Of a stretch of 64,000 nucleotides of DNA, positions 1 to 64,000 are shown in pieces. Below the pieces are notes generated by a model. It did not search any database. It was given only the letters and a program-made list of their open reading frames with translations, and had not been told where the DNA came from. The first letter of the stretch is position 1, and each line of letters begins with the position of its first letter. Source of the DNA: Hydrogenophaga taeniospiralis (GTDB taxonomy: Bacteria > Pseudomonadota > Gammaproteobacteria > Burkholderiales > Burkholderiaceae_C). The position numbers and the translations under genes were made by a program. The DNA lies in NCBI RefSeq assembly GCF_020510445.1, contig NZ_JAHBAG010000001.1, positions 3,076,501 through 3,140,500 of the forward strand. Direction: 5' to 3'.

Positions 1-62
1 AACTGCGGTTTGATTCACCGGTTTGATTTATCCAGGCCCCACAGGCCCTCGCACAGAGAGAC

Positions 63-2510
63 ATGAAGGTGCACTCCCCATTGTTGCAGCAGTGTTTTGC
101 TGAAGTGCTCGCAGAAGCGCCCAAACTGGTGGGACGCTGCGTGGATGCTGCTGTGATTGGGCTGCAGGAGGCCGAGAAACAGGGGCGCGAGGTCGCGCAG
201 CGCGACCGCCTGGCCACCGCCTGGTGGCACCTGCAGCAACTCAAACCCCTCTGGGTGAGAACCTACCCCGAAGCCTTGCGCAAGGCGCTTCAGGGCGAGG
301 ACTTCGATGCCTCGCTCTCGCGGCCCATGCCGCTGTCGGAGTCGACCTATCTCTCGCTCGTTGAAGACGAGGCGGTCACCGAGTCGATGGAATCCACCCG
401 CCTGGTACAGTCCGTGCAGCCCCTGGTGGAGCAGGAGCTGTCGGTGCTGGATGCCCTGATGAGCTCGCTGCTCGGGCTGGACCAGATCCGCGCCGAGATG
501 AACCCGCTGCGCCCCGAAGTCTTCGTGCGTGTGCTGCGCGACGTGTTCAGCGCAAACGAGACCGACGTTGACATCCGCACCCTGTGGCTGCGGCACTGTG
601 GCCGGCCGTTGGGCGGCGAGCTCAAGACCCTCTATGGGCGCCTGGTCCAGCTGCTGCAGCGCGCCCAGGTGCGCGAGGCGGGCTACCGCGTCCGGTTGAC
701 CGCGCAGAGCCCGTCAGGCCGGACCGGGGGAACCACGGCGCCGGGCGCTCTGCGGGGGGCCGATGGCCGTGGCGTGCCCGACACCGGTTTCGATGCACTG
801 CCCGAAGACGGTTCGGGCCATGGCCTGCCGTCCATGCCGCAGCTCGGGCGCATCCGGCCCCGTTTCGAAACGCAGCTGTACCAGGACTTCTTCCAGCGGG
901 AAGACAGCCGCTACGAACAACCGCTGGAGCCGTCTTATTACCGGCAGGTGAACCGCGAGATCGCGGCCATGGAGCAGGCCGCTGTCGATGATCACGTCGA
1001 CGAATCCAGGGTGCAGGAGAACCGCACCCAGTACCGCGACCTGCCCGTGGTGGACCGGCCCGCGCGCGAAGTCGACATCTCGACCCAGCTCAGCCAGCGC
1101 GACTGGGGCGACTACGCCACCGCCCATCAGCGCTCGCGCGTGCTCATGGAGCTCAAGCAGAAGGCCCGGCGCGTGGCGCAGGCGGTCGGTCTGGATGTGG
1201 TGCGCACGCTGGTCAACCAGGTGGCCCAGGACCCGCAGTTGTTGGCGCCGGTGCGCGAAGCGGTGGTGGCGCTGGAGCCGGCGCTGCTGCGCATGGCCAT
1301 GGCCAACCCGCGTTTTTTCCGGGAAGACGTCCACCCGGCGCGCCGCCTGGTCGAGAGCGTGGCGCAGCGCAGCTTCAAATACAACGACGAATTTGCCAGC
1401 GAGTTCGAGAGCTTCTTCCTGCCGGTGCAGCAGGCGTTCAACGGGCTCAATGCCTCGAAGACCGAAGATCCGGAGGTTTTCGCAGGCGTCCTGGCCGGTC
1501 TTCAGCAGCGCTGGGACGAGCAGGACCAGGAGGCGCTCAAGCAGCAGGACGATGGCCTGCAGCACATCCGCCACGCCGAAGAGCGCCAGGCCCTGGCCGA
1601 TCAGGTGGCCTGGGAGCTGAGCCAGCGGCCGGACGTGGACCACGCACCTGGCGTGATTCTCGACTTTCTCTATGGCCCCTGGGCGCTGGTGATCGCCTCT
1701 GCCCAACTGGCCGACCGGGAGGGCAAGACCGACCCGGGGGGCTACCGAAAGGCTGTCTCCAACCTGCTGTGGAGCGTGCGCAAGGAAGTGACGCTCAAGC
1801 GCCCGGCCCAGCTGTTCCAGATCATCCCCAGTCTGTTGAACACGCTGCATTCGGGCCTGGACATGCTGGGCAAGACCCGCGAAGAAACCAAGCCCTTCTT
1901 CGACGCCCTGATGCGCCTGCACGAGCCCGTGTTGAGCCTGCGGCGCGCGTGCATCCGCGGTGACGCCAGTGCTTCCGCGCCGGCGCCGCTGGAAATCTCG
2001 ACGGGCTCGATGTCGATGGAGCTGGACGAAACCTTGCCGGCCACACCCGAGCAACGCAAGCCCCGACAGAACGCCCAGCCCTGGCTGGGCCGGCACGAGA
2101 TCGAAGCGGCGGGCTTCGCGGACACCGTGCCCACGGATTTCGCCGAACTGCACGAGCTTGAGCCCAGCAAGGCCAGCGCGCCCGACGCCAGCGGCGCCGA
2201 GCCGGACCAAGAGGACGATCACGAGATCAACGCCGCGGCGGTGCTGGCCGGCCTGCGCGAGGGCGATTGGGTCGATCTGTTCTCGCGGCGTGAGTGGCTG
2301 CGTGCCCAGTTGATCTGGGCCAGCAGCCGGGGAACGCTGTTCATGTTCGTGAGCCGTGGCGGGTGCCCGCACTCCATGACCAAGCGCAGTTGCGAACGCC
2401 TGATCGCCGGCCGCCTGCTGCGGCCCATCGACTCCCGGGGCGTGGTGCACAAAGCCATCAAGACCCTGGCCGAGCAGCAGACCCGTTCGGAAGAACCGGT
2501 CTCGGCCTGA
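63..2510 (+). CDS. DUF1631 family protein
   Basis: The 815-residue protein resembles the DUF1631 family, large cytoplasmic proteins of unknown function found mainly in beta- and gammaproteobacteria. It has the family's helical N-terminus (LLQQCFAEVLAEAP), a charged middle with acidic linkers, and a C-terminal region (GDWVDLFSRREWLRAQLIWAS, then TLFMFVSRGG) that looks like a small PilZ-like beta domain with an arginine/serine motif. PilZ similarity would suggest cyclic-di-GMP or surface regulation, but that is inference. No signal peptide or membrane segment is visible. The start is the first ATG after AGAGAGAC; the 62 bases upstream show no gene. It stands alone and converges on the AraC gene with 23 bases between. 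Confidence 0.85.
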   Translation: MKVHSPLLQQCFAEVLAEAPKLVGRCVDAAVIGLQEAEKQGREVAQRDRLATAWWHLQQLKPLWVRTYPEALRKALQGEDFDASLSRPMPLSESTYLSLVEDEAVTESMESTRLVQSVQPLVEQELSVLDALMSSLLGLDQIRAEMNPLRPEVFVRVLRDVFSANETDVDIRTLWLRHCGRPLGGELKTLYGRLVQLLQRAQVREAGYRVRLTAQSPSGRTGGTTAPGALRGADGRGVPDTGFDALPEDGSGHGLPSMPQLGRIRPRFETQLYQDFFQREDSRYEQPLEPSYYRQVNREIAAMEQAAVDDHVDESRVQENRTQYRDLPVVDRPAREVDISTQLSQRDWGDYATAHQRSRVLMELKQKARRVAQAVGLDVVRTLVNQVAQDPQLLAPVREAVVALEPALLRMAMANPRFFREDVHPARRLVESVAQRSFKYNDEFASEFESFFLPVQQAFNGLNASKTEDPEVFAGVLAGLQQRWDEQDQEALKQQDDGLQHIRHAEERQALADQVAWELSQRPDVDHAPGVILDFLYGPWALVIASAQLADREGKTDPGGYRKAVSNLLWSVRKEVTLKRPAQLFQIIPSLLNTLHSGLDMLGKTREETKPFFDALMRLHEPVLSLRRACIRGDASASAPAPLEISTGSMSMELDETLPATPEQRKPRQNAQPWLGRHEIEAAGFADTVPTDFAELHELEPSKASAPDASGAEPDQEDDHEINAAAVLAGLREGDWVDLFSRREWLRAQLIWASSRGTLFMFVSRGGCPHSMTKRSCERLIAGRLLRPIDSRGVVHKAIKTLAEQQTRSEEPVSA

Positions 2511-2533
2511 GAGGCTGGGACCACCCGCACGTT

Positions 2534-3382
2534 TCAGGATTCTCCGCGCATCGAACGCGTGGGAGACTGGCCCATGGCCGCCTTGAACATGGCGGTGAAC
2601 GCGCTGTCGCTGGCATAGCCACTGGCCGCGGCCACCTGACCCACCGGCATGCCCCGCGCCAGCATAGGCAGTGCATGGGCCAACACCACCTGCTGGCGCC
2701 AGCGCTGGAACCCCATGCCCAGCTCCTCGCGAAACCGACGCGCCAGCGTGCGTTCGCTCGCCCCGCTGTGGGCCGCCCAGGCCGACAGCGTGGCGTGCTG
2801 CGCCGGTGCGTTCAGCACCGCTTCGCACAGCGCGCGCAGGCGGCGGTCGCCGTGCAGCGGGTCGGGCATCGGCACGCCCAGCGGTTGCGTGGGCGCATGC
2901 GCCATCTCGGCCAGCACCAGCGTGGCCAGGGCCTGCTGGCGGGCGGTGTGTCGGGCGTGCTGCGGCTGGTCCATGCCGAGCACCAGTTCGCGCAGCAACG
3001 GCGAAACCACCAGCACGCGCGAGCGGTTCCAGCCGTCGGGCACCGCCGAGGCGTCGATGTACAGCGTGTGCAACTGCGAGGCTTCGAGCATGGTGACCGC
3101 GTGCCGCGCGCCCGGTGGAATCCACACCGCACGGGACGGCGGCACGATGGCGGTGGTTTCGCAGGCGAGGGTCTCGCCGGTTTCCCCGGGGGGCGCCGAC
3201 ACCGTGACCTGCAGCAGCCCGCTGGCGCAGTAGGCCAGCTGCCCCCAGGGGTGGTGGTGCGGTTCGAACTGCGTGTCGTGGCCCATGGCACGGGCGCGGC
3301 AGCGCACCGGTTGTGCGGGCGAGGGCGCGTAGGGGTCGGTATCGCCGACGGGCACGGCCTGGCGGGGGCGACGGGGTCTCAT
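2534..3382 (-). CDS. AraC family transcriptional regulator
   Basis: The 282-residue protein has an N-terminal cupin-like sensor region (HHHPWGQLAYCASGLLQV, then IPPGARHAV, about residues 35-100) and a C-terminal double helix-turn-helix of AraC type (about 190-275: TLSAWAAHSGASERTLARRF, then GQVAAASGYASDSAFTAMFK). This is the layout of cupin-AraC regulators that often control an adjacent efflux or uptake gene. The frame opens further upstream, but ATG 3382 is preferred because a longer start would run across the short divergent promoter region. It diverges from the MFS permease gene and probably regulates it; the ligand is unknown. Confidence 0.85.
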   Translation of the reverse strand: MRPRRPRQAVPVGDTDPYAPSPAQPVRCRARAMGHDTQFEPHHHPWGQLAYCASGLLQVTVSAPPGETGETLACETTAIVPPSRAVWIPPGARHAVTMLEASQLHTLYIDASAVPDGWNRSRVLVVSPLLRELVLGMDQPQHARHTARQQALATLVLAEMAHAPTQPLGVPMPDPLHGDRRLRALCEAVLNAPAQHATLSAWAAHSGASERTLARRFREELGMGFQRWRQQVVLAHALPMLARGMPVGQVAAASGYASDSAFTAMFKAAMGQSPTRSMRGES

Positions 3383-3471
3383 GGGCGGAGCAGGGTGGTT
3401 TGGCTGGAATTCGACAGGACTTGTCTTTTTATCGCAAAACACCGTCAAACACCAACCGTACGATTGGCCGC
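3383..3471. promoter_or_regulatory. Divergent AraC/MFS intergenic region with a 10-bp-spaced direct repeat
   Basis: This 89-base region separates two divergent start codons. It contains AAACACC twice, at 3437-3443 and 3447-3453, exactly one helical turn apart. This is the geometry AraC-type proteins often recognise, so it is a candidate operator for the adjacent regulator. No strong sigma-70 promoter could be fixed by eye. Confidence 0.35.
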
Positions 3472-4734
3472 ATGAACACAGCCACCCTCGGCGCCGCAGC
3501 GCCCACCAACCCCGTTCCCCTGAAGCAGGACGCCAGCGTCATCGGCCTGGTGGGCCTGGCGCACGCCACCTCGCACTTTTCGCATCTGCTGCTCGCACCG
3601 CTGTTCCCGGTCTTCATGCGCGACTTCGGCCTGAGCTACTCGGACGTCGGCCTGCTCATGAGCATCTTCTTCGTCATCTCGGGTTCGGGCCAGGCCGTGG
3701 CCGGCTTCGTGGTGGACCGTTTCGGCGCGCGACCGGTGCTGTTCGCGGCCATCAGCTGCTTTCTGCTGGCCGCGCTGGCGGCTTCGCAAGTCACCGGCTA
3801 TGGGGGGCTGGTCCTGGTGGCCGTGCTCGCCGGGCTGGGCAATGCGCCGTTCCATCCGGCCGATTTCACCATCCTGAACCAGCGGGTCTCGGCGCCCCGG
3901 CTGGGGCACGCGTTCAGCACGCACGGCCTCACCGGCAACCTGGGCTGGGCGCTGGCGCCGGCCTTCCTGGTGGGCATCACGGCGCTGGCCGACTGGCGTG
4001 TGGCCTATTACTGCGCGGCGCTGCTGTACGCGACGGTGCTCGCGTTGCTGTTCTGGCAACGCGACAAGCTGCTGACCGAGGTGGTGGTGCGCCACCCCGA
4101 CGCGCCCAAGGGCGCCGATCTGGCTTACCTGAAACTCCCGGTGGTCTGGTGGTGCTTCTCGTTCTTCCTGCTCTCGACCATGACGCTGGCCGTGGTGCAG
4201 AGCTTCGCGCCATCGATCCTCAAGAACCTGCACGGCGTGAGCGTCGAAGCCGCCACGCTCACCATCAGCGCCTACATGCTGTGCGGCGCCTTCGGCATGC
4301 TGGTGGGTGGCTTTGTGGCCGCGTACGGGAGCAGCCACCGCCTGTCGAGCGACCGTGTGGTGGCGCTGTCCATGTCCGGCGGCGCGTTGCTGTTGCTGGT
4401 CTGCGCCACCGGCTGGCTGGGCGCGGCGGGCACCATGGTCGCCCTGGCCGCCACCGGTTTTGCGGTGGGGGTGGGTGGCCCCAGCCGCGACATGATGATC
4501 AAGAAGGCCACACCGAAAGGCGCGACCGGCCGGGTCTATGGCACGGTGTATTCGGGCCTGGACGTGGGCTTCGCCATCTCGCCCGTGGTGTTCGGTGGAT
4601 TCATGGACCGCGGCTGGTACGCGCTGACGCTGGCGGGCGCGGCGGTGGTGCTGTTCATCTCGGTCTACGCCGCGCTGGGGGTGGGCCGCCGCACCGGCCC
4701 ACAGGGCTCCGGCGCGGCACAATCGGCGGCATGA
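3472..4734 (+). CDS. MFS transporter, fosmidomycin-resistance-like
   Basis: The 420-residue protein has about twelve hydrophobic segments and a typical major facilitator loop after TM2 (VDRFGARPVLF). The opening (VIGLVGLAHATSHFSHLLLAPLFPVFM) resembles the Fsr/CynX-type drug and anion exporters. ATG 3472 is chosen because it follows the divergent promoter gap and starts 25 residues before TM1; the open frame extends upstream without coding signal. Its stop overlaps the next start (ATGA at 4731-4734), so permease and ThDP enzyme are translationally coupled. The permease may carry the substrate or product of that enzyme; the compound cannot be read from sequence. Confidence 0.85.
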   Translation: MNTATLGAAAPTNPVPLKQDASVIGLVGLAHATSHFSHLLLAPLFPVFMRDFGLSYSDVGLLMSIFFVISGSGQAVAGFVVDRFGARPVLFAAISCFLLAALAASQVTGYGGLVLVAVLAGLGNAPFHPADFTILNQRVSAPRLGHAFSTHGLTGNLGWALAPAFLVGITALADWRVAYYCAALLYATVLALLFWQRDKLLTEVVVRHPDAPKGADLAYLKLPVVWWCFSFFLLSTMTLAVVQSFAPSILKNLHGVSVEAATLTISAYMLCGAFGMLVGGFVAAYGSSHRLSSDRVVALSMSGGALLLLVCATGWLGAAGTMVALAATGFAVGVGGPSRDMMIKKATPKGATGRVYGTVYSGLDVGFAISPVVFGGFMDRGWYALTLAGAAVVLFISVYAALGVGRRTGPQGSGAAQSAA

Positions 4735-6440
4735 CACAAAAAATCGCTGGCCACCTGCTCGTTGAATGCCTGATCGCCCAGGGCGTGACCCACGCCTTTG
4801 GCGTGCCCGGGGAAAGTTACCTCGCCGTGCTGGACGGCTTTCACGCCCACGCCGACCGCATCCGTTTCGTGACCAACCGGCAAGAGGGCGGGGCCGCCTT
4901 CATGGCCGAAGCCCAGGGCAAACTCACCGGGCGCCCGGGCGTGTGTTTCGTGACGCGCGGGCCGGGTGCGACCAACGCCTCCATCGGCCTGCACACGGCC
5001 TTTCAGGACTCCACGCCCATGGTGCTGTTCGTGGGCGATGTGGCCAGCGATGCACGCGACCGCGAAGCCTTCCAGGAGGTGGATTACCTGAGCTTTTTCG
5101 GCCCCAGCACCAAAGGCATGGCCAAGCGCGTGGAGCGCATCGACGATCCACGACGCATCCCCGAGTACGTGGCGCGTGCCTTCGCCACCACCATGAACGG
5201 CCGACCCGGCCCGGTGGTGCTGGTGCTGCCCGAAGACATGCTGACCCAAACCGTGGACGCCGAACCCTTGCCACGCGTGGAGCCGGTGCAGGCCTGGAGC
5301 GACCCGGGCGCTCTGCGCACCCTGCGCGAACTGCTGCTGCAGGCCAAAGCCCCGCTGGTGATCGCCGGTGGCGGTGGCTGGACGCCGCAGGCCGCCGCCG
5401 CCTTGCAACGCTTCGCCGAAAACTGGCAACTGCCGGTGGCCAACGCCTTTCGCTTCCAGGACTGTTTCGACAACCACCACCCCAACTACGCGGGCGACGT
5501 GGGGCTGGGCATCAACCCGGCGCTGGCCGCGCGCGTGCGCGAGAGCGATCTGCTGATCGCCATCGGCCCGCGTCTGGGTGAAGCCACCACCGGCGGCTAT
5601 GCGCTGATCGAAGCGCCGGTGCCGAAACAGAAGCTGGTGCACATCCACGCCAGCGCCGAAGAGTTGAACCGCGTCTACCAGGCCACGCTCGCCATCAACG
5701 CCAGCATGAACGCCGCCGCGCGCAGCCTGGAGGTCTTGACCGCGCCCCCGGGATTGGCCTGGGGCCAGTGGACCCAGGCCTGCCACGCCGATTACCTCGC
5801 CAACATCGACCCGGCCAACGGCGGCACCGTGCTGCCCGGCAGCATCGACATGCCGGCCCTCATCGCCACGCTGCAGCGGCACCTGCCGGCCGACGCCGTG
5901 CTAACCAACGGTGCGGGCAACTTCGCGTCGTGGCTGCACCGCTTCTACCGCTACCATGGCCTGGCCAAAGGCCACAAGACCCAGCTCGCGCCCACCAATG
6001 GCGCCATGGGCTACGGCGTGCCCGCCGGCATCGGTGCGGCCATCCTCAGCGGGCGCACCGCCTTCACCATCGCGGGCGATGGCGACTTCCTCATGAACGG
6101 TCAGGAGCTGGCCACCGCCGTGCAGCACGGCGCCAAGAGCATTGTGCTGCTGCTCAACAACGGCACCTACGGCACCATTCGCATGCACCAGGAGCGCGAG
6201 TACCCGGCCCACGTGAGCGGGTCGGACCTGCGCAACCCCGACTTCTGTGCGCTCGCCCGTGCCTATGGCTATGCGGCCGAGCACATCACCCACACGGCCG
6301 AGTTCGAGCCCGCGCTGCTGCGGGCCCTGGCCGCGCCCACGGGGACGGTGATCGAGGTGGCGCTTGATCCCGAAGTGATCACCACCCGGGGCACGCTCTC
6401 GGCGATCCGCCAGTCCGCCCAGACATCCCGCCCGGCCTGA
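4731..6440 (+). CDS. Thiamine pyrophosphate-dependent enzyme, acetolactate synthase-like
   Basis: The 569-residue protein has the three-domain layout of the acetolactate synthase / benzoylformate decarboxylase superfamily. The N-terminal Pyr domain (AFGVPGESYLAVLDG) carries the catalytic glutamate in RQEGGAAFMAEA near residue 50, a central domain follows, and the C-terminal PP domain has the ThDP motif GDGDFLMN leading to LLNNGTYGTIR. It is a full-length enzyme, coupled to the MFS gene by ATGA. The exact reaction (2-keto acid decarboxylation, acetolactate or sulfoacetaldehyde chemistry) cannot be settled. No small acetolactate-synthase subunit is nearby, which argues against a biosynthetic IlvB. 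Confidence 0.85.
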   Translation: MTQKIAGHLLVECLIAQGVTHAFGVPGESYLAVLDGFHAHADRIRFVTNRQEGGAAFMAEAQGKLTGRPGVCFVTRGPGATNASIGLHTAFQDSTPMVLFVGDVASDARDREAFQEVDYLSFFGPSTKGMAKRVERIDDPRRIPEYVARAFATTMNGRPGPVVLVLPEDMLTQTVDAEPLPRVEPVQAWSDPGALRTLRELLLQAKAPLVIAGGGGWTPQAAAALQRFAENWQLPVANAFRFQDCFDNHHPNYAGDVGLGINPALAARVRESDLLIAIGPRLGEATTGGYALIEAPVPKQKLVHIHASAEELNRVYQATLAINASMNAAARSLEVLTAPPGLAWGQWTQACHADYLANIDPANGGTVLPGSIDMPALIATLQRHLPADAVLTNGAGNFASWLHRFYRYHGLAKGHKTQLAPTNGAMGYGVPAGIGAAILSGRTAFTIAGDGDFLMNGQELATAVQHGAKSIVLLLNNGTYGTIRMHQEREYPAHVSGSDLRNPDFCALARAYGYAAEHITHTAEFEPALLRALAAPTGTVIEVALDPEVITTRGTLSAIRQSAQTSRPA

Positions 6441-6558
6441 GGCGGGGCGGCGCTGTTACAAGGCGTGAATAAGTCACACAAAACAAGGCAACTGGCCGCT
6501 CGTGTTGCTTGGCCCGCGTTCGTAAGCTTCCTCCATCGACACGACGGAGGAAACCCAA

Positions 6559-7254
6559 ATGTGGCAAGCCAACGAACAACTCTCGAACCGTGGTTTTTTT
6601 CAGACGATAGCGCCCGTGGCGCGGGACGATCTGGCGCAGTCGCTGCTGCTGCGCGTGCTTGACGAGGTGGACTATGGTCTGCTGGTGATCGACGGGTCCG
6701 GCCGCATCCGCCACGCCAACCACCTGGCCCGCCACGAGATGGCCAGCGGGCGGGCCATCATGACGCACGGCAACGTCCTGCTGGGCCGCACGACCGAGTT
6801 CACCGCGCAGATCCAGCAGGCCATCGAACAGGCTCTGCGGGGGCAGCGCCGGCTGGTCTCGCTCAACCTGGGAGGGAGGGACTTTTCCATCGCGTTCGTG
6901 CCCCTGAGTCACCCGCTGGAGACCGACGCGCCGTGTGTGCTGGTGTCGCTCTCGCGCCAGGGTGCCTGCGAAAACCTGGCCGTGCGCATGTACGCCCGCT
7001 CGCAAAACCTGAGCCCGAGCGAAGAGTCGGTGCTCTTGGGGCTGTGCCGGGGCCTGTCCATCCCCGACATCGCGCGCCAGCACGGGGTGGCGCAGTCCAC
7101 GGTGCGCAGCCAGATCAAGGCCCTGCGCGAGAAAACGGGCTGTGGCAGCATCCGCGAGCTGTTGCAGCTCGTCAACAGCCTGCCCGCGGTCGTGCCCGCC
7201 TTGCGCATCGTCTCGCCCATGCCTCACAATGCCACGGAGTACGCACAACCATGA
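6559..7254 (+). CDS. PAS-LuxR type transcriptional regulator
   Basis: The 231-residue protein has an N-terminal PAS-like sensor (YGLLVIDGSGRIRHANHLAR, about residues 38-60, to roughly 145) and a C-terminal LuxR helix-turn-helix (LSPSEESVLLGLCRGLS, then IPDIARQHGVAQSTVRSQIK, about 160-215). No receiver domain or membrane segment is present, so it is probably a one-component cytoplasmic sensor. The start follows GGAGGAAACCCAA, a strong ribosome-binding site. The 118 bases between the ThDP gene and this one probably hold its promoter. The Crp/Fnr gene follows after six bases, so the two regulators look co-expressed. Confidence 0.87.
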   Translation: MWQANEQLSNRGFFQTIAPVARDDLAQSLLLRVLDEVDYGLLVIDGSGRIRHANHLARHEMASGRAIMTHGNVLLGRTTEFTAQIQQAIEQALRGQRRLVSLNLGGRDFSIAFVPLSHPLETDAPCVLVSLSRQGACENLAVRMYARSQNLSPSEESVLLGLCRGLSIPDIARQHGVAQSTVRSQIKALREKTGCGSIRELLQLVNSLPAVVPALRIVSPMPHNATEYAQP

Positions 7255-7260
7255 CCCCGG

Positions 7261-7911
7261 ATGCCCGCCTCCGCCGCCCAACCTGCTCACACCCCACCCA
7301 GCACCCACGTTGAAGCGCTGGCGGCGCTCGGCGTGCAGCGCCGTTACCGGCGCGGCGCCCTGTTGATCCAGGAAGGCGACACCGGCGACACCCTCTACAT
7401 CGTTCTGCAAGGCCGCCTGCGGGCCTTTCTGGCCGACGCCGGCGGCAAGGAACTCACGCTGGGCACCTACGGCCCTCTGGAGTACGTGGGCGAGATGTCG
7501 CTCGACGGCGGGCCCCGTTCGGCCAACGTCGAAGCCATGGAAGCGAGCACCTGTTCGGTGGTCTCGCGCGCCACACTGCTGGACTACATCGCCGTCCACC
7601 CCGAATTCGCCCTCGAACTCATGTCCCGGCTGATCCGTCGCGCCCGCCTGGCCACCGAGAGCGCACGCAGCGTGGCCCTGATCGACGTCTATGGCCGCCT
7701 GGCGCGCCTGCTGGGCGAGCTGGCCCGCGAGCCCGATGAACATGGTGAGCGCCCCCTGAAAGAGCGCCTGACCCACCAGCAGATGGCCCAGTACCTGGCC
7801 TGTTCGCGCGAGATGGTCAGCCGCCTGCTCAAAGACCTGGAGATCGGCGGCTACATCGCCGTCCGCGAGCGCTGGATCTGGCTGCTCAAGCCGCTACCGG
7901 CGCGCTGGTAG
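7261..7911 (+). CDS. Crp/Fnr family transcriptional regulator
   Basis: The 216-residue protein has a cyclic-nucleotide-binding-like beta barrel (LIQEGDTGDTLYIVLQGRLRAF, then YVGEMSLDGGPRSANV, about residues 30-115), a long dimer helix, and a C-terminal winged helix (LTHQQMAQYLACSREMVSRLL, about 165-190). The GEMSL...PRSA stretch keeps the Glu and Arg/Ser that bind cAMP in true Crp, so cyclic nucleotide sensing is plausible. There is no N-terminal cysteine cluster as in Fnr. A predicted class III nucleotide cyclase lies about 5 kb away (11139-12974); a functional link is only a guess. The gene converges on the subtilase gene with 105 bases between and no obvious terminator. Confidence 0.88.
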   Translation: MPASAAQPAHTPPSTHVEALAALGVQRRYRRGALLIQEGDTGDTLYIVLQGRLRAFLADAGGKELTLGTYGPLEYVGEMSLDGGPRSANVEAMEASTCSVVSRATLLDYIAVHPEFALELMSRLIRRARLATESARSVALIDVYGRLARLLGELAREPDEHGERPLKERLTHQQMAQYLACSREMVSRLLKDLEIGGYIAVRERWIWLLKPLPARW

Positions 7912-8016
7912 ACGCTCCCCAGGGGGCAACACCAGCGGCCCGGCAAACCGGTTCCACGGTGTTCCCGGGTGGCCTTTGTTGTATCGGGTGGGGTTCGCAC
8001 ACCGGTGATCGGGGAC

Positions 8017-9951
8017 TCAGAGTCCGTTGAGCAGGGCGCGGGCTTCCAGCGGTGCCGCCGAACTGGTGCCGACCAGGCGCACCGTGCTGCCGCTGCGGCT
8101 GCCCGCGGCGCGCACACCCCACAACGCCACGTTGTCATCGCTCACCTGCAGCGTGTCGGGCACCTTCTTCACGCCGGGGCGCTGGGGCCGGCTCGCGTCC
8201 GGGTCGGGCTTGCGCGGGGAATAGAGCGCGAAATGTCCGCTGGGCGATGCATCGCGGCGGATGCCACCCACGCTCACCGTGTTCTGGCCGGTCGATAAGC
8301 TGTTGAAGGTGCCGCTGCGCCGGATCGGCGTGGGATCGTTCTTGTGGTCCACGTAGGCGCCGATGTTCCCGCTGGTGTCGTAGTCGGCATCCTCAAAATA
8401 CGACTGCCGCGCGCCCGTGTTCTGGCCGATGGCCACATCGTCGCGCTCAATGTAGGCGTCGAACGTGATCTCGCTTGTTCCCGTGTTGGTGAGGCTGACC
8501 TGCCAGACCCCGAACGGCGCGGTGGCCGCCGAGCGCTTGCGGCTGAAAGTGGGTTCGAGCGCCAGCAGGATGCAGGTGCCCTGGCTGCCCAGGGCGGAGG
8601 TGGTGGGGTAGATCAGGCCGCATAAGGGAGCCGAGCCGTCCCCGGTCCACACGCCCGACTGGCCCATGCACCGGGCCGGCAGGGGCTCGGTCTGCCCCGG
8701 CGGCGTCACGCAGACCTGCACGGCCTGCGCGCCATCGGGCAACCAGATTTCCAGAAAACTCTGGGTGCGGTCGTCGGGCTGCACGCGCCAGTGCAGCGGC
8801 AAGGTCTGGTTCGGCTGCAGCGTCGCGTTGGCGTGGGTGCGGCTTTGGTAGGCGTTGCCCGCGGGCACGGCGATCTGCAGCCGCCCGCCATAGAGCGCGA
8901 TCAACTGGTCCATGGCCGCTTCCAGGATGGAACTGCCGTCGTGCGGCCCCGCCAGGGTGCCCCAGCTGATGTTCACCACCACCTGCGCGCTCGGCGCGCA
9001 GCGCGCCAGGATGTACATCAAGCCGTCGAGCACGCTCACGTTCATGGCGCCGCCCGAGGTGTCGAGCACGTTGGACCAATCGAGCTGCACGACCACCAGG
9101 TTGGAGCGGCTGGCGTCATCGTGGATCGGATGCAACGGATTGCCCGGCCCGCAGGCCAGGCTCATCACGTGGGTGCCGTGGTTGACGGGTTTGCTCAGGT
9201 CCCAGAGCTGCAGGTGCTGGTAGAGCGCGTCTTCGTCCACCTGACCCTGCCGGGTGTAAGCCGCCATGGCCGCGTCAATGGCCGCGCCCGAGAGTTCGTG
9301 GCCGTAGCCCATGTCGTGCGGCGTGGGGCCGGCGCGCGCCGGGTCCAGCGGTTCGCGGTGGCGCGGCTGGTTGCCGGGCCAGTTGCCGTTCTGGTAGGCG
9401 TCCTGTCGCCAGAAATGCCGGATGCGCGTGTGACCGTGTTGGTCGAGGAAGGCGCTGTTGGCCAGGGCCAGGCCGCCGTCGATCAACCCAAGCACCTTGC
9501 CGCCAAGCAGGCCGCTGGCCGGGGTGAGTGGGCTGTTGGGCATGCAGGGGTCGATGAGCGCATGGGTGTGCGGCTCCACCGGCAGGCCAAGCTCGAAGCG
9601 CTGGATCAGGCTGCGCAAATGCGAGTCGTTGCGCAGCTTGTCGAAGAAGCGCGGCTTCACGCGCGCGCTGCAAAAGCGCAGGTTCGGCACGTTCAGGTAC
9701 ACCCTGGGAATCTGCAGCCAGGCGGTGCGGGAGGCGGCCACCAGCGCGGGCACGTCAGCCCCTGGCGAGAGTTCGATCACGATGGGCAGCCACTTCGGTG
9801 GCTTCTTGTCGGAGCCTCGCCGGTAGCCCGCGAAGTGGTCGGCCTCGGCCCAGATCAGGTAGGGGTCCTGCCCATCAATGGCGCCGGGCGCGCTCCAGTC
9901 GGTGCCGGTGAATTCACCCTGTGGCAGGGGCGACCAGGTCGGCGCGCTCAT
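8017..9951 (-). CDS. S8 family (subtilisin-like) serine peptidase
   Basis: The 644-residue protein carries the complete subtilase triad: Asp158 in GLIDGG, His261 in NHGTHVMSL, and Ser630 in the GTSSAAP motif near the C-terminus. The oxyanion-hole asparagine appears as AGN in VPAGNAY. A large insert (about 380-560) between the core and the serine looks like an extra beta domain. There is no signal peptide or transmembrane segment, so export by Sec is unlikely. The start ATG 9951 follows GGAGG supplied by the intergenic repeat. It is the last gene of a minus-strand unit behind the PAP2 protein and the cyclase. Confidence 0.88.
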   Translation of the reverse strand: MSAPTWSPLPQGEFTGTDWSAPGAIDGQDPYLIWAEADHFAGYRRGSDKKPPKWLPIVIELSPGADVPALVAASRTAWLQIPRVYLNVPNLRFCSARVKPRFFDKLRNDSHLRSLIQRFELGLPVEPHTHALIDPCMPNSPLTPASGLLGGKVLGLIDGGLALANSAFLDQHGHTRIRHFWRQDAYQNGNWPGNQPRHREPLDPARAGPTPHDMGYGHELSGAAIDAAMAAYTRQGQVDEDALYQHLQLWDLSKPVNHGTHVMSLACGPGNPLHPIHDDASRSNLVVVQLDWSNVLDTSGGAMNVSVLDGLMYILARCAPSAQVVVNISWGTLAGPHDGSSILEAAMDQLIALYGGRLQIAVPAGNAYQSRTHANATLQPNQTLPLHWRVQPDDRTQSFLEIWLPDGAQAVQVCVTPPGQTEPLPARCMGQSGVWTGDGSAPLCGLIYPTTSALGSQGTCILLALEPTFSRKRSAATAPFGVWQVSLTNTGTSEITFDAYIERDDVAIGQNTGARQSYFEDADYDTSGNIGAYVDHKNDPTPIRRSGTFNSLSTGQNTVSVGGIRRDASPSGHFALYSPRKPDPDASRPQRPGVKKVPDTLQVSDDNVALWGVRAAGSRSGSTVRLVGTSSAAPLEARALLNGL

Positions 9952-9958
9952 GCGAACA

Positions 9959-10015
9959 CCTCCGTGCCGCGCACGGCGGAGCGAGCCCCCTTCGGAACGG
10001 CCAGGCGGCGGCTCA
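9959..10015 (-). repeat. Short stop-to-RBS intergenic repeat (single unit)
   Basis: On the minus strand this 57-base stretch starts with the TGA stop of the PAP2 gene (TGAGCCGCCGCC), contains GGCCGTTCCGAAGG, and ends with CACGGAGG, which is the ribosome-binding site of the protease gene. The same start, core and end occur in the longer double units at 44602-44723 and 51339-51460. It therefore fills the whole gap between two genes. Confidence 0.75.
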
Positions 10016-11110
10016 TGCCCACTCCTTGATCGCTTCCTCCCAGAGCCAGGCGAGCAGCGGGGCGTTGCCCACGCCCGTGCTGGCGGCCGAGCGTGTGTAG
10101 GCTGCCTGCCTCTCGGGGCCTTCCATCTTCTGGTGCAGGCTGAAGTCCAGCGCCTCGCCGTTCGCGCCTTCGAACAGGCGGCCGTCAAAGCCTCGCTCGT
10201 GCACCCGCGTGCCGGTGGCGCGGGCCACCAGGAACTCGGCCAGCGCCGTGCCGAGCAGGCGGCCAGCCGCGCTGTCTACCGGGAAGTGCACGCCGGCCAC
10301 GGTGCGGTTCACGGCAATGCGTGCGGCCAGGCGCTGCAGCTGTTCGTGGCTGGCCGTGCCGTTGGGCGTGGCGACACCTTCGGGCGAGGCGGCGTTGAGC
10401 AGCGCTTCCAGCAATACCGCCGAGGCGAATGCTTCGGTGGCGTGGCCGCTGGGCCAGCTGCCGTGTCCCGGCGTCTGGATCATGGGCTGGATCTGCGGTG
10501 AAAACGCCTCGGGCCGCAGGCTGGCGAAGATGTGCTTGAAGCGCATCTCGACATGCACGCAGAGCGCAAAAACCAAGTCCAGCAACTGCAGGGTTTTCTT
10601 GTGGCGGTGCGCCGTCAGCCCGACCATGGACGACCAGAACGCCAGCGGCGGCGTCAGCTGCGCCACCACCTCGGCCGCGCGATCGGCGCGCAGATCGGCG
10701 TAGGCGGCCACCAGATCCAGCTGCTTCTTGAACTGCGCCTTGGTGGGCGCGCGCAGGCGCACCAGCGGTTTGCGCTGGATGTTGCTGGACTGCAGGTTGG
10801 CGAATTCGAGCGCCGCTTCTTTGGGGCCGTTGCGGGTCTTGAACAGCAGACCTTCGACGAGCTCGGTGAAACAGGCCTCGACACGCGGCCCGTCGGCCCA
10901 GAGTTTGAGGTTCGACGGCTCGTCGAAGCCGGGTTCGGTGACGTGCAAGGACGCGCCTGTGAACGGGCCGACGATGGCTGCTCGGCTGAGGATGAGGGCG
11001 TCGGCATAGACCACCGAGTTGCTTGCTCCCCCACTGGCTCCTCCACTTGCTCCTCCACTTGCGCCCCCACTTGCGCCCCCACTCGCTCCTCCGCTTGCTC
11101 CTCCACTCAT
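10013..11110 (-). CDS. PAP2 / vanadium haloperoxidase-like soluble protein
   Basis: The 365-residue protein contains the three PAP2-superfamily motifs in order: KX6RP (Lys192 to Arg199-Pro200), PSGHA (220-224), and NRTVAGVHFPVD (268-279), a variant of SRX5HX3D with Asn for Ser. These residues form the phosphate or vanadate site of acid phosphatases and haloperoxidases. No membrane segment is visible, which fits the soluble haloperoxidase-like branch rather than lipid phosphatases. The N-terminus is seven SGGA repeats followed by the folded domain. The start has a clean GAGGAG ribosome-binding site. It sits 28 bases behind the cyclase gene and is joined to the protease gene by a repeat. Confidence 0.82.
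   Translation of the reverse strand: MSGGASGGASGGASGGASGGASGGASGGASNSVVYADALILSRAAIVGPFTGASLHVTEPGFDEPSNLKLWADGPRVEACFTELVEGLLFKTRNGPKEAALEFANLQSSNIQRKPLVRLRAPTKAQFKKQLDLVAAYADLRADRAAEVVAQLTPPLAFWSSMVGLTAHRHKKTLQLLDLVFALCVHVEMRFKHIFASLRPEAFSPQIQPMIQTPGHGSWPSGHATEAFASAVLLEALLNAASPEGVATPNGTASHEQLQRLAARIAVNRTVAGVHFPVDSAAGRLLGTALAEFLVARATGTRVHERGFDGRLFEGANGEALDFSLHQKMEGPERQAAYTRSAASTGVGNAPLLAWLWEEAIKEWA
11024..11107 (-). repeat. 12-bp tandem repeat encoding (SGGA)7
   Basis: Seven imperfect copies of a 12-base unit (forms of GCTCCTCCACTT on the plus strand) lie directly after the PAP2 start codon and encode SGGA seven times. Because the unit is a multiple of three, copy-number change would alter linker length without breaking the frame. 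Most third-position variation is C/T or A/G, so the array is old enough to have drifted. Confidence 0.9.
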
Positions 11111-11138
11111 GCTTCATCTCCTCGTAGATGGCCAAAAT

Positions 11139-12974
11139 TCAGTGCTGTCGTAATCCCAGTTCTGCGAAAACTTTTGCACCACGTTGTCTCAATCTGCTAT
11201 GGCTTCCTGCTGCAAGATACTTGTCCATGGTCAAGTCCGGCTGCAGCCTTAGTATCAAAGAAAAGGTTTCGGTGGCTTCCTTGACTTGCCCTATTTCGAA
11301 TTGAGCGATTAGCAACGCACGAAGTGTGGGCAGGTGGTAGCGGTTTTTTTGCAGCGAAGATCGGCACAGATCGATTGCCTGTTCCAGTCGCCCCAGTGCT
11401 AAGAAGCTGTTGGCCAGCATCATTTCGAAATAGTATTTTTGTGGATCCAGCGGAGAGAGGTGCAGGGCGTTTTCGGCCTCGATCATCGAATCCTTGGGGG
11501 TGCCCCACATGGTTGACCACACGCTGTTGTACAGCCAGGCCATGGGATCGTTCGGGTTGCTGTGGGTGGCTTCCTGCAGCAGGCGGTGCGAGGCGTCCAC
11601 GTCTTCGCCCAGGTGGCACAACGCGTGGCCCTTGATGGCCATGGCGAGCGAGCTGGAGGGCTCCAGGTCGAGCGCGCGATCGGCGGTGTCGATGGCGCGC
11701 TGGAAGTCTTTGGCCGGTTCGCCCGAGAGGCCTTGCACCACCTGCATGATGTGCCACTTGGCCAGCCAGGCCCAGGGCGTGGCCACACGCCGGTGCCGCG
11801 CCACCACGGCTTCGAGCAGTTGGTGGCTGCGCTGCAGATCGCGCGGTGTGGATCGGTGCATGAGCGTGATGCCGCCGAGCATGAGCGCGTTGCTGTCGAG
11901 CTGGGGAACGGGCAGCACCAGGGTGCGCTGCACCAGGTCGTTGAGCAGGGCCTTGGCGCAGGCGGCGCTCAGCGCATCGAGCAGGCCACTCTGGGCTTCC
12001 AGCAGATCGTGGGTGTCGCCGGTGAGCCGTTCGGCCCAGATCACTTCGCCGCGCTTGTTGTCGGACAGCTCGGCCATGATGACGACCTTGTCGCCCAGGG
12101 TCACGTAGCTGCCACCCAGCACGAAGGCCGCGTCGAGCCGCTGGCCGATCTCTTCGGTGGTGCTCTGGCGCCCACGGAAGGCGGTGGTGGACAGGCGGGA
12201 GATCACGCGCAGGTCCTGGCTGCGCGAGAGCTGGGCGATCACGCCGTCGGCGATCAGCTCGCCAATGACGAACTGCTCGCTCGCGTGGCTGCGCGTTTCG
12301 AACGGCACCACGGCGATCGACGGGCGAAAGTCGGTCGGCACCCCTTCGGGAACGCGCGGGCGCACCGCGGCCGAGCCGTGGCTGACAGGGAACAGCCGCC
12401 AGGTGCGCACCGGCTCGGGCCAGTGTTTGAGGTAGCTCTCGCCACAGTCTTCCACCTCGGCGTCGACGCCGATCACGATGCCGTCGAACACGCTGGCGGT
12501 GACCAGTGTGTCGCCGGGCGAGGCCAGGTCGGTCACGCGCGCGGCGAGGTTCACGCCATGGCCGTAGACATCGTTTTCGTCCGCGTACAGATCGGTGGCG
12601 TTGATGCCTGCGCGCAGGTGCAGCTGCTGGCTCTGGGGCAGGCGGCGGTTGATGGGCGCGAAGTACTGGTGCAGCGCCAGCGCGGCCCGCACGGCATCGG
12701 TGGGGTGTTCGAATTCGACCAGCAGGCCGTCGCCCAGGCTCTTGACCAGACGACCCCGGCACGCGGGCAGCACCTGGGTGGTGGCGTGCTGCATGAAGCC
12801 ACGCCACTGGCTCACCACCTCGGCTTCGTTGTCGGCCATGAGCCGGACCGATTCGACCAGGTCCATCACCAGCACCACCTTGTGCTGCTGCTCGGGCAGC
12901 GGCGGCGGTGGCGCGCACGCCTCCTCGTCTTCGACAAGGTGCGTGGGGCGAATCGGTTGCGGGCTCTCGGTCAT
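11139..12974 (-). CDS. Class III adenylate/guanylate cyclase with TolB-like and TPR regions
   Basis: The 611-residue protein begins with a class III cyclase domain (about residues 30-215). Both metal aspartates (Asp38 in VMDLVES, Asp82 in SLGDGLL), Lys78 and Asp135 at the base-recognition positions, and the transition-state Asn142/Arg146 (VNLAARV) are all present, so it should be active and probably makes cAMP. A TolB-like region follows (SIAVVPFETR...LIADGVIAQLSR, about 235-370), then helical TPR-like repeats. No membrane segment is seen. ATG 12974 is preferred; a longer frame would run into the terminator of the gene behind. The last ~350 bases of the gene are richer in A/T than their surroundings. 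Confidence 0.82.
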   Translation of the reverse strand: MTESPQPIRPTHLVEDEEACAPPPPLPEQQHKVVLVMDLVESVRLMADNEAEVVSQWRGFMQHATTQVLPACRGRLVKSLGDGLLVEFEHPTDAVRAALALHQYFAPINRRLPQSQQLHLRAGINATDLYADENDVYGHGVNLAARVTDLASPGDTLVTASVFDGIVIGVDAEVEDCGESYLKHWPEPVRTWRLFPVSHGSAAVRPRVPEGVPTDFRPSIAVVPFETRSHASEQFVIGELIADGVIAQLSRSQDLRVISRLSTTAFRGRQSTTEEIGQRLDAAFVLGGSYVTLGDKVVIMAELSDNKRGEVIWAERLTGDTHDLLEAQSGLLDALSAACAKALLNDLVQRTLVLPVPQLDSNALMLGGITLMHRSTPRDLQRSHQLLEAVVARHRRVATPWAWLAKWHIMQVVQGLSGEPAKDFQRAIDTADRALDLEPSSSLAMAIKGHALCHLGEDVDASHRLLQEATHSNPNDPMAWLYNSVWSTMWGTPKDSMIEAENALHLSPLDPQKYYFEMMLANSFLALGRLEQAIDLCRSSLQKNRYHLPTLRALLIAQFEIGQVKEATETFSLILRLQPDLTMDKYLAAGSHSRLRQRGAKVFAELGLRQH

Positions 12975-13043
12975 GCCTGTGGAGGTCTTGAAATTTTGTT
13001 GCAGTTTCTCACAGCTCCGCGCAGATGCCATGGCTGCGGGGCC

Positions 13044-13079
13044 CAAAAACAGCAAAGCCGGCTTGGCGCCGGCTTTGCA
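13044..13079 (-). terminator. Rho-independent terminator of the SWIB/H1-like gene
   Basis: On the minus strand an 11-base perfect stem (GCAAAGCCGGC paired with GCCGGCTTTGC, arms at 13068-13078 and 13052-13062, five-base loop) is followed by TGTTTTT. It lies about 40 bases after the stop of the SWIB gene and just before the cyclase start, insulating the two genes. Confidence 0.88.
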
Positions 13080-13116
13080 GGGACTCACGGCACCATGAGG
13101 GTGCGAGGTCGGTGGA

Positions 13117-13554
13117 TCACTTCAGGTGTTCGTTGATCATCTTGGTCATTTCGAACATGGACGCCTGGGCCTTCTTGAAGATTTCCTTCAGCTTGGCGTC
13201 GGCGTTGATCATGCGGCGATTGACTTCGTCCTGCAGCTTGTTCTTCTTGATGTAGGCCCAGACCTGCTTGGTCACTTCGGTACGGGGCAGCGGGCTGTTG
13301 CCAACGATGGCAGCCAGCGCGGCGCTGGGCGTCATGGCCTTCATGAAGGCAGCGTTGGGGGTGCGCTTCTTGGCCGGTGCGGCCTTCTTGGCGGGAGCGG
13401 CTTTCTTCGCCGGAGCGGCTGCCTTCTTGGCAGGAGCAGCCTTCTTCGCCGGAGCGGCGGCTACCTTCTTGGCCGGTGCGGCTTTCTTCGCCGGTGCTGC
13501 AGCCTTCTTGGCCGGGGCCGCTTTTTTCGCGGGAGCTTTTTTTGCAGTTGCCAT
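13117..13554 (-). CDS. SWIB/MDM2-domain protein with histone H1-like basic tail
   Basis: The 145-residue protein has an N-terminal half built from AAPAKK-type repeats (about residues 3-65), like the C-terminal tail of histone H1, and a C-terminal SWIB/MDM2 domain (about 75-140: SAALAAIVGNSPLPRTEVTK, then VWAYIKKNKLQD). Proteins of this type in Burkholderiales and chlamydiae are thought to bind DNA and act as nucleoid proteins. The start is ATG 13554, after AAGGAAA. It is transcribed alone, with its own terminator. The lysine tail is encoded by near-repetitive DNA and could vary in length between strains. Confidence 0.9.
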   Translation of the reverse strand: MATAKKAPAKKAAPAKKAAAPAKKAAPAKKVAAAPAKKAAPAKKAAAPAKKAAPAKKAAPAKKRTPNAAFMKAMTPSAALAAIVGNSPLPRTEVTKQVWAYIKKNKLQDEVNRRMINADAKLKEIFKKAQASMFEMTKMINEHLK

Positions 13555-13814
13555 GATTGAATTTCCTTCTAGAAGTGAAACATTGACCAGCAGGAAACGC
13601 GCTTCCTCGCTGGTGTCTCGCATGCTAATGGAGTTGTTTGTGCATTCCAAGGTGGGCGGCCTGGTTTTTTGCGGGTTTTCATAGGGGAGACGCCGCTTTT
13701 TGGCCCGGAAAACAACACTTCAACACCGCGTGCCTGCAAGCGCTCTGTCAGAGCCGCTCGGCATGCTGAAAATCCGCAGTGCCATGCTCCTTCAACCGAA
13801 CCTGAGAAAGCGCC

Positions 13815-14321
13815 ATGTCTTCGACCCCAACTCTTGCCACCTGCGATCTGTGTGACGCCCACAAAAACGACGGCTCGGGCGGCTTTCGTGTGTTGCCGCC
13901 GGTGTTGCGCGACTTCGGTGCCGTGCGCCGATTCTCTGGCCCGGTGGCCACGGTCAAGTGCTTTGAAGACAACACGCCGGTGAAGGCCGCGGTGGAGAGC
14001 CCGGGCGAGGGCCGGGTGCTGGTGGTCGATGGGGGTGCCTCGCTGCGCCGCGCGCTGCTGGGCGGCAACCTCGGCGCCGCGGCCGCGCGCAACGGCTGGG
14101 CCGGCGTGGTGATCGATGGTTGCGTGCGCGACGTGGCCGAGCTGGCCGTGTGCAATGTGGGCATCCGCGCTCTGGCCTCGATGCCGCTGCCGACCGAACG
14201 GCGCAACGAGGGCCTGCGCGATCTGGCGGTGCAGATCCAAGGTGTGTGGGTGCGGCCCGGCGACTGGCTCTACGCCGACGAGGATGGCGTGGTGGTGTCG
14301 GACCGCGCGTTGGTGGGGTGA
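13815..14321 (+). CDS. rraA: RraA family protein (RNase E inhibitor / HMG aldolase fold)
   Basis: The 168-residue protein matches the RraA family along its full length. Landmarks are the opening TCDLCDAH, VVDGGASLRRALLGGNLG, and GVVIDGCVRDVAELA with the conserved Arg/Asp pair that binds substrate and metal in 4-hydroxy-4-methyl-2-oxoglutarate aldolases. The family covers both regulators of ribonuclease E and small aldolases/decarboxylases, and sequence alone does not separate them. It diverges from the SWIB gene across 260 bases that hold no gene and presumably both promoters, and it converges on the TSUP permease with 35 bases between. Confidence 0.88.
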   Translation: MSSTPTLATCDLCDAHKNDGSGGFRVLPPVLRDFGAVRRFSGPVATVKCFEDNTPVKAAVESPGEGRVLVVDGGASLRRALLGGNLGAAAARNGWAGVVIDGCVRDVAELAVCNVGIRALASMPLPTERRNEGLRDLAVQIQGVWVRPGDWLYADEDGVVVSDRALVG

Positions 14322-14356
14322 ATCCCCTGCGAGCGGCACCCAGCGGCGGCAGGTGT

Positions 14357-15172
14357 TCAGATGCTCAGGCCTTTGTAGAGCATGTAGGCCGCGAGCAGGT
14401 ACAGGATGCCGGCGAACACCCGCTTGAGCGATTGGACGGGCAGGGCGTGTGCGGCTTTCACGCCCAGCGGCGCCATGAGCACGCTGGCGATGGCGATCAC
14501 CAGCAGCGCCGGTGTGTACACGTAGCCCACCGCGCCCACGGGCAAGTCCGCCACGCCCTGGCCCGCCACCACGTAGCCCAGCGCGTTGGCCAGCGCGATC
14601 GGGAAGCCCAGCGCCGCGCTGGTGGCCACGGCGTTGTGGATGGCGACGTTGCACCAGGTCATGAACGGCACGCTGACGAACCCGCCACCCGCGCCCACCA
14701 GCCCCGACAGAAAGCCGATGGCCGAGCCCGCGCCGAGCTGGCCCGCCGTGCCCGGCAGGGTGCGTGTGGGCTTGGGCTTCTTGTCCAGCAGCATCTGCGT
14801 GGCCGAGAAGCCGACGAAGGCGGCGAACACGATGGCGAGCCACGCGCCCTTGAGCAGGGCGAACACGCCCAGGCTGGCGAGCGCCGCGCCGAGCACGATG
14901 CCGGGCGCGAGGCGCTGGACGATGTCCCAGCGCACCGCGCCGCGCCGGTGGTGCGCGCGCACGCTGGAGATCGAGGTGAAGATGATGGTGGCCATGGAGG
15001 TGGCGATGGCCATCTTGACGGCGAGATCGAGGGCGACGCCGCGCGCGCTCAGGATGGCGCTGATGAAAGGCACCATGAGCATGCCGCCACCAATGCCCAG
15101 CAGGCCAGCCAGGAAGCCCGTGCACAGGCCCAGGACAACCAGTTCGGCAATGAGCAGAGGTTCAAGAAACAT
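14357..15172 (-). CDS. TSUP (TauE/SafE) family permease
   Basis: The 271-residue membrane protein has about eight hydrophobic segments and the two glycine-rich repeat signatures of the TauE/SafE family: GLCTGFLAGLLGIGGGMLMVP near the start and GFLSGLVGAGGGFVSVP in the middle. Members move sulfite, sulfonates or other organic anions across the inner membrane; the substrate here is unknown. ATG 15172 is chosen because it directly precedes the first membrane segment; the frame continues upstream into repeat-like sequence. No partner enzyme is adjacent. Confidence 0.88.
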   Translation of the reverse strand: MFLEPLLIAELVVLGLCTGFLAGLLGIGGGMLMVPFISAILSARGVALDLAVKMAIATSMATIIFTSISSVRAHHRRGAVRWDIVQRLAPGIVLGAALASLGVFALLKGAWLAIVFAAFVGFSATQMLLDKKPKPTRTLPGTAGQLGAGSAIGFLSGLVGAGGGFVSVPFMTWCNVAIHNAVATSAALGFPIALANALGYVVAGQGVADLPVGAVGYVYTPALLVIAIASVLMAPLGVKAAHALPVQSLKRVFAGILYLLAAYMLYKGLSI

Positions 15173-15240
15173 GAAACATGAGGGGGACTGCGGCCAGTCG
15201 CCGGAAGCACGAGCGGGGGAGCGCGGCATCAAGGGTGCCC

Positions 15241-15324
15241 GTGGAACCGGCTTCGCCGGGCCACAGGGCATGTCCCCCCTCCCGCAGGAGAGGGGGGAAG
15301 CCGCGAAGCGGCGCAGGGGGGTGT
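15241..15324. repeat. Dispersed GC-rich repeat, copy 1 (GTGGAACCGGCT type)
   Basis: This stretch opens with GTGGAACCGGCTTCGCCGGG and closes with AAGCGGCGCAGGGGGGTGT around a C-run/G-run hairpin (CCCCCCT...AGGGGGG). A second copy with the same ends lies between cobT and cobS (34366-34437). Here it sits in the 424-base gap between the TSUP and zapA genes, about 70 bases upstream of the TSUP start. No gene is visible in it. Confidence 0.7.
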
Positions 15325-15394
15325 ATCGAATAAGGTGCCTGCAAGTGCCGCCGGACCGTCATCCTGAACCGGGGTTCAGGTGGGCCAGGGCAGC

Positions 15395-15508
15395 GTGACT
15401 TCGGGTTCATCTGACGCGAGATGCTCACACCCATCAGGCAATGTACCTAGTCCGTGCTCAATGAGCATTGGTTCAAGGAAATATAAAGCCCGGCGCGCAC
15501 TGCAGACG
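15395..15508 (-). ncRNA. ssrS: Candidate 6S-like RNA downstream of zapA
   Basis: In many proteobacteria 6S RNA lies just downstream of zapA, which is the position here. The minus-strand sequence contains TTTCCTTGAACC and, later, ACATTGCCTG and GAGCATCTC. These recall the 3' half of E. coli 6S (CCTTGAACC, ACAGCCTG, GCATCTC) in the same order. A possible closing stem pairs GUCUG near the 5' end with CAGAU near the 3' end. The visible span is about 110 bases, shorter than usual, so the ends are uncertain. A perfect 8-base palindrome (CCTGAACC/GGTTCAGG, 15363-15380) follows. Confidence 0.42.
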
Positions 15509-15514
15509 GTTCAA

Positions 15515-15544
15515 ATTGTAGGCGCTGCGGTGACCTCATGTGGA
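15515..15544 (-). promoter_or_regulatory. Candidate promoter of the 6S-like RNA
   Basis: On the minus strand TCCACA (15544-15539) and TACAAT (15520-15515) are separated by 18 bases, a fair sigma-70 match with a strong -10. Initiation would fall near 15508. Confidence 0.4.
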
Positions 15545-15556
15545 CCGCTGGTCCAG

Positions 15557-15584
15557 AAAAAAAGCAGATCGACCGACGGGCTGC
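15557..15584 (-). terminator. Weak terminator after zapA
   Basis: A GCAG...CTGC stem with an imperfect interior, at 15564-15584, is followed on the minus strand by seven T residues. It lies 12 bases after the zapA stop and before the candidate 6S promoter. Confidence 0.45.
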
Positions 15585-15596
15585 GTGTCCGCTGAC

Positions 15597-15974
15597 TCAG
15601 ATCAACTGGCCGTCGCGTCCGAGTGTGTGGTCCAGGCGGCGGATCAGTTCATCCATGCGGGCCTGGGCCGCCGGGTCCAGCGGTTCGGCCGCCGACGCTT
15701 CCGCGGTGTCCGGGCCTGGTTCGGTGTGGTCGAAGGACGAGGCCTGGTAGATCTGGGATTCTTTCTGCGAGAGCTCGAACGCGAGGTTGAGCGAGGCCAG
15801 CACCGCGATGCGGTCGCGTGCCTTCACCTTGCCTGCGTCGCGGATGCGGCACATGGCCGTGTCGACCCGTTCGACCGCGTCGAGCAGCGCGGATTCGCCA
15901 CCGATCGGGCACGCGAGCAGGTAGCTCTGCCCCATGATCTGGACTTCAACCTGTTTGCTCGCGGGCTTGTTCAT
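15597..15974 (-). CDS. zapA: Cell division protein ZapA
   Basis: The 125-residue protein matches ZapA, the small cytosolic factor that crosslinks FtsZ filaments at the division ring. The N-terminal globular part (VEVQIMGQSYLLACPIG, then LLDAVERVDTAMCRIRD) and the following helix (KARDRIAVLASLNLAFEL) are typical. The C-terminal extension after residue 85 is acidic and longer than in E. coli ZapA. It overlaps the upstream coiled-coil gene by four bases (ATGA), so the two are translated together. Confidence 0.92.
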   Translation of the reverse strand: MNKPASKQVEVQIMGQSYLLACPIGGESALLDAVERVDTAMCRIRDAGKVKARDRIAVLASLNLAFELSQKESQIYQASSFDHTEPGPDTAEASAAEPLDPAAQARMDELIRRLDHTLGRDGQLI

Positions 15975-16228
15975 TCGCTGTCCTTGCGATGGGCCTCGGG
16001 GGTGTCGGCCTCCGGCAGGCGTTCGAGCAGCGCTTCGATGCGTGCACGCGCCGTGTTCAGGCGCGATTTGAGCAGGTCGCGCTCGGCCTGCAATGCCAGC
16101 ACCTGGTCCATCAACAAGGCGTTGGTGCGCTGGAGTTCCTCATGGCGCAACAGCAGGCGCTCCACGCGTTCGGTGATCTGGTCAAGGTACTTGGGATCGG
16201 CCATGGTGACGAATTGTTGCTGAGACAT
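15971..16228 (-). CDS. ZapB-like coiled-coil division protein
   Basis: The 85-residue protein is almost entirely coiled coil (YLDQITERVERLLLRHEELQ, then LLMDQVLALQAERDLLKSRL). It is the conserved small partner found directly upstream of zapA in betaproteobacteria and is ZapB-like in size and structure. The first ATG (16228) overlaps a TACAAT that could itself be a -10 box on this strand; if so, the real start is the second methionine (ATG 16204, MADPKYLD), giving 77 residues. No clear ribosome-binding site decides between them. It is coupled to zapA by ATGA. Confidence 0.8.
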   Translation of the reverse strand: MSQQQFVTMADPKYLDQITERVERLLLRHEELQRTNALLMDQVLALQAERDLLKSRLNTARARIEALLERLPEADTPEAHRKDSE

Positions 16229-16235
16229 TGTAGGG

Positions 16236-16262
16236 TTGCCGCGAAAACCCGGGGCTTACAAT
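16236..16262 (+). promoter_or_regulatory. Candidate promoter of the B12 riboswitch transcript
   Basis: TTGCCG (16236-16241) and TACAAT (16257-16262) lie upstream of the cobalamin riboswitch with a 15-base spacer, slightly short for sigma-70. The -10 box is strong and ideally placed, about 20 bases before the riboswitch structure. Confidence 0.45.
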
Positions 16263-16280
16263 GCCGCTTGTTGGTGCTCG

Positions 16281-16493
16281 CGGTGTGGTTCACACGCCGC
16301 AGTTCAACGGGAAGCAGGAGGGAATGTTCACGCCGAACGGACCTAACCTGCGCTGCCCCCGCAACGGTAAGCAGACGAGCCGCCTGATGCTCTCAGGTCG
16401 CTCCGCGTTCATCCCACAGCCACTGGAGAACTGGTTCAGGCCAGATCACCGGGAAGGCGATGAAGGTCGATCTGCCAGCCCGGATACCGGCCA
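16281..16493 (+). promoter_or_regulatory. Cobalamin (AdoCbl) riboswitch
   Basis: The leader contains the conserved core elements of the cobalamin riboswitch in order: GCTGCCCCCGCAACGGTAAGC (16353-16372), CAGCCACTGG (16418-16427), GGGAAGGCGATGA (16451-16463), and the B12 box GCCAGCCCGGATACCGGCC (16474-16492). It should bind adenosylcobalamin and lower expression of the downstream genes when B12 is plentiful. About 95 bases separate the B12 box from btuB; no obvious terminator with a T-run is seen there, so control at the ribosome-binding site is more likely than attenuation. Confidence 0.94.
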
Positions 16494-16587
16494 ACGAGGT
16501 GGTGGTGCGTTCATGAAGGGCGTGCCGTCGTGACGCTCAGGCACCGTCGGGGAAGGCGGTGAGGGCACATCAGCTCCCTTGTTTCTC

Positions 16588-18420
16588 ATGAAAAACCGTT
16601 TCTCGCGCGCTCCCACGGCGGCGCTGCCTTTGGCCATCCTCGTCTCGTCCTTGTCCCATGCCCAGACCGCGCCAGCACCGGATCTGCCCGAGGTCGTGGT
16701 CACGGCCACCCGCTCCGACACCCGTGCCGACATCCTGCTCAGCGACGTGGTGGTGATCGAATCCGAGGCGATCCAGCAGGCGTCGGGCCGCACGTTGTCC
16801 GAGCTGCTGACCCGAAACGCCGGCCTGCAGATGTCGTCCAACGGGGGCCTGGGCAAACAGTCGGGGCTTTTCGTCCGCGGTACGGAAACCCGCCACGTGT
16901 TGTTGTTGATCGATGGCGTGCGCTACGGTTCGTCCACCTCGGGCGCGGCCTCGTGGGACAACATCCCGCTGAGCGCCATCGAGCGCATCGAGGTGCTCAA
17001 GGGCCCGGCCTCGGCGCTGTACGGCAGCGACGCGGTGGGCGGTGTGGTGCAGATCTTCACGCGGCGCGGCGAGCCCGGCTTTCACCCCAACGCCAGCGTC
17101 ACGCTGGGCAGCTACGGGCACCGCAGCGCCAGCGCCGGCCTGAGCGGCGGCAGCGAAACCTTCACCTATTCGCTCAACGCCGGCACCGTGCGTGAAACCG
17201 GTTTCTCCGCCACCAACCCAGACGTGGCCTTTGGCGGCCACAACCCCGACAACGACGGGTTCGATCAGGACAGCGCCTCGGGCTCGATGCGCTGGACCCT
17301 GGCCCCCGGCTGGACCACGGATGCGCATTTCAGCCAGGCCAACGGAAGCTCCGGCTTCGATCGCGGGCCGGGCGACTTCGACGTGCACTCGGACGCGGTG
17401 ACCCGTGTGCTGGGCTGGGGTCTGGAGCGCCAATGGTCGCCCCAGGCGCGCACTCAGCTGAAGCTCTCGCGCAGCGACGACCGCTCCACCTCTTTTGAGG
17501 AACTGTCCACCTCGCGTTTCGACACCGAGCAGACCCAGTTGACGCTGCAGAACGACTGGAAGACCGCGCTGGGCAATGCCATCGTGGGCTTCGACGCCGT
17601 GAAGGAGTCGGTGGACAGCACGCAGGCCTACGCGGTCAACTCGCGCACCACCCGGGCGCTGTTCGCGGGCCTGCAGGGCGAGGCGGGCCGCCACCTCTGG
17701 CAGGCCAACCTGCGGCGCGATCAGAACTCGCAGTTCGGGGGCGCCACCACCGGCGTCGCGAGCTACGGTTTCCAGCTCACGCCCCATTGGCGCCCGCACC
17801 TGGCCTACGGCACCTCGTTCAAGACACCGTCGTTCAACACCCTGTACTGGGTGTCGCCCTTCTTCGTGGGCAACCCGAGCACCCAGCCCGAGCGGGGCAA
17901 GAACCGCGAGTTCGGCCTGACCTACAACCGCGATGCGCATGAAGTCAAGCTGACCCGTTTCGATAACCGCGTGCGCGGCTTCATCACCACCCAGCCGGTG
18001 GTGGAAAACGTGCCGCAGGCGCGCATCGAAGGCTGGTCGCTGGCGTACGCGGCATCGGCCGGGGCGTGGTCGTGGAGCACGCAGCTGGAGCTGCTGGACG
18101 CGCGCAACCTGGCCAACGGGCGCAAGCTGCAACGGCGCGCCGATGAAACCCTGACCGCCAGCCTGGACCACCAGCTCGGCGCCTGGACCTGGGGCGCGTC
18201 CCTGCTGGCCATGTCGGGCCGTTTCGACGACGCGGCCAACACCGTGCCGCTGGCCGGCTTCGCCACGCTGGACCTGCACACACGCTACCGGCTGGACCCG
18301 AACTGGTCGCTGAACCTGCGCCTGAACAACCTGGCCGACAAGGCCTACGAGACGGCGCGGGGCTACAACCAGCCCGGCCGGGCCGCCTACGTGACCGTGG
18401 ACTGGAGGCCGCAGCGGTGA
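16588..18420 (+). CDS. btuB: TonB-dependent vitamin B12 outer-membrane receptor
   Basis: The 610-residue protein has a Sec signal peptide (about residues 1-25, ending SLSHAQ), a TonB box region (LPEVVVTATR), a plug domain (FVRGTETRHVLLLIDGVRYG, then IERIEVLKGPASALYGSDAV) and a 22-strand-type barrel ending with an aromatic-rich strand. Length, plug and its place behind a cobalamin riboswitch identify it as BtuB. ATG 16588 (MKNRFSRAP) is preferred to an in-frame ATG three codons earlier because it gives the usual n-region. Its stop overlaps the cobB start (ATGA). Confidence 0.93.
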   Translation: MKNRFSRAPTAALPLAILVSSLSHAQTAPAPDLPEVVVTATRSDTRADILLSDVVVIESEAIQQASGRTLSELLTRNAGLQMSSNGGLGKQSGLFVRGTETRHVLLLIDGVRYGSSTSGAASWDNIPLSAIERIEVLKGPASALYGSDAVGGVVQIFTRRGEPGFHPNASVTLGSYGHRSASAGLSGGSETFTYSLNAGTVRETGFSATNPDVAFGGHNPDNDGFDQDSASGSMRWTLAPGWTTDAHFSQANGSSGFDRGPGDFDVHSDAVTRVLGWGLERQWSPQARTQLKLSRSDDRSTSFEELSTSRFDTEQTQLTLQNDWKTALGNAIVGFDAVKESVDSTQAYAVNSRTTRALFAGLQGEAGRHLWQANLRRDQNSQFGGATTGVASYGFQLTPHWRPHLAYGTSFKTPSFNTLYWVSPFFVGNPSTQPERGKNREFGLTYNRDAHEVKLTRFDNRVRGFITTQPVVENVPQARIEGWSLAYAASAGAWSWSTQLELLDARNLANGRKLQRRADETLTASLDHQLGAWTWGASLLAMSGRFDDAANTVPLAGFATLDLHTRYRLDPNWSLNLRLNNLADKAYETARGYNQPGRAAYVTVDWRPQR

Positions 18421-19763
18421 AGACCACCTGCCCGGCCATCCTGGTCGCGGCCCCGGCCTCGGGCCAGGGCAAGACCACCGTGACGGCGGCGCTGGCGCGC
18501 CTGCACGCGCGCGCCGGGCGGAGGGTGCGGGCGTTCAAGTGCGGGCCCGATTTTCTGGACCCGATGTGGCTGGAGCTGGCCACCGGCCACCCGGTGCACA
18601 ACATGGACCTGTGGATGACCGGTGAGGCGGACGCGCGGGCGCGTCTGCACGCGGCCGCGCAGGAGGCCGACCTGATCATCGTCGAAGGGGTCATGGGCTT
18701 GTTCGACGGCGAACCGAGCGCGGCCGATCTGGCGCGGCGCTTCGGCCTGCACGTGCTGGCGGTAATCGACGCGTCGGCCATGGCCGGCACGTTTGGCGCG
18801 CTGGCCTTTGGTCTGCAGCACTACCGCCCGGGTCTGCCCTGGGCGGGCGTGCTGGCCAACCGCGTGGCCAGCGAGCGGCACGCGCAGATGCTGCGCGACG
18901 CGCTGCCCGCGGACGGCGGCGCGGCGCCGTCGGGCTGGCTGGGCGCGGTGATGCGCAACCCGGCGTTCACGCTGCCCGAGCGCCACCTGGGCCTGACCGT
19001 GGCCACCGAGCTGCCCGACGCGCTGGCCCGGCTCGACGCCGCGGCCGACGCGCTGGTGGACACCCCGCTGGGCCAGATGGACGCGGCCGCACTGACGCGC
19101 TGGTCGGTGGTGTTCGAGGCGCCCGCCGAGCCGGCCGCGGTGGCGCCGCTGCTGGCCGGCAAGACCGTGGCCGTGGCGCGCGACGCGGCGTTCTGTTTCA
19201 TCTACGCCGCGAACCTGGACACCCTGCGCGCGCTGGGCGCCCGGGTGGTGTTCTTCTCGCCGCTGGCCCATGAACCCCTGCCCGCGTGCGACGCGGTCTG
19301 GCTGCCCGGCGGCTACCCGGAGCTGCACGCCGAGGCCTTGTCCGCCAGCCAGGTGAGCCGCGACAGCCTGGCCGCGCATGTGGCTGCCGGGCGCCCGGTG
19401 TGGGCCGAATGCGGCGGGATGATGGCCCTGTTCGATGACCTCGTGGACCCGCAGGGCCAGAGCCATGCCCTGTGGGGCCTGCTGCCCGGCGTGGTGCGCA
19501 TGCAGCCGCGCCTGGCCGCGCTGGGGCCGCAGAAGCTCGCGCTGGCGCAGGGCGAACTGCGGGGCCACACCTTCCACTATTCGCGCTGCGAGACGGCGCT
19601 GGAGCCGGTGCTGCACACCGCCTCGGCGCGCGCAGGCGCGGCCGGTGCGGGCGAGGCGGTGTACCAGCGCGGCGCGCTGCGCGCCAGCTATTTCCATGCC
19701 TGGATGGCCTCCAGCCCGGCGGCCACGGCGGCGCTGTTTCTGCCCGAAGGAGCCACCGCGTGA
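18417..19763 (+). CDS. cobB: Cobyrinate a,c-diamide synthase
   Basis: The 448-residue enzyme (CobB of the aerobic naming, equal to CbiA) amidates the a and c carboxylates of cobyrinate with glutamine and ATP. The N-terminal synthetase domain has the P-loop APASGQGKTTVTAALAR and VEGVMGLFDG. The C-terminal glutaminase domain has the Cys nucleophile in WAECGGMM (about residue 331) and GHTFHYSRCE. It overlaps btuB by four bases and the next gene by GTGA. Its presence means the organism can work from cobyrinate, although no ring-building genes are in the window. Confidence 0.94.
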   Translation: MKTTCPAILVAAPASGQGKTTVTAALARLHARAGRRVRAFKCGPDFLDPMWLELATGHPVHNMDLWMTGEADARARLHAAAQEADLIIVEGVMGLFDGEPSAADLARRFGLHVLAVIDASAMAGTFGALAFGLQHYRPGLPWAGVLANRVASERHAQMLRDALPADGGAAPSGWLGAVMRNPAFTLPERHLGLTVATELPDALARLDAAADALVDTPLGQMDAAALTRWSVVFEAPAEPAAVAPLLAGKTVAVARDAAFCFIYAANLDTLRALGARVVFFSPLAHEPLPACDAVWLPGGYPELHAEALSASQVSRDSLAAHVAAGRPVWAECGGMMALFDDLVDPQGQSHALWGLLPGVVRMQPRLAALGPQKLALAQGELRGHTFHYSRCETALEPVLHTASARAGAAGAGEAVYQRGALRASYFHAWMASSPAATAALFLPEGATA

Positions 19764-20578
19764 ACACCCACCTGGGCCCGCAGCGCATCGTCTGCCTGAC
19801 CGAAGAGACCACCGAGTGGCTCTACCTGCTCGGACAGGAGCACCGCATCGTGGGCATCTCGGGCTACACAGTGCGCCCGCGCCGTGCGCGCGAGGAAAAG
19901 CCCAAGGTGAGCGCGTTTCTCAACGCGAAGATCGACAAGATTCTGGAGCTGCGGCCCGACTGCGTGTTCGGTTTCTCCGACCTGCAGGCCGACATTGCCG
20001 CGGCGCTGATCCGCGCCGGTGTGCAGGTGACGGTGTTCAATCAGCGCAGCGTGGACGAGATCTTTTCCATGCTGTACCAGGTGGCGGCCATGGTGGGGTG
20101 TGCCGAAGAAGGGCTGGCCTGGATCGCCGCCACGCGCACCCGGCTCGACGCCATCGGCCAGTCGGTGCGGGTGCTCGAAGCGTTCGGCAAGCGCCGCCCG
20201 CGGGTGTTCTTCGAAGAGTGGGACGAGCCTCACATCAGCGGCATCCGCTGGGTGTCCGAGCTGCTGGGCATCGCCGGGGGCGAAGACGTGTTTCCGGAGT
20301 TGGCGCTTGAGTCCCTGGGCAAGAACCGCATCATCGCCGACCCGGCCGAGATCGTGCGCCGCAACCCCGACATCGTCATCGGCTCCTGGTGTGGCAAGAA
20401 GTTCCGGCCCGAAAAAGTGGCCGCGCGCGCCGGCTGGCAGGACGTGGCGGCGGTGAAGACCGGGCAGCTGTTCGAGATCAAGTCGGCCGACATCCTGCAG
20501 CCCGGCCCGGCCGCGCTCACCGATGGCGTGGCGCAGATGCAGCGCATCGTTCTGCAATGGATGGAACAGCATGGTTGA
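19760..20578 (+). CDS. Cobalamin-binding-type periplasmic-fold protein without signal peptide
   Basis: The 272-residue protein has the BtuF/FhuD-type substrate-binding fold (IVCLTEETTEWLYLLGQEHR, then PRRAREEKPKVSAFLNAKID, and KILELRPDCVFGFSDLQADI). It starts at GTG 19760, which overlaps the cobB stop (GTGA). The N-terminus is hydrophilic and has no signal peptide or lipobox, unlike the second BtuF-like protein at 21128. It could be a cytosolic corrinoid carrier or a sensor rather than a transporter component. It overlaps cobU by eight bases. Confidence 0.85.
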   Translation: MNTHLGPQRIVCLTEETTEWLYLLGQEHRIVGISGYTVRPRRAREEKPKVSAFLNAKIDKILELRPDCVFGFSDLQADIAAALIRAGVQVTVFNQRSVDEIFSMLYQVAAMVGCAEEGLAWIAATRTRLDAIGQSVRVLEAFGKRRPRVFFEEWDEPHISGIRWVSELLGIAGGEDVFPELALESLGKNRIIADPAEIVRRNPDIVIGSWCGKKFRPEKVAARAGWQDVAAVKTGQLFEIKSADILQPGPAALTDGVAQMQRIVLQWMEQHG

Positions 20579-21131
20579 CGTGGCGCGCAGCGAATTCATC
20601 CTTGGCGGCCAGAAGAGCGGCAAGTCGCGCCGCGCAGAAATGCTGGCGCGGCAATGGCTGGACGCGTCTCCCGCGCACCGCGCGGTGTTGATCGCCACCG
20701 GCCAGGCCTGGGACGATGAGATGCGCGAGCGCATCGCGCGCCACCAGCGCGATCGCGCGCAGCGCGTGCCGGGCATGGCGACGGTGGAGGAGCCGCTGGC
20801 GCTGGCCGAGGCCCTGCGCCAGCACAGTGCGCCGCACACGCTGGTGGTGGTGGACTGCCTCACGCTGTGGCTGACGAACCTGCTGATGCCGATGGACGGC
20901 GCGGCGGCCGACCCCACCGAGCCGGCCCGGGTCTTGTGCGGCGCGATCGAACAGGCCGCCGGCCCGGTGGTGCTGGTAGGCAATGAAATCGGTCTGGGCG
21001 TGATCCCGATGGGGCGCGAGGTGCGGGCTTTCGTGGACGCGCTCGGCGGCTTGAACCAGGCCGTGGCCGCCGCCTGCGAGCGTGTCACGCTGATGGCGGC
21101 GGGCCTGCCACTCCTATTCAAAGGGACATGA
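20571..21131 (+). CDS. cobU: Adenosylcobinamide kinase / guanylyltransferase
   Basis: The 186-residue bifunctional enzyme phosphorylates adenosylcobinamide and transfers GMP to it, activating it for lower-ligand attachment. The P-loop GGQKSGKSRRAE is at residues 11-22; VVDCLTLWLTNLL and VLVGNEIGLGVIP are the other family blocks. The guanylylated histidine is expected in the ERIARHQRDR stretch. The start is ATG 20571, overlapping the previous gene; the following btuF start overlaps its stop. Confidence 0.93.
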   Translation: MVDVARSEFILGGQKSGKSRRAEMLARQWLDASPAHRAVLIATGQAWDDEMRERIARHQRDRAQRVPGMATVEEPLALAEALRQHSAPHTLVVVDCLTLWLTNLLMPMDGAAADPTEPARVLCGAIEQAAGPVVLVGNEIGLGVIPMGREVRAFVDALGGLNQAVAAACERVTLMAAGLPLLFKGT

Positions 21132-22027
21132 TGATTCACCTCCCGAAGTTCCTTGGGCGCCTCTGGCGATGGGGGTTCGCGGCCTGGCTGCTGGTGGGCG
21201 CGGGCGCGCTGCACGCCGCAGGCATCGAGGTGGTGGACGACCGCGGTGTGACCGTGCGCTGGGACGCGCCGCCGCAACGCATCGTGACGCTGTTGCCGTC
21301 GCTCACCGAAACCGTGTGCGAGCTCGGCCAGTGCGGGCGGCTGGTGGGGGTGGACCGCTATTCCAACTGGCCCGCGTCGCTGGACAAGCTGCCGCGTGTG
21401 GGCGGCGGCATCGATCCCAACGTGGAGGCCATCGTGGCGCTGCGGCCCGATGTGGTGCTGCTGGCGCAGTCCTCGCGGGTGATCGATCGGCTGGAGGGAC
21501 TGGGTCTGAAAGTGGTGGCGTTGGAGCCCAAGAGCCATGCCGACGTGCAGCGCGTGCTGGGCAAGGTGGGGAGGGTGCTGGGCGTGGACGCCGCGCAGAG
21601 CCAGCGCGTGTGGCGCCACATCGACGCGGCGGTGTCGGCGGCGGCGCAGTCGCTGCCGGCGCGCGTGAAGAACACGCGGGTGTATTTCGAGGTGAACCGC
21701 GCGCCCTACGGTGCGGGCACCTCGTCGTTCATCGGCGAGACGCTCACGCGTCTGGGCGTGCAGAACATCGTGCCCGCGCACCTGGGGCCGTTCCCCAAGC
21801 TCAACCCCGAATTCGTGGTGCGCGCCAACCCGGACTTGATCATGGTGGGCGACCGCAACTTCGAGGGCATGACGCAGCGGCCCGGCTGGCGCGGCATCCG
21901 CGCCGTGCGCGAAAACCGCCTCTGCGTGTTCCCCGACGCCGAATCCGACGTGCTGGTGCGACCCGGCCCGCGCATGGCCGAAGCGGCGCGCCTCATGGCG
22001 CGCTGCCTGCAGGACAAAGCCCCATGA
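21128..22027 (+). CDS. btuF: Vitamin B12 ABC transporter, periplasmic binding protein
   Basis: The 299-residue protein has a signal peptide (about residues 1-30, ending GALHAAG) and the class III substrate-binding fold (RIVTLLPSLTETVCELGQCG, then LVGVDRYSNWP, and the late SFIGETLTRLGVQNIV). It captures corrinoids in the periplasm for BtuCD, whose genes follow with a four-base overlap (ATGA). The start is one of two adjacent ATG codons (21128 or 21131). Confidence 0.92.
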   Translation: MMIHLPKFLGRLWRWGFAAWLLVGAGALHAAGIEVVDDRGVTVRWDAPPQRIVTLLPSLTETVCELGQCGRLVGVDRYSNWPASLDKLPRVGGGIDPNVEAIVALRPDVVLLAQSSRVIDRLEGLGLKVVALEPKSHADVQRVLGKVGRVLGVDAAQSQRVWRHIDAAVSAAAQSLPARVKNTRVYFEVNRAPYGAGTSSFIGETLTRLGVQNIVPAHLGPFPKLNPEFVVRANPDLIMVGDRNFEGMTQRPGWRGIRAVRENRLCVFPDAESDVLVRPGPRMAEAARLMARCLQDKAP

Positions 22028-23064
22028 GCCCAGGCAACAACGCCGCCGCACACCCCGCCGCCATGGCCCCCATGCCCCGTCCCGTCACCCGCGCGCTGAG
22101 CCTGGCCGTGGGGCTGGTGTTGCTGGGCGGGGTGCTCGGAGTGCTGGGCCTGGGGGTGGGCAGCACCGGTCTGGAAGCGGTGTGGACCATGCTCGCGGAC
22201 CCGGTGGCCGCGCAGATCGTCTGGGACATCCGCGCGCCGCGCACCGTGGGTGCCTTCGCGGCCGGGGCCCTGCTGGGCCTGGCCGGCGCGGTGGCGCAGG
22301 GGCTGTTTCGCAACCCGCTGGCCGATCCGTTTCTGCTCGGCAGTGCCTCGGGCGCTTCGTTGGGCGTGGCGCTCGCGCTGGCGGGCCTGGGTGTCTCGCC
22401 GTTCGCCACGCAGTGGGTGGTGCGCCTGGGCCTGACCGGCGCGGCCTTCGTGGGCGCGGTGCTCGCGGTGCTGCTCACGCTGGCGCTGGCGCGCGGTGTG
22501 CAGCACACGCTGCGCCTGCTGCTCGCGGGGGTGGTGGTGGGGGTGGTGCTGGGCGCCATCACCTCGTTGGTCACGCTCAGCGTGCCCGAAATCCTGCAGG
22601 CCATGCAGGCCTTCATGCTGGGCTCCACCGGTTTCGTGGGCTGGGCGTCTTGCCTGCTCATGGGCGGCATCGGCTTCGTGTGCCTGCTGCTGGCCTGGGG
22701 CCTGTCGCGCGTGCTCGACGGCCTGGCGCTGGGCGAGGCCACGGCGCTCAGCCTGGGCCTGCCGCTGGTGCCGCTGCGCGCCGCGCTGGTGGGGGTGCTC
22801 GCGCTGGCCACCGGCACGGCCGTGGCGCAGACCGGCTTGATCGCCTTCGTGGGCCTGGCCGCGCCGCACCTGGTGCGCGCCGTGGTCAAGACCACCCACG
22901 CCTGGCTGGTGCTGCTCGCCAGCCTCATGGGCGGCGTGCTGCTGATGCTGGCCGACACCCTGGCGCGTGGCCTGATGGCGCCGCAGGAGCTGCCGGTGGG
23001 CGTGCTCACCGCCGTGCTGGGCGGCGGCTACCTGCTCTGGCTGATGCGCCGGCGGGTGGGGTAG
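22024..23064 (+). CDS. btuC: Vitamin B12 ABC transporter, permease
   Basis: The 346-residue membrane protein belongs to the FecCD/BtuC family with about ten membrane segments. Family landmarks are IRAPRTVGAFAAGALLGLAG, GLFRNPLADPFLLGSASGAS and GLIAFVGLAAPHLVR, the last being the cytoplasmic coupling region that contacts the ATPase. The start overlaps the btuF stop (ATGA) and the ATPase gene follows after 16 bases. Confidence 0.93.
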   Translation: MSPGNNAAAHPAAMAPMPRPVTRALSLAVGLVLLGGVLGVLGLGVGSTGLEAVWTMLADPVAAQIVWDIRAPRTVGAFAAGALLGLAGAVAQGLFRNPLADPFLLGSASGASLGVALALAGLGVSPFATQWVVRLGLTGAAFVGAVLAVLLTLALARGVQHTLRLLLAGVVVGVVLGAITSLVTLSVPEILQAMQAFMLGSTGFVGWASCLLMGGIGFVCLLLAWGLSRVLDGLALGEATALSLGLPLVPLRAALVGVLALATGTAVAQTGLIAFVGLAAPHLVRAVVKTTHAWLVLLASLMGGVLLMLADTLARGLMAPQELPVGVLTAVLGGGYLLWLMRRRVG

Positions 23065-23080
23065 GGCAAAGGAAGACCCG

Positions 23081-23881
23081 ATGGACATCTGTATGGAACA
23101 AGCCACCGCACTGCAGGCGCTGAACCTGAGCGCCAGCCTGGGCCACGGCGCCGCGCACCGGCTGGTGCTGCACGGCATCGATGTGTCGCTCGCGGCGGGC
23201 CGCTGGACCAGCATCGTCGGCCCCAACGGCGCGGGCAAGTCGACCCTGCTGCGCGCGCTGGCCGGTGTGTTGCCGCACGGTGGCGAGGTCCTGCTGCACG
23301 GCGAGTCCATACCCGGCATGGCGCCGCGCGAACGGGCCCGTGCCCTGGCCTGGCTGGCGCAGAGCGGCGCGGGCGAGGCCAGCGCCGACGACCTCACCGT
23401 GCACGACGTGGCGCTGCTCGGGCGCCTGCCGCACCAGGCCTGGCTGGCCCCGCCGAGCGACGCCGACCACGCGGCGGTGGAGCGCGCGCTGCGTCAGACC
23501 CAGGCCTGGGAATGGCGCGCGCGGCCGCTGGGCTCGCTCTCGGGCGGCGAACGCCAGCGCGTGTTGCTGGCGCGACTGCTGGCGGTCGAGGCCGGTGTGA
23601 TGCTGATGGACGAGCCGCTGGCCAACCTCGACCCGCCGCACCAGGCCGACTGGATCGCGCTGGTGCGCGAGCTGGTGGGCCAGGGCCGTACGGTGGTGAG
23701 CGTGCTGCACGAGATCACGCTGGCGCTGCTGGCCGACGACATCGTGGTGATGCAGCAAGGCCAGGTGCGCCACACCGGGCCCTGTGCCGAGCCTGCGGCG
23801 CACCGCGCGATCGAAGCCGTGTTCGACCACCGCATCGCCATCCATCCCCTGGGCACGCGCTTCGTCGCGCTGCCCCCATAG
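23081..23881 (+). CDS. btuD: Vitamin B12 ABC transporter, ATPase
   Basis: The 266-residue ATPase has Walker A (GPNGAGKST), the signature LSGGERQR, Walker B (VMLMDEPLANLD) and the switch histidine in SVLHEITLAL. It powers BtuC. The start is ATG 23081 after AAGGAAG; a second ATG four codons later is possible. The cobO gene starts 15 bases after the stop. Confidence 0.93.
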   Translation: MDICMEQATALQALNLSASLGHGAAHRLVLHGIDVSLAAGRWTSIVGPNGAGKSTLLRALAGVLPHGGEVLLHGESIPGMAPRERARALAWLAQSGAGEASADDLTVHDVALLGRLPHQAWLAPPSDADHAAVERALRQTQAWEWRARPLGSLSGGERQRVLLARLLAVEAGVMLMDEPLANLDPPHQADWIALVRELVGQGRTVVSVLHEITLALLADDIVVMQQGQVRHTGPCAEPAAHRAIEAVFDHRIAIHPLGTRFVALPP

Positions 23882-23896
23882 ACCCCAAGGAACCCC

Positions 23897-24562
23897 ATGC
23901 AGATCGAAACCCCACCCACCGAGAAGCGCTACGAGAAGCCCGAGGGCGAGCGCCGAGGCCTCGTGATCGTGCACACCGGCGACGGCAAGGGCAAGAGCAC
24001 GGCCGCCTTTGGCCTGGCCATGCGCGCGCTGGGCCGCACGCACGTGCACGGCAAGCGGGTGAAGATTTTCCAGTTCATGAAAGTGCCCAGCGCGCGCTTC
24101 GGTGAGCACCGGGTCTTCGAGTGGCTGGCGGAGGTCGGGCCGCCGCCGGGCCGCTTCCAAGGCGGGCCCGCCCCCTCGGAGGGCAGCGAGCCGCAAGGCA
24201 GCGCAGCGTGGGGGCCCCTGATCGAGGGGCTGGGCGATGGATTCAGCTGGAAAAGCCAGGACCTCGAACACTCCGCCCAGCTCGCGCGCGACGGCTGGCA
24301 GAAGGCGAAGGCGGCGATCCTCGGCGGTGAACACTTCATGGTCACGCTCGACGAGCTGACCTACCCGCTGATCTACGGCTGGCTGCCGCTGGACGATGTG
24401 CTGCAGACGCTGCGCGAGCGCCCACGCGACGTGCACGTGGTCATCACCGGGCGGCGCTGCCCGCCCGAGATCATCGAGCTGGCCGACACCGTGACCGAGA
24501 TGACCCTGGTGAAACACGCGTTCAAGGCGGGCATTCCCGCGCAACGCGGCATTGAGGACTGA
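23897..24562 (+). CDS. cobO: Cob(I)yrinic acid a,c-diamide adenosyltransferase with repeat-derived insert
   Basis: The 221-residue enzyme (CobO/BtuR type) transfers the 5'-deoxyadenosyl group of ATP to cobalt of corrinoids. The P-loop HTGDGKGKSTAAFGLAMRA and the segments VKIFQFMKVPSARFGEH and GDGFSWKSQDLEHSAQLARD are typical. Between them, residues about 78-106 (AEVGPPPGRFQGG... to ...SAAWG) form a Gly/Pro/Ser-rich insert not expected in the family. It is encoded by GC-rich palindromic DNA related to the inserts in cobQ. The frame stays open, so the protein may still fold with an extra loop before GDGFSWK. Confidence 0.92.
   Translation: MQIETPPTEKRYEKPEGERRGLVIVHTGDGKGKSTAAFGLAMRALGRTHVHGKRVKIFQFMKVPSARFGEHRVFEWLAEVGPPPGRFQGGPAPSEGSEPQGSAAWGPLIEGLGDGFSWKSQDLEHSAQLARDGWQKAKAAILGGEHFMVTLDELTYPLIYGWLPLDDVLQTLRERPRDVHVVITGRRCPPEIIELADTVTEMTLVKHAFKAGIPAQRGIED
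24128..24214 (+). repeat. In-frame palindromic repeat inside cobO
   Basis: The stretch contains GGGCCGCTTCCAAGGCGGGC, CCCCCTCGGAGGGCAGCGAG and CAGCGCAGCGTGGGGGC. These match, with changes, the order of blocks in the two copies inside cobQ (CCCCAAG, CAGCCCCC/GGAGGGCAGCGA, GGAGCGTGGGGGC). Its length is a multiple of three, as read from the intact frame. Exact ends are estimated from where family similarity resumes. Confidence 0.75.
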
Positions 24563-24569
24563 AGCCCCC

Positions 24570-25259
24570 ATGCCCCATTCGCCCACCCCCAGCCAGGCCT
24601 TCTCCCCGGTCGAACGCGATGCCGTGTACCGCGCCATCTTCGAGCGGCGCGACATGCGCCACTTCGCGGGCGGGGCGGTCGCTCCGGAGGTGATGCAACG
24701 CCTGTTGACCGCAGCGCACCACGCGCCCAGCGTGGGGTTCATGCAGCCCTGGCGCTTCCTGCGCGTGGCGTCGCCGGCGTTGCGGCGCGCGCTGCAGGCG
24801 CTGGTGGAGCAGGAACGGGTGCTGACCGGGCATGCGCTGGGCCAGCGCGAAGACGCGTTCATGCGGCTCAAGGTGGAGGGGCTGATGGACGCGGCCGAAG
24901 TCTGGGTGGTGGCGCTGGCCGACGGCCGCGAGCGGCATGTGTTTGGCCGCAGGACCCTGCCGCAGATGGACCTGGCCTCGGTCGCCTGCGCCATTCAGAA
25001 CCTCTGGCTCGCCGCACGCGCCGAGGGGCTGGGCATGGGCTGGGTTTCGATGTTTGACCCGGTGGCCGTGGCCTCGCTGCTGGGCATGCCCGCCGGGGCC
25101 GAGCCCGTTGCCTTGCTGTGCATCGGGCCGGTGCACCATTTTTACGAGGAGCCGATGCTCCAGCAGCAGCGCTGGGCCCAGCGCAGTGCGCTGGACAATA
25201 TGCTGTTTGAAGACGCCTGGGGCCAGCCCCTGGGCCAACGTGAAACGGTGGCGGGGTGA
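24570..25259 (+). CDS. bluB: 5,6-dimethylbenzimidazole synthase
   Basis: The 229-residue protein is a nitroreductase-fold flavoenzyme of the BluB family, which splits FMNH2 with oxygen to give 5,6-dimethylbenzimidazole, the lower ligand of B12. Family blocks are IFERRDMRHF, LLTAAHHAPSVGFMQPWRFL and AEGLGMGWVSMFDP. The start is ATG 24570, eight bases after the cobO stop; an earlier TTG at 24552 would overlap cobO. Need for oxygen fits an aerobic lifestyle. A short GC hairpin (CGGGG/CCCCG) surrounds the stop, but it has no T-run. Confidence 0.92.
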   Translation: MPHSPTPSQAFSPVERDAVYRAIFERRDMRHFAGGAVAPEVMQRLLTAAHHAPSVGFMQPWRFLRVASPALRRALQALVEQERVLTGHALGQREDAFMRLKVEGLMDAAEVWVVALADGRERHVFGRRTLPQMDLASVACAIQNLWLAARAEGLGMGWVSMFDPVAVASLLGMPAGAEPVALLCIGPVHHFYEEPMLQQQRWAQRSALDNMLFEDAWGQPLGQRETVAG

Positions 25260-25292
25260 CCCCCCGTTGCTTGAACCCTAGGAGACCTACCG

Positions 25293-26336
25293 ATGACCAC
25301 AACCACGACCACCCTTCCTGCCGCCGGGCAGCCCCTGCATTTCCATGCCCCGCGCAAAGCACCGGCTCCCGCGGTCGACACCGGCCGGCGGGTCTGGGCG
25401 GTGGACGAGGTCCAGGCGCTGTTCGACCTGCCGTTCTCCGATCTCATGTACCGCGCGCAGACCGTGCACCGCGAGCACTTCGACCCGACCGAGGTGGAGC
25501 TGGCCACGCTGTTGTCGGTGAAGACCGGCGGCTGCCCCGAAGACTGTGGCTACTGCCCGCAGTCGGTGCATTTCGACACCGGCGTTGAGGCCGGCAAGCT
25601 CATGGGCGTGGACGCGGTGCGCGAGGCCGCCCAGCGCGCCCGGCAGGCCGGGGCCACGCGCTTTTGCATGGGGGCCGCCTGGCGCGCGCCCAAAGACCGC
25701 GATGTGCAGGCCGTGGCCGAGCTGGTGCGCGCCGTGAAAGAGGAGGGCCTGGAGGCCTGCGCCACCCTGGGCATGTTGTCCGAGGGGCATGCCGAGACCC
25801 TGCGCGACGCCGGCCTGGATTACTACAACCACAACCTGGACAGCGCGCCCGACTTCTACGGCGAGGTGATCACCACGCGCGACTACCAGGACCGCCTGGA
25901 CACGCTGGAGCGCGTGCGCGGCGCGGGCGTGAAGGTGTGCTGCGGCGGCATCGTGGGCATGGGCGAGTCGCGCCTGCAGCGCGCCGCGCTGGTGGCCCAG
26001 CTCGCCAACCTCTCGCCCGACTATCCCGAGTCGGTGCCGATCAACCACCTGGTGAAGGTGGCGGGCACGCCGCTGGCCGACCAGCCCGACCTGGACCCGC
26101 TGGAATTCGTGCGCACCATCGCCGTGGCGCGCATCACCATGCCGCGCGCGCGGGTGCGCCTGTCGGCCGGGCGCCAGCAGATGAGCGATGCCGTGCAGGC
26201 CCTGTGTTTCGTGGCCGGTGCCAATTCCATCTTCTACGGCGACAAGCTGCTGACCACCGGCAACCCCGACGTGGAACGCGACCGCGAGCTGCTCAGGCGC
26301 CTGGGCCTGAAAACCCGCCACACCTTCGGCGGTTGA
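25293..26336 (+). CDS. bioB: Biotin synthase
   Basis: The 347-residue radical-SAM enzyme inserts sulfur into dethiobiotin. It carries the SAM cluster motif CPEDCGYC (near residue 78), followed by PQSVHFDTG, and further landmarks [24 protein letters not shown] and the YGDKLLTT region near the C-terminus. The start has the ribosome-binding site TAGGAGAC. It lies 33 bases after bluB in the same direction, inside the B12 gene run, and bioA follows within six bases. Confidence 0.95.
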
Positions 26337-26341
26337 CGCCG

Positions 26342-27721
26342 ATGACCGGCGTGTCGACCAACGCCGCCTGGCGCCAGCGCAGCCTGGCCGCCGTGTGGCA
26401 TCCCTGCACCCAGATGAAGCTGCACGCGCCCGATGGCGCGGCGTTGCCACTGATCCCGGTGGCGCGGGCCGAAGGCGTGTGGCTGCACGACCACGAAGGC
26501 CGGCGCTATCTGGACGCGATCAGCTCCTGGTGGGTCAACCTGTTCGGCCACAACCACCCCGCGATCCGCGCGGCGCTGGTGGACCAGCTCAACACGCTGG
26601 ACCACGTGATGCTGGCCGGTTTCACCCACGCGCCGGTGGTTGAACTCTCCGAGCGGCTGGCCGCGCTCACCGGCCTGGGCCACGCCTTCTACGGCAGCGA
26701 CGGCGCCAGCGCCACCGAGATCGCGCTGAAGATGAGCGCCCACCATTGGCGCAACGCCGGGCGCGCGCGCAAGAACCGGTTTGTCGGCGTGGCCGGGGGT
26801 TACCACGGCGAGACCGTGGGCGCGCTGGCCGTGACCGACATTGCGCTGTTTCGCGAAGCCTACGCGCCGCTGGTGCGCCTGGCCGCCACCGTGCCCAGCC
26901 CCGACGCCCGCGGCGCGGCACCGGGCGAATCGCCCGCCGACGTGGCCGAGCGCGCGTCCGCGGCGCTGGGCGATTGGCTGGCCGAACACCACGAAGAAAC
27001 CGCAGCGCTGATCGTCGAGCCGCTGGTGCAGTGCGCCGCCGGCATGGCCATGCACGACCCCGTGTACCTGCGGCGCGTGCGCGAGCTCTGCGACCGCTAC
27101 CAGGTGCACCTGGTGCTGGACGAGATCGCGGTCGGCTTTGGCCGCACCGGCACCCTGTTTGCGCACGAGCAGGCGGGCATCCGGCCCGACTTCCTGTGCC
27201 TCTCCAAAGGGCTCACCGGTGGCACGCTGCCGCTGTCGGTGGTGCTTACCACCGACGCGGTGTTTGCCTCCTTCTACGACGACGAGGTGGCGCGCGGTTT
27301 CCTGCATTCGCACAGCTACACCGGCAACCCGCTGGCCTGCCGCGCCGCGCTGGCCACGCTGGATCTGTTTGACCAGACCGACGCCCTGCGCCAGAACGTG
27401 GTCACCAGCCAGCGGCTCGCCGCGCAGTTCGCGCCTCTCACGGCGCATCCCCGCGTGCGTTTCGCGCGACGCAAGGGCATGGTCTTCGCATGGGACGTGG
27501 CGAGCAGCCTGCCCGACTTCGGCCGCCGCTACGCCCGCCACGCGCTGGCGCAGGGGCTGCTGCTGCGCCCCATCGGCCACACGCTCTACGCCATGCCGCC
27601 CTATGTGATCGACGAGGCCGAGGGCGAGCTGCTGGCGCGGGGCGCGCTGGCCGCGCTCGACGCCACGCTGGCCGAAGAAACCGGCCCGGCGCCGGTGAGC
27701 GGGGTGCCCGATGGCGTTTGA
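26342..27721 (+). CDS. bioA: Adenosylmethionine-8-amino-7-oxononanoate aminotransferase
   Basis: The 459-residue PLP enzyme converts KAPA to DAPA using SAM as amino donor. It shows VWHPCTQMKLH at the N-terminus, ISSWWVNLFGHNHP, the substrate-binding GGYHGETVGAL, the DEIAVGFGRTGTLFA block and the PLP lysine in CLSKGLTGGTLPLS. The start ATG 26342 sits five bases after the bioB stop. Its end overlaps bioD by 11 bases. Confidence 0.94.
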   Translation: MTGVSTNAAWRQRSLAAVWHPCTQMKLHAPDGAALPLIPVARAEGVWLHDHEGRRYLDAISSWWVNLFGHNHPAIRAALVDQLNTLDHVMLAGFTHAPVVELSERLAALTGLGHAFYGSDGASATEIALKMSAHHWRNAGRARKNRFVGVAGGYHGETVGALAVTDIALFREAYAPLVRLAATVPSPDARGAAPGESPADVAERASAALGDWLAEHHEETAALIVEPLVQCAAGMAMHDPVYLRRVRELCDRYQVHLVLDEIAVGFGRTGTLFAHEQAGIRPDFLCLSKGLTGGTLPLSVVLTTDAVFASFYDDEVARGFLHSHSYTGNPLACRAALATLDLFDQTDALRQNVVTSQRLAAQFAPLTAHPRVRFARRKGMVFAWDVASSLPDFGRRYARHALAQGLLLRPIGHTLYAMPPYVIDEAEGELLARGALAALDATLAEETGPAPVSGVPDGV

Positions 27722-28391
27722 CGGCTGCTTCGTCACCGGCACCGACACCGGCGTGGGCAAGACGCTGGTGAGCGCGGCGCTGCTGCACACGCTGGCGCGC
27801 CGGCACCGCCGCGTGGTCGGCATGAAGCCGGTGGCGGCGGGTCTGGTGCAACAGGGCGGCGCGTGGGTGGCGGAAGACGCGCTGGCGTTGCGCGCCGCGT
27901 CCACCGTGGCCGTGCCGCCCGAACTGGACTGCCCTGTGGCGCTGCCCGAGCCGCTGTCGCCTCACCTGGCGGCCGCGCGCGCGGGCCGGCGCGTGGGCGT
28001 GGCCGAGCTGGTGGCCGCGCACCGCAAGCTGCGGAGCCTGGCCGACGTGGTGCTGGTGGAGGGCTCGGGGGGCTGGCGCGTGCCGCTGAACGAAGACGAG
28101 ACCCTGGCCGACCTGGCAGTGGCACTGGCCCGGCCGGTGGTGCTGGTGGTGGGCCTGCGGCTGGGTTGCCTGAACCACGCGCTGCTGACGGCCGAGGCCA
28201 TCCGCGCCGATGGCCTGCACCTGGCCGGCTGGGTGGCCAATGCGATCGACCCCGGCATGGCTTGCCGCGACGAAAACATGGACACGCTGCGCCACTGGCT
28301 GCCAGCGCCGCTGCTGGGCGTCGTGCCCTGGCACCCACAAACCCCCGACGCACGCCAGATCGTGCTGAACCTGCCCGACACCTGGCGATGA
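27711..28391 (+). CDS. bioD: Dethiobiotin synthetase
   Basis: The 226-residue enzyme closes the ureido ring of dethiobiotin from DAPA, CO2 and ATP. The P-loop [16 protein letters not shown] is at residues 10-25; MKPVAAG and [11 protein letters not shown] follow as expected. The start overlaps bioA by 11 bases and the stop overlaps bioF (ATGA), so bioA-D-F are translationally linked. Confidence 0.94.
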
Positions 28392-29668
28392 AGGATCTGC
28401 AAATGAGCTGGTTGAACGAATTCGATGACCGCCTGGCCGCGCTGGACGCGCAGGCGCTGCGCCGCGTGCGCCGAGCCGTGGTGCCCGAGCAGGGCGCCCG
28501 CCTCAACGTGGACGGCGTGTCGCTGCTGGCCTTCTGCAGCAACGACTACCTGGGCCTCGCGCAAGACCCGCTGTTGCGACAGGCGGTGCACGCTGCGGTG
28601 GACCGCTACGGCGTGGGTTCCGGTGCCTCGCCCATGGTGAGCGGTCACAGCGTGGCCAACGCGGCGCTGGAGCGCGAGCTGGCCGAGGCCGTGGGCCTGC
28701 CGCGCGCGCTGTATTTCTACGCCGGCTACGCCACCAACGCCAGCACCGTGCCGGCCTTGGTGGGCGAGGGCGATGCGCTGTTTTCCGACGCGCTGAACCA
28801 CGCCTGCCTGATCGACGGCGCGCGCCTGTCCAAGGCCACGGTGCACCGCTACCCCCATGGCGACCTGGCCCGGCTCGCCGCCTTGCTGGCCGCCAGCCCG
28901 GCGCGCCGCAAGCTGGTGATCAGCGACGCGGTGTTCAGCATGGACGGCGACGTGGCCGACATCACTGGCCTTCACGCGCTGTGCGAGCGGCACGACGCCT
29001 TGCTGCTGCTGGACGACGCGCACGGCTTCGGCGTGCTGGGGCCGCAGGGGAGGGGCGCACTGGCCGCCGCCGGCCTCACCGGCGCGGGTGCCTCGCCGCG
29101 TGTGCTCTACATGGCCACGCTGGGCAAGGCGCTGGGCGTGGCGGGGGCGTTTGTCGCCGGACCCGAGCCCCTAGTGGAGTGGTTGCTGCAGAAGACCCGC
29201 AGCTACACCTACGCCACCGCCGCGCCGGCCTTGCTGGCCGAGGCCGTGCGCGCCGGCCTGCGCTGTGTGCTCGGCGCCGACGGCGAGCGCCGGCGGCAGC
29301 ACCTGGCCGCGCTGATTGCCCAACTGCGCGAAGGCCTCGCGCCCGGCGCCAACGTGGCGGTGGACGCCGCCGGCTGGACCCTGATGCCCTCGCACACCGC
29401 GATCCAGCCCCTGGTGATCGGTGACAACGAAGCCGCGCTGACCGTGATGGCCGCGCTGCGCGAGCAGGGCATCTGGGTGCCCGCGATCCGCCCGCCCACG
29501 GTGCCGGCGGGCACCGCGCGGCTGCGCATCGCGCTGTCGGCCGCGCACCAGGCCGAGGACGTGGACGCCCTGCTGGGCGCGCTGCGGGCCGCTGCGGCCG
29601 GTTTGAGCGCGGGCCGCGCCGAAGAGGCGGGCCAGCACCGCGTGGCCGTGGCTGCGTTGGAGGCTTGA
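28388..29668 (+). CDS. bioF: 8-amino-7-oxononanoate synthase
   Basis: The 426-residue PLP enzyme condenses pimeloyl thioester with alanine. Landmarks are [34 protein letters not shown] and the PLP lysine in [14 protein letters not shown]. The start is ATG 28388, overlapping the bioD stop; a second ATG five codons on is possible. The C-terminus is some 25 residues longer than usual ([15 protein letters not shown]). No bioC or bioH is in the window, so the pimeloyl source is elsewhere. The cbiB gene starts four bases later. Confidence 0.94.
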
Positions 29669-29672
29669 GCCC

Positions 29673-30659
29673 ATGGCCGAGCTGGCAGCGCTGCCGACCT
29701 GGACCGTGATGGCCTTCGCCATCGGGGTGGCGCTGTTCATCGACCGCTGCTGGGGCGAGCCACCACCCCGCTGGCACCCGGTGGTGTGGATGGGCCACTA
29801 CCTCGGGGCGCTGGGTCGGCGCATCGCACCGGTGATGGGCGGGCCGGCGGCCGGTGCGGCGAGGCCGTTCGTGGCGGGCGCGCTGGCTTGGGCCTTTGGG
29901 GCGCTGCTGGTGGTGGTGATCGCTTTCGCGGCGACCCGGGCCGTGAGCGGAGGGCCGCTGTGGTTGCAGGCGTTGCTGCTGGGGGTGTTGCTCAAGCCGA
30001 TGCTGGCCTGGCGCATGCTGCGCGACGAGGTGCGCGCGGTGGAGACGGCGCTGGGCGAGTCCACCGAGGCGGGGCGCGCGCGCCTGGCCTGGCTGGTCAG
30101 CCGCGACGTGGCGCCGCTCTGCGAGCGCGAGGTGCGCGAAAGTGCCATCGAGACCCTGGCGGAAAACCTCAACGACTCGGTCGTGGCACCGCTGTTCTGG
30201 TTTGCCGTGGCCGGCCTGCCCGGCGCGGCGCTGTACCGCTTCGCCAACACGGCCGATGCTATGTGGGGCTACCGCGGCGAGCGCCAGGGCCGCGACTGGA
30301 GCTGGGCCGGCAAGTGGGCGGCGCGGGCCGACGATGTGTTGTCTTGGCTGCCCGCGCGCATCACGGCCGCATTGCTGGGTCTGCTGGGTCTGCTGGGTGC
30401 GGCGGGCACGCTGCGGCAGTTGCCGGCGCAGGCGGGCCTGACGCCCTCACCCAACAGCGGCTGGCCCATGGCCGCCATGGCGCTGGCGCTGGACGTGCGC
30501 CTGGGCAAACCCGGTGTCTACACCTTGCATCCCCAAGGGCGCGGCGCACTGCCGGCCGACACCGCGCAGGCCTTGCGGCTGGCGGGCCGTGTGGTGTTCA
30601 CTTGTGCCCTGTTGGCCGCGGCGTGGGCAGCGGCGGGTTTCTGGAGCCTGTTCCGATGA
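29673..30659 (+). CDS. cbiB: Adenosylcobinamide-phosphate synthase
   Basis: The 328-residue membrane enzyme (CbiB/CobD) attaches the aminopropanol arm to adenosylcobyric acid. Family blocks are DRCWGEPPPRWHPVVWMG, SRDVAPLCEREVRESAIETL followed by AENLNDSVVAPLFWF, and ANTADAMWGYRGE, with several hydrophobic segments. It follows the biotin genes after four bases and overlaps the decarboxylase gene by ATGA, so the B12 series resumes without a break. Confidence 0.93.
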   Translation: MAELAALPTWTVMAFAIGVALFIDRCWGEPPPRWHPVVWMGHYLGALGRRIAPVMGGPAAGAARPFVAGALAWAFGALLVVVIAFAATRAVSGGPLWLQALLLGVLLKPMLAWRMLRDEVRAVETALGESTEAGRARLAWLVSRDVAPLCEREVRESAIETLAENLNDSVVAPLFWFAVAGLPGAALYRFANTADAMWGYRGERQGRDWSWAGKWAARADDVLSWLPARITAALLGLLGLLGAAGTLRQLPAQAGLTPSPNSGWPMAAMALALDVRLGKPGVYTLHPQGRGALPADTAQALRLAGRVVFTCALLAAAWAAAGFWSLFR

Positions 30660-31645
30660 CACATCCACACGGCGGCCCCGACGCGATGGGCGTGCCCCGC
30701 TGGGACTTTTCCACCAACGCCAACGCCTGCGGGCCAAGCCCCATGGCGCTGGCCGCGGTGCGGCAGGCCGACGCGGCGCATTACCCCGACCCGCAGCACA
30801 CGGCGTTGCGCGAGGCGCTGGCCGGGTTCCACGGCGTCGCGGTCGAACGCATCGTGATCGCGGCCAGCGCCAGTGAGTTCATCGCCCGCATCAGCGCCAG
30901 TGTGGCCCGCGCGGGCGGGCAGCGCGCCTGGTGGCCTGCGCTCGCTTACGGCGACTACGCGCATGCCGCGCAGGCCTGGGGTCTGCAGCGGGTGAACGAT
31001 CCCGCGCAGGTCGACCTGCTGTGGCTGTGCGAACCGTCGAGCCCGCTGGGCAGCGCCGAAGCCATGGCGAGCGCCGTGGCGCAGCAGGGCGGTGTGATCG
31101 TGATCGACCGCGCCTACGAGCCGCTGCGCCTGTCCGGCCGCAGCAGCCTGGGTGCCGAGGCGCTGGACCGCCTCTGGCAGCTCTGGACGCCCAACAAGGC
31201 GCTCGGCCTCACGGGGGTGCGCGGCGCCTACGCCATCGCGCCGGTGCAGAGCCAGGAGCTGGCGCGCGCGCTGGAGCGGCTGGCGCCGTCCTGGCCGCTG
31301 GGCGCGCATGGCGTGGCGATGCTGCGGGCGTGGGTGCGGGCCGATACACAACAATGGCTGACCGAGAGCCTGGTGAGCCTGCGTGACTGGAAAGCGCAGC
31401 AGATGGCCCTGTTGGCCGGGCTGGGCTGGACCTGCCTGCCCAGCGAGGCCAACTACTTCTGCGCCCGCGCACCCGTAGCCCTGGATACACCGGCCCTGCG
31501 TGCCCAGGGCATCAAGTTGCGCGACACGACCTCGCTCGGCCTGCCCGACCACTGGCGCCTGGGTGTGCGGTCGCCCGCCGCGCAGGCGGCCCTGCGCGAT
31601 GCCTTGCAGCGCGCCACGCTGCGCTGCGTGGAGGTGTCCGCATGA
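30656..31645 (+). CDS. cobD: L-threonine-O-3-phosphate decarboxylase
   Basis: The 329-residue aminotransferase-fold PLP protein is the CobD (Salmonella naming) / CobC (Pseudomonas naming) type that makes aminopropanol phosphate for the corrinoid arm. It starts with the family pattern DFSTNANACGPSP, has the Asp/Tyr pair in IVIDRAYEPL, and the PLP lysine in WTPNKALGLTGVRGAY (about residue 182). It is about 30 residues shorter than enteric CobD. It overlaps both neighbours by four bases, between cbiB and cobQ, which act just before and after it. Confidence 0.88.
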   Translation: MTHPHGGPDAMGVPRWDFSTNANACGPSPMALAAVRQADAAHYPDPQHTALREALAGFHGVAVERIVIAASASEFIARISASVARAGGQRAWWPALAYGDYAHAAQAWGLQRVNDPAQVDLLWLCEPSSPLGSAEAMASAVAQQGGVIVIDRAYEPLRLSGRSSLGAEALDRLWQLWTPNKALGLTGVRGAYAIAPVQSQELARALERLAPSWPLGAHGVAMLRAWVRADTQQWLTESLVSLRDWKAQQMALLAGLGWTCLPSEANYFCARAPVALDTPALRAQGIKLRDTTSLGLPDHWRLGVRSPAAQAALRDALQRATLRCVEVSA

Positions 31646-33234
31646 CCGCCGTCTGCGTGATGGTGCTCGGCACCACCAGCGGCGCGGGCAAGAGCTGGCT
31701 GACCACGGCGCTGTGCCGCCACTACGCGCGCCAGGGGCTGAAAGTTGTCCCGTTCAAGGCGCAGAACATGAGCAACAACGCTCGGGTGGTGCTGGGGCCC
31801 CAAGCTGAAACAGCCCCCACGGAGGGCAGCGATCCGCGTGGGCGGTGGAGCGTGGGGGCGGAAGCGTTCACCGCCGGGCCGCCCCAAGGTGAAACAGCCC
31901 CCTCGGGGGGCAGCGACCCGCGTGAGCGGTGGAGCGTGGGGGCCGAAATCGGTTCTGCGCAGTACTTCCAGTCGCTCGCTGCCAACGCCGAGCCCGACGT
32001 GCGCATGAACCCGCTGCTGCTCAAGCCCGAGGCCGATACGCACAGCCAGGTGGTGCTGATGGGGCAGGTGAGCCAGGCGCTGTCGGAGATGCCGTGGCGC
32101 GGTCGCAGTCTGCACGTCTGGCCCCAGATCGCCGCCGCGCTGGATGCGCTGCGTGCCGAGAACGACGTGGTGGTGATTGAGGGTGCGGGCTCGCCGGCCG
32201 AGATCAACCTGCACGGCAGCGACATCGTCAACATGCGGGTGGCGCTGCACGCGCAGGCGCGCTGCCTGCTGGTGACCGACATCGACCGCGGTGGGGCCTT
32301 CGCCCACCTTTACGGCACCTGGGCGCTGCTGCCGGCCGACGAGCAGGCGCTGATCCGCGGCTTTGTGCTCAACAAGTTCCGTGGCGACGCCGCGCTGCTC
32401 GCGCCCGCGCCGCGGATGCTGCAGGACCTGACCGGCGTGCCGGTGGTTGCCACGCTGCCGATGTGGTGGCAACACGGCCTGCCCGAAGAGGACGGCGTTT
32501 TCGATGACCGCACCCTCGCTTGCGGCGCGGTGCGGAAAACGATTGCCGTGATCGCCTGGCCGCGCATCAGCAACCTCGACGAGTTCCAGCCGCTGAAGAA
32601 CGTGCCCGGCCTGCGCCTGGTCTGGGCGCGCACGCCGGCCGATTGTGTGGGCGCCGACTGGATCGTGCTGCCGGGCTCCAAGTCCACGGCGGCCGATCTG
32701 GCCTGGCTGCGCGCGCAGGGGCTGGACCGCGCCGTGGCCGCGCACGCCGCGCAGGGCGGGGCGGTGCTGGGCGTGTGCGGTGGGCTGCAGGTGTTGGGCG
32801 AGGCGCTGATCGACCCGCATGGCATCGACGGCAACGCGCCCGGCCTGGGCCTGCTGCCGCTGGTGACGCGCTTTGACCTGCAAAAAACCGTGCGCCACAC
32901 CGAGTCCCGGTTTGGCGCGCTCACCGGCCCCTGGGCCCCGCTCTCGGGCGTGACCGCGGCGGGCTACGAAATCCACCACGGGCAGACCACCCAACACCCG
33001 GCCATGGCCGCCAAGGGCGACGTGGCGCGCGAGGTGTTGCCCGGCCTGGGCTGGCAGAACGCCGCTGGCAACGTGCTCGGCGTGTACCTGCACGGCCTGT
33101 TCGAAGACCCGCGCGTGCTGCACGCGCTGTTTGGGGCCACCGCGCCCACGCTGGAGACCGTGTTCGACGGCCTGGCCGATTTCATGGAATCCCATTTCGA
33201 GCCCGGCGTGCTCGACCAACTCATCCAACCCTGA
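31642..33234 (+). CDS. cobQ: Cobyric acid synthase with duplicated repeat-derived insert
   Basis: The 530-residue enzyme amidates four carboxylates of adenosylcobyrinate diamide. The P-loop GTTSGAGKSWLTTALCR, FKAQNMSNNARV, GSDIVNMRVALHA and VTDIDRGGAFAHLYGTW are canonical. The C-terminal glutaminase has the Cys in GVCGGLQVLG and the His in GYEIHHGQT. Residues about 51-101, between NNARVV and EIGSAQYFQ, are a foreign-looking insert made of two related units (PQAETAPTEGSDPR..RWSVGAE and PQGETAPSGGSDPR..RWSVGAE). They lie in a loop between two conserved blocks near the active site. Confidence 0.93.
   Translation: MTAVCVMVLGTTSGAGKSWLTTALCRHYARQGLKVVPFKAQNMSNNARVVLGPQAETAPTEGSDPRGRWSVGAEAFTAGPPQGETAPSGGSDPRERWSVGAEIGSAQYFQSLAANAEPDVRMNPLLLKPEADTHSQVVLMGQVSQALSEMPWRGRSLHVWPQIAAALDALRAENDVVVIEGAGSPAEINLHGSDIVNMRVALHAQARCLLVTDIDRGGAFAHLYGTWALLPADEQALIRGFVLNKFRGDAALLAPAPRMLQDLTGVPVVATLPMWWQHGLPEEDGVFDDRTLACGAVRKTIAVIAWPRISNLDEFQPLKNVPGLRLVWARTPADCVGADWIVLPGSKSTAADLAWLRAQGLDRAVAAHAAQGGAVLGVCGGLQVLGEALIDPHGIDGNAPGLGLLPLVTRFDLQKTVRHTESRFGALTGPWAPLSGVTAAGYEIHHGQTTQHPAMAAKGDVAREVLPGLGWQNAAGNVLGVYLHGLFEDPRVLHALFGATAPTLETVFDGLADFMESHFEPGVLDQLIQP
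31794..31944 (+). repeat. Two tandem in-frame palindromic repeats inside cobQ
   Basis: Unit 1 (about 31794-31861) and unit 2 (about 31876-31944) share GCCCCAAG, TGAAACAGCCCCC, GGGCAGCGAYCCGCGTG and GCGGTGGAGCGTGGGGGC, with their CAGCG blocks 84 bases apart, exactly 28 codons. Both are strongly palindromic (AGCCCCC...GGGGGC) and are read in the same frame. The related copy in cobO (24128-24214) has the same block order. Confidence 0.85.
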
Positions 33235-33250
33235 ACCCCTGGAGCCTGCC

Positions 33251-34318
33251 ATGTCCTACACACCACCCGCCATCGCCGACATCGCGCAAACCGCGCTCGC
33301 CGAGCGCCTGCAGCACAAGCTGGACAACAAAACCAAGCCGCTGGGCTCGCTCGGCCGCATCGAGGCCCTGGCCCAGCGCATCGGCCTGATCCTGGGCAGC
33401 GAAACGCCTGAGCTGAAAGCGCCGCAACTCGTGGTGTTCGCCGGCGACCACGGCCTGGCCGCGCGCGGCGTCTCGGCCTACCCGAGCGACGTGACCTGGC
33501 AGATGGTGGAAAACTTCCTGGCCGGCGGTGCCGCGGTGAGCGTGCTCGCGCGGCAACACGGCATCGGCCTCACGGTGGTGGACTGCGGCGTGCGGCACGA
33601 CTTCGCGCCGCGGCCCGGGCTGGTGAACTGCAAGGTCGCACCGGGCACCGCCGACGCGCTCGAAGGCCCGGCCATGAGCGCCGATCAGTGCCAGACCGCC
33701 CTGGCCAACGGCGCGGCGCTGGTGCGCGATCTGCCGGGCAACGCGCTGCTGCTGGGCGAGATGGGCATCGGCAACACCTCGGCCGCCTCGATGCTGCTGG
33801 CGCGCCTGGCCGGCCTGGCCGTGGCCGACTGCACCGGTGCCGGCACCGGCCTGGACGCCGAGGCCGTGCAGCGCAAGATCGGCATCCTGCGCCAGGTGCT
33901 GGAGCGCCACCCCGATGCCAAGGACCCGCTGGCCGCGCTGGCCGCGTTCGGCGGCTTCGAGATCGCCACCATGGTGGGCGCCGTGTTGCAGGCGGCCAGC
34001 GAGCGCCGTGTGATCGTGGTGGACGGCTTCATCGCCAGCGCCGCCGTGCTCGTGGCCAGCCATGTGCAGCCCAACGTGCTGCAGCGCTGCGTGTTCGCGC
34101 ATCGCTCGGGCGAACGGGGCCACGCGCTCATGCTCTCGCACCTGCGCGCCGAGCCGCTGCTCGATCTGGGCCTGCGCCTGGGCGAAGGCTCGGGCGCCGC
34201 CATGGCCTGGCCGCTGCTGCAAAGCGCCTGCGCCGTCCTGTGCGAGATGGCGAGCTTCGAGTCGGCCGGTGTGTCGCGGCAGGACGAAGCCCCGGCCGAC
34301 ACCGCACCCGCCGCCTGA
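33251..34318 (+). CDS. cobT: Nicotinate-nucleotide-dimethylbenzimidazole phosphoribosyltransferase
   Basis: The 355-residue enzyme joins dimethylbenzimidazole (the BluB product) to ribose phosphate, giving alpha-ribazole phosphate. Landmarks are NKTKPLGSLGRIEALAQ, the VVFAGDHGLAARGVSAYP block, GEMGIGNTSAASMLLA and the catalytic glutamate in LGLRLGEGSGAAMA. The start is ATG 33251 after GGAGCC; the frame upstream lies within cobQ. It is followed by a repeat that separates it from cobS. Confidence 0.94.
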   Translation: MSYTPPAIADIAQTALAERLQHKLDNKTKPLGSLGRIEALAQRIGLILGSETPELKAPQLVVFAGDHGLAARGVSAYPSDVTWQMVENFLAGGAAVSVLARQHGIGLTVVDCGVRHDFAPRPGLVNCKVAPGTADALEGPAMSADQCQTALANGAALVRDLPGNALLLGEMGIGNTSAASMLLARLAGLAVADCTGAGTGLDAEAVQRKIGILRQVLERHPDAKDPLAALAAFGGFEIATMVGAVLQAASERRVIVVDGFIASAAVLVASHVQPNVLQRCVFAHRSGERGHALMLSHLRAEPLLDLGLRLGEGSGAAMAWPLLQSACAVLCEMASFESAGVSRQDEAPADTAPAA

Positions 34319-34365
34319 GACACAGAGGAACGCCGTGGAGCAAGGCCCCCCCACCAAGAGCGACC

Positions 34366-34437
34366 GTGGAACCGGCTCAGCCGGGCTGCAGACTGCGCCC
34401 CCCCTGGGGGAAGACGTGCAGCGGCGCAGGGGGGTGT
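34366..34437. repeat. Dispersed GC-rich repeat between cobT and cobS, copy 2
   Basis: The sequence GTGGAACCGGCTCAGCCGGG to GCGGCGCAGGGGGGTGT repeats the ends and hairpin centre of the copy at 15241-15324. It fills the gap just before the cobS start, and its last bases (AGGGGGG) serve as a purine-rich site ahead of ATG 34440. Upstream at 34324-34328 an isolated GAGGA precedes a GTG codon (34335) that is in frame with cobS through the whole repeat. Confidence 0.75.
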
Positions 34438-34439
34438 CC

Positions 34440-35249
34440 ATGCCGCTTCGCCACTTTTTGCTTGCGTTGCAGTTCTTCACCCGCATCCCGGTCACGGGGC
34501 GCCTGGCCGACTGGGTGGGCTTTTCGCCCGCCATGCTGCGCGCGAGCGCCGCGCATTTCCCGGGCGTGGGCTGGGTGGTGGGTGGGCTCACGGCGGTGGT
34601 GTTCTACGGATTGCTGACACTGCTGCCCGCCCAGCCCGCGGCGCCCTGGGTCGCGGCCGTCGCCTGCACCGTCTTCAGCGTGCTGCTCACCGGCGCATTC
34701 CATGAAGACGGGCTGGCCGACACCGCCGATGGCCTGGGCGGCAGCCCGAGCCGCGAGCGCGCGCTGGAGATCATGAAGGACTCGCGCATCGGCAGCTACG
34801 GCGCGGTGGCGCTGGTGCTGGCCTTTCTGAGCAAGGCGGCGTTGCTGGCGCTGCTGGCGCAGGCGGGCGGCACGCTGCTGGCGACGGCTGGCCTGTTCGC
34901 GGCGCACGTCAGCTCGCGCCTCATGCCGCTGTTCATCATCCGCACGCTGCCGCACGTGGGCGACACGCCCACCTCCAAGTCCAAGCCGCTGGCCGAGAGC
35001 ATCGGCAATGCCGGTCTGGCCACTGGCCTGCTCTGGTGGGCGCTGGCCATGGCGCTGGTGGGCTGGGCACTGCCGGGCGCGCCCTGGCCGCAGGCGGTGC
35101 TGGGCGCATTGCTGGGCCTGGCCTGGATGTGGCGCCTGCTGCGCCGCCGGCTGCAGGGTTTCACCGGTGACGGTCTGGGCGCCACGCAGCAGGTGAGCGA
35201 GCTCGGGTTCTACCTCGGGCTGGTGCTGTGCCTGCCCGCCACGCCATGA
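34440..35249 (+). CDS. cobS: Adenosylcobinamide-GDP ribazoletransferase (cobalamin synthase)
   Basis: The 269-residue membrane enzyme joins adenosylcobinamide-GDP and alpha-ribazole (phosphate) to complete B12. It shows LRHFLLALQFFTRIPV at the N-terminus, HEDGLADTADGLGG with the metal-binding acidic residues, MKDSRIGSYGAVALVL, and several hydrophobic segments. ATG 34440 gives the standard family N-terminus. A GTG at 34335 with a better ribosome-binding site would add 35 residues encoded by the repeat, and cannot be excluded. The gene ends 10 bases before cobC. Confidence 0.93.
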   Translation: MPLRHFLLALQFFTRIPVTGRLADWVGFSPAMLRASAAHFPGVGWVVGGLTAVVFYGLLTLLPAQPAAPWVAAVACTVFSVLLTGAFHEDGLADTADGLGGSPSRERALEIMKDSRIGSYGAVALVLAFLSKAALLALLAQAGGTLLATAGLFAAHVSSRLMPLFIIRTLPHVGDTPTSKSKPLAESIGNAGLATGLLWWALAMALVGWALPGAPWPQAVLGALLGLAWMWRLLRRRLQGFTGDGLGATQQVSELGFYLGLVLCLPATP

Positions 35250-35259
35250 GGGCGCGCGC

Positions 35260-35814
35260 ATGACGCTCTGGCTGTTGCGCCACGCGCCGGTGGTGCTCGA
35301 CGCCGGGCGCTGCTACGGCGCCACCGACGTGCCCGCGAACCTAGCGCTCACGAGCCAGGCCGCGCGGTCGATGGCGGCGCTGCTGCCCGAGGGCGCGCCG
35401 CTGTGGGTCTCGGGCCTGCAGCGCGCCCAGCAGCTCGCGCGTGAATTGCACACACTGCGGCCCGACCTGGGCGCGCCCGCCACCGACACGCGGCTGAACG
35501 AAATGAACTTCGGTCGCTGGGAGCTCAAGCGCTGGGATGCCATCCCGCGCCAGGCCTTTGACGTCTGGTTGGCCGATTTCGCGCACCACCGCTTTGGCGG
35601 CGCCGAGAGCGTGCAGCAGCTGATCGACCGGGTGGCCGTGGCGCTGGCGGCGGTGCGCTTGAAACAGCAGGGCCAGGCCGTCTGGGTGACCCACGCGGGC
35701 GTGATCCGCGCCGTGCAGTACTTGGTGGCCCATGGCAGCGCGCCGATCAGCGACGTGGACCAGTGGCCCCGCGAGGCGCCAGCGCCTGGGGGTCATCTGT
35801 GCCTGACGCTGTGA
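35260..35814 (+). CDS. cobC: Alpha-ribazole phosphatase, histidine phosphatase family
   Basis: The 184-residue protein has the histidine-phosphatase motif LLRHAPV with the catalytic histidine at residue 8, NEMNFGRWELKRW with the acid/base glutamate region, and the second histidine in WVTHAGVIRA. As the last gene of the B12 run, next to cobS, it is most likely CobC, removing phosphate from alpha-ribazole phosphate or cobalamin phosphate. No terminator with a T-run was seen in the 133 bases that follow. Confidence 0.88.
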   Translation: MTLWLLRHAPVVLDAGRCYGATDVPANLALTSQAARSMAALLPEGAPLWVSGLQRAQQLARELHTLRPDLGAPATDTRLNEMNFGRWELKRWDAIPRQAFDVWLADFAHHRFGGAESVQQLIDRVAVALAAVRLKQQGQAVWVTHAGVIRAVQYLVAHGSAPISDVDQWPREAPAPGGHLCLTL

Positions 35815-35947
35815 TAGGGTTTCGCCTTCAAACGTATCACCGCGTTGGTTCGCCTTGCCGTGCCACAGCACGGTCCGCGGCTCCCGCCTTGTTCCACGCT
35901 TGAATGCAACACCGCATGTGCCGCCTCCAGCGTGCACACTGGCGCCC

Positions 35948-37210
35948 ATGAAGAGCCCGTCGCCACGCCCTCCCGCCAGCCTGGCCCGCATGAAAGCGCT
36001 GGCCCTGGGCCTGCTGCTGTTCGCCGCCCTGGTGTATGTGCTGGCCACGCTGCTGGGGCCGCGCCACCTGGCCTGGGGTTACGTGGCGGCCGCGGCCGAG
36101 GCGGCCATGGTGGGGGCGTTGGCCGACTGGTTCGCGGTGGTCGCGCTGTTCCGCCACCCGCTGGGTCTGCCCATTCCCCACACGGCCATCATTGCCGCCA
36201 ACAAGGACCGCCTGGGCGCGCAGCTGGCGCGTTTTCTGGGCGAACATTTCCTGACCGCCGAACACGTGCGGCCCACGCTGGCGCGCTGGGACCTGAGCCT
36301 GGAGGCCGGCCAGTGGCTGACCCGGCCCGAGTCGGCGCAGCGCGTGGGCGAGTGGCTGCGGCAGGCCACGCCGGCCATCCTGTCCGCGCTCGACCAGGCG
36401 CCCGTGCGCCAATGGGTGGCGCGGCTTGCGCAGCGCCTGCTGCGCGAGGTGGACCTATCGGCGCTCGGTGGCCAGGCGCTGGGCGCGCTCACCGAACACG
36501 GCCACCACCAGCAGTGGCTCAACGGCCTGCTCCAGCAGCTCTCGAGCTGGGCCGGGCAGGACGCCGTGCAGGAGCGGCTCACGGACGCCATCGCGCGCGA
36601 ACTCAAGGAGCTCAAATACGTCGGGCTCGACCAGGTGGCCGCTCGCCTGGCCACGCGCAAGCTGGTGGCCGCGCTCACCCGCACGCTTGCCGAGGTGGCG
36701 CAGGACCCCGATCACGAGCTGCGCCACCGCTTCGACGGCTGGATGGCCGATGCCATCGAGCGCCTGCAGCACGACGCCGACTGGCGTGCCCGTGTGGCGC
36801 TCTGGCGCGATGCCTGGTTGGCCCAGCCGGCTTGGAGCGCCCCCATCGAGGCCTGGTGGCGCGCACTCCTGGGCCACCTGAGCGAGGAGGCCATGAAGCC
36901 CGAGACCGCGCTGGCCGAGCGCATCGCCGGCGTGGTGCAGACCGTGGGGCAGCAGTTGCTGGCCGACGAGGCGCTGCGTGGCTGGATCAACGCCCAGGCA
37001 CAACACGTCTTGCTGCGAGCGCTGGACGGCAGCCGCGAGAGCATCGTCGGCTTCGTGGCGCAGCGGGTGCAAGCCTGGGACGCTCAGGAGATGAGCCGCG
37101 TGCTCGAAAACAACATCGGCCGCGATCTGCAGTTCATCCGCATCAACGGCACGCTCGTGGGGGCGCTGGTGGGGCTGGTGCTGCATGCGCTCACGCAGCT
37201 GGTGTTGTAA
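35948..37210 (+). CDS. DUF445 family membrane protein
   Basis: The 420-residue protein has an N-terminal hydrophobic segment (LALGLLLFAALVYVLATLLG), then the DUF445 signature AAEAAMVGALADWFAVVALF and HPLGLPIPHTAIIAANKDRL, a long amphipathic helical body, and a C-terminal hydrophobic anchor (NGTLVGALVGLVLHALTQLV). Members are inner-membrane proteins of unknown role. ATG 35948 is chosen because the codons upstream lack the family pattern. It is separated from cobC by 133 bases with no other gene and converges on the merR-like gene. Confidence 0.88.
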   Translation: MKSPSPRPPASLARMKALALGLLLFAALVYVLATLLGPRHLAWGYVAAAAEAAMVGALADWFAVVALFRHPLGLPIPHTAIIAANKDRLGAQLARFLGEHFLTAEHVRPTLARWDLSLEAGQWLTRPESAQRVGEWLRQATPAILSALDQAPVRQWVARLAQRLLREVDLSALGGQALGALTEHGHHQQWLNGLLQQLSSWAGQDAVQERLTDAIARELKELKYVGLDQVAARLATRKLVAALTRTLAEVAQDPDHELRHRFDGWMADAIERLQHDADWRARVALWRDAWLAQPAWSAPIEAWWRALLGHLSEEAMKPETALAERIAGVVQTVGQQLLADEALRGWINAQAQHVLLRALDGSRESIVGFVAQRVQAWDAQEMSRVLENNIGRDLQFIRINGTLVGALVGLVLHALTQLVL

Positions 37211-37245
37211 GCCCCGTGCGCCGTGCTAACGCCGCGTGGCGCGGC

Positions 37246-37725
37246 TTACGAGCAGCACCCGGCTGTCTCGGTCGACGATGACAGGCCTTGGCGAAGGTCG
37301 GTCAGGATGGTGCAGTCGGGCGCGGGGCCACCGGCACAGCCCTCGCTGCAGGCCCGGACATAACGCGACAGACTTCGCTCCAGGCGGCGCAACTCCGCCA
37401 TCTTGGCCCGCACGGCTGTGAGATGCCCCTGGGCAATCGCGCGTGCCTCCACGCAGTCGCGTTCGGCACTGGTCGACAGCGTGACGAGCTCGCGGGTCTC
37501 ATCGATGGAAAAGCCCAGGTCGCGGCAGTGCCGGATGAGGATGAGCACGTCTTGCGCCGACTCCGGGTAGACACGATGACCGCTCTCGCGGCGCATGGCC
37601 GCCGGTATCAAGCCCACTTCCTCGTAGTACCGGAGGGCGGATACCGCGAAGCCGACCCGCTTGGCCAGGACGCCAATGGTCAGCAGTTCGGGTGGGGGTT
37701 CTGTGGTGGTTGCGGGTTTTTTCAC
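37246..37725 (-). CDS. MerR family metal-responsive regulator
   Basis: The 159-residue protein has an N-terminal MerR winged helix (LTIGVLAKRVGFAVSALRYY, then EEVGLIPAAMRRESGHRVY) and a long dimer helix. Cys91 and Cys126 are 35 residues apart, the same spacing as the first two mercury-binding cysteines of Tn501 MerR (82 and 117). Further cysteines lie at 130 and 138 and a CC pair at 157-158. It therefore probably senses mercury or another soft metal. It diverges from a small cysteine-rich membrane protein, with a MerR-type operator between them. Confidence 0.85.
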   Translation of the reverse strand: MKKPATTTEPPPELLTIGVLAKRVGFAVSALRYYEEVGLIPAAMRRESGHRVYPESAQDVLILIRHCRDLGFSIDETRELVTLSTSAERDCVEARAIAQGHLTAVRAKMAELRRLERSLSRYVRACSEGCAGGPAPDCTILTDLRQGLSSSTETAGCCS

Positions 37726-37733
37726 TGCGGGCC

Positions 37734-37764
37734 TTGTATCTCAAGTTGCTTGAGATTTTACAGT
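37734..37764 (+). promoter_or_regulatory. MerR-type operator/promoter with 19-bp dyad
   Basis: A perfect 8-base dyad, ATCTCAAGTTGCTTGAGAT (37738-37756), sits between TTGTAT (37734-37739) and TACAGT (37759-37764). The resulting 19-base spacer is the overlong spacing typical of promoters activated by MerR-family proteins that untwist DNA. It faces the small membrane protein gene. Confidence 0.75.
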
Positions 37765-37808
37765 TGGCCCACGGGAATCGACCCGCATGGATCAACTGGA
37801 GAAGACGC

Positions 37809-38117
37809 GTGAAAAAACCTGTATTGACAGCCCTGGGCGTGGCCGGAGCGTGTGTGGCCTGCTGCACCATCCCCTTGGCGATCCCATTGTTCGGGGGAGC
37901 GGCTGCGCTTGGGCTGACGTCCTGGCTGGGCGTGCATTTCCAGATCGCTCTGGAGTGGCTGGTGCTGGTGGTGATGGTGTCCATGGCGGCGCTGGTCTGG
38001 GGCACCATGGTCTTGGTGCGTCGCAGGCGCGCCAAGACATGCGAGAGTGGGCCATCGAGCGGAGGTGCGTGTGCGGTGAGCCCAGACGCCGAGGGATGCG
38101 GCTGCGCCCCTCGGTAG
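37809..38117 (+). CDS. Small cysteine-rich MerF/MerT-like membrane protein
   Basis: The 102-residue protein has two hydrophobic segments (about residues 5-38 and 45-70). The first contains GACVACCTIP with Cys15, Cys18 and Cys19, like the cysteine pair in the first helix of mercury importers MerT/MerF. The cytosolic tail adds Cys78, Cys88, Cys97 and Cys99 (GCGCAPR). It starts at GTG 37809 after CTGGAGAAG. Divergence from a MerR-type gene supports a role in soft-metal transport, perhaps mercury, but no merA or merP is adjacent. Confidence 0.72.
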   Translation: MKKPVLTALGVAGACVACCTIPLAIPLFGGAAALGLTSWLGVHFQIALEWLVLVVMVSMAALVWGTMVLVRRRRAKTCESGPSSGGACAVSPDAEGCGCAPR

Positions 38118-38129
38118 GAGCGGTCGGTA

Positions 38130-38765
38130 TCAGCCCAGCGTCTTCGGCTTGAAATCGCAGTACGCCGACACCGCGCATTGGTGGCACAGCGGCTTGCGCG
38201 CCTGGCACACATAACGCCCGAGCAGGATCAGCCAGTGGTGCGAGTCCACCGCGTAGGCGGGCGGCACGCGTTTCATCAGCTGCTGCTCCACCGCCAGCGG
38301 CGTTTTGCCCGGGGCCAGGCCGGTGCGGTTGCTGACGCGGAAGATGTGCGTGTCCACCGCCATGGTGGGCTGGCCGAAAGCCACGTTGAGCACCACGTTG
38401 GCGGTCTTGCGGCCCACGCCGGGCAGGGCCTCCAGCGCCTCGCGCGTGCGCGGCACCTCGCCACCGTGGCGCTCCACCAGGATGCGGCAGGTTTCCATCA
38501 GGTGCTTGGCCTTGCTGCGGTACAGGCCGATGGTCTTGATGTACGACTCCAGGCCCTCCTGCCCGAGGGCCAGAATTTTCTGCGGTGTGTTCGCCACCGG
38601 GAACAGCTTGCGCGTTGCCTTGTTCACGCCCACGTCCGTGGCCTGGGCCGAGAGCAGCACGGCGGTCAGCAGCTCGAACACGCTGGTGTATTCGAGCTCG
38701 GTCACAGGGTGTGGGTTGGCGGCCTGCAGGGTGGCGAAGAAGGCTTCGATGGCGGCGGGTTTCAT
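38130..38765 (-). CDS. nth: Endonuclease III
   Basis: The 211-residue DNA glycosylase/AP lyase removes oxidised pyrimidines. It has the helix-hairpin-helix LPGVGRKTANVVL with the catalytic lysine, the catalytic aspartate in VDTHIFRVSNRTGL, and the iron-sulfur cluster ligands in the C-x6-C-x2-C-x5-C pattern (CQARKPLCHQCAVSAYC). The start is ATG 38765. It lies 49 bases after the last injection-system gene on the same strand and could receive read-through from it. Confidence 0.94.
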   Translation of the reverse strand: MKPAAIEAFFATLQAANPHPVTELEYTSVFELLTAVLLSAQATDVGVNKATRKLFPVANTPQKILALGQEGLESYIKTIGLYRSKAKHLMETCRILVERHGGEVPRTREALEALPGVGRKTANVVLNVAFGQPTMAVDTHIFRVSNRTGLAPGKTPLAVEQQLMKRVPPAYAVDSHHWLILLGRYVCQARKPLCHQCAVSAYCDFKPKTLG

Positions 38766-38814
38766 GCCGCGCAGTGTAGCGGGGCAGGGCGCGAGGAAGG
38801 CCCCGCGCCAAGCT

Positions 38815-39315
38815 TCAAGCACTCGCCTGCTTCAGGTCTTTCAGCATGTCCTGGATCGCCGCCTCCACCGTTTTCGCGCGCTCCGCGAGCTCCTTGCCGC
38901 GCAGTTCCAGTGCCTTGGTGGTCAGTGCGGCCTGTTCTTTCAGTTCGGGCGATTTTTCCAGGGCGCGTTTGAAGGCGTCGCTGCGGATCAGGGCGCTGTG
39001 TTCCTTGTTGTCGGCCAGGCCCTGCTGGGTGCGTTGGGCCAGTTGTTTGCCGTAGCCGGCCAGCGCCTCGCCGATCTCGCTGGCGACCTGGGCCGGCGGG
39101 TCGTCCACTTCACGGCGGGCCTTGGGCCGCAGCTCCGGGATGTCGGGCACCTTGAGCACGGCGCCCTTGGGCAGGGTGCTCAGGTCGCTCAGCCGCGGGT
39201 TGGCTTTCAGGATGGCGGCTTCGGCCTTTTCGCGCTGCTTGGGCGTCAGGCGTTCGAACATGACGTCGGCGATCTCGGCCACGGATTTTTCGCCTCGGAA
39301 GCTGGTGATCGGCAT
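38815..39315 (-). CDS. LysM-like / helical protein at the end of the injection-system cluster
   Basis: The 166-residue protein is not a family I can name firmly. Residues about 20-65 (PKQREKAEAAILKANPRLSD, LSTLPKGAVLKVPDIPELRP) look like the small LysM-type fold of phage gpX proteins. Residues 75-165 are charged amphipathic helix with likely coiled coil (KALELRGKELAERAKTVEAA). No signal peptide is present. It follows the giant beta-helix gene by 12 bases on the same strand, so it is probably the last cistron of the injection-system operon, perhaps a baseplate or fibre accessory. Confidence 0.7.
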   Translation of the reverse strand: MPITSFRGEKSVAEIADVMFERLTPKQREKAEAAILKANPRLSDLSTLPKGAVLKVPDIPELRPKARREVDDPPAQVASEIGEALAGYGKQLAQRTQQGLADNKEHSALIRSDAFKRALEKSPELKEQAALTTKALELRGKELAERAKTVEAAIQDMLKDLKQASA

Positions 39316-39327
39316 GGCAAGACTCCT

Positions 39328-42300
39328 TCAGAGACCGATGACGTTGGTCAGGTTGATGTCGGCCGGGGTGGGCGTGCCGCCTTGCACCACGATCGGGCCG
39401 GTGCTGGTGTTGCCCATCACGATGGCGCGCTTCAGCTCGGGGAACAGGAACAGGGTCTGCAGGTCCCCCAGGCCGATCAGCCGGTTGTTGCTGGCGTTGA
39501 GCGTGCGCGCCCCGAGCTGGCCGACCACCGGTTGCGCGCTGCTCTCGCCCACCGCTTCGCAGTGGTTGGTGTTGAATAGACAGTCGACGACGCCGGTGCA
39601 GCGGTTCAGCGGCACCGAAGAGTGGTGGCCGCGCAGCCGGTTGCCGCGGATGGACAGGATGCCCGTGCGCGCGGGCACCGCCGCCGCCAGGCTTTCGGTC
39701 AGCAGGAAGCCCATTTCGCCCGCCGAGACGAAGCTGGCCATGGCGAAGTGGGTGAAGCGCACGCCGCTGCCGGGCGCGATGTTGATCGCCCGCCAGGCCA
39801 GCGGCTCGGGCTTCTGGCCGTCGTCGCCAATGCGCTCCACCTGGTTGTCGTCGATCGCGCAGTGTTCAAACGGCGGCGGCACATGCAGGCCGCTGATCTG
39901 GCCGCTGCCGCGGTCCGGGCCGATGCCGAAGCAGCGGTTGCCCGCGATGCGCAACTGCCCCATGGCCAGCGCGCGCACCGCGTCAATCGCGGGCGAGCCG
40001 GTGGCCGTGCGCGCGACCCGGCCCAGGCTGTTGTCGAGCAGGTCGGCGCGCTCCACGCGGACCAGCTGGATCGCTGCGAAAGCGGTGTTCTCCACGTTGG
40101 CGGCCTGGCCGAGGTCGTGGCACTGGTTGCCTGAAAAGCGCAGCACCCCGGCCGAGGCGCTGCGCGCCATCACCAGCGCGCCGAGCCCGAGCTGTTCGAA
40201 ATGGTTGTCGCTGATCACCGCGTGCTCGACGCGGTGGTTGATCACCACGCCGTTGCCCCGCAGCTCGCGCAGGCGGTTGCCGCCGATGCGCGCGCGATCC
40301 AGCGCCACCGGGTCCAGGCCCTCTTCGAGCACGATGCCGTCGCCGCTGCGCTCGTTGGAGCCGGAGATCTCGTTGCCCTCGATGCACAGGCCATCGACCC
40401 CGGCCCGGATGCCGTCGCCGGCGGTGTAGATGACGTTGCTGGTGATGTCCATGGGCGAGCCGGGCAGGGTGGCGCCGGTGGCGACCACGGCGGCCTGGTT
40501 GCCCACCAGCATCAGGTTGTCCACGATGCGCGTGTTGCCGAAGTGCAGGCTGATACCGTCGAGGTTGACCGCGCGCTGGCTGCAGAACATCAGGTTGCGC
40601 GCGATCCGCAGTTCGGCGGTGAGCAGGTGCTTGCGCTCCCGGTCGGGCACCGACGCGATGCCGCGTTCGGCCACCAGCGCGCACTGCTCGATCTTCGCGC
40701 CGAGCACGTTGCCGGCCAGCCCGATGGCCACGCTGGTGCCGTCGCCCACCGACAGGCCGAGCACGTTGATGTGCTGTGCGAGCAGGTCGATCACCTGGGT
40801 GGCCAGCAGCACGGCGGTGGTGCCCGAGGTGCGCGCCGCGCCCAGCAGGCTGAGGTTTTCCAGCGCCACGCCGTTGCTCTCGCTGATGTTCACCACGGTG
40901 CCGGGCTCGGTGCCCTGCAGCACGGTGGCCCAGCCCTGGCCGCGGATGCGCAGCGAGCGCGCGCCCTCGATGTTCAGCGGCGCCGACAGGTTGTAGCTGC
41001 CGATGCCCAGGCAGACCGTGCCGCCGGTGGCCTTGAGGCTGTCCACCGCCTGTTGCAGCGTGGCGCTGCCGTTGTTGTGGTTTTCCGCGCTGACGCAGAC
41101 CGAGCAATCGCAGCCATGGCCCTCGGGCATGGGCGGCCACAGCGTGCGGCAGTCGGTCTCGGCGTCGGGGAAGTTGACCACAGCGAGCCGGGCGTGGTGG
41201 TGGTGGATGCCCAGCGACGGGGCGCGGTCCAGTTCTTCGATCGTGGCGTTGGTGCTGCGCGCGGCGAACACCCAGTGGTCGCCGCTGCGGAACAGGCCAC
41301 CGGCCGGATCGAGGCTGAATTCAACCAGGATGCCGTGCTCCAGGAACAGGCGCGTGCCCAGCGGCGGGATCAGGATCGCACCGTTGCTGGCGGGCGCGTC
41401 CAGGTCCTGGCCGGCCACCGCGCTGCCGTCTTCGCGGCGCACCTGGCCCGACTGGTCCCAGCGCCGCACCCGGGTGTTGCGCAGCGGGTCGGTGGCCTGT
41501 TGCGCATCGGTGGGGAACAGGCCGGCGCTCAGCGGCTGGTCAAAAGTCAGCGTGCGCGCGATCGGGTCCACCCCGCTGGCGGCGCGGATGCGGCGCAGCT
41601 CGCCGGGCAGGCCGTGCAGCTCGCGGTGGTCGTCGGTGACTTCGACCCAGTCGCCGTCGTTGAAGCGCAGCACGTCGTCGCGCCCGATACTCTCCACCGT
41701 GACGCGGTCTCGCGCCGGGTTGATGTGGGTCGCGCGCGAGGCCACGCTGGCGTTGTCGCGCGACCACTTGAAGGTGGCCGTGCCGAGCGCGCCGCCCTGG
41801 TGCACCTCCACCCGGTAGAGCTGGTTCTCCAGCCCTCGGTAACCCGCGGCCGGCGGCACGCTGCAGGGGTTGGGCTCGAAGCCAGGGTCGCCGGTGGCGG
41901 TGGACAGGCGCGCGGCCGACGGCGCGGTGGCGGCCACCCAGGCGGGAATGTCCTCGTCGGGCGTGGCGCAGCTGATCGCGCCGTCGATGGGCAGCAGCTT
42001 CACCTGCCACACCGTCTGGCGCCGGCCGGTGGTGTCCACGCCGACGGCCGGCTCGATGAGCCCGGGCACCTGCAGCGCAGTCACGTCGCGTTGCCAGACG
42101 TCCAGGTACACCAGGTGCGGCCCGGCGGCGGGCAGCGCGGGCGGCTCGGGGTAGTAGGGCTGGTCCAGGTAGTCCAGCGCGGTGGTGCCGGCCAATTCGG
42201 CCAGGTGCGGGTCCCAGGCGTCGGGCGTGCCGCCGTGGTTTTCGGCCAGCAGGCCGTCCACGTACATGCGCCCCGCGCCGATGCTCAGGGCGCCACCGGC

Positions 42301-42504
42301 CGCCTCGATGCGGAAACCGTCGGGCGTGGTGCGCGGCACCACGCTGCCGTTGAAGGTGTCCCAGCTGCCGGCCTGCAGGCGCCGGCCGAGCTGGGCCACC
42401 CATTCGTTCCAGTCCGCATCCAGCTGGACGCGGCCCTGTTGCATGACCACGCCCAGGAAGTCCTGGCGGGCGTCAAAGCGCACGCGGCTCAGATCGAAAC
42501 TCAT
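39328..42504 (-). CDS. DUF6519 / right-handed beta-helix protein of the injection system
   Basis: The 1058-residue protein opens with the DUF6519 pattern FDARQDFLGVVMQQGRVQLD, then ADWNEW, followed by a long beta-rich region. From about residue 500 there are repeated short strands of parallel beta-helix type (IRGQGWATVL, ISDNHFEQLG, ISGSNERSGDGIVL, IRGNRLRG). Such helices occur in phage tail spikes and receptor-binding fibres. A cluster of cysteines and histidines (GHGCDCSVC near 460) could bind metal. It is probably a baseplate-attached fibre or spike giving surface specificity. ATG 42504 follows GGAGGGAGCACC. Confidence 0.82.
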   Translation of the reverse strand: MSFDLSRVRFDARQDFLGVVMQQGRVQLDADWNEWVAQLGRRLQAGSWDTFNGSVVPRTTPDGFRIEAAGGALSIGAGRMYVDGLLAENHGGTPDAWDPHLAELAGTTALDYLDQPYYPEPPALPAAGPHLVYLDVWQRDVTALQVPGLIEPAVGVDTTGRRQTVWQVKLLPIDGAISCATPDEDIPAWVAATAPSAARLSTATGDPGFEPNPCSVPPAAGYRGLENQLYRVEVHQGGALGTATFKWSRDNASVASRATHINPARDRVTVESIGRDDVLRFNDGDWVEVTDDHRELHGLPGELRRIRAASGVDPIARTLTFDQPLSAGLFPTDAQQATDPLRNTRVRRWDQSGQVRREDGSAVAGQDLDAPASNGAILIPPLGTRLFLEHGILVEFSLDPAGGLFRSGDHWVFAARSTNATIEELDRAPSLGIHHHHARLAVVNFPDAETDCRTLWPPMPEGHGCDCSVCVSAENHNNGSATLQQAVDSLKATGGTVCLGIGSYNLSAPLNIEGARSLRIRGQGWATVLQGTEPGTVVNISESNGVALENLSLLGAARTSGTTAVLLATQVIDLLAQHINVLGLSVGDGTSVAIGLAGNVLGAKIEQCALVAERGIASVPDRERKHLLTAELRIARNLMFCSQRAVNLDGISLHFGNTRIVDNLMLVGNQAAVVATGATLPGSPMDITSNVIYTAGDGIRAGVDGLCIEGNEISGSNERSGDGIVLEEGLDPVALDRARIGGNRLRELRGNGVVINHRVEHAVISDNHFEQLGLGALVMARSASAGVLRFSGNQCHDLGQAANVENTAFAAIQLVRVERADLLDNSLGRVARTATGSPAIDAVRALAMGQLRIAGNRCFGIGPDRGSGQISGLHVPPPFEHCAIDDNQVERIGDDGQKPEPLAWRAINIAPGSGVRFTHFAMASFVSAGEMGFLLTESLAAAVPARTGILSIRGNRLRGHHSSVPLNRCTGVVDCLFNTNHCEAVGESSAQPVVGQLGARTLNASNNRLIGLGDLQTLFLFPELKRAIVMGNTSTGPIVVQGGTPTPADINLTNVIGL

Positions 42505-42517
42505 GGTGCTCCCTCCT

Positions 42518-44593
42518 TCAGGATTCGTAGAAGATGCCGGCCCGCAACCCGACCCGCAGGTACTCGGCGAGGCGGATGCGCAGGTTGGCTTCGCGCTGCG
42601 CGCCGTGCAGGTGGTGAAAGACGCCCATTTCGCTTTCGTCGTCGGCGCCGCGCAGCACCTCGGGCGGTGTGGAGCGGGCGAGCTGGGCGTAGGCCGGGGT
42701 GCCGTAGACCAGCGAACTGAAACGCGGCGCGATGTGCTGCGCATCGCTGGCCGAGCCGGGCTGGCAGCGGAAGCGCGTGGGCACGATGGCGCTCAGCGGC
42801 AGCCAGGAGAAGCGCACGCAGCCCACCTGCTTGCGCGCGGCGCGCACCGGCACGGCCCAGCTGTCGCCCTCGGCCAGGGCCGCGAGCAGGATGCTGTTGG
42901 ACACGCTCATCTGCGCCGCGTGCAGCTTGCCCACCACGGTGCAGGCCTCCAGCGTGAGCGCCGCGCCGGGGCCGCTGCCATCGAGCGCGGCCAGCGCCAC
43001 GCCGCTGCGCGCGGTGGCGTCGATCAGGCTGTCTTGCGCGCTCAGGCTGGCGCGCTCGTGGCAGCGCACGGCGCCCACGATGCAGCGCTCGATGTGCGTC
43101 TGCAGGCCGGCGAGCTCCAGCAGCAGGCTGGGGCTGGCGGGTTGCGCCGGGCTGGCGTCCGGGTTCAGGGCGATGCCCGGCACCAGGGTGCAGTGCAGCA
43201 GGTTGAGCTGTTTCAGGGCGTTCGTGCCGTCGTCGGGCACCACCAGCGGCGCGCCGGTGATCAGCAGGCCGTTGAGCGTGCAGGCGGCGTTGGCCCCGCC
43301 GGTCACGGTGCAGCCGCCCAGGTCGAGCACCGGGCGGCGGCCGTTCTCGGCCCGGATCTCGATCTGCCCGTCGGCCACCACGGCCAGGGTCAGCGTTTCC
43401 GTGTAGCGGCGGCTGTCGCGGATTTCCACCACGCCGTTGCCCGCGATCTGGGTCAGCGCCGCGCCGATGGTGGGCTGGTCATCGGGCACGCGCACCACCA
43501 GCGTGGTGTTGGCCGGCGCCGGCAGGCTCTCGCCGCGCTCGTATTCGCCGCCGCCCAGATCGGCGCTGAAGCCTTCGTGCCAGGTCAGGCTGAGCTCGGC
43601 CGGGTCGTCGGCCTCGGGCGGCAGGGCGATGCGCCCGAGCACCGGGTCGATGGCGTAGACGCCCGCCGGCGGCGGGGTGTGGGCCCAGGTGGCGCCGTCG
43701 TCGCCCAGGTCGCAGACCACAATCTGGTCGCGCTCGATCGGCGTGCCGCCGACGCTGAGCAGCAGCGCGGGCTCTGCGTTGTCCAGCGGCGCCGCGGCGT
43801 TGGCCCGCGTACCGTAGTGCTGCGCCAGCTCGGCGGCCAGGCGCCGGCGCGAGAGCGGGCCGGGCACATGGGCCGGCTCGGCCAGGTGGGTGATGTCGTC
43901 CTCGGCGCGCGGGCGGTTGTACAGCGGCAGGTCGTGGTTGAGCGGGCTCACCCGGTAGCGGCGCGGCCCCACCCGCAGCGCCGGCGTGTCGCGGTGCCGG
44001 TAGGCCTGGATGCGCCACAGGTGCAGGCCCACGTTGGGGATGTTGTGGCGCCCCCGGCCCGACTCGATGCGCCGCATGTCCACCGTGCGGTTGGCGCTCT
44101 CGAACGCCGTGCCCACGAACTCCAGCGCCGTCCCCTGCCGCAGGTCGGGCGACTGCAGGTTGTGCGGGCGGGTGTGGTTCATGTACTGCGTGGTCACGAT
44201 GCGCTGGAAATACTCCACGGCGCGCGCGTCCCAGCCGGTCACGTCGCGCGCGAGCTGCTCCAGCACCAGCGCCGTGCCCTTGCGCCGGCGCAGGGCGATG
44301 GTGTGGGCCACCTCGGCGCGCGCGCTGGCCACCCGGGGCGTGACGCCGTGCAGGCTCTGGTAGCCGATGAGGTCGCCGATGTAGGGCACGACCCAGTCGG
44401 CGCAGGTCTCGATGAACAGATCGTCGTGGAGTTGCTCCAGGCTTTCCCCGGCCACCGCGATCTGCTCGGCCAGCACGCCGATCAGCTCTTCGAGCGGCCC
44501 GCGCTCCAGGCCCAGGGCCTGCGCAAGCTCGGCGTCGCGGATGCGGTGGATGGCCGGCAGCAGTTCAAAGAGCGACTGGGTGTCTGTGGTCAT
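42518..44593 (-). CDS. Tail protein I-like baseplate protein with beta-helix region
   Basis: The 691-residue protein has an N-terminal gpI-like part (LPAIHRIRDAELAQALG, LHDDLFIETCADWVVPYIGD, about residues 10-110) and a central and C-terminal beta-rich part with repeat-like strands (IEIRAENGRRPVLDLGGCTV, CIVGAVRCHERASLSAQDSL). P2 gpI-type proteins link the baseplate wedge to fibres. It is translated from the ribosome-binding site provided by the intergenic repeat. The C-terminus (LRIRLAEYLRVGLRAGIFYES) resembles the end of related tail proteins, so the gene appears complete. Confidence 0.82.
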   Translation of the reverse strand: MTTDTQSLFELLPAIHRIRDAELAQALGLERGPLEELIGVLAEQIAVAGESLEQLHDDLFIETCADWVVPYIGDLIGYQSLHGVTPRVASARAEVAHTIALRRRKGTALVLEQLARDVTGWDARAVEYFQRIVTTQYMNHTRPHNLQSPDLRQGTALEFVGTAFESANRTVDMRRIESGRGRHNIPNVGLHLWRIQAYRHRDTPALRVGPRRYRVSPLNHDLPLYNRPRAEDDITHLAEPAHVPGPLSRRRLAAELAQHYGTRANAAAPLDNAEPALLLSVGGTPIERDQIVVCDLGDDGATWAHTPPPAGVYAIDPVLGRIALPPEADDPAELSLTWHEGFSADLGGGEYERGESLPAPANTTLVVRVPDDQPTIGAALTQIAGNGVVEIRDSRRYTETLTLAVVADGQIEIRAENGRRPVLDLGGCTVTGGANAACTLNGLLITGAPLVVPDDGTNALKQLNLLHCTLVPGIALNPDASPAQPASPSLLLELAGLQTHIERCIVGAVRCHERASLSAQDSLIDATARSGVALAALDGSGPGAALTLEACTVVGKLHAAQMSVSNSILLAALAEGDSWAVPVRAARKQVGCVRFSWLPLSAIVPTRFRCQPGSASDAQHIAPRFSSLVYGTPAYAQLARSTPPEVLRGADDESEMGVFHHLHGAQREANLRIRLAEYLRVGLRAGIFYES

Positions 44594-44601
44594 GGGACTT
44601 T

Positions 44602-44723
44602 CCTCCGTGCTGCGCCCTGCGGGGCTGAGCGCCTTCGGAGCGGCCGTGCAGCGCTCACTGGAGTACCTTCGCCCTGCGGGCTGCGGTGCGAGCTTGCTTG
44701 GGAGCGGCCCGGCGCGGCGCTCA
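44602..44723 (-). repeat. Double stop-to-RBS intergenic repeat, copy A
   Basis: On the minus strand it begins at the TGA stop of the upstream baseplate gene (TGAGCGCCGCGCCGGGCCG), contains a second TGAGC-starting unit, and ends with CACGGAGG ahead of the start of the gpI-like gene. It is nearly identical to 51339-51460, and the half units resemble 9959-10015. No gene is encoded. Confidence 0.88.
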
Positions 44724-47522
44724 TGGCATCACCTCCAGTTCCACCGGCTCGTCGGCCAGGGTGAGCAGTTCGGCCGGCAGCGGCTGGCCGGTGAGCGAGG
44801 CCACGGGCAGGGCCGCGAACAGGCGCGGCACCAGGCCCGGGGCCTGGCCCACGCGGTGCAGGCGGGTGACATGCACCGCCTGCACGCCCGCCACCGCCTG
44901 GGCCACGGCCGCCACCTCGTCCACCGAGACGGTCTGGCCGAAGTCGCGGCGCGCGAAGCTGAAATGCGCGCGCAGCGCGGCCTCCAGGGCCTGGAGCACC
45001 GGGTCGGTCTCGTGGCTGGCCAGCACCTTCACCGAGAGCCGCACGCGAAACCGCACGCCGAGGTGGTTGCGCAGGTGCAGCGGCACCAGCGCGTCGCCGT
45101 GGCTGCGCAGCGCCGCGCCCAGGCTGGTGAAGGTGGCGCCCGACGGCGGCACCACCGCGCCGTCCACCCCGGCGATGCTGAGGAACACGCCCCGCGCGGG
45201 GCCGGCGGGAATCCACAGCGCGTGGGCCTTGTCGATGCCGGCGAAGGCGCGCGCGAAGCTGGCGTAGTCGGTGATCGAGACCGCGCGGTCCAGCGTCAGC
45301 ACGGTCAGCGGCGCGTTGTCGCGCGCGCGCTCCAGCCGCTCGCCGTCTTCGCCGCCGGTGGCGGGCTCGGGGTTCACCACCTCGCTGACGCCGAGTGGGC
45401 GCGACAGCAGCGTGGTGAGCTGGCCCGCGGCCACGTTGCCGGCCACGCCCAGGCCCTTGCGGTAGCGCGCGCGCACATTGCTCTGTCCGCTGGGCAGGCG
45501 CGCGCCTTCCACGCCGTCGCCAAACTCCACCGTGGTCAGGCCGTCGTCGTCCTGGCGCGTCTGGTAGACGCGGGCGCCGGGGCTGGCCTGGTAGAGCGTG
45601 GGCGCTTCGGTCCACAACACGTCGGCCACGCGCAGCTCCAGCGTGGACGCGCCGCCGCTGGGCGTGGGGGCGCTGACGTAGGTCAGCGGCGCCTGGTTCA
45701 GCACGAAGCGCTGGCCCGCGCTGCCCGCGTCGCCGTTGCCCAGCAGCGCCTCGACCGTTTCGCCGTGCGTGGCGGGCGCCACGTTGCCGTTGATCCGGAC
45801 GCTGGCGCGCTCGTACACGTGGCGCAGCGCGGCGTCGAGCTTCAACTGCGTGTGGTCGCGCTCCAGCAGCACGGCCTGCCCGGTGTTGGCGATGTGGGCG
45901 ATCTCCCGCACCAGCGGGTCGTCCTTGCGTGCCGGCGCCAGCCGGATCTCATGGCCCTTGGCCACCAGCGTGCCGCTGCGGCCGTCGCGGTCCATCAGGG
46001 CGAGCCGCAGGCGCACGGTGGACTGGCCGAGCAGTGCGGTGAAGGCCTCGGCGCCGAGCGTGACGGAGGTGAAGAACAGCAGGCGGCTGGCCGGCGCGGT
46101 CATGAAGAGTTCGTCGCCCTCGGTCAGCGCCACGCTGCCACCCTGCGCGAGCTGCAGCGACAGGCCCTGGGCACCCGCGGCGATGGCGATGCGCTGCCGG
46201 GTGCCCGAGACCGCCAGCGCCTGGCCAGGCAGCAGGCCTTCCACGCGCTGGCCCAGCGTGAGCGCGTCGCCGTGCACCGGGTGGAACAGCGGCGTGTCCA
46301 CCGTGGCCAGGCGCTCGCTCTGTGCGAGCACCAGCGTGTTGCGCAGGCCGAAGCGGGCGGCGCTCAGGTTTTCGGTGGTGTCGGGCGTGAGGCGGGTGGT
46401 CTTGCCCGAGATGCCGAAGTCGTTGCGGCTGAGCTGGCTCACACGCTGGACGCGGTAGAGCCCGGTGTAGCCCGGCAGGTCGGCGTTGCCCTGGCCGGCC
46501 TCGTTGGACACCAGCGCGAACCAGGTGCCGGCGGTGATCTTGGGGTTGGCGCTCTCCAGGTCCAGCGTTGTTTCGTTGATGTGGAACTGCTTCCAGACCC
46601 AGTTCGAGGGCGTGCTCCTGTCGATCTTCTGCGCCAGGTTGGAGCCGCGGCCGCTGAGCAGGTTGGGGTCGGGCGCGTTGTGGCCGAAAAGCGCCGTGCG
46701 CTGGCGGAACGCGTGCACCTCCACCCCCACGCCGGCCGGGCTCATGGGCGGGAACGCACTGCCCAGAGGATGTTTCCACAGCACGCGGGTGCGGGCGTTG
46801 GCGTTGTCGGGCAGCACCGCGCTGAGCACGCGCACGTCCCAGTGTTCGCCGTCGGGGTCGCTGATGCGGTCGCTGCCCACGATCAGGATCGGATCGCCCG
46901 GCTGCAGCTGGGTGGCCAGGCCGTCGAGCCAGAGCTCGGTGTTGCCCGACTGGGGCCGCCAGGGCACGCGGGTCTGCACCGGCATGGCGTTCCACTGCAC
47001 CCGCGCGGGGATGTCGGCCACGGTTTCGAAGCTCTGGGCCGTCTCGTCCTGGCCGGGCACGCTCTGCACCCGCGTGCCCACCGGGATCTGGATCGGCTCG
47101 GACGGCGCCCCCGGCGCCTCCAGCAGCTTGAACGCCAGGTGGGTGCTGGCGGCCACGCCGGGCGCGAGCCGGTAGCCGATCAGGCGCGCCATCTCGCGCA
47201 CCGACAAGCGCTCGGTGGCGGTGCGCAGGTAGTGTTCCTGCGCGTAGCGTTCGGTGTAGAAGCTCAGCACGTCGAGCGAGGTGGCCATGGCGTCGGCCAG
47301 CGCCAGGCTGAAGTCGCTCAACTCGCGCGTGCCCAGGGCTGCTAGGGCCGGTGTGTCGGTGCTGGACAGCCGGGCCTGCATCGAGGCCAGGAAGTCGCCG
47401 TGGCGGCCCACCCGGTAGGCGATGGCCGGCTGGCCGGGCGGGTTGTGCACGCGCGCCGGGGTGTCGGCGTCCACGCCGGCACAGCAGCCGCAGTCGTCGG
47501 GGGAGGTGTCCTGGCCGCTCAT
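44721..47522 (-). CDS. Injection-system baseplate wedge protein, second (Afp12/Pvc12-type)
   Basis: The 933-residue protein belongs to the large putative baseplate assembly proteins of contractile systems. The N-terminus is cysteine-rich (DDCGCCAGVD); residues 80-140 hold FYTERYAQEHYLRTATERLS and the REMARLIGYRLAPGVAASTH block. The C-terminal half has a baseplate J-like domain (YRKGLGVAGNVAAGQLTTLL, then APLTVLTLDRAVSITDYASF). It should form the wedge around the hub with the preceding gene product. Its start overlaps the stop of that gene by one base (TGATG). Confidence 0.88.
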   Translation of the reverse strand: MSGQDTSPDDCGCCAGVDADTPARVHNPPGQPAIAYRVGRHGDFLASMQARLSSTDTPALAALGTRELSDFSLALADAMATSLDVLSFYTERYAQEHYLRTATERLSVREMARLIGYRLAPGVAASTHLAFKLLEAPGAPSEPIQIPVGTRVQSVPGQDETAQSFETVADIPARVQWNAMPVQTRVPWRPQSGNTELWLDGLATQLQPGDPILIVGSDRISDPDGEHWDVRVLSAVLPDNANARTRVLWKHPLGSAFPPMSPAGVGVEVHAFRQRTALFGHNAPDPNLLSGRGSNLAQKIDRSTPSNWVWKQFHINETTLDLESANPKITAGTWFALVSNEAGQGNADLPGYTGLYRVQRVSQLSRNDFGISGKTTRLTPDTTENLSAARFGLRNTLVLAQSERLATVDTPLFHPVHGDALTLGQRVEGLLPGQALAVSGTRQRIAIAAGAQGLSLQLAQGGSVALTEGDELFMTAPASRLLFFTSVTLGAEAFTALLGQSTVRLRLALMDRDGRSGTLVAKGHEIRLAPARKDDPLVREIAHIANTGQAVLLERDHTQLKLDAALRHVYERASVRINGNVAPATHGETVEALLGNGDAGSAGQRFVLNQAPLTYVSAPTPSGGASTLELRVADVLWTEAPTLYQASPGARVYQTRQDDDGLTTVEFGDGVEGARLPSGQSNVRARYRKGLGVAGNVAAGQLTTLLSRPLGVSEVVNPEPATGGEDGERLERARDNAPLTVLTLDRAVSITDYASFARAFAGIDKAHALWIPAGPARGVFLSIAGVDGAVVPPSGATFTSLGAALRSHGDALVPLHLRNHLGVRFRVRLSVKVLASHETDPVLQALEAALRAHFSFARRDFGQTVSVDEVAAVAQAVAGVQAVHVTRLHRVGQAPGLVPRLFAALPVASLTGQPLPAELLTLADEPVELEVMP

Positions 47523-50119
47523 CACTTGCCTCCGTGCAGTTCCAGCCGCAGCACACCGTGCTCGGGGAAGTTGGGGTCGTTGTCCAGCCGCGCGATTTCC
47601 AGCCGGCCCAGGGTCATGAAGCCGTCGGCCAGGGGTTTGGGGTCGGGCTGGCCCTGGCGCTGGAAGCGCGTGACCTGGACCGAGCCCACGCCGGCCACGG
47701 TGCGAGCGGCCGCGTACAGGGGGCTTAAGAACACGGTCTGGCCGAAGCTGAAGTGGTCCGGGTGGAACAGGCCGCGGGTGCCGTCGGCGCGGGTGCGGCT
47801 GCTCAGCACGTCGAGCAGGCCGCGGCTGACGTCGCTGCGGAAATGGTCCTTGTGGACGCAGACCAGCAGGTCGATCTCCAGCGACACCGCGATCGGGTCG
47901 TGGATGCGCAGGTCGTGGCCGGCCATGCGGTAGCGGTCCAGGTGGTGGCCGACCTGGGTGGCGAAGGCGGGGTCGATGGCTTCGCCGTCCTGCCGGTCCA
48001 TGGTGACGAACACGGTGTGCCAGCTGCCGGTCCAGCGCAGGCTGGCGGCGGCGCGCTGCACCTCGGGCAGGCGCTCGGTGACGGCGGCGTAGTCGGCCAT
48101 GGTCACGGCGCGCTCCTGGGTGCGAAAGGCCTGCGGCGCGCGCCTGCGCACCTCGGCGGTGGTCTCGGGCGCCACGCCGCCGCGCGCGGGCATGGGGTTG
48201 ACCACCGCGTTGATGCCGCCCTGCGTGGTCACCACATGGGCGATGGCGCCCGCGCCCACGTTGCCCTGCGGCCCGTTGCCCACGCGGTAGTGCGCGCTGA
48301 AGGCGGTGCCGCTGTCGGGCCGGCGGCCGTGCCGGTCGTCGCCAAAGCGCAGCCGCGCGCTGCCGTCGTCTTCGGCCTCGATCACGAAGTGGGTGTCGGT
48401 GGCGCGGCTGGCGAGCAGGTCGCGGCGCGGGCTCCAGGGCTCGCTGCCACTGCCCTGGGTGGCGGTGAGGCCGATCCGGGGCAGCGCGTCGGCGGTGCGC
48501 CAGCGCATGGCGGCGCTGGCCGAGTCCTGCGGGTCGAACAGCAGGCGCTCGCTGGTGCGCACGCCGTTCTCGACCCGCGTCACGAGCACCGTGCCCTGGT
48601 GGGTGAGCGGCGCGCCGGCCAGCTGCGGCCGGTAGCGTGGGGGCAGGGGTTGCGGCGCCTCGCGCTGGCAGGCGTCGCCCGCCACGGCCGGGTGGTGCAG
48701 CCGGGGCGGCGGCACGCTGCCCAGCGGCTCGTCTTCGATGCGCTGGCCGTGATCGACCAGCACGTTGTTGCCCAGCGCGGTGCTCACGCCGTGGATCAGC
48801 ACGCTGCCGTGCGCCTCGTCGGTCTCGCTGGAGATGCACAGGGCGAAGGGCAGGGCGTCGGCCGGGTGCCAGGAGATCTCGGTGATCTCGGTCAGGGTGG
48901 TGGGGTCGGCCGGGTCGGGGGGCAGCGGGTCGGTCAGTGGATCGCTGCCGTCGAAGGCGCGCACGGCGCTCAGGCGCACCGCGTGGCGGTGGGCGGGGTC
49001 GGCATCTTCGGGCTCACCGCTGAGCGGGCCGAGCTGTTCCTGGAAGATCAGCACGTCGCCCGCCTGCAGCTCGGGCCAGTGGCCGCGCAGCGTGGCGCGG
49101 GTGGCGCCCCGGGGCAGGCAACAGCGGGTGTCGCCCCAGGTGTGGAATTCAAAGCTGTTGTGCGCCTCGCGCAGGGTCGCGCCGTGCAGCGGCTCGAACA
49201 CCAGGGGCCGGGCCTGCAGCGCGGCGCGCTCGGCGGGCGAATCGGGAACGATGCGCGGGGGCACACCCGCCACCCGGGTATAGAAGCGCAGGTCGTCGGG
49301 CAGGGGGAAGGGGCCGCCGCTCACGTCGATGTGCAGCCAGGCGCGGGCGTTGCACCCTTCGTGCACCGCGTAGTCCACCAGCAGGGCGTGGCGGCGCAGG
49401 CTGCTGCGCCGGCGGGCGGTGTGCAGGTAGGCCTCGGTGGCGACGGCGTCGAGCTGGTAGTGCTGCAGGTCGCCCACGTAGGCGATCAGCTCGGCCAGCG
49501 TGGTGGCCAGATCGGCCGGGCTGCGGTCGCGCCAGCCCGGCATGTTGCGCGCCAGGCGGTCGATCACCAGCCGGCGCAGGCTCTCGTAGTCGCGGGCGAG
49601 GTAGTTGATGTCGGGCGTGGGCTTGGCGGGTTCGGTGCAGCCCGGGGGCGTGCGGCAGTCGAAGTCGCTCGGGCATTCCACCTTGAAGCGGAATTCGATC
49701 TCGGAGAGCCGGGGGTCGAAGTCGGGCAGCGGGGTGGGCGTGGCCGGGTCTTGCGTGAGCCGCAGGGTATAGCGCGAGAAGTCGCCCGCGCTGTCGGTGC
49801 GCACCAGCAGCACGTGGTCGGCCTCGGCCAGCGCGCTGAACAGGGCCTGCTCGGCCGCGTTCGCCTCGGCGGGCGGCGCGCTGGCCACGCCGATCCACTG
49901 AACCTCGATGCGGCGGATGCGCTCGCCGCCTTCGATCACGACCTGTTCGCGCGTGAGACCGGCCGGCACCGGCTTGAGCAGGCGCACGAGCAGGGTGCGC
50001 TGGCGCGGGCTGCCCAGGGGGGCGTCGAGGTCCAGCACCTCCAGCCAGTCGATGCCGTTGAGCGTGGGGTGGGCGTCCACCGCCGTGCGCCGGTTCTGGT
50101 CGCAGCAATGGAAGATCAT
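47522..50119 (-). CDS. Injection-system baseplate wedge protein, first (Afp11/Pvc11-type)
   Basis: The 865-residue protein shows the family blocks INYLARDYESLRRLVIDRLA, RSPADLATTLAELIAYVGDL and EAYLHTARRRSSLRRHALLV, and the J-like domain YRVGNGPQGNVGAGAIAHVV followed by TQERAVTMADYAAVTERLPE. It is the main baseplate wedge component of eCIS-like particles. The start overlaps the end of the gp25 gene by four bases (ATGA). Confidence 0.9.
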   Translation of the reverse strand: MIFHCCDQNRRTAVDAHPTLNGIDWLEVLDLDAPLGSPRQRTLLVRLLKPVPAGLTREQVVIEGGERIRRIEVQWIGVASAPPAEANAAEQALFSALAEADHVLLVRTDSAGDFSRYTLRLTQDPATPTPLPDFDPRLSEIEFRFKVECPSDFDCRTPPGCTEPAKPTPDINYLARDYESLRRLVIDRLARNMPGWRDRSPADLATTLAELIAYVGDLQHYQLDAVATEAYLHTARRRSSLRRHALLVDYAVHEGCNARAWLHIDVSGGPFPLPDDLRFYTRVAGVPPRIVPDSPAERAALQARPLVFEPLHGATLREAHNSFEFHTWGDTRCCLPRGATRATLRGHWPELQAGDVLIFQEQLGPLSGEPEDADPAHRHAVRLSAVRAFDGSDPLTDPLPPDPADPTTLTEITEISWHPADALPFALCISSETDEAHGSVLIHGVSTALGNNVLVDHGQRIEDEPLGSVPPPRLHHPAVAGDACQREAPQPLPPRYRPQLAGAPLTHQGTVLVTRVENGVRTSERLLFDPQDSASAAMRWRTADALPRIGLTATQGSGSEPWSPRRDLLASRATDTHFVIEAEDDGSARLRFGDDRHGRRPDSGTAFSAHYRVGNGPQGNVGAGAIAHVVTTQGGINAVVNPMPARGGVAPETTAEVRRRAPQAFRTQERAVTMADYAAVTERLPEVQRAAASLRWTGSWHTVFVTMDRQDGEAIDPAFATQVGHHLDRYRMAGHDLRIHDPIAVSLEIDLLVCVHKDHFRSDVSRGLLDVLSSRTRADGTRGLFHPDHFSFGQTVFLSPLYAAARTVAGVGSVQVTRFQRQGQPDPKPLADGFMTLGRLEIARLDNDPNFPEHGVLRLELHGGK

Positions 50120-50484
50120 GGCTGGCCCCCCTGGGTGAAGGTCTCGCGCTGGCGCGAGGCGTTGCGCCGTATCAGGTACTGCACGGTGACGCTGAGCGCG
50201 GCGTCCACCGCCCGCACTTCGACCGCCTCGACCGTGATCAGACCCGAGAGCCAGCGCTGCAGCGCGCCCTGCACCAGGAACTGGGTGGTGGCCGCGAGCT
50301 CGGGGCTGTTGGGGGCGAACACCAGCTCGCGCAGGCCGCTGCCGAAGTCCGGGCGCATCACGCGCTCGCCCGGCGCGGTGAACAGCACCTGCTCGACCAG
50401 GCCACGTATCCAGTCCGCCTCGTCGGCCTCGCGGGTGAGGCCGCGGCCGTCGAACTGGTAGGGGAAAAACAGGCGTTGGGTCAT
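50116..50484 (-). CDS. gp25-like baseplate protein (Afp9/Pvc9-type)
   Basis: The 122-residue protein matches the GPW/gp25 family: WIRGLVEQVLFTAPGERVMR followed by PDFGSGLRELVFAPN (about residues 25-60), which contains the EPR-like (here GERVMRP) region that contacts sheath and wedge. It bridges sheath and baseplate in T4, T6SS and eCIS. The start is ATG 50484, two bases after the PAAR-like stop. Confidence 0.9.
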   Translation of the reverse strand: MTQRLFFPYQFDGRGLTREADEADWIRGLVEQVLFTAPGERVMRPDFGSGLRELVFAPNSPELAATTQFLVQGALQRWLSGLITVEAVEVRAVDAALSVTVQYLIRRNASRQRETFTQGGQP

Positions 50485-50486
50485 GT

Positions 50487-50807
50487 TCAGCTCCCGATCA
50501 CGCGGGGTTGCGCGGCCACCGGCATCAGCGGTGTGCCGTTGGGCACGCAGACCGCCTGGCTGTCCATCAGCACCAGGGGCTGGCCGTTGGACTGCACGCG
50601 CAGCGCGGCCACGACCCACTGCCCGGTGACGCAGGGCACCGGGCTGCCCGAGACGTTGAACGGACAGCCCGCGATGGCGTAGGGCGCGCTCATCACCACC
50701 GTGGGCTGGCCGCTGACCAGCACGCGCGGGTTGGGCGCCGTGGGCGTGGCGCTGCCGCCGTGGGCACAGAGCACGGTGGCGCCGACGTGGAGCAGGGGGC
50801 CGGGCAT
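50487..50807 (-). CDS. PAAR-like spike tip protein
   Basis: The 106-residue protein has the opening MPGPLLHVGATVLCAHGGSA and later IAGCPFNVSGSPVPCV, the PAAR-like pattern with conserved His/Cys that can hold a metal at the needle tip (Afp10/Pvc10-type). It lies directly behind the gp5-like spike gene with four bases between, as expected for a tip that sits on the spike. Confidence 0.85.
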   Translation of the reverse strand: MPGPLLHVGATVLCAHGGSATPTAPNPRVLVSGQPTVVMSAPYAIAGCPFNVSGSPVPCVTGQWVVAALRVQSNGQPLVLMDSQAVCVPNGTPLMPVAAQPRVIGS

Positions 50808-50811
50808 GGTG

Positions 50812-51330
50812 TCAGGTCACCGTGAGGGCGCCGTTGTTGATGGTCACCACCGGGCCCACCAGGGTGATGGCCGCGCCCTTGCCGTTCTGGATGTAGATGC
50901 CGGTGTCGTTGACGATGAGCATCGCGCCGGTGGTGCTCTTGATCATGATGCCGCCGGTGGGCCCGGGCACGTCGGAGATGGTCAGGCCGTTCTGCAGCGG
51001 CGTCTGCAGCGTGATCGCCGGCACCGCCGGGGGCGTGAGCAGGGCCAGCGCGGGCACTTCCGCCGCGCTGCCCCAGAAGCCGCCGACCCAGATGGGATAG
51101 TCCGGGTCGCCCTGTTCGAATTCGACCCAGACGCCCGAGCCGGGGATGGGCAGGGCGAACATGCCGTTCTGGATGCCCGCGATCGGCACGCAGGGCATGG
51201 CCCAGGTGCCGGGGATCAGGCCGCCCACATCGGGCACCTGCACCATCAGCCGGCCCTGCTGCATGGGGTCGATGTTGGAGATCACCATGCCGCGGTATTT
51301 GCCGTAGTACTTCTGCGCGCCATTGCTCAT
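50812..51330 (-). CDS. gp5/VgrG-type spike protein (OB-fold and beta-helix part)
   Basis: The 172-residue protein has the gp5 OB-fold region (YRGMVISNIDPMQQGRLMVQ, then FALPIPGSGVWVEFEQGDPD and YPIWVGGFWG) followed by a short beta-prism-like tail (SDVPGPTGGIMIKSTTGAML). The gpD-like part that precedes it in VgrG and Afp8 is encoded separately, by the next gene upstream in the operon. ATG 51330 is used, with the ribosome-binding site supplied by the intergenic repeat. Confidence 0.88.
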   Translation of the reverse strand: MSNGAQKYYGKYRGMVISNIDPMQQGRLMVQVPDVGGLIPGTWAMPCVPIAGIQNGMFALPIPGSGVWVEFEQGDPDYPIWVGGFWGSAAEVPALALLTPPAVPAITLQTPLQNGLTISDVPGPTGGIMIKSTTGAMLIVNDTGIYIQNGKGAAITLVGPVVTINNGALTVT

Positions 51331-51338
51331 TGGAAGAC

Positions 51339-51460
51339 CCTCCGTGCTGCGCACTGCGGGGCTGAGCGCCTTGGGAACGGCCCGGCGGTGCTCACTGGAG
51401 TACCTTCGCCCTGCGGGCTGCGGTGCGAGCTTGCTTGGGAACGGCCCGGCGCGGCGCTCA
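51339..51460 (-). repeat. Double stop-to-RBS intergenic repeat, copy B
   Basis: On the minus strand it begins at the TGA stop of the gpD-like gene, holds two TGAGC-starting units with GGCCGTTCCCAAG cores, and ends in CACGGAGG ahead of the gp5-like start. It differs from copy A (44602-44723) at only a few positions. It splits what is one gene (VgrG/Afp8) in related systems. Confidence 0.88.
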
Positions 51461-52600
51461 TACCGGAATCCTCGGTGTGATGGAGATCAGGCCGTTGCGG
51501 CTGAGGTCGAAGCTCTGCTTGAACTCGCCGCGCTTGAGCGTGCTCTTGACGCTGGAGACGTAGTACAGGCCGTCGTAGGCCAGGCCCACGCCGCGCACCC
51601 CGACCAGCCCGCGCGACTTGAGCGGACGGCCGTAGCGCAACACGTCGAGCTCGCCACTGGCGGTCACCGAGTCCTGCGATTTCTTGGCCTCGGCCAGACC
51701 GCGCGAGATCGCCTGCATCGGGTTCATGCGGGCCGTGTCCTTGAGCATGGTCAGGTTCGACAGCGGTGTGGACAACACGCCCAGCGGCGGCTGCAGCGGG
51801 TTCAGGTTGGGGATCGGAATGGGGATGGGCGCGCGGGTGAGCTGGTTCTGGATGAATACGATGGGCAGCACGCCGGCGGTCGGGTCGAAGTTGAAGCTCA
51901 GGTTCTCGACGTTGGTAAGCGCGTCCATGTCCACGTTGAGCGCGGGCTGGGGCACGCCGATCTTGATCTCGGGGCCGAAGTAGGCGATGTTGGTGCCCGG
52001 CGCCGGCCCGGGCTCGATGTAGAACACGTAGCCCACCTGCTCGGCGAGCTGGCGGATGTAGGCCAGATCGGTGCCCTGCTGGGCGGGGATTTTGTCCACC
52101 GGGATCGGCACGTCGGGGAACAGCGCCGGGATCACCAGCGGGATTAGGCCGAAGGGCGCGTACTTGGCGCAGAGCAGGGCCACGCGCGCTTCGATCGGCA
52201 TGGCCGGAAACGGCAGGCCGCTCCAGTCCTGGGTGTCCATCACCTTGGTCAGGTCTTCGCCGGTGACGGTGACCGTGCCGGGCGAGCCCTGGCCGCCGGC
52301 CTGCACCTCCACATGGGTCATGACGCCGTCGAACAGCGGCTGCGGCGAGCCGTTGAGCGTGACGATCAGCATCACCCGCAGCGGCGGCGTGCCCAGCCCG
52401 GTGTTCTGCGCGCCGGCGATCAGGAAGATGGTGTTGAGCTCGGAGCGGGAACTGAACTGGAAGGTCAGCGTGAAGCCGCTGGCGCTGCCCGCGGAGCTGC
52501 GCACCTCCACGCTCTCCAGCGCGTCCATCACCACCCGCGGCGCCGGCACCGCGATCACCGGGCCGATCAGCAGGGTGAGCTGGATGCCCTTAGCCAGCAT
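51458..52600 (-). CDS. gpD/VgrG N-terminal-like hub protein
   Basis: The 380-residue protein resembles phage late-control gpD and the N-terminal half of VgrG/Afp8. It has an N-terminal beta barrel (SGFTLTFQFSSRSELNTIFL, MTHVEVQAGGQGSPGTVTVT), the ALLCAKYAPFGLIP region and YIRQLAEQVGYVFYIEPGPA, a typical gpD block. It should form the trimeric hub base on which the gp5-like spike stands. Its start overlaps the LysM gene by 11 bases. Confidence 0.87.
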   Translation of the reverse strand: MLAKGIQLTLLIGPVIAVPAPRVVMDALESVEVRSSAGSASGFTLTFQFSSRSELNTIFLIAGAQNTGLGTPPLRVMLIVTLNGSPQPLFDGVMTHVEVQAGGQGSPGTVTVTGEDLTKVMDTQDWSGLPFPAMPIEARVALLCAKYAPFGLIPLVIPALFPDVPIPVDKIPAQQGTDLAYIRQLAEQVGYVFYIEPGPAPGTNIAYFGPEIKIGVPQPALNVDMDALTNVENLSFNFDPTAGVLPIVFIQNQLTRAPIPIPIPNLNPLQPPLGVLSTPLSNLTMLKDTARMNPMQAISRGLAEAKKSQDSVTASGELDVLRYGRPLKSRGLVGVRGVGLAYDGLYYVSSVKSTLKRGEFKQSFDLSRNGLISITPRIPV

Positions 52601-52952
52601 CGCTGTCTCCCGGGATGCCTTCGGGCAGGGTGATGCGCAGCAGGCGGCCCACGGTGGCGGTCAGCTCGCTCGGGTCCATCGCACCATTGGCGTCGCACAG
52701 GCGCCAGTACTGCAGCGGGTCGCCCAGGTAGCGCGCGGCCAGGTTGTCGATCCGGTCGCCGCTGGCCACGGTGTGCTCCGTGAGGGTCGAGAAGCGCTCG
52801 GGCGGCGGCACGAAGCGCCGCTTGACGAAGGTGATCACCGTGCCCTCGGGCGTGGTGGTCTGCGCCGAGCCGATACCGTGGTAGCGGCTGGTGGGCGCAA
52901 ACAGCGGAGTGGCCAGCGCGTGGGCCTGCATGAATGCCTGAACGGGGTCCAT
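52590..52952 (-). CDS. LysM-domain baseplate protein (Afp7/Pvc7 C-terminal type)
   Basis: The 120-residue protein carries a LysM-like domain at about 60-115 (HTVASGDRIDNLAARYLGDP, then WRLCDANGAMDPSELT and GRLLRITLP). In Afp7/Pvc7 this domain follows a tube-like domain in one protein; here the tube-like part is the adjacent upstream gene, ending at the same base where this one starts (TGATG). It probably braces the hub inside the baseplate. Confidence 0.86.
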   Translation of the reverse strand: MDPVQAFMQAHALATPLFAPTSRYHGIGSAQTTTPEGTVITFVKRRFVPPPERFSTLTEHTVASGDRIDNLAARYLGDPLQYWRLCDANGAMDPSELTATVGRLLRITLPEGIPGDSDAG

Positions 52953-53611
52953 CAGCCGATTCCTCCTATGCCCAGGGCGCCGAAGCTGCCCGCCTGCGCC
53001 TGGCCGGCGAGCCGCTCCTTGCCCTGCAGATACGCCATGAACAGGCTGCCGCCCTTGTGGGAGAAGCCCAGGTCGTCCACCGACAGCACGCGCAGGCCGA
53101 TACTGACCTTGGCGACGATGGGGTTGAGCGCCGGGTCGAAGGCCTCTTCGGTGACCGAGAACTCGGTCAGCCGCACCGGCACGATGCGGTTCTTGCCCCA
53201 CACGAACAGCATCAGCGGGGCCTCCATGGGCGCGATCTCCAGCGTGCCGGAATCGGCCTGCCGGTGCACTTCGAGCAACTGCGCGCTGCCCGGGTTCGCC
53301 AGCGCTTCGAGCACGGCCAGCTGGGGCGCCACGCCGTGGTCCACGGTGCCACGGTTCTGGTCGGGAAACTCCAGCTGGTCGGCCGCGTCGATGTCGGCTT
53401 CGAGCCGGAAGGTCTCGATGGCCGGCCCCTTGAAACGCATCGCCTCGCTGCGGTTGGCCGCCTCGCCACCGGCGGCCTGCACCTGCAGGCTGCGGGTGAG
53501 TTTTTCCGGGTTGTACTGCAACGAGATGACACGCAACACCCGCGACGACTCGGGGTCAATCAGCACCAGACCGCCTTTGAGGACTTTGGGGGAGTTGGGG
53601 AAGCTGGTCAT
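52952..53611 (-). CDS. CIS tube/hub adaptor protein (Afp7/Pvc7 N-terminal type)
   Basis: The 219-residue protein fits the contractile-system tube-like adaptor family: GGLVLIDPESSRVLRVISLQ followed by YNPEKLTRSLQVQ near the start, PIETFRLEADID-like strand (AIETFRLEADIDAADQLEF), PLMLFVWGKNRIVPVRLTEF, and EEAFDPALNPIVAKVSIGLR. It should join the inner tube to the hub. It overlaps the DUF4157 gene before it by ATGA and the LysM gene after it by one base. Confidence 0.87.
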   Translation of the reverse strand: MTSFPNSPKVLKGGLVLIDPESSRVLRVISLQYNPEKLTRSLQVQAAGGEAANRSEAMRFKGPAIETFRLEADIDAADQLEFPDQNRGTVDHGVAPQLAVLEALANPGSAQLLEVHRQADSGTLEIAPMEAPLMLFVWGKNRIVPVRLTEFSVTEEAFDPALNPIVAKVSIGLRVLSVDDLGFSHKGGSLFMAYLQGKERLAGQAQAGSFGALGIGGIG

Positions 53612-55125
53612 GGGGCCCCACCTCCTTCTTGCGGGCAGGTAACGCCACTGCTTCCGAGGTCCACGTGCTTGCCGGCACGGTACTCATCCCGTGAGGGGAT
53701 GTACCGCAGCATGCCCCCTTCGCTGTTGATGAGGTAGTAGTCGATTCGCCGGTCCTCTGCTTCTTCGGTGTCGCCGACAGTGCGGCCGTTCATGCCGGGC
53801 TTGGAGAAACCCAGTCCCTGACCTTCGGGATGGCTGTGGTAGTAAGCAACCAACTGATCACCTGGACGGGGCCTGTCGACGGCACCACAAATGCCCACGT
53901 CTCCCCGGTGTGGTCCGGTGGCGCGCAACGTGCCGTCGTCCGACCGGATGATGTTGCCGCAATGCTCGCGCCCTGTGCGCTTGGTGCGGCACAGGATATC
54001 TTTGAGTGCCGGAATGGCGACTCCATCCAGGGCATCTTGTTTGTAGGGTTTCGGTTCGGCTGGTTTGGCCGGCCCGGGCGCTGCGGACGTATCAGCCTCC
54101 GTGTGTGCCGAAGCGAGGTGGTGCAGCAAGCCATGACCTTTGGCGTAGTCCGCCTCTTTCCCCTGGGTCTTGGCCAGGATGGCCGAGCGCAGTTCAATGA
54201 CCCGCTTCAGCAAGGTCTCTCCGGTGGTGCCCAATACAAATTGACGGCCTACCGTGATCGAGATCGAATTCGGCGAGGTTTCTACCCGCACCCCTTCCTG
54301 TGCCGCCGAAAAGCCGACAGCACCGATCTGATCAGCCTGTTTGGGGAGATACAAGCGGGCCAGCCGATAGACGATTTCGGAGGCGCTGAGCATCATGCGC
54401 GTGTCGTCTTTGGCGTTTTTGCGTGCACGGTCGGCTGCGCACAGCACCTTCACTTCTTCGGGATCGCGCATCTTTCCAGGGTCCTGTTCATTCCTGGCTG
54501 CCTCGCATTCGCCCGGGGCCGTGTCCCGCTGCAGCAGGCCCGCCTGCGGCGAAGCGCCCTGCTGGATCACATGCGCCAGCTCGTGCGCGATCAGCCGCTG
54601 CCCCTGGCGCGTGTCGGGCGCGAACTGGCCGGCGTTGAAAGCGATGTGCTCGCCAACGGTGTAGGCCCGGGCACTCACGTCGCGGGTGGATTGCTGAGCC
54701 GATCCGCCAGCGTGTATTCGGACCCGCGAAAAATCGTGGCCAAAGCGCTGTTCCATATCGCGCCGAAGCGTTGGCGCCATTGGTGTGCCGGCCTCCGAGA
54801 GCGTGTTGTCCACGCTCGCCGGTGCCATGCCTGCATGTGCCAATGGCTGGCTGGCCAGGCGCTGGATGTGGGGTGTGGCCCGGGCGGCGGCGTGGGGCGC
54901 TGCCGCCAGCGCCTGGTCGGCTGAGCGGTCGGCTTCCTGTTCCAGCGGGTCGTTGCTCGATCCCACCGACAACTTCTTCTGCAGGGTCTTTTGCCGGCAG
55001 GTTTCGCATTCGCCGCTCATGCCCGCACCACCGCCACAGGCGCAGCTGCGCTGCAGCAAGGGGCTGCGACGCAGCGTCACCCCCGATGGGCTGTGGGCCG
55101 GTGCAGGGCTGGTACGGGTCTTCAT
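53608..55125 (-). CDS. DUF4157 (eCIS_core) protein with JAB-like C-terminal domain
   Basis: The 505-residue protein has a cysteine-rich start (LLQRSCACGG...ECETC), the DUF4157 domain (about 112-190: DMEQRFGHDFSRVRIHAGGS, RLIAHELAHVIQQG with HExxH at 181-185), a variable middle, and a C-terminal domain (about 370-490). The latter contains VAYYHSHPEGQGLGFS (His430, His432) and a downstream Asp452, like the JAMM/MPN metal site of JAB peptidases and DUF4329-type toxin domains. It is a candidate cargo effector of the injection system. HExxH could instead be structural. It overlaps the tube adaptor gene (ATGA). Confidence 0.8.
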   Translation of the reverse strand: MKTRTSPAPAHSPSGVTLRRSPLLQRSCACGGGAGMSGECETCRQKTLQKKLSVGSSNDPLEQEADRSADQALAAAPHAAARATPHIQRLASQPLAHAGMAPASVDNTLSEAGTPMAPTLRRDMEQRFGHDFSRVRIHAGGSAQQSTRDVSARAYTVGEHIAFNAGQFAPDTRQGQRLIAHELAHVIQQGASPQAGLLQRDTAPGECEAARNEQDPGKMRDPEEVKVLCAADRARKNAKDDTRMMLSASEIVYRLARLYLPKQADQIGAVGFSAAQEGVRVETSPNSISITVGRQFVLGTTGETLLKRVIELRSAILAKTQGKEADYAKGHGLLHHLASAHTEADTSAAPGPAKPAEPKPYKQDALDGVAIPALKDILCRTKRTGREHCGNIIRSDDGTLRATGPHRGDVGICGAVDRPRPGDQLVAYYHSHPEGQGLGFSKPGMNGRTVGDTEEAEDRRIDYYLINSEGGMLRYIPSRDEYRAGKHVDLGSSGVTCPQEGGGAP

Positions 55126-55143
55126 GGTGGCTCGCTGGTCGTG

Positions 55144-56739
55144 TCACGGTGCCCGGGGATCGGGCACGCCGGCGGAGTAGTCGCCCTTGACCTTGCACTT
55201 GTTGTCTGCATCGGTCGCGCTCATGGACTTCCAGGCCTTGCCGTCCCAGAACTCGATCGTTCCAGCGCCGATGTCCAGCACCCCTCCCCGGACGGCGCTT
55301 CCCTGGGTCTTTTCCACGGCCGATTTCCAGGCGCTGATCGCACCCGACAGACCCGGTGCGCCAGGATCGAACAGGAGATCCTGGGGCAGGTTCTTGACGA
55401 AGGCATTGGCCAGCACGGAACCCTTCAACGGGGTCGAGCGTGCCGCGCCCAGGAACACCGCATTGGGGAAGAGGCTCTTCCAGAGCTGGTAGGCCTCGGT
55501 GCACAGCGTGGCGCAGCTGGTGCTGATGAGCAGCTTGACGCTGGGCAGCGGTCCGGTGAGGCCACGCGTGTCCAGCGTCACATCCCAGTTGCCCGTGTTC
55601 CAGACGCCCGGCAGTTTGTACTGCGCGTACTGGTGGCCCGAGAACACCAGCACATTGGCCTTGGAGAACGCGCTTTGCACCTTGCTGTGCTTGGTGGACT
55701 CGCCCTGTTTGTCCGCAAAGTTCTGGAAGGACTCGTGTCCTGGTGCGAGCGTGCCACCCATCTTCTGCCGGTTGGCACCGGTCATGAAACGGTTGGCCGT
55801 GTCAAACCCGCTCAGGTAGTAGCCAGCAAAAGGTTTCAGGCTTTCCGCCCAGGCCAGCTTGCGGTCGTCGCTTCCAATTGCCTTGACCTGAGCCTTGGAA
55901 TAGCCTTTCAGGGCCGACTTTCTTTCGCTCTCGGTGTAAAGAACAGTTGAGGCGGGAACCAGCGCGAGGTAAGCCGCCTCGTCAAAATCGGTATGGCAGG
56001 CACGGGCCCGCTTCAGAGCCAGGTAGAGCTCGGTCAGTTGTGCGTGATCGGCCACGGCGGCGGTGGTCTTGTCCAGCACGTCCTTGTCGCTGTCCGCCCG
56101 CTTCTTGCCTTTGCAGCTGTCTGGCGCGCGGCGGATATGCGTTGCTGCCGCGCCGCCTTGCTGCACCACGTGGGTGAGTTCGTGCGCCAGCAGCCGCCTG
56201 CCGTCCTGCGTGGCGGGATTGAACTGGTGTGAGCCAAACACCAGGTGGGAACCGGCGGTGTAGGCCCTGGCCTGCACATCCCTGGCCGACTGTTCTGCCT
56301 GGGCGCCGGTGTGCACCCTCACGCGCGAGAAATCGTGCTGGAAACGTCCTTCCATGTCCTGCCGCAGCGCCAGCTCCAGCGGGCTGCCCGTGCCCGACAG
56401 GGTCCGTGCCACGCTCGCCGGCGCAGGGCTGGCGTCCGTGCTCGCGGGGGTGGCCCGACGCTGGATACCCGGTGGCGCCTGCCGCACCGCCGGATGTCCT
56501 GGTCGTGTCAGGACCTCATCGGCGACCCGGTCGGCTTCACGCTCGTGAACGTCGTTGCTGGAACCCACAGCGAGTTGGCGTTGCACCCCAACGGGCCGGA
56601 GATCGTCTTCCAGGTTGGTGTGGTCCGATGCGGACGAACAGCGCTCGCATTTGCGCTGCAGGAGGCTGGTCCGCACGGGCGACAGGACGCCGTGGGTCCT
56701 GTGTCTCGCGGCGGGCATGGTCAGTGCGTGCCTGTTCAT
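55144..56739 (-). CDS. DUF4157 (eCIS_core) protein with caspase-like C-terminal domain
   Basis: The 531-residue protein starts with LLQRKCERC, contains DUF4157 (about 122-200: DMEGRFQHDFSRVRVHTGAQ, RRLLAHELTHVVQQGG with HExxH at 186-190), then a linker. The C-terminal part (about 300-500) has NVLVFSGHQYAQYKLPG (His369) and KLLISTSCATLC (Cys409) followed by NAVFLGAARSTPLKGS, the strand-His-strand-Cys order of caspase/CHAT-like cysteine peptidases. It is therefore a candidate protease effector delivered by the particle. The C-terminal assignment is from motif order only. Confidence 0.78.
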   Translation of the reverse strand: MNRHALTMPAARHRTHGVLSPVRTSLLQRKCERCSSASDHTNLEDDLRPVGVQRQLAVGSSNDVHEREADRVADEVLTRPGHPAVRQAPPGIQRRATPASTDASPAPASVARTLSGTGSPLELALRQDMEGRFQHDFSRVRVHTGAQAEQSARDVQARAYTAGSHLVFGSHQFNPATQDGRRLLAHELTHVVQQGGAAATHIRRAPDSCKGKKRADSDKDVLDKTTAAVADHAQLTELYLALKRARACHTDFDEAAYLALVPASTVLYTESERKSALKGYSKAQVKAIGSDDRKLAWAESLKPFAGYYLSGFDTANRFMTGANRQKMGGTLAPGHESFQNFADKQGESTKHSKVQSAFSKANVLVFSGHQYAQYKLPGVWNTGNWDVTLDTRGLTGPLPSVKLLISTSCATLCTEAYQLWKSLFPNAVFLGAARSTPLKGSVLANAFVKNLPQDLLFDPGAPGLSGAISAWKSAVEKTQGSAVRGGVLDIGAGTIEFWDGKAWKSMSATDADNKCKVKGDYSAGVPDPRAP

Positions 56740-56986
56740 GATCCGATCCCCCGCACAATGCCCTGCGCGGTCTGCTCACCCACCGCCGTGGCCCGCGCGC
56801 CCGGCGCGATGCGCAGGGCCGCGATCTTCAGCCGGGGCACGCTGTGTTGCGCCATCAGCGCCTGTGCCGCCTGCGGTGTGGCCAGCAGCCGGCCGAGTTC
56901 TTCCCGCAGCCCTTCGGCGATGCCGGTCCGGTCGGCGCGGTCGAAGCCGCGCAGCACCAGCCGGTCGATGTGCAGCACGACGCGGT

Positions 56987-56990
<4 letters not shown>
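56736..56990 (-). CDS. Small conserved-type protein between eCIS ATPase and effectors
   Basis: The 84-residue protein (MNRVVLHIDRLVLRGFDRAD, then EGLREELGRLLATPQAAQAL) is of a kind seen in eCIS clusters, but I cannot name its function. It has a beta-strand start, a helical centre and a glycine-rich end (GEQTAQGIVRGIGS). The start at ATG 56990 overlaps the ATPase stop (ATGA), and its own stop overlaps the DUF4157 gene (ATGA). This strict coupling suggests it works with one of them, perhaps as a loading chaperone. Confidence 0.75.
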
Positions 56991-58917
<1,927 letters not shown>

Positions 58918-58921
<4 letters not shown>

Positions 58922-60246
58922 GTGATCACCACACGTGTGTTCAGGAAGGTCGGCGGCACGGCGGTGCGGTCGATGACGGGGCTGTCGATGCCGTCGATGC
59001 GCAGGCGCGCCAGGTGGCCGGGGGGCTGGCCCGGTGGGGGCGGCGGGGAGACGGGTGCGTCTTGAATCACGAAGTCGAGCGAGGTGGTGGGCGTGGTGAA
59101 GGCCTGGGGCGCGTATTCCTGCTGGCCCAGCACCAGCACCACGCTTTGCCCGGCGCGCAGGGCGGGGTGGAAGTTGATCGTGAAGCTGGCGCTGTCGTCG
59201 CCCGCGCGCACCACGTTCAGCGGCAGCCCTGTGATCTGCGGCGCCAGCGTCATGGCCAGGCGGTTGCTGCTGCGCGGGGCGCTCTCGCTCGGGCGCAGCA
59301 CGCTCACGCCGACGCGGTAGACACCCACCGGAAAGTTCGCGGCGTCGGCCACCGGGATGTTGAACCGCACCAGGGCCGCGCCGCCGGAAGCGAGCGCGGG
59401 CAGGCTGAGTTCGCTCTCGAAGCGGTCGTTGCTCAGCAGCACGGTGCGCCCGGTGCCGTCCAGGTGGTGGCCGGTGAGGTCGATGTCTTCGCCGAGCCGG
59501 GCGACGATCTGTCCGCCGGGCGGCGACACCGCCTCCAGCGTCGGGATCGCGGGCTCCAGGCCAGGCGCCACGAACACGCCGCGCTCGCGCCCGCTCTGCG
59601 GGTCCACGCCGCCGCGCGTGAGCACCGGCAGCGCCGAGCGCACCGGCTCCGTGGCTTCGATCAGCACCACCGTGGCGCGGTAGGCCGCGGTCGGGCGCAG
59701 ATGGCTTTGGGTGGCGGTCCAGAGCTTGGACATTTCCTCGGTGTCGAGGTGCTCGGGCGTGATCTTGATCAGCTCGACCTGATCGGCCAGGCCCGAGTCG
59801 AACAGCGCGCGTTCGAGCGGTGTGCCGGGCAGGGGCGTGGGCGTGAGGGCCTGGCGGATCAGGCCGCGCGTGAGCAACGGGGATTCGTGCAGCCACTGCA
59901 TGGCGTAACCCAGCAGGATCTCGGCGTGCAGGTCGCCGCCGCTGTAGGCCGAGAGCAGGTAGTGCAGGTCCAGCGCCAGCGGCGCGTTGCTCAGCCGGTT
60001 GCGCCCGGACGCATCGCGGCTGGGCAGGCCTTCGTTGCGCCAGCCGGTGTTGGCGCTGACGCGGTGCAGGAACAGGTTGAGCTGCGAGGCCTCGGTGCCG
60101 TTTTGCGGCACCACGCGGTCGGGCGGCAACACGCTGACGGTGGCGGTGCTGCCCAGCACACCGCTGAGGTTGTGCTCCACCAGCCTTTCGCTCAGCAGGC
60201 TGCGCAGGGTGGCGGTGACCGCGGCGATGCCCAGGGCGGTGGTCAT
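58918..60246 (-). CDS. DUF4255 tail terminator-like protein (Afp16/Pvc16-type)
   Basis: The 442-residue protein has the DUF4255 region at residues 1-190 (AVTATLRSLLSERLVEH, NLFLHRVSANTGWRNEGLPS, LDLHYLLSAYSGGDLHAEIL, GYAMQWLHESPLLTRGLIRQ), the family of Afp16/Pvc16 that caps the tube and sheath end. Residues 200-440 form extra beta domains (VSPPGGQIVARLGEDIDLTG, and a Pro-rich VSPPPPPGQPPGH), making it much longer than Afp16. The start overlaps the stop of the proline-rich gene (ATGA). Confidence 0.88.
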
Positions 60247-61022
60247 GGGCGGCCCCCTTGGCGCCGGGCCAGGTATTCGTCCAGCGACACCGGCGCTTTG
60301 CGGCGCGCGGCCGGGCGCTGCGCGGGTGCGGCCGGTTCGTGGATGGCCGTGAGCTCGATGCGGCCGATGCTGACGTGCACTTCGGTGGTCTCTTCGACCC
60401 GGCCACCGTGCCCCGGCCGCCGAGGTTCCAGGGGTTGCGCGTGGGCGGTGGCGGGCTGGCGCACGCGGATCACCGGTGAGAGCAGCGGCTGGAGCTGATT
60501 CCAGGCAGGGGGCGCTTCGGTTGACGATCCAGGCGACGTTGTTGCCAGTGTCGCGTCCGGCCTCGGGGTGGTGGGTTCGCCAGTTGCGAGGTGCACGCTG
60601 CGGGCCGCCAGGGCTTTGTCCACTGGGTCCGGCGCGCGTGGGTTGGACGTCGGTGCATTGGCACGCGCCTCCCGCGCTGGCGTGGGCGCCGCACCGGCTT
60701 CGTCGGCGGGTGCCAGCAGCGGGGCGGGGGCGAAGGCCGTTGGCGCGCTCTGCCCGCGCCTAGACGCATGCAGAACCGGTTGATGCGGTGCTTCGGCCGG
60801 TGCGAACACCGGGTCGGGAAAGCCGGGGCTGGCGCCCGGGGGCGTGCTGGCGGTCGTGTCGGCTGGCTGAACTGGCGTGGTGGGCTCGGGCGCCAGAGCG
60901 CCGTCCTGCAGCGGCGTGTGTGGTCCGAGCAGCTCGGGTGCGAACCGCGCGCCCGATGCGGCGCGCACCGTGCGGGCGGTTCCGTTGGCCCGTTGGGCGA
61001 GACGTTGCAAGAATCCGGTCAT
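60243..61022 (-). CDS. Proline/alanine-rich protein of unknown function in the injection-system cluster
   Basis: The 259-residue protein is low in complexity: residues 30-170 are rich in Pro, Ala and Thr and predicted disordered. A short N-terminal helix (MTGFLQRLAQRANGTARTVR) and a C-terminal conserved-looking part (EVHVSIGRIELTAIHEPAAP, PVSLDEYLARRQGGR) flank it. I recognise the C-terminal pattern as a type found in phage-tail-like clusters, but no function can be assigned. It could be a sheath- or terminator-associated linker. It overlaps the DUF4255 gene by ATGA. Confidence 0.75.
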   Translation of the reverse strand: MTGFLQRLAQRANGTARTVRAASGARFAPELLGPHTPLQDGALAPEPTTPVQPADTTASTPPGASPGFPDPVFAPAEAPHQPVLHASRRGQSAPTAFAPAPLLAPADEAGAAPTPAREARANAPTSNPRAPDPVDKALAARSVHLATGEPTTPRPDATLATTSPGSSTEAPPAWNQLQPLLSPVIRVRQPATAHAQPLEPRRPGHGGRVEETTEVHVSIGRIELTAIHEPAAPAQRPAARRKAPVSLDEYLARRQGGRP

Positions 61023-61048
61023 GGTCTGCCTCGTCTCCTGGTGGTTTC

Positions 61049-61756
61049 TCAGTCCCGGACCAGGTCCAGATAGGCGGCGCGCCTGACCGGGCTGAGGGCG
61101 AACACCTCGCCTTCGGTCCAGCCGTAGGCCTGCGCCAGGCTGTGCACCTGGCCGAGCAGGCCCCGGGCGTGCTGCTGTACGTCGCCCCACAACAGGTCGC
61201 CCGCGTCCAGCGAGGCCTGCGTCGGCTGGCCGCAGGCCTCACAGGCCACGCTCAGCCGCAGGTCGGCCAGCGGGTCGGCGGCTTCGAGCTGTTCTTCTGC
61301 CTCGCTCAAGACGTCGGCCAGCGTGGCGGGGGCATCGGGGCGCGCCACACAGCAGCGCTCCAGCAGACGCAGCGCGGCGGCCTGCGCATCGGTTTCATGG
61401 GCCAGGGCCGCGAGATCGCGGCTGTGGGGCACGCGGAACCGGAACCCCTGCAGCGCCACGTCCGCACGCTCGTCTTGTGCGCTGGCGCCGGCCAGCAGCT
61501 CGCCGATGTCCAGCGCCAGCTCCAGGTGTTCGCCACAGTGTTCGCAGTCCAGCTGAACCTCGACGTGCGCACCAAACAGCGCGGCCCGCATGCGCAGCAG
61601 CCCGGCGTTGACCACACCCAGCGGCAGCTGCGCGAAGCGCTCGGGCGCCACGTCGGGCCGGGCCCAGGCGCAGAGCAGCAAGGCCCGGTCAATGGGATGG
61701 CGGGTCTGGCCGCTTTCCCAGAGGCTGAGCAGCTCGGCTTCGTCGAGCGCGCGCAT
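61049..61756 (-). CDS. T4-type baseplate hub assembly-like protein with two CxxC pairs
   Basis: The 235-residue protein resembles the phage baseplate proteins found between tube and terminator genes in eCIS clusters (LLSLWESGQTRHPIDRALLL, LPLGVVNAGLLRMRAALFG). It contains two widely spaced zinc-ribbon-like pairs, CEHCGEHLELALDIGELL (about 71-74) and CEACGQPTQASLDAGDLLW (about 191-194), each in the same local context, so the protein may be an internal duplication holding one or two metal ions. The C-terminus (SPVRRAAYLDLVRD) is typical of this group. Confidence 0.8.
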   Translation of the reverse strand: MRALDEAELLSLWESGQTRHPIDRALLLCAWARPDVAPERFAQLPLGVVNAGLLRMRAALFGAHVEVQLDCEHCGEHLELALDIGELLAGASAQDERADVALQGFRFRVPHSRDLAALAHETDAQAAALRLLERCCVARPDAPATLADVLSEAEEQLEAADPLADLRLSVACEACGQPTQASLDAGDLLWGDVQQHARGLLGQVHSLAQAYGWTEGEVFALSPVRRAAYLDLVRD

Positions 61757-61767
61757 GGCGGCGGGCC

Positions 61768-62292
61768 TCAGGCCGGTTCGGTGAAGCGTGGCTCGGCCGG
61801 TTCGGTGACGTCGTAGTCACGCTCCCAGCCTTCGTTCTCCAGCTTGATCGACTGGATGGCCACCGCGTTGGCGTTGGCGTCCAGGTCGGGCAGCGCCTGG
61901 TATTCCGAGACCCAGCAACGAAACACCTTGTAGGCCAGGACGAGCTGGCCGGCCTCGTTGTAGACCTCGATGATCAGGTCCTTGCGGAAGTCCTGCAGCG
62001 AGACCTCGGCGCCCAGGCCGGAGCCGAAGTTCCAGACCTTGTTGGCCCAGCGCTCGAACTCGGGGTCGTGCGTCACGCCGCGCTCCAGGCTGATCGCCTC
62101 GAACTTGGTGCGCCCGGGCGACTTGCGCGTGACCGAAGGGTCGCCGCCCTCCCGGTGCTCGACGAGTTCGGTGCTGCGCTTGAGCGCGCCGACCTTGCTG
62201 ATGCCCGCGACGTAACGGCCGTCCCACTTGACGCGGAATTTGAAGTTCTTGTAGGGGTCGAAACGCTGTGCATTGACGCTGAACTGAGCCAT
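61768..62292 (-). CDS. Injection-system inner tube protein (gp19/Hcp-like)
   Basis: The 174-residue protein matches the phage T4 gp19-like tube family: FDPYKNFKFRVKWDGRYVAG near the start, ISKVGALKRSTELVEHREGG, and GRTKFEAISLERGVTHDPEF followed by WANKVWNF. It polymerises into the hollow inner tube within the sheath. ATG 62292 follows AAGGAGAACCG. It is the only tube gene in the window. Confidence 0.92.
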   Translation of the reverse strand: MAQFSVNAQRFDPYKNFKFRVKWDGRYVAGISKVGALKRSTELVEHREGGDPSVTRKSPGRTKFEAISLERGVTHDPEFERWANKVWNFGSGLGAEVSLQDFRKDLIIEVYNEAGQLVLAYKVFRCWVSEYQALPDLDANANAVAIQSIKLENEGWERDYDVTEPAEPRFTEPA

Positions 62293-62303
62293 GACGGTTC
62301 TCC

Positions 62304-63896
62304 TTAGACTTCGACCTGACCGGCCATCTGCTGGATCTTGAGCACCACGAATTCGGCCGGTTTCAACGGCGCGAACCCGACCAGGATGTTCACGATGCCG
62401 AGGTTGATGTCGTTCTGCGTCGTGGTCTCGCGGTCGCACTTGACGAAATAGGCTTCACGCGGGCTGCGGCCCTGGAACGCGCCCTGGCGAAACAGGTTCT
62501 GCATGAAGGCGCCCACGTTGAGCCGGATCTGCGCCCACAGCGGTTCGTCGTTGGGTTCGAACACCACCCACTGGCTGCCGCGGTACAGGCTCTCTTCGAG
62601 GAACAGCGCGAAGCGCCGCACCGGCAGGTATTTCCACTCGGAGGCCAGTTGGTCGGCGCCGGCCAGCGTGCGCGCGCCCCACACCAGGTTGCCCGTGACC
62701 GGGAAGCTGCGCAGGCAGTTCAGCCCCAGCGGGTTGAGCAGGCCGTTCTGACCGTCGGTCATGGTGTAGCTGAAGCCCTGCACACCGGAGAACGAGGCGT
62801 CCAGGCCCGCCGGGGCCTTCCAGACACCACGCTGCACATCGGTGCGCGCGATGATGCCCGCGACCGCGCCGCAGGGTGCGAACTCGGCGAGGCGGTTTTC
62901 GCTCAGCGGATCGGCCATGCGCAGGCGCGGGAAGTACACCGCGGCATTGCGGGCGTCGTCGTTGCCCGTCGCGGCGCGCATCGCGTTCACACCCGTCTGC
63001 GCGGTGCTGATGGCGGTAGCGGCGTTGGCGGTCCAGGCGGCGGGTGAGTCGATGATCAGCATCGCGCGCCGGTCCTGGCAGTACGAGGCGGCCAGGGCCC
63101 AGGTGGCCGGGGCGACGTCGGCCTCGTGCGTCAGCGGTGGCAGGCACAACAGGTTGAACAGGTCGGCCGCTTCCAGCGCGTACATGCCTTCGCGGTTGGC
63201 GATCGCCGTGGCGTTGGTGGGCACGAGCTGGGTATCGGTGATCGCCGCGCCATCGGCGGTCGCAACGCCCACGGCCGCCACGTTGGGCAGGGTCGGGTCG
63301 GCCGGATCGTCCGGGCTGGCATCCGTCGGCGCGGGGGTGCGTACCCTCACCAGGGCCGACTGTTCGTTGAGCACGGTGTCGACGAAGCGCGGGCTCAACG
63401 GCGAGACCGAGACGTTGCGAAAGCTCTCCGCGGCCACCACCTGGCTGCCGCCCACCCGGTCGAGCTCTTCGACCGTGAGGTTGAAGAGCAGCGCATCGGC
63501 GGGGTCGCGGGTGAGGTGGTCGACCCGGGCCCGCAAGGCCTGGCCCCACAGGCCCGGGCTGGCCGCCTCCAGCACCAGGTTGCCGGCGCCCGCGGGCAGG
63601 GTGATGGTGGCCGTGCTGGCGGCGATGTCGCCGTTGAACACGCGCACGATCAGCGCGTCTGCCCCGCCGTGTTGAAAGAAGTGGCTCACCGCGTAGCCCA
63701 TGGTGCTGTCGCGCCAGAGGCCGCCGAAGATGCGCGCGTATTCCGTAAAACTTTGTACCCGTACCGCCCGGTTGACCGGGCCGCGCGTCGAGCGGCCTAT
63801 GAAGGCTGTGATGGACGTGGCGACACCGGTGATGGTGCGCACACCACTGGGAACCTCTTCGACGTAAACCCCAGGATATGTGAGGGCTGAAGGCAT
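62304..63896 (-). CDS. Contractile sheath protein
   Basis: The 530-residue protein belongs to the phage tail sheath family: YPGVYVEEVPSGVRTITGVA, TSITAFIGRSTRGPVNRAVR and VQSFTEYARIFGG at the N-terminus, the DGLDASFSGV-type region (GLDASFSGVQGFSYTMTDGQ), and the C-terminal block KYLPVRRFALFLEESLYRGS followed by WVVFEPNDEPLW and the handshake strand AEFVVLKIQQMAGQ. Its contraction drives the tube into the target. The ribosome-binding site AAGGAGCG precedes ATG 63896. The last 104 bases of the window upstream of it show no gene. Confidence 0.95.
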   Translation of the reverse strand: MPSALTYPGVYVEEVPSGVRTITGVATSITAFIGRSTRGPVNRAVRVQSFTEYARIFGGLWRDSTMGYAVSHFFQHGGADALIVRVFNGDIAASTATITLPAGAGNLVLEAASPGLWGQALRARVDHLTRDPADALLFNLTVEELDRVGGSQVVAAESFRNVSVSPLSPRFVDTVLNEQSALVRVRTPAPTDASPDDPADPTLPNVAAVGVATADGAAITDTQLVPTNATAIANREGMYALEAADLFNLLCLPPLTHEADVAPATWALAASYCQDRRAMLIIDSPAAWTANAATAISTAQTGVNAMRAATGNDDARNAAVYFPRLRMADPLSENRLAEFAPCGAVAGIIARTDVQRGVWKAPAGLDASFSGVQGFSYTMTDGQNGLLNPLGLNCLRSFPVTGNLVWGARTLAGADQLASEWKYLPVRRFALFLEESLYRGSQWVVFEPNDEPLWAQIRLNVGAFMQNLFRQGAFQGRSPREAYFVKCDRETTTQNDINLGIVNILVGFAPLKPAEFVVLKIQQMAGQVEV

Positions 63897-64000
63897 GGTG
63901 GACGCTCCTTGTTGACTGTGTTGGTCGGGTGCCCGGAGTGCGCCTCGTGGCGCCTGGTGAAGCCAGCGGTGTGCTTCAGGACCGAGAGGCTACGAACTTC

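Follow-up and report, generated by a model that had tools for sequence, protein, structure and literature searches.

A dispersed palindromic repeat in frame inside cobQ and other genes of Hydrogenophaga, akin by description to the Rickettsia palindromic elements

Short palindromes that lie in frame inside unrelated genes, encode a peptide tolerated by the host protein and also occur outside genes are best known from Rickettsia, as the Rickettsia palindromic elements (RPEs; Ogata et al. 2000, via PMC10969869). In the excerpted text of that 2024 review, RPEs are treated as an unusually frequent case, and a similar mechanism in other prokaryotes is regarded as merely conceivable. The MITEs, such as ERIC, Correia and BOX, are likewise non-autonomous, are scattered through genomes and may lie within genes (PMC10969869, same excerpt), and the REP, BIME and REPIN elements associated with RAYT are palindromic, occur in many copies and lie next to gene ends (PMC2817692 and PMC3733652, as excerpted). 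Palindromes inside protein genes are also described from the mitochondria of Nematomorpha, that is, in animal mitochondria, and the excerpt of that article does not mention a dispersed element family (PMC6649704).

The repeat described here was found in Hydrogenophaga taeniospiralis, in a window of 64,000 nucleotides (the whole stretch of DNA that was analysed), and combines features of several of these systems. It shares with the RPEs, as characterized in the excerpt of PMC10969869, dispersal and frequent in-frame residence; the RPE trait of one conserved peptide has a counterpart only in the shared frame of its reverse intragenic copies. It differs from them in its free-living betaproteobacterial hosts, GC-richness, 84-bp tandem steps, use of several frames and both orientations, and a covarying, hypervariable stem. 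Unlike the REP-type elements, it has a longer unit, many intragenic copies and no copy beside the Y1_Tnp gene in six genomes, and unlike the MITEs, it shows no signal of target-site duplication and has arms that vary yet stay paired. The small dispersed repeats of Nostoc-type cyanobacteria, reportedly treated by Elhai et al. in 2008, are said to be very small and mobile and to carry paired stem changes; their sequence and hosts are different, and the likeness is by description only. The comparison with RPEs, already drawn by a sequence-only reading of the window, is supported as an analogy by description, without a claim of common origin. In the open-licence literature, judged by titles and the beginnings of abstracts, we recognised no report of such elements in Comamonadaceae.

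The cobQ insert and the anatomy of the element

The cobQ gene for cobyric acid synthase (31642..33234, forward strand) encodes 530 aa in a frame that is open through the insert, and its product scores above both NCBIfam CobQ cut-offs, with the best-matching stretch beginning at residue 100, directly after the insert. The inserted coding stretch, residues 51-101 (31792..31944, forward strand), lies between the NNARVV block and EIGSAQ, replaces the loop of 3-10 residues found in most homologues and consists, over its 51 residues, of two repeats. These copies (31797-31863 and 31881-31947) are 67 nt each and 91% identical. Two sites in the window match the 21-mer CCCCAAGGTGAAACAGCCCCC with at most 3 mismatches, compared with 0.01 expected from shuffles, so that chance is ruled out for the recurrence of this core.

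The sequence-only reading had reported two related palindromic repeats, of about 68 bases and 84 bases apart, in frame inside cobQ between blocks that are normally adjacent. The two related repeats, their frame and the start-to-start spacing of exactly 84 are confirmed, but the unit is longer, with a 79-position model. The blocks are normally adjacent except for a short natural loop: between NARV and GEIGSAQ or EIGSAQ, 79 of the 103 CobQ rows have 3-10 residues vs 52 here. The units are indeed palindromic, although unit 1 is without a good 5' arm and its inner hairpin is imperfect.

With a covariance model, unit 1, in which the 5' arm is degenerate, extends over 31786..31860 (forward; 51.6 bits, E 1.8e-8) and the full-length unit 2 over 31866..31944 (forward; 88.9 bits, E 9.6e-16). 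The variable outer stem of unit 2, as read from the sequence and backed by covariation, consists of the 5' arm GTTCACC (31866..31872) and the 3' arm GGTGAAAC (31888..31895), with 31867-31872 pairing with 31888-31893. It is followed by the inner hairpin GCCCCC-TCG-GGGGGC (31897..31911), which is helix 2 of the covariation test, paired in 98% of cells; all these features are on the forward strand.

Both copies noted in cobQ are real, but a third copy in the window, near cobQ, had been missed. It is a decayed element (GPPPGRFQGGPAPSEGSEPQGSAAWGP; 24137..24216, forward; 59.2 bits, E 6.1e-10 with the covariance model) in frame in cobO, a btuR-type corrinoid adenosyltransferase ORF of 221 aa (23897..24562, forward). 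The window also contains a degenerate 18/39-bp tandem repeat at 13366-13536 (consensus GCCTTCTTGGCCGGAGCGGC...), perhaps Lys/Ala-rich coding sequence on the opposite strand, and a 12-bp repeat at 11022-11107.

The order of parts in a unit is a 5' arm of about 8 nt, the GCCGGGCCGCCCCAA loop, a complementary 3' arm, the CAGCCCCC-TC-GGGGGGC hairpin and the GCGACCCGCGCAGCGGCGGAGCGTGGGGGC tail. Tandem arrays advance in steps of 81-89 bp, most commonly 84, and in longer variants, of about 99-109 bp, the inner hairpin is swollen. Across 49 aligned units, the two named helices are paired in 91.8% of cells, and cells with changes on both sides number 82, a count that none of 500 shuffles reaches (24.3 +- 5.9), and fall to 12-18 when the helix partners are slid, in a test for which the stem was picked from the same 49 sequences. 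In the outer stem, 7 of the 8 pairs have changed on both sides, a number that 20 of the 500 shuffles also reach; the inner hairpin is nearly invariant and hence yields little information on pairing. Counting arms over 68 rows, among which some neighbouring truncated matches are counted twice, gives a mean stem score of 6.49 vs 3.36 +- 0.18 for re-dealt partners. The CobQ insert of locus L064 provides an individual instance, a paired double change relative to the otherwise like inserts of L062, L063, L065 and L069. RNA folding of single units is no better than that of shuffles (z -0.46 to -1.17), and the case for the putative structure stands on covariation, by which the outer stem is hypervariable yet self-complementary. 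A search of nine loci against Rfam revealed no family for the element; the lone match (E 0.39; 26.5 bits against a gathering threshold of 99) falls in L131, a carrier of another repeat family.

Dispersal and residence inside genes

The sequence-only reading had suggested a search for other genomic copies, and there are many. BLAST with the cobQ insert, with 40 of 125 candidates scored, yields 49 matches across the window's genome, the core pattern occurs at 59 sites compared with 1 for the reversed control, and the covariance model built from 49 units gives 89 matches at E up to 0.01, with 150 of 11,277 candidates scored and E-values that are rough. Beyond this genome, the 17-base core, with one mismatch allowed, is present in 34 of 35 congeners, where copy numbers run from 1 to 89. 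Of 24 genomes from other families, 1 has it, with 2 copies, and the reversed control gives single matches in 5 of the 60 genomes. A stricter pattern, whose control matches none, is found in 44 of 200 sampled genomes of the family, representing 38 of 141 genera. The element is a dispersed repeat that has multiplied in this Hydrogenophaga-like genome and in its family. In the excerpted part of a survey of motif pairs, Rhodoferax ferrireducens T118 ranks first in the number of significant pairs, with 140 (PMC5217627); that palindromes like the Hydrogenophaga element cause these pairs is a guess on our part.

Among 51 arrays of the window's genome, 17 are intragenic, with the same coding frame on both sides and a frame open through the element, according to a codon model on which all gene contexts rest and which was trained on 33 window ORFs, a few of them apparently in wrong frames. 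Two of the 51 arrays, 3157271 and 4585897, both intergenic, are absent from the 89 covariance-model matches. As to frames, which the earlier reading had proposed to examine, the 11 forward intragenic copies use all three frames, and the 6 reverse copies use a single one, encoding an SLPP or SLPQ peptide. By Pfam or, where Pfam is silent or partial, by the encoded peptides, we take the host genes to be uvrA, glnE, rsmG, murD, cobQ, moeA and those for a formate-dehydrogenase-like molybdoprotein, a PhzF-like protein, cyclopropane fatty acid synthase, an M20 peptidase, an EamA transporter, an aminopeptidase-like protein (no Pfam match), nitronate monooxygenase, an FMN oxidoreductase fusion, an acyl-CoA synthetase, a DAO-type oxidoreductase and a UvrD-like helicase. 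In bacteria, murD is generally essential.

Of 21 further covariance-model sites (site 4670680 left out), 9 are intragenic, most of these sites being weaker-scoring and those with E above 1e-5 possibly including chance matches; the hosts, by Pfam, are meaB, a YdjM-like protein, a cytochrome d1 domain, a class II aldolase, a sulfatase, a DUF1653 protein, glutamine synthetase, an aminotransferase and cobO, with the window's third copy. Pfam domains span the insert in the phzF, moeA, acyl-CoA synthetase, DAO, meaB, sulfatase, aminotransferase and cobO hosts. For 29 of the 34 extragenic arrays, a gene end lies no more than about 20 bases away. In congener G007, 1 of 9 arrays is intragenic, in a sample that was drawn from the first 30 exact matches of 89 sites and favours long intergenic arrays.

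At 16 sites other than CobQ, 42-residue flanks were joined and searched in five congeners. At 15 of these sites, counting the cyclopropane synthase site by the joined-flank search alone, at least one of the 5 congeners is without the element, the exception being the nitronate monooxygenase site; at the FMN fusion site, G025 has an unrelated 9-residue linker instead. At 8 of the 16, an element occupies the identical point in some congener: G025 shares it at uvrA, G001 at moeA, and G035 at glnE, cfa, eamA, nmo, the FMN fusion and the acyl-CoA synthetase. The net gain relative to an element-free congener site is 84 bp at 4 of 14 sites (eamA, murD vs G035, moeA and DAO). At the other 10 it ranges from 54 to 153 bp (array length plus overlap, the overlap figures being net length gain alone and no measure of duplication), and where the flank alignment ran across further indels, some of these gains are not divisible by three. 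Judged by these comparisons, the intragenic elements are most probably insertions.

Two of these sites have features of their own. In the nitronate monooxygenase gene (C1:1063947-1064026; L026, L233, L237), the element joins a downstream small monooxygenase ORF in one open frame of 512 residues; the two parts are in frame via the element in the window's genome and in G035, and lie in different frames in G025, which has no element there. Apparently, the genes were fused through the element. At the formate-dehydrogenase site, G035 and G033 (L250, L234) contain a different repeat, with the peptides RPEPVEG or RAEPVEA plus RQAQ, which suggests loops common to several repeat families.

The CobQ loop and its tolerance of inserts

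We examined 110 CobQ loci (L061-L170), of which 103, the window's own row included, gave both motifs; no motif was obtained from L085, L088 and L096, and the second motif was missed in L110, L167, L168 and L169, which have short loops. The 80 named loci are the best 80 of at least 592, so that the sample leans towards the window, and at least 3 pairs of rows are the same organism twice. Over the part of CobQ on which the tree was built, three congeners have rows identical to those of named records (G012 to L095, Hydrogenophaga sp.; G017 to L092, Hydrogenophaga sp.; G028 to L136, Hydrogenophaga intermedia S1), which makes a Hydrogenophaga-like source likely for the window. Sorted by peptide motif, 22 of the 103 rows have an insert (15 the reverse element, 5, including the window, the forward element and 2 a different repeat family), 2 have an unclassified longer loop and 79 have none. 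The inserts occur in both orientations and in 1-4 copies, with four tandem units, every one in frame, in G004. On the CobQ tree, parsimony yields about 19 changes for insert presence, a soft figure given that 53 of 97 inner branches are open and the starred branches force just 6. The inserts are unclustered (205 of 500 shuffles are as low, for presence vs absence on weak branches). The loop is an insertion hot spot. A second loop, after GVFD, contains SLPP or ALPP inserts in 14 of 101 parsed loci from several genera.

Nine of the reverse inserts (L062-L065, L068, L069, L087, L097 and L103; from Hydrogenophaga, Polaromonas and another Burkholderiales MAG) have an arm near TTTTCC/GGAAAA, with a paired change in L064, and differ in the middle, as if the middle had been converted to a local consensus. 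A second palindromic family (CCCTCCCCCGCTGGGGGAGGG...), with 19 genome matches, is represented by an in-frame insert in UvrA (C1:91401-91490, L188), and similar-looking peptides are found at the CobQ hot spot of the homologues L131 and L145.

The sequence-only reading had proposed mapping the insert on a CobQ model, and there it forms a low-pLDDT loop between two strands. In the AlphaFold model (30 sequences), mean pLDDT is 83.5, with most of the enzyme above 80, and residues 54-98, between strands 47-50 and 101-104, are below 50; the sole other stretch below 50, residues 283-287, adjoins the second hot spot. The insert is thus predicted to be disordered. Foldseek with the model returned CTP synthases and GatD, uninformative on the insert, and a sequence search of solved structures returned one distant chain. 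Pro and Gly together account for 41% of residues in 17 inserts vs 15% in the flanks. Among 57 full-length copies, the numbers without a stop are 53, 57 and 56 for the three forward frames and 52, 40 and 54 for the reverse ones, compared with about 46-48 for base shuffles.

These features suggest how insertions might be tolerated. Many would add a multiple of three bases, as with the gains of 84 at 4 of the 14 compared sites, most frames of the GC-rich element would contain no stop, and its Pro/Gly-rich peptide would stay flexible. With the frame kept, few stops and a flexible peptide, insertion into a surface loop may be nearly harmless and therefore survive selection. We infer that the usual outcome of an insertion is a preserved frame and an additional flexible loop.

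How the element may spread

The cobQ insert very probably represents a tandem pair of units of a palindromic, non-autonomous repeat, about 79 bp long, that is RPE-like and resides in and behind genes. As to its spread, the copying machinery might recognise folded single-stranded DNA, rather than a fixed terminal sequence, which could account for the covariation of the arms. Paired stem changes indicate one of two processes, recognition of the folded single strand or correction by template switching. The latter belongs to an explanation that dispenses with an active mover, whereby old repeats spread by recombination or gene conversion and template switching at quasi-palindromes keeps the arms complementary. 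Template switching is described to homogenise the arms of inverted repeats (PMC8604942, as excerpted), quasi-palindrome correction could produce covariation, the double change in the L064 insert is of this kind, and the tandem arrays with their 81-89 bp steps fit as well. However, single copies in unrelated genes with clean sites in congeners, and CobQ inserts that do not cluster on the tree, are not readily explained in this way, and we regard spread without a mover as doubtful.

Mobilization by known types of transposase was also considered. A MITE of a classical DDE transposon would have the right size and dispersal, and the ends of the element are partly complementary (GCCCCAAG ... GTGGGGGC); such a MITE should, however, have fixed inverted termini, not hypervariable paired arms, and create target duplications, and 28 elements gave no sign of target-site duplication (best z 2.5 across 324 settings), a signal that old copies could have lost. 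An origin of this kind is unlikely. A REP element moved in trans by a RAYT-type Y1 transposase, with palindromes beside genes and some landing in genes, would account for the palindromic form, the high copy number and the gene ends next to most extragenic arrays, and at least 1 PF01797 gene is present in the window's genome and in 30 of 35 congeners. Against it, RAYT genes are described as always REP-flanked (PMC2817692, as excerpted), whereas the 5-6 kb neighbourhoods of Y1_Tnp genes in six genomes contain no element (best element score E 0.51). Furthermore, a PF01797 gene occurs without the element in G034, and elements occur without any PF01797 match in five congeners, among them G002 at 99% completeness. 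The unit also exceeds the 20-40 bp stated for REPs in the excerpt of PMC3733652. The resident Y1 transposase is not supported as the mover, and the REP scenario as a whole seems quite improbable. That the insert is an ancient functional loop of the CobQ protein, unrelated to mobile DNA, was considered and rejected. The same loop position is used in several genera, and Hydrogenophaga, Polaromonas and another Burkholderiales MAG have similar reverse inserts with shared arms, but the 79 insert-free rows, the carriers that differ in orientation, copy number and family, and the presence of the same DNA in other genes and between genes leave this explanation scarcely credible and, for the window's copy, refuted.

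Returning to the RPE-like repeat, we read it as a protein-invading palindrome, an instance in free-living bacteria of a phenomenon best known from Rickettsia. A wider proposal, which we put forward only tentatively, is that Comamonadaceae possess active protein-invading palindromes that would be recognised by their fold rather than their sequence, carry a self-complementary arm of their own in each copy, land in solvent loops of essential enzymes, extend proteins there in 28-codon steps and fuse adjacent genes through a linker encoded by the element, as apparently at the nitronate monooxygenase. The hosts include two vitamin B12 genes, cobQ and cobO, and the element would provide enzymes with additional loops. 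Because its hosts include genes like murD, and one and the same gene exists in nature in many versions with and without an insert, two questions come within reach of experiment: whether the inserts are retained in the mature protein, and by what route a palindrome that has no gene of its own multiplies. If the wider proposal is true, protein-invading palindromes would be a standing source of new protein segments.
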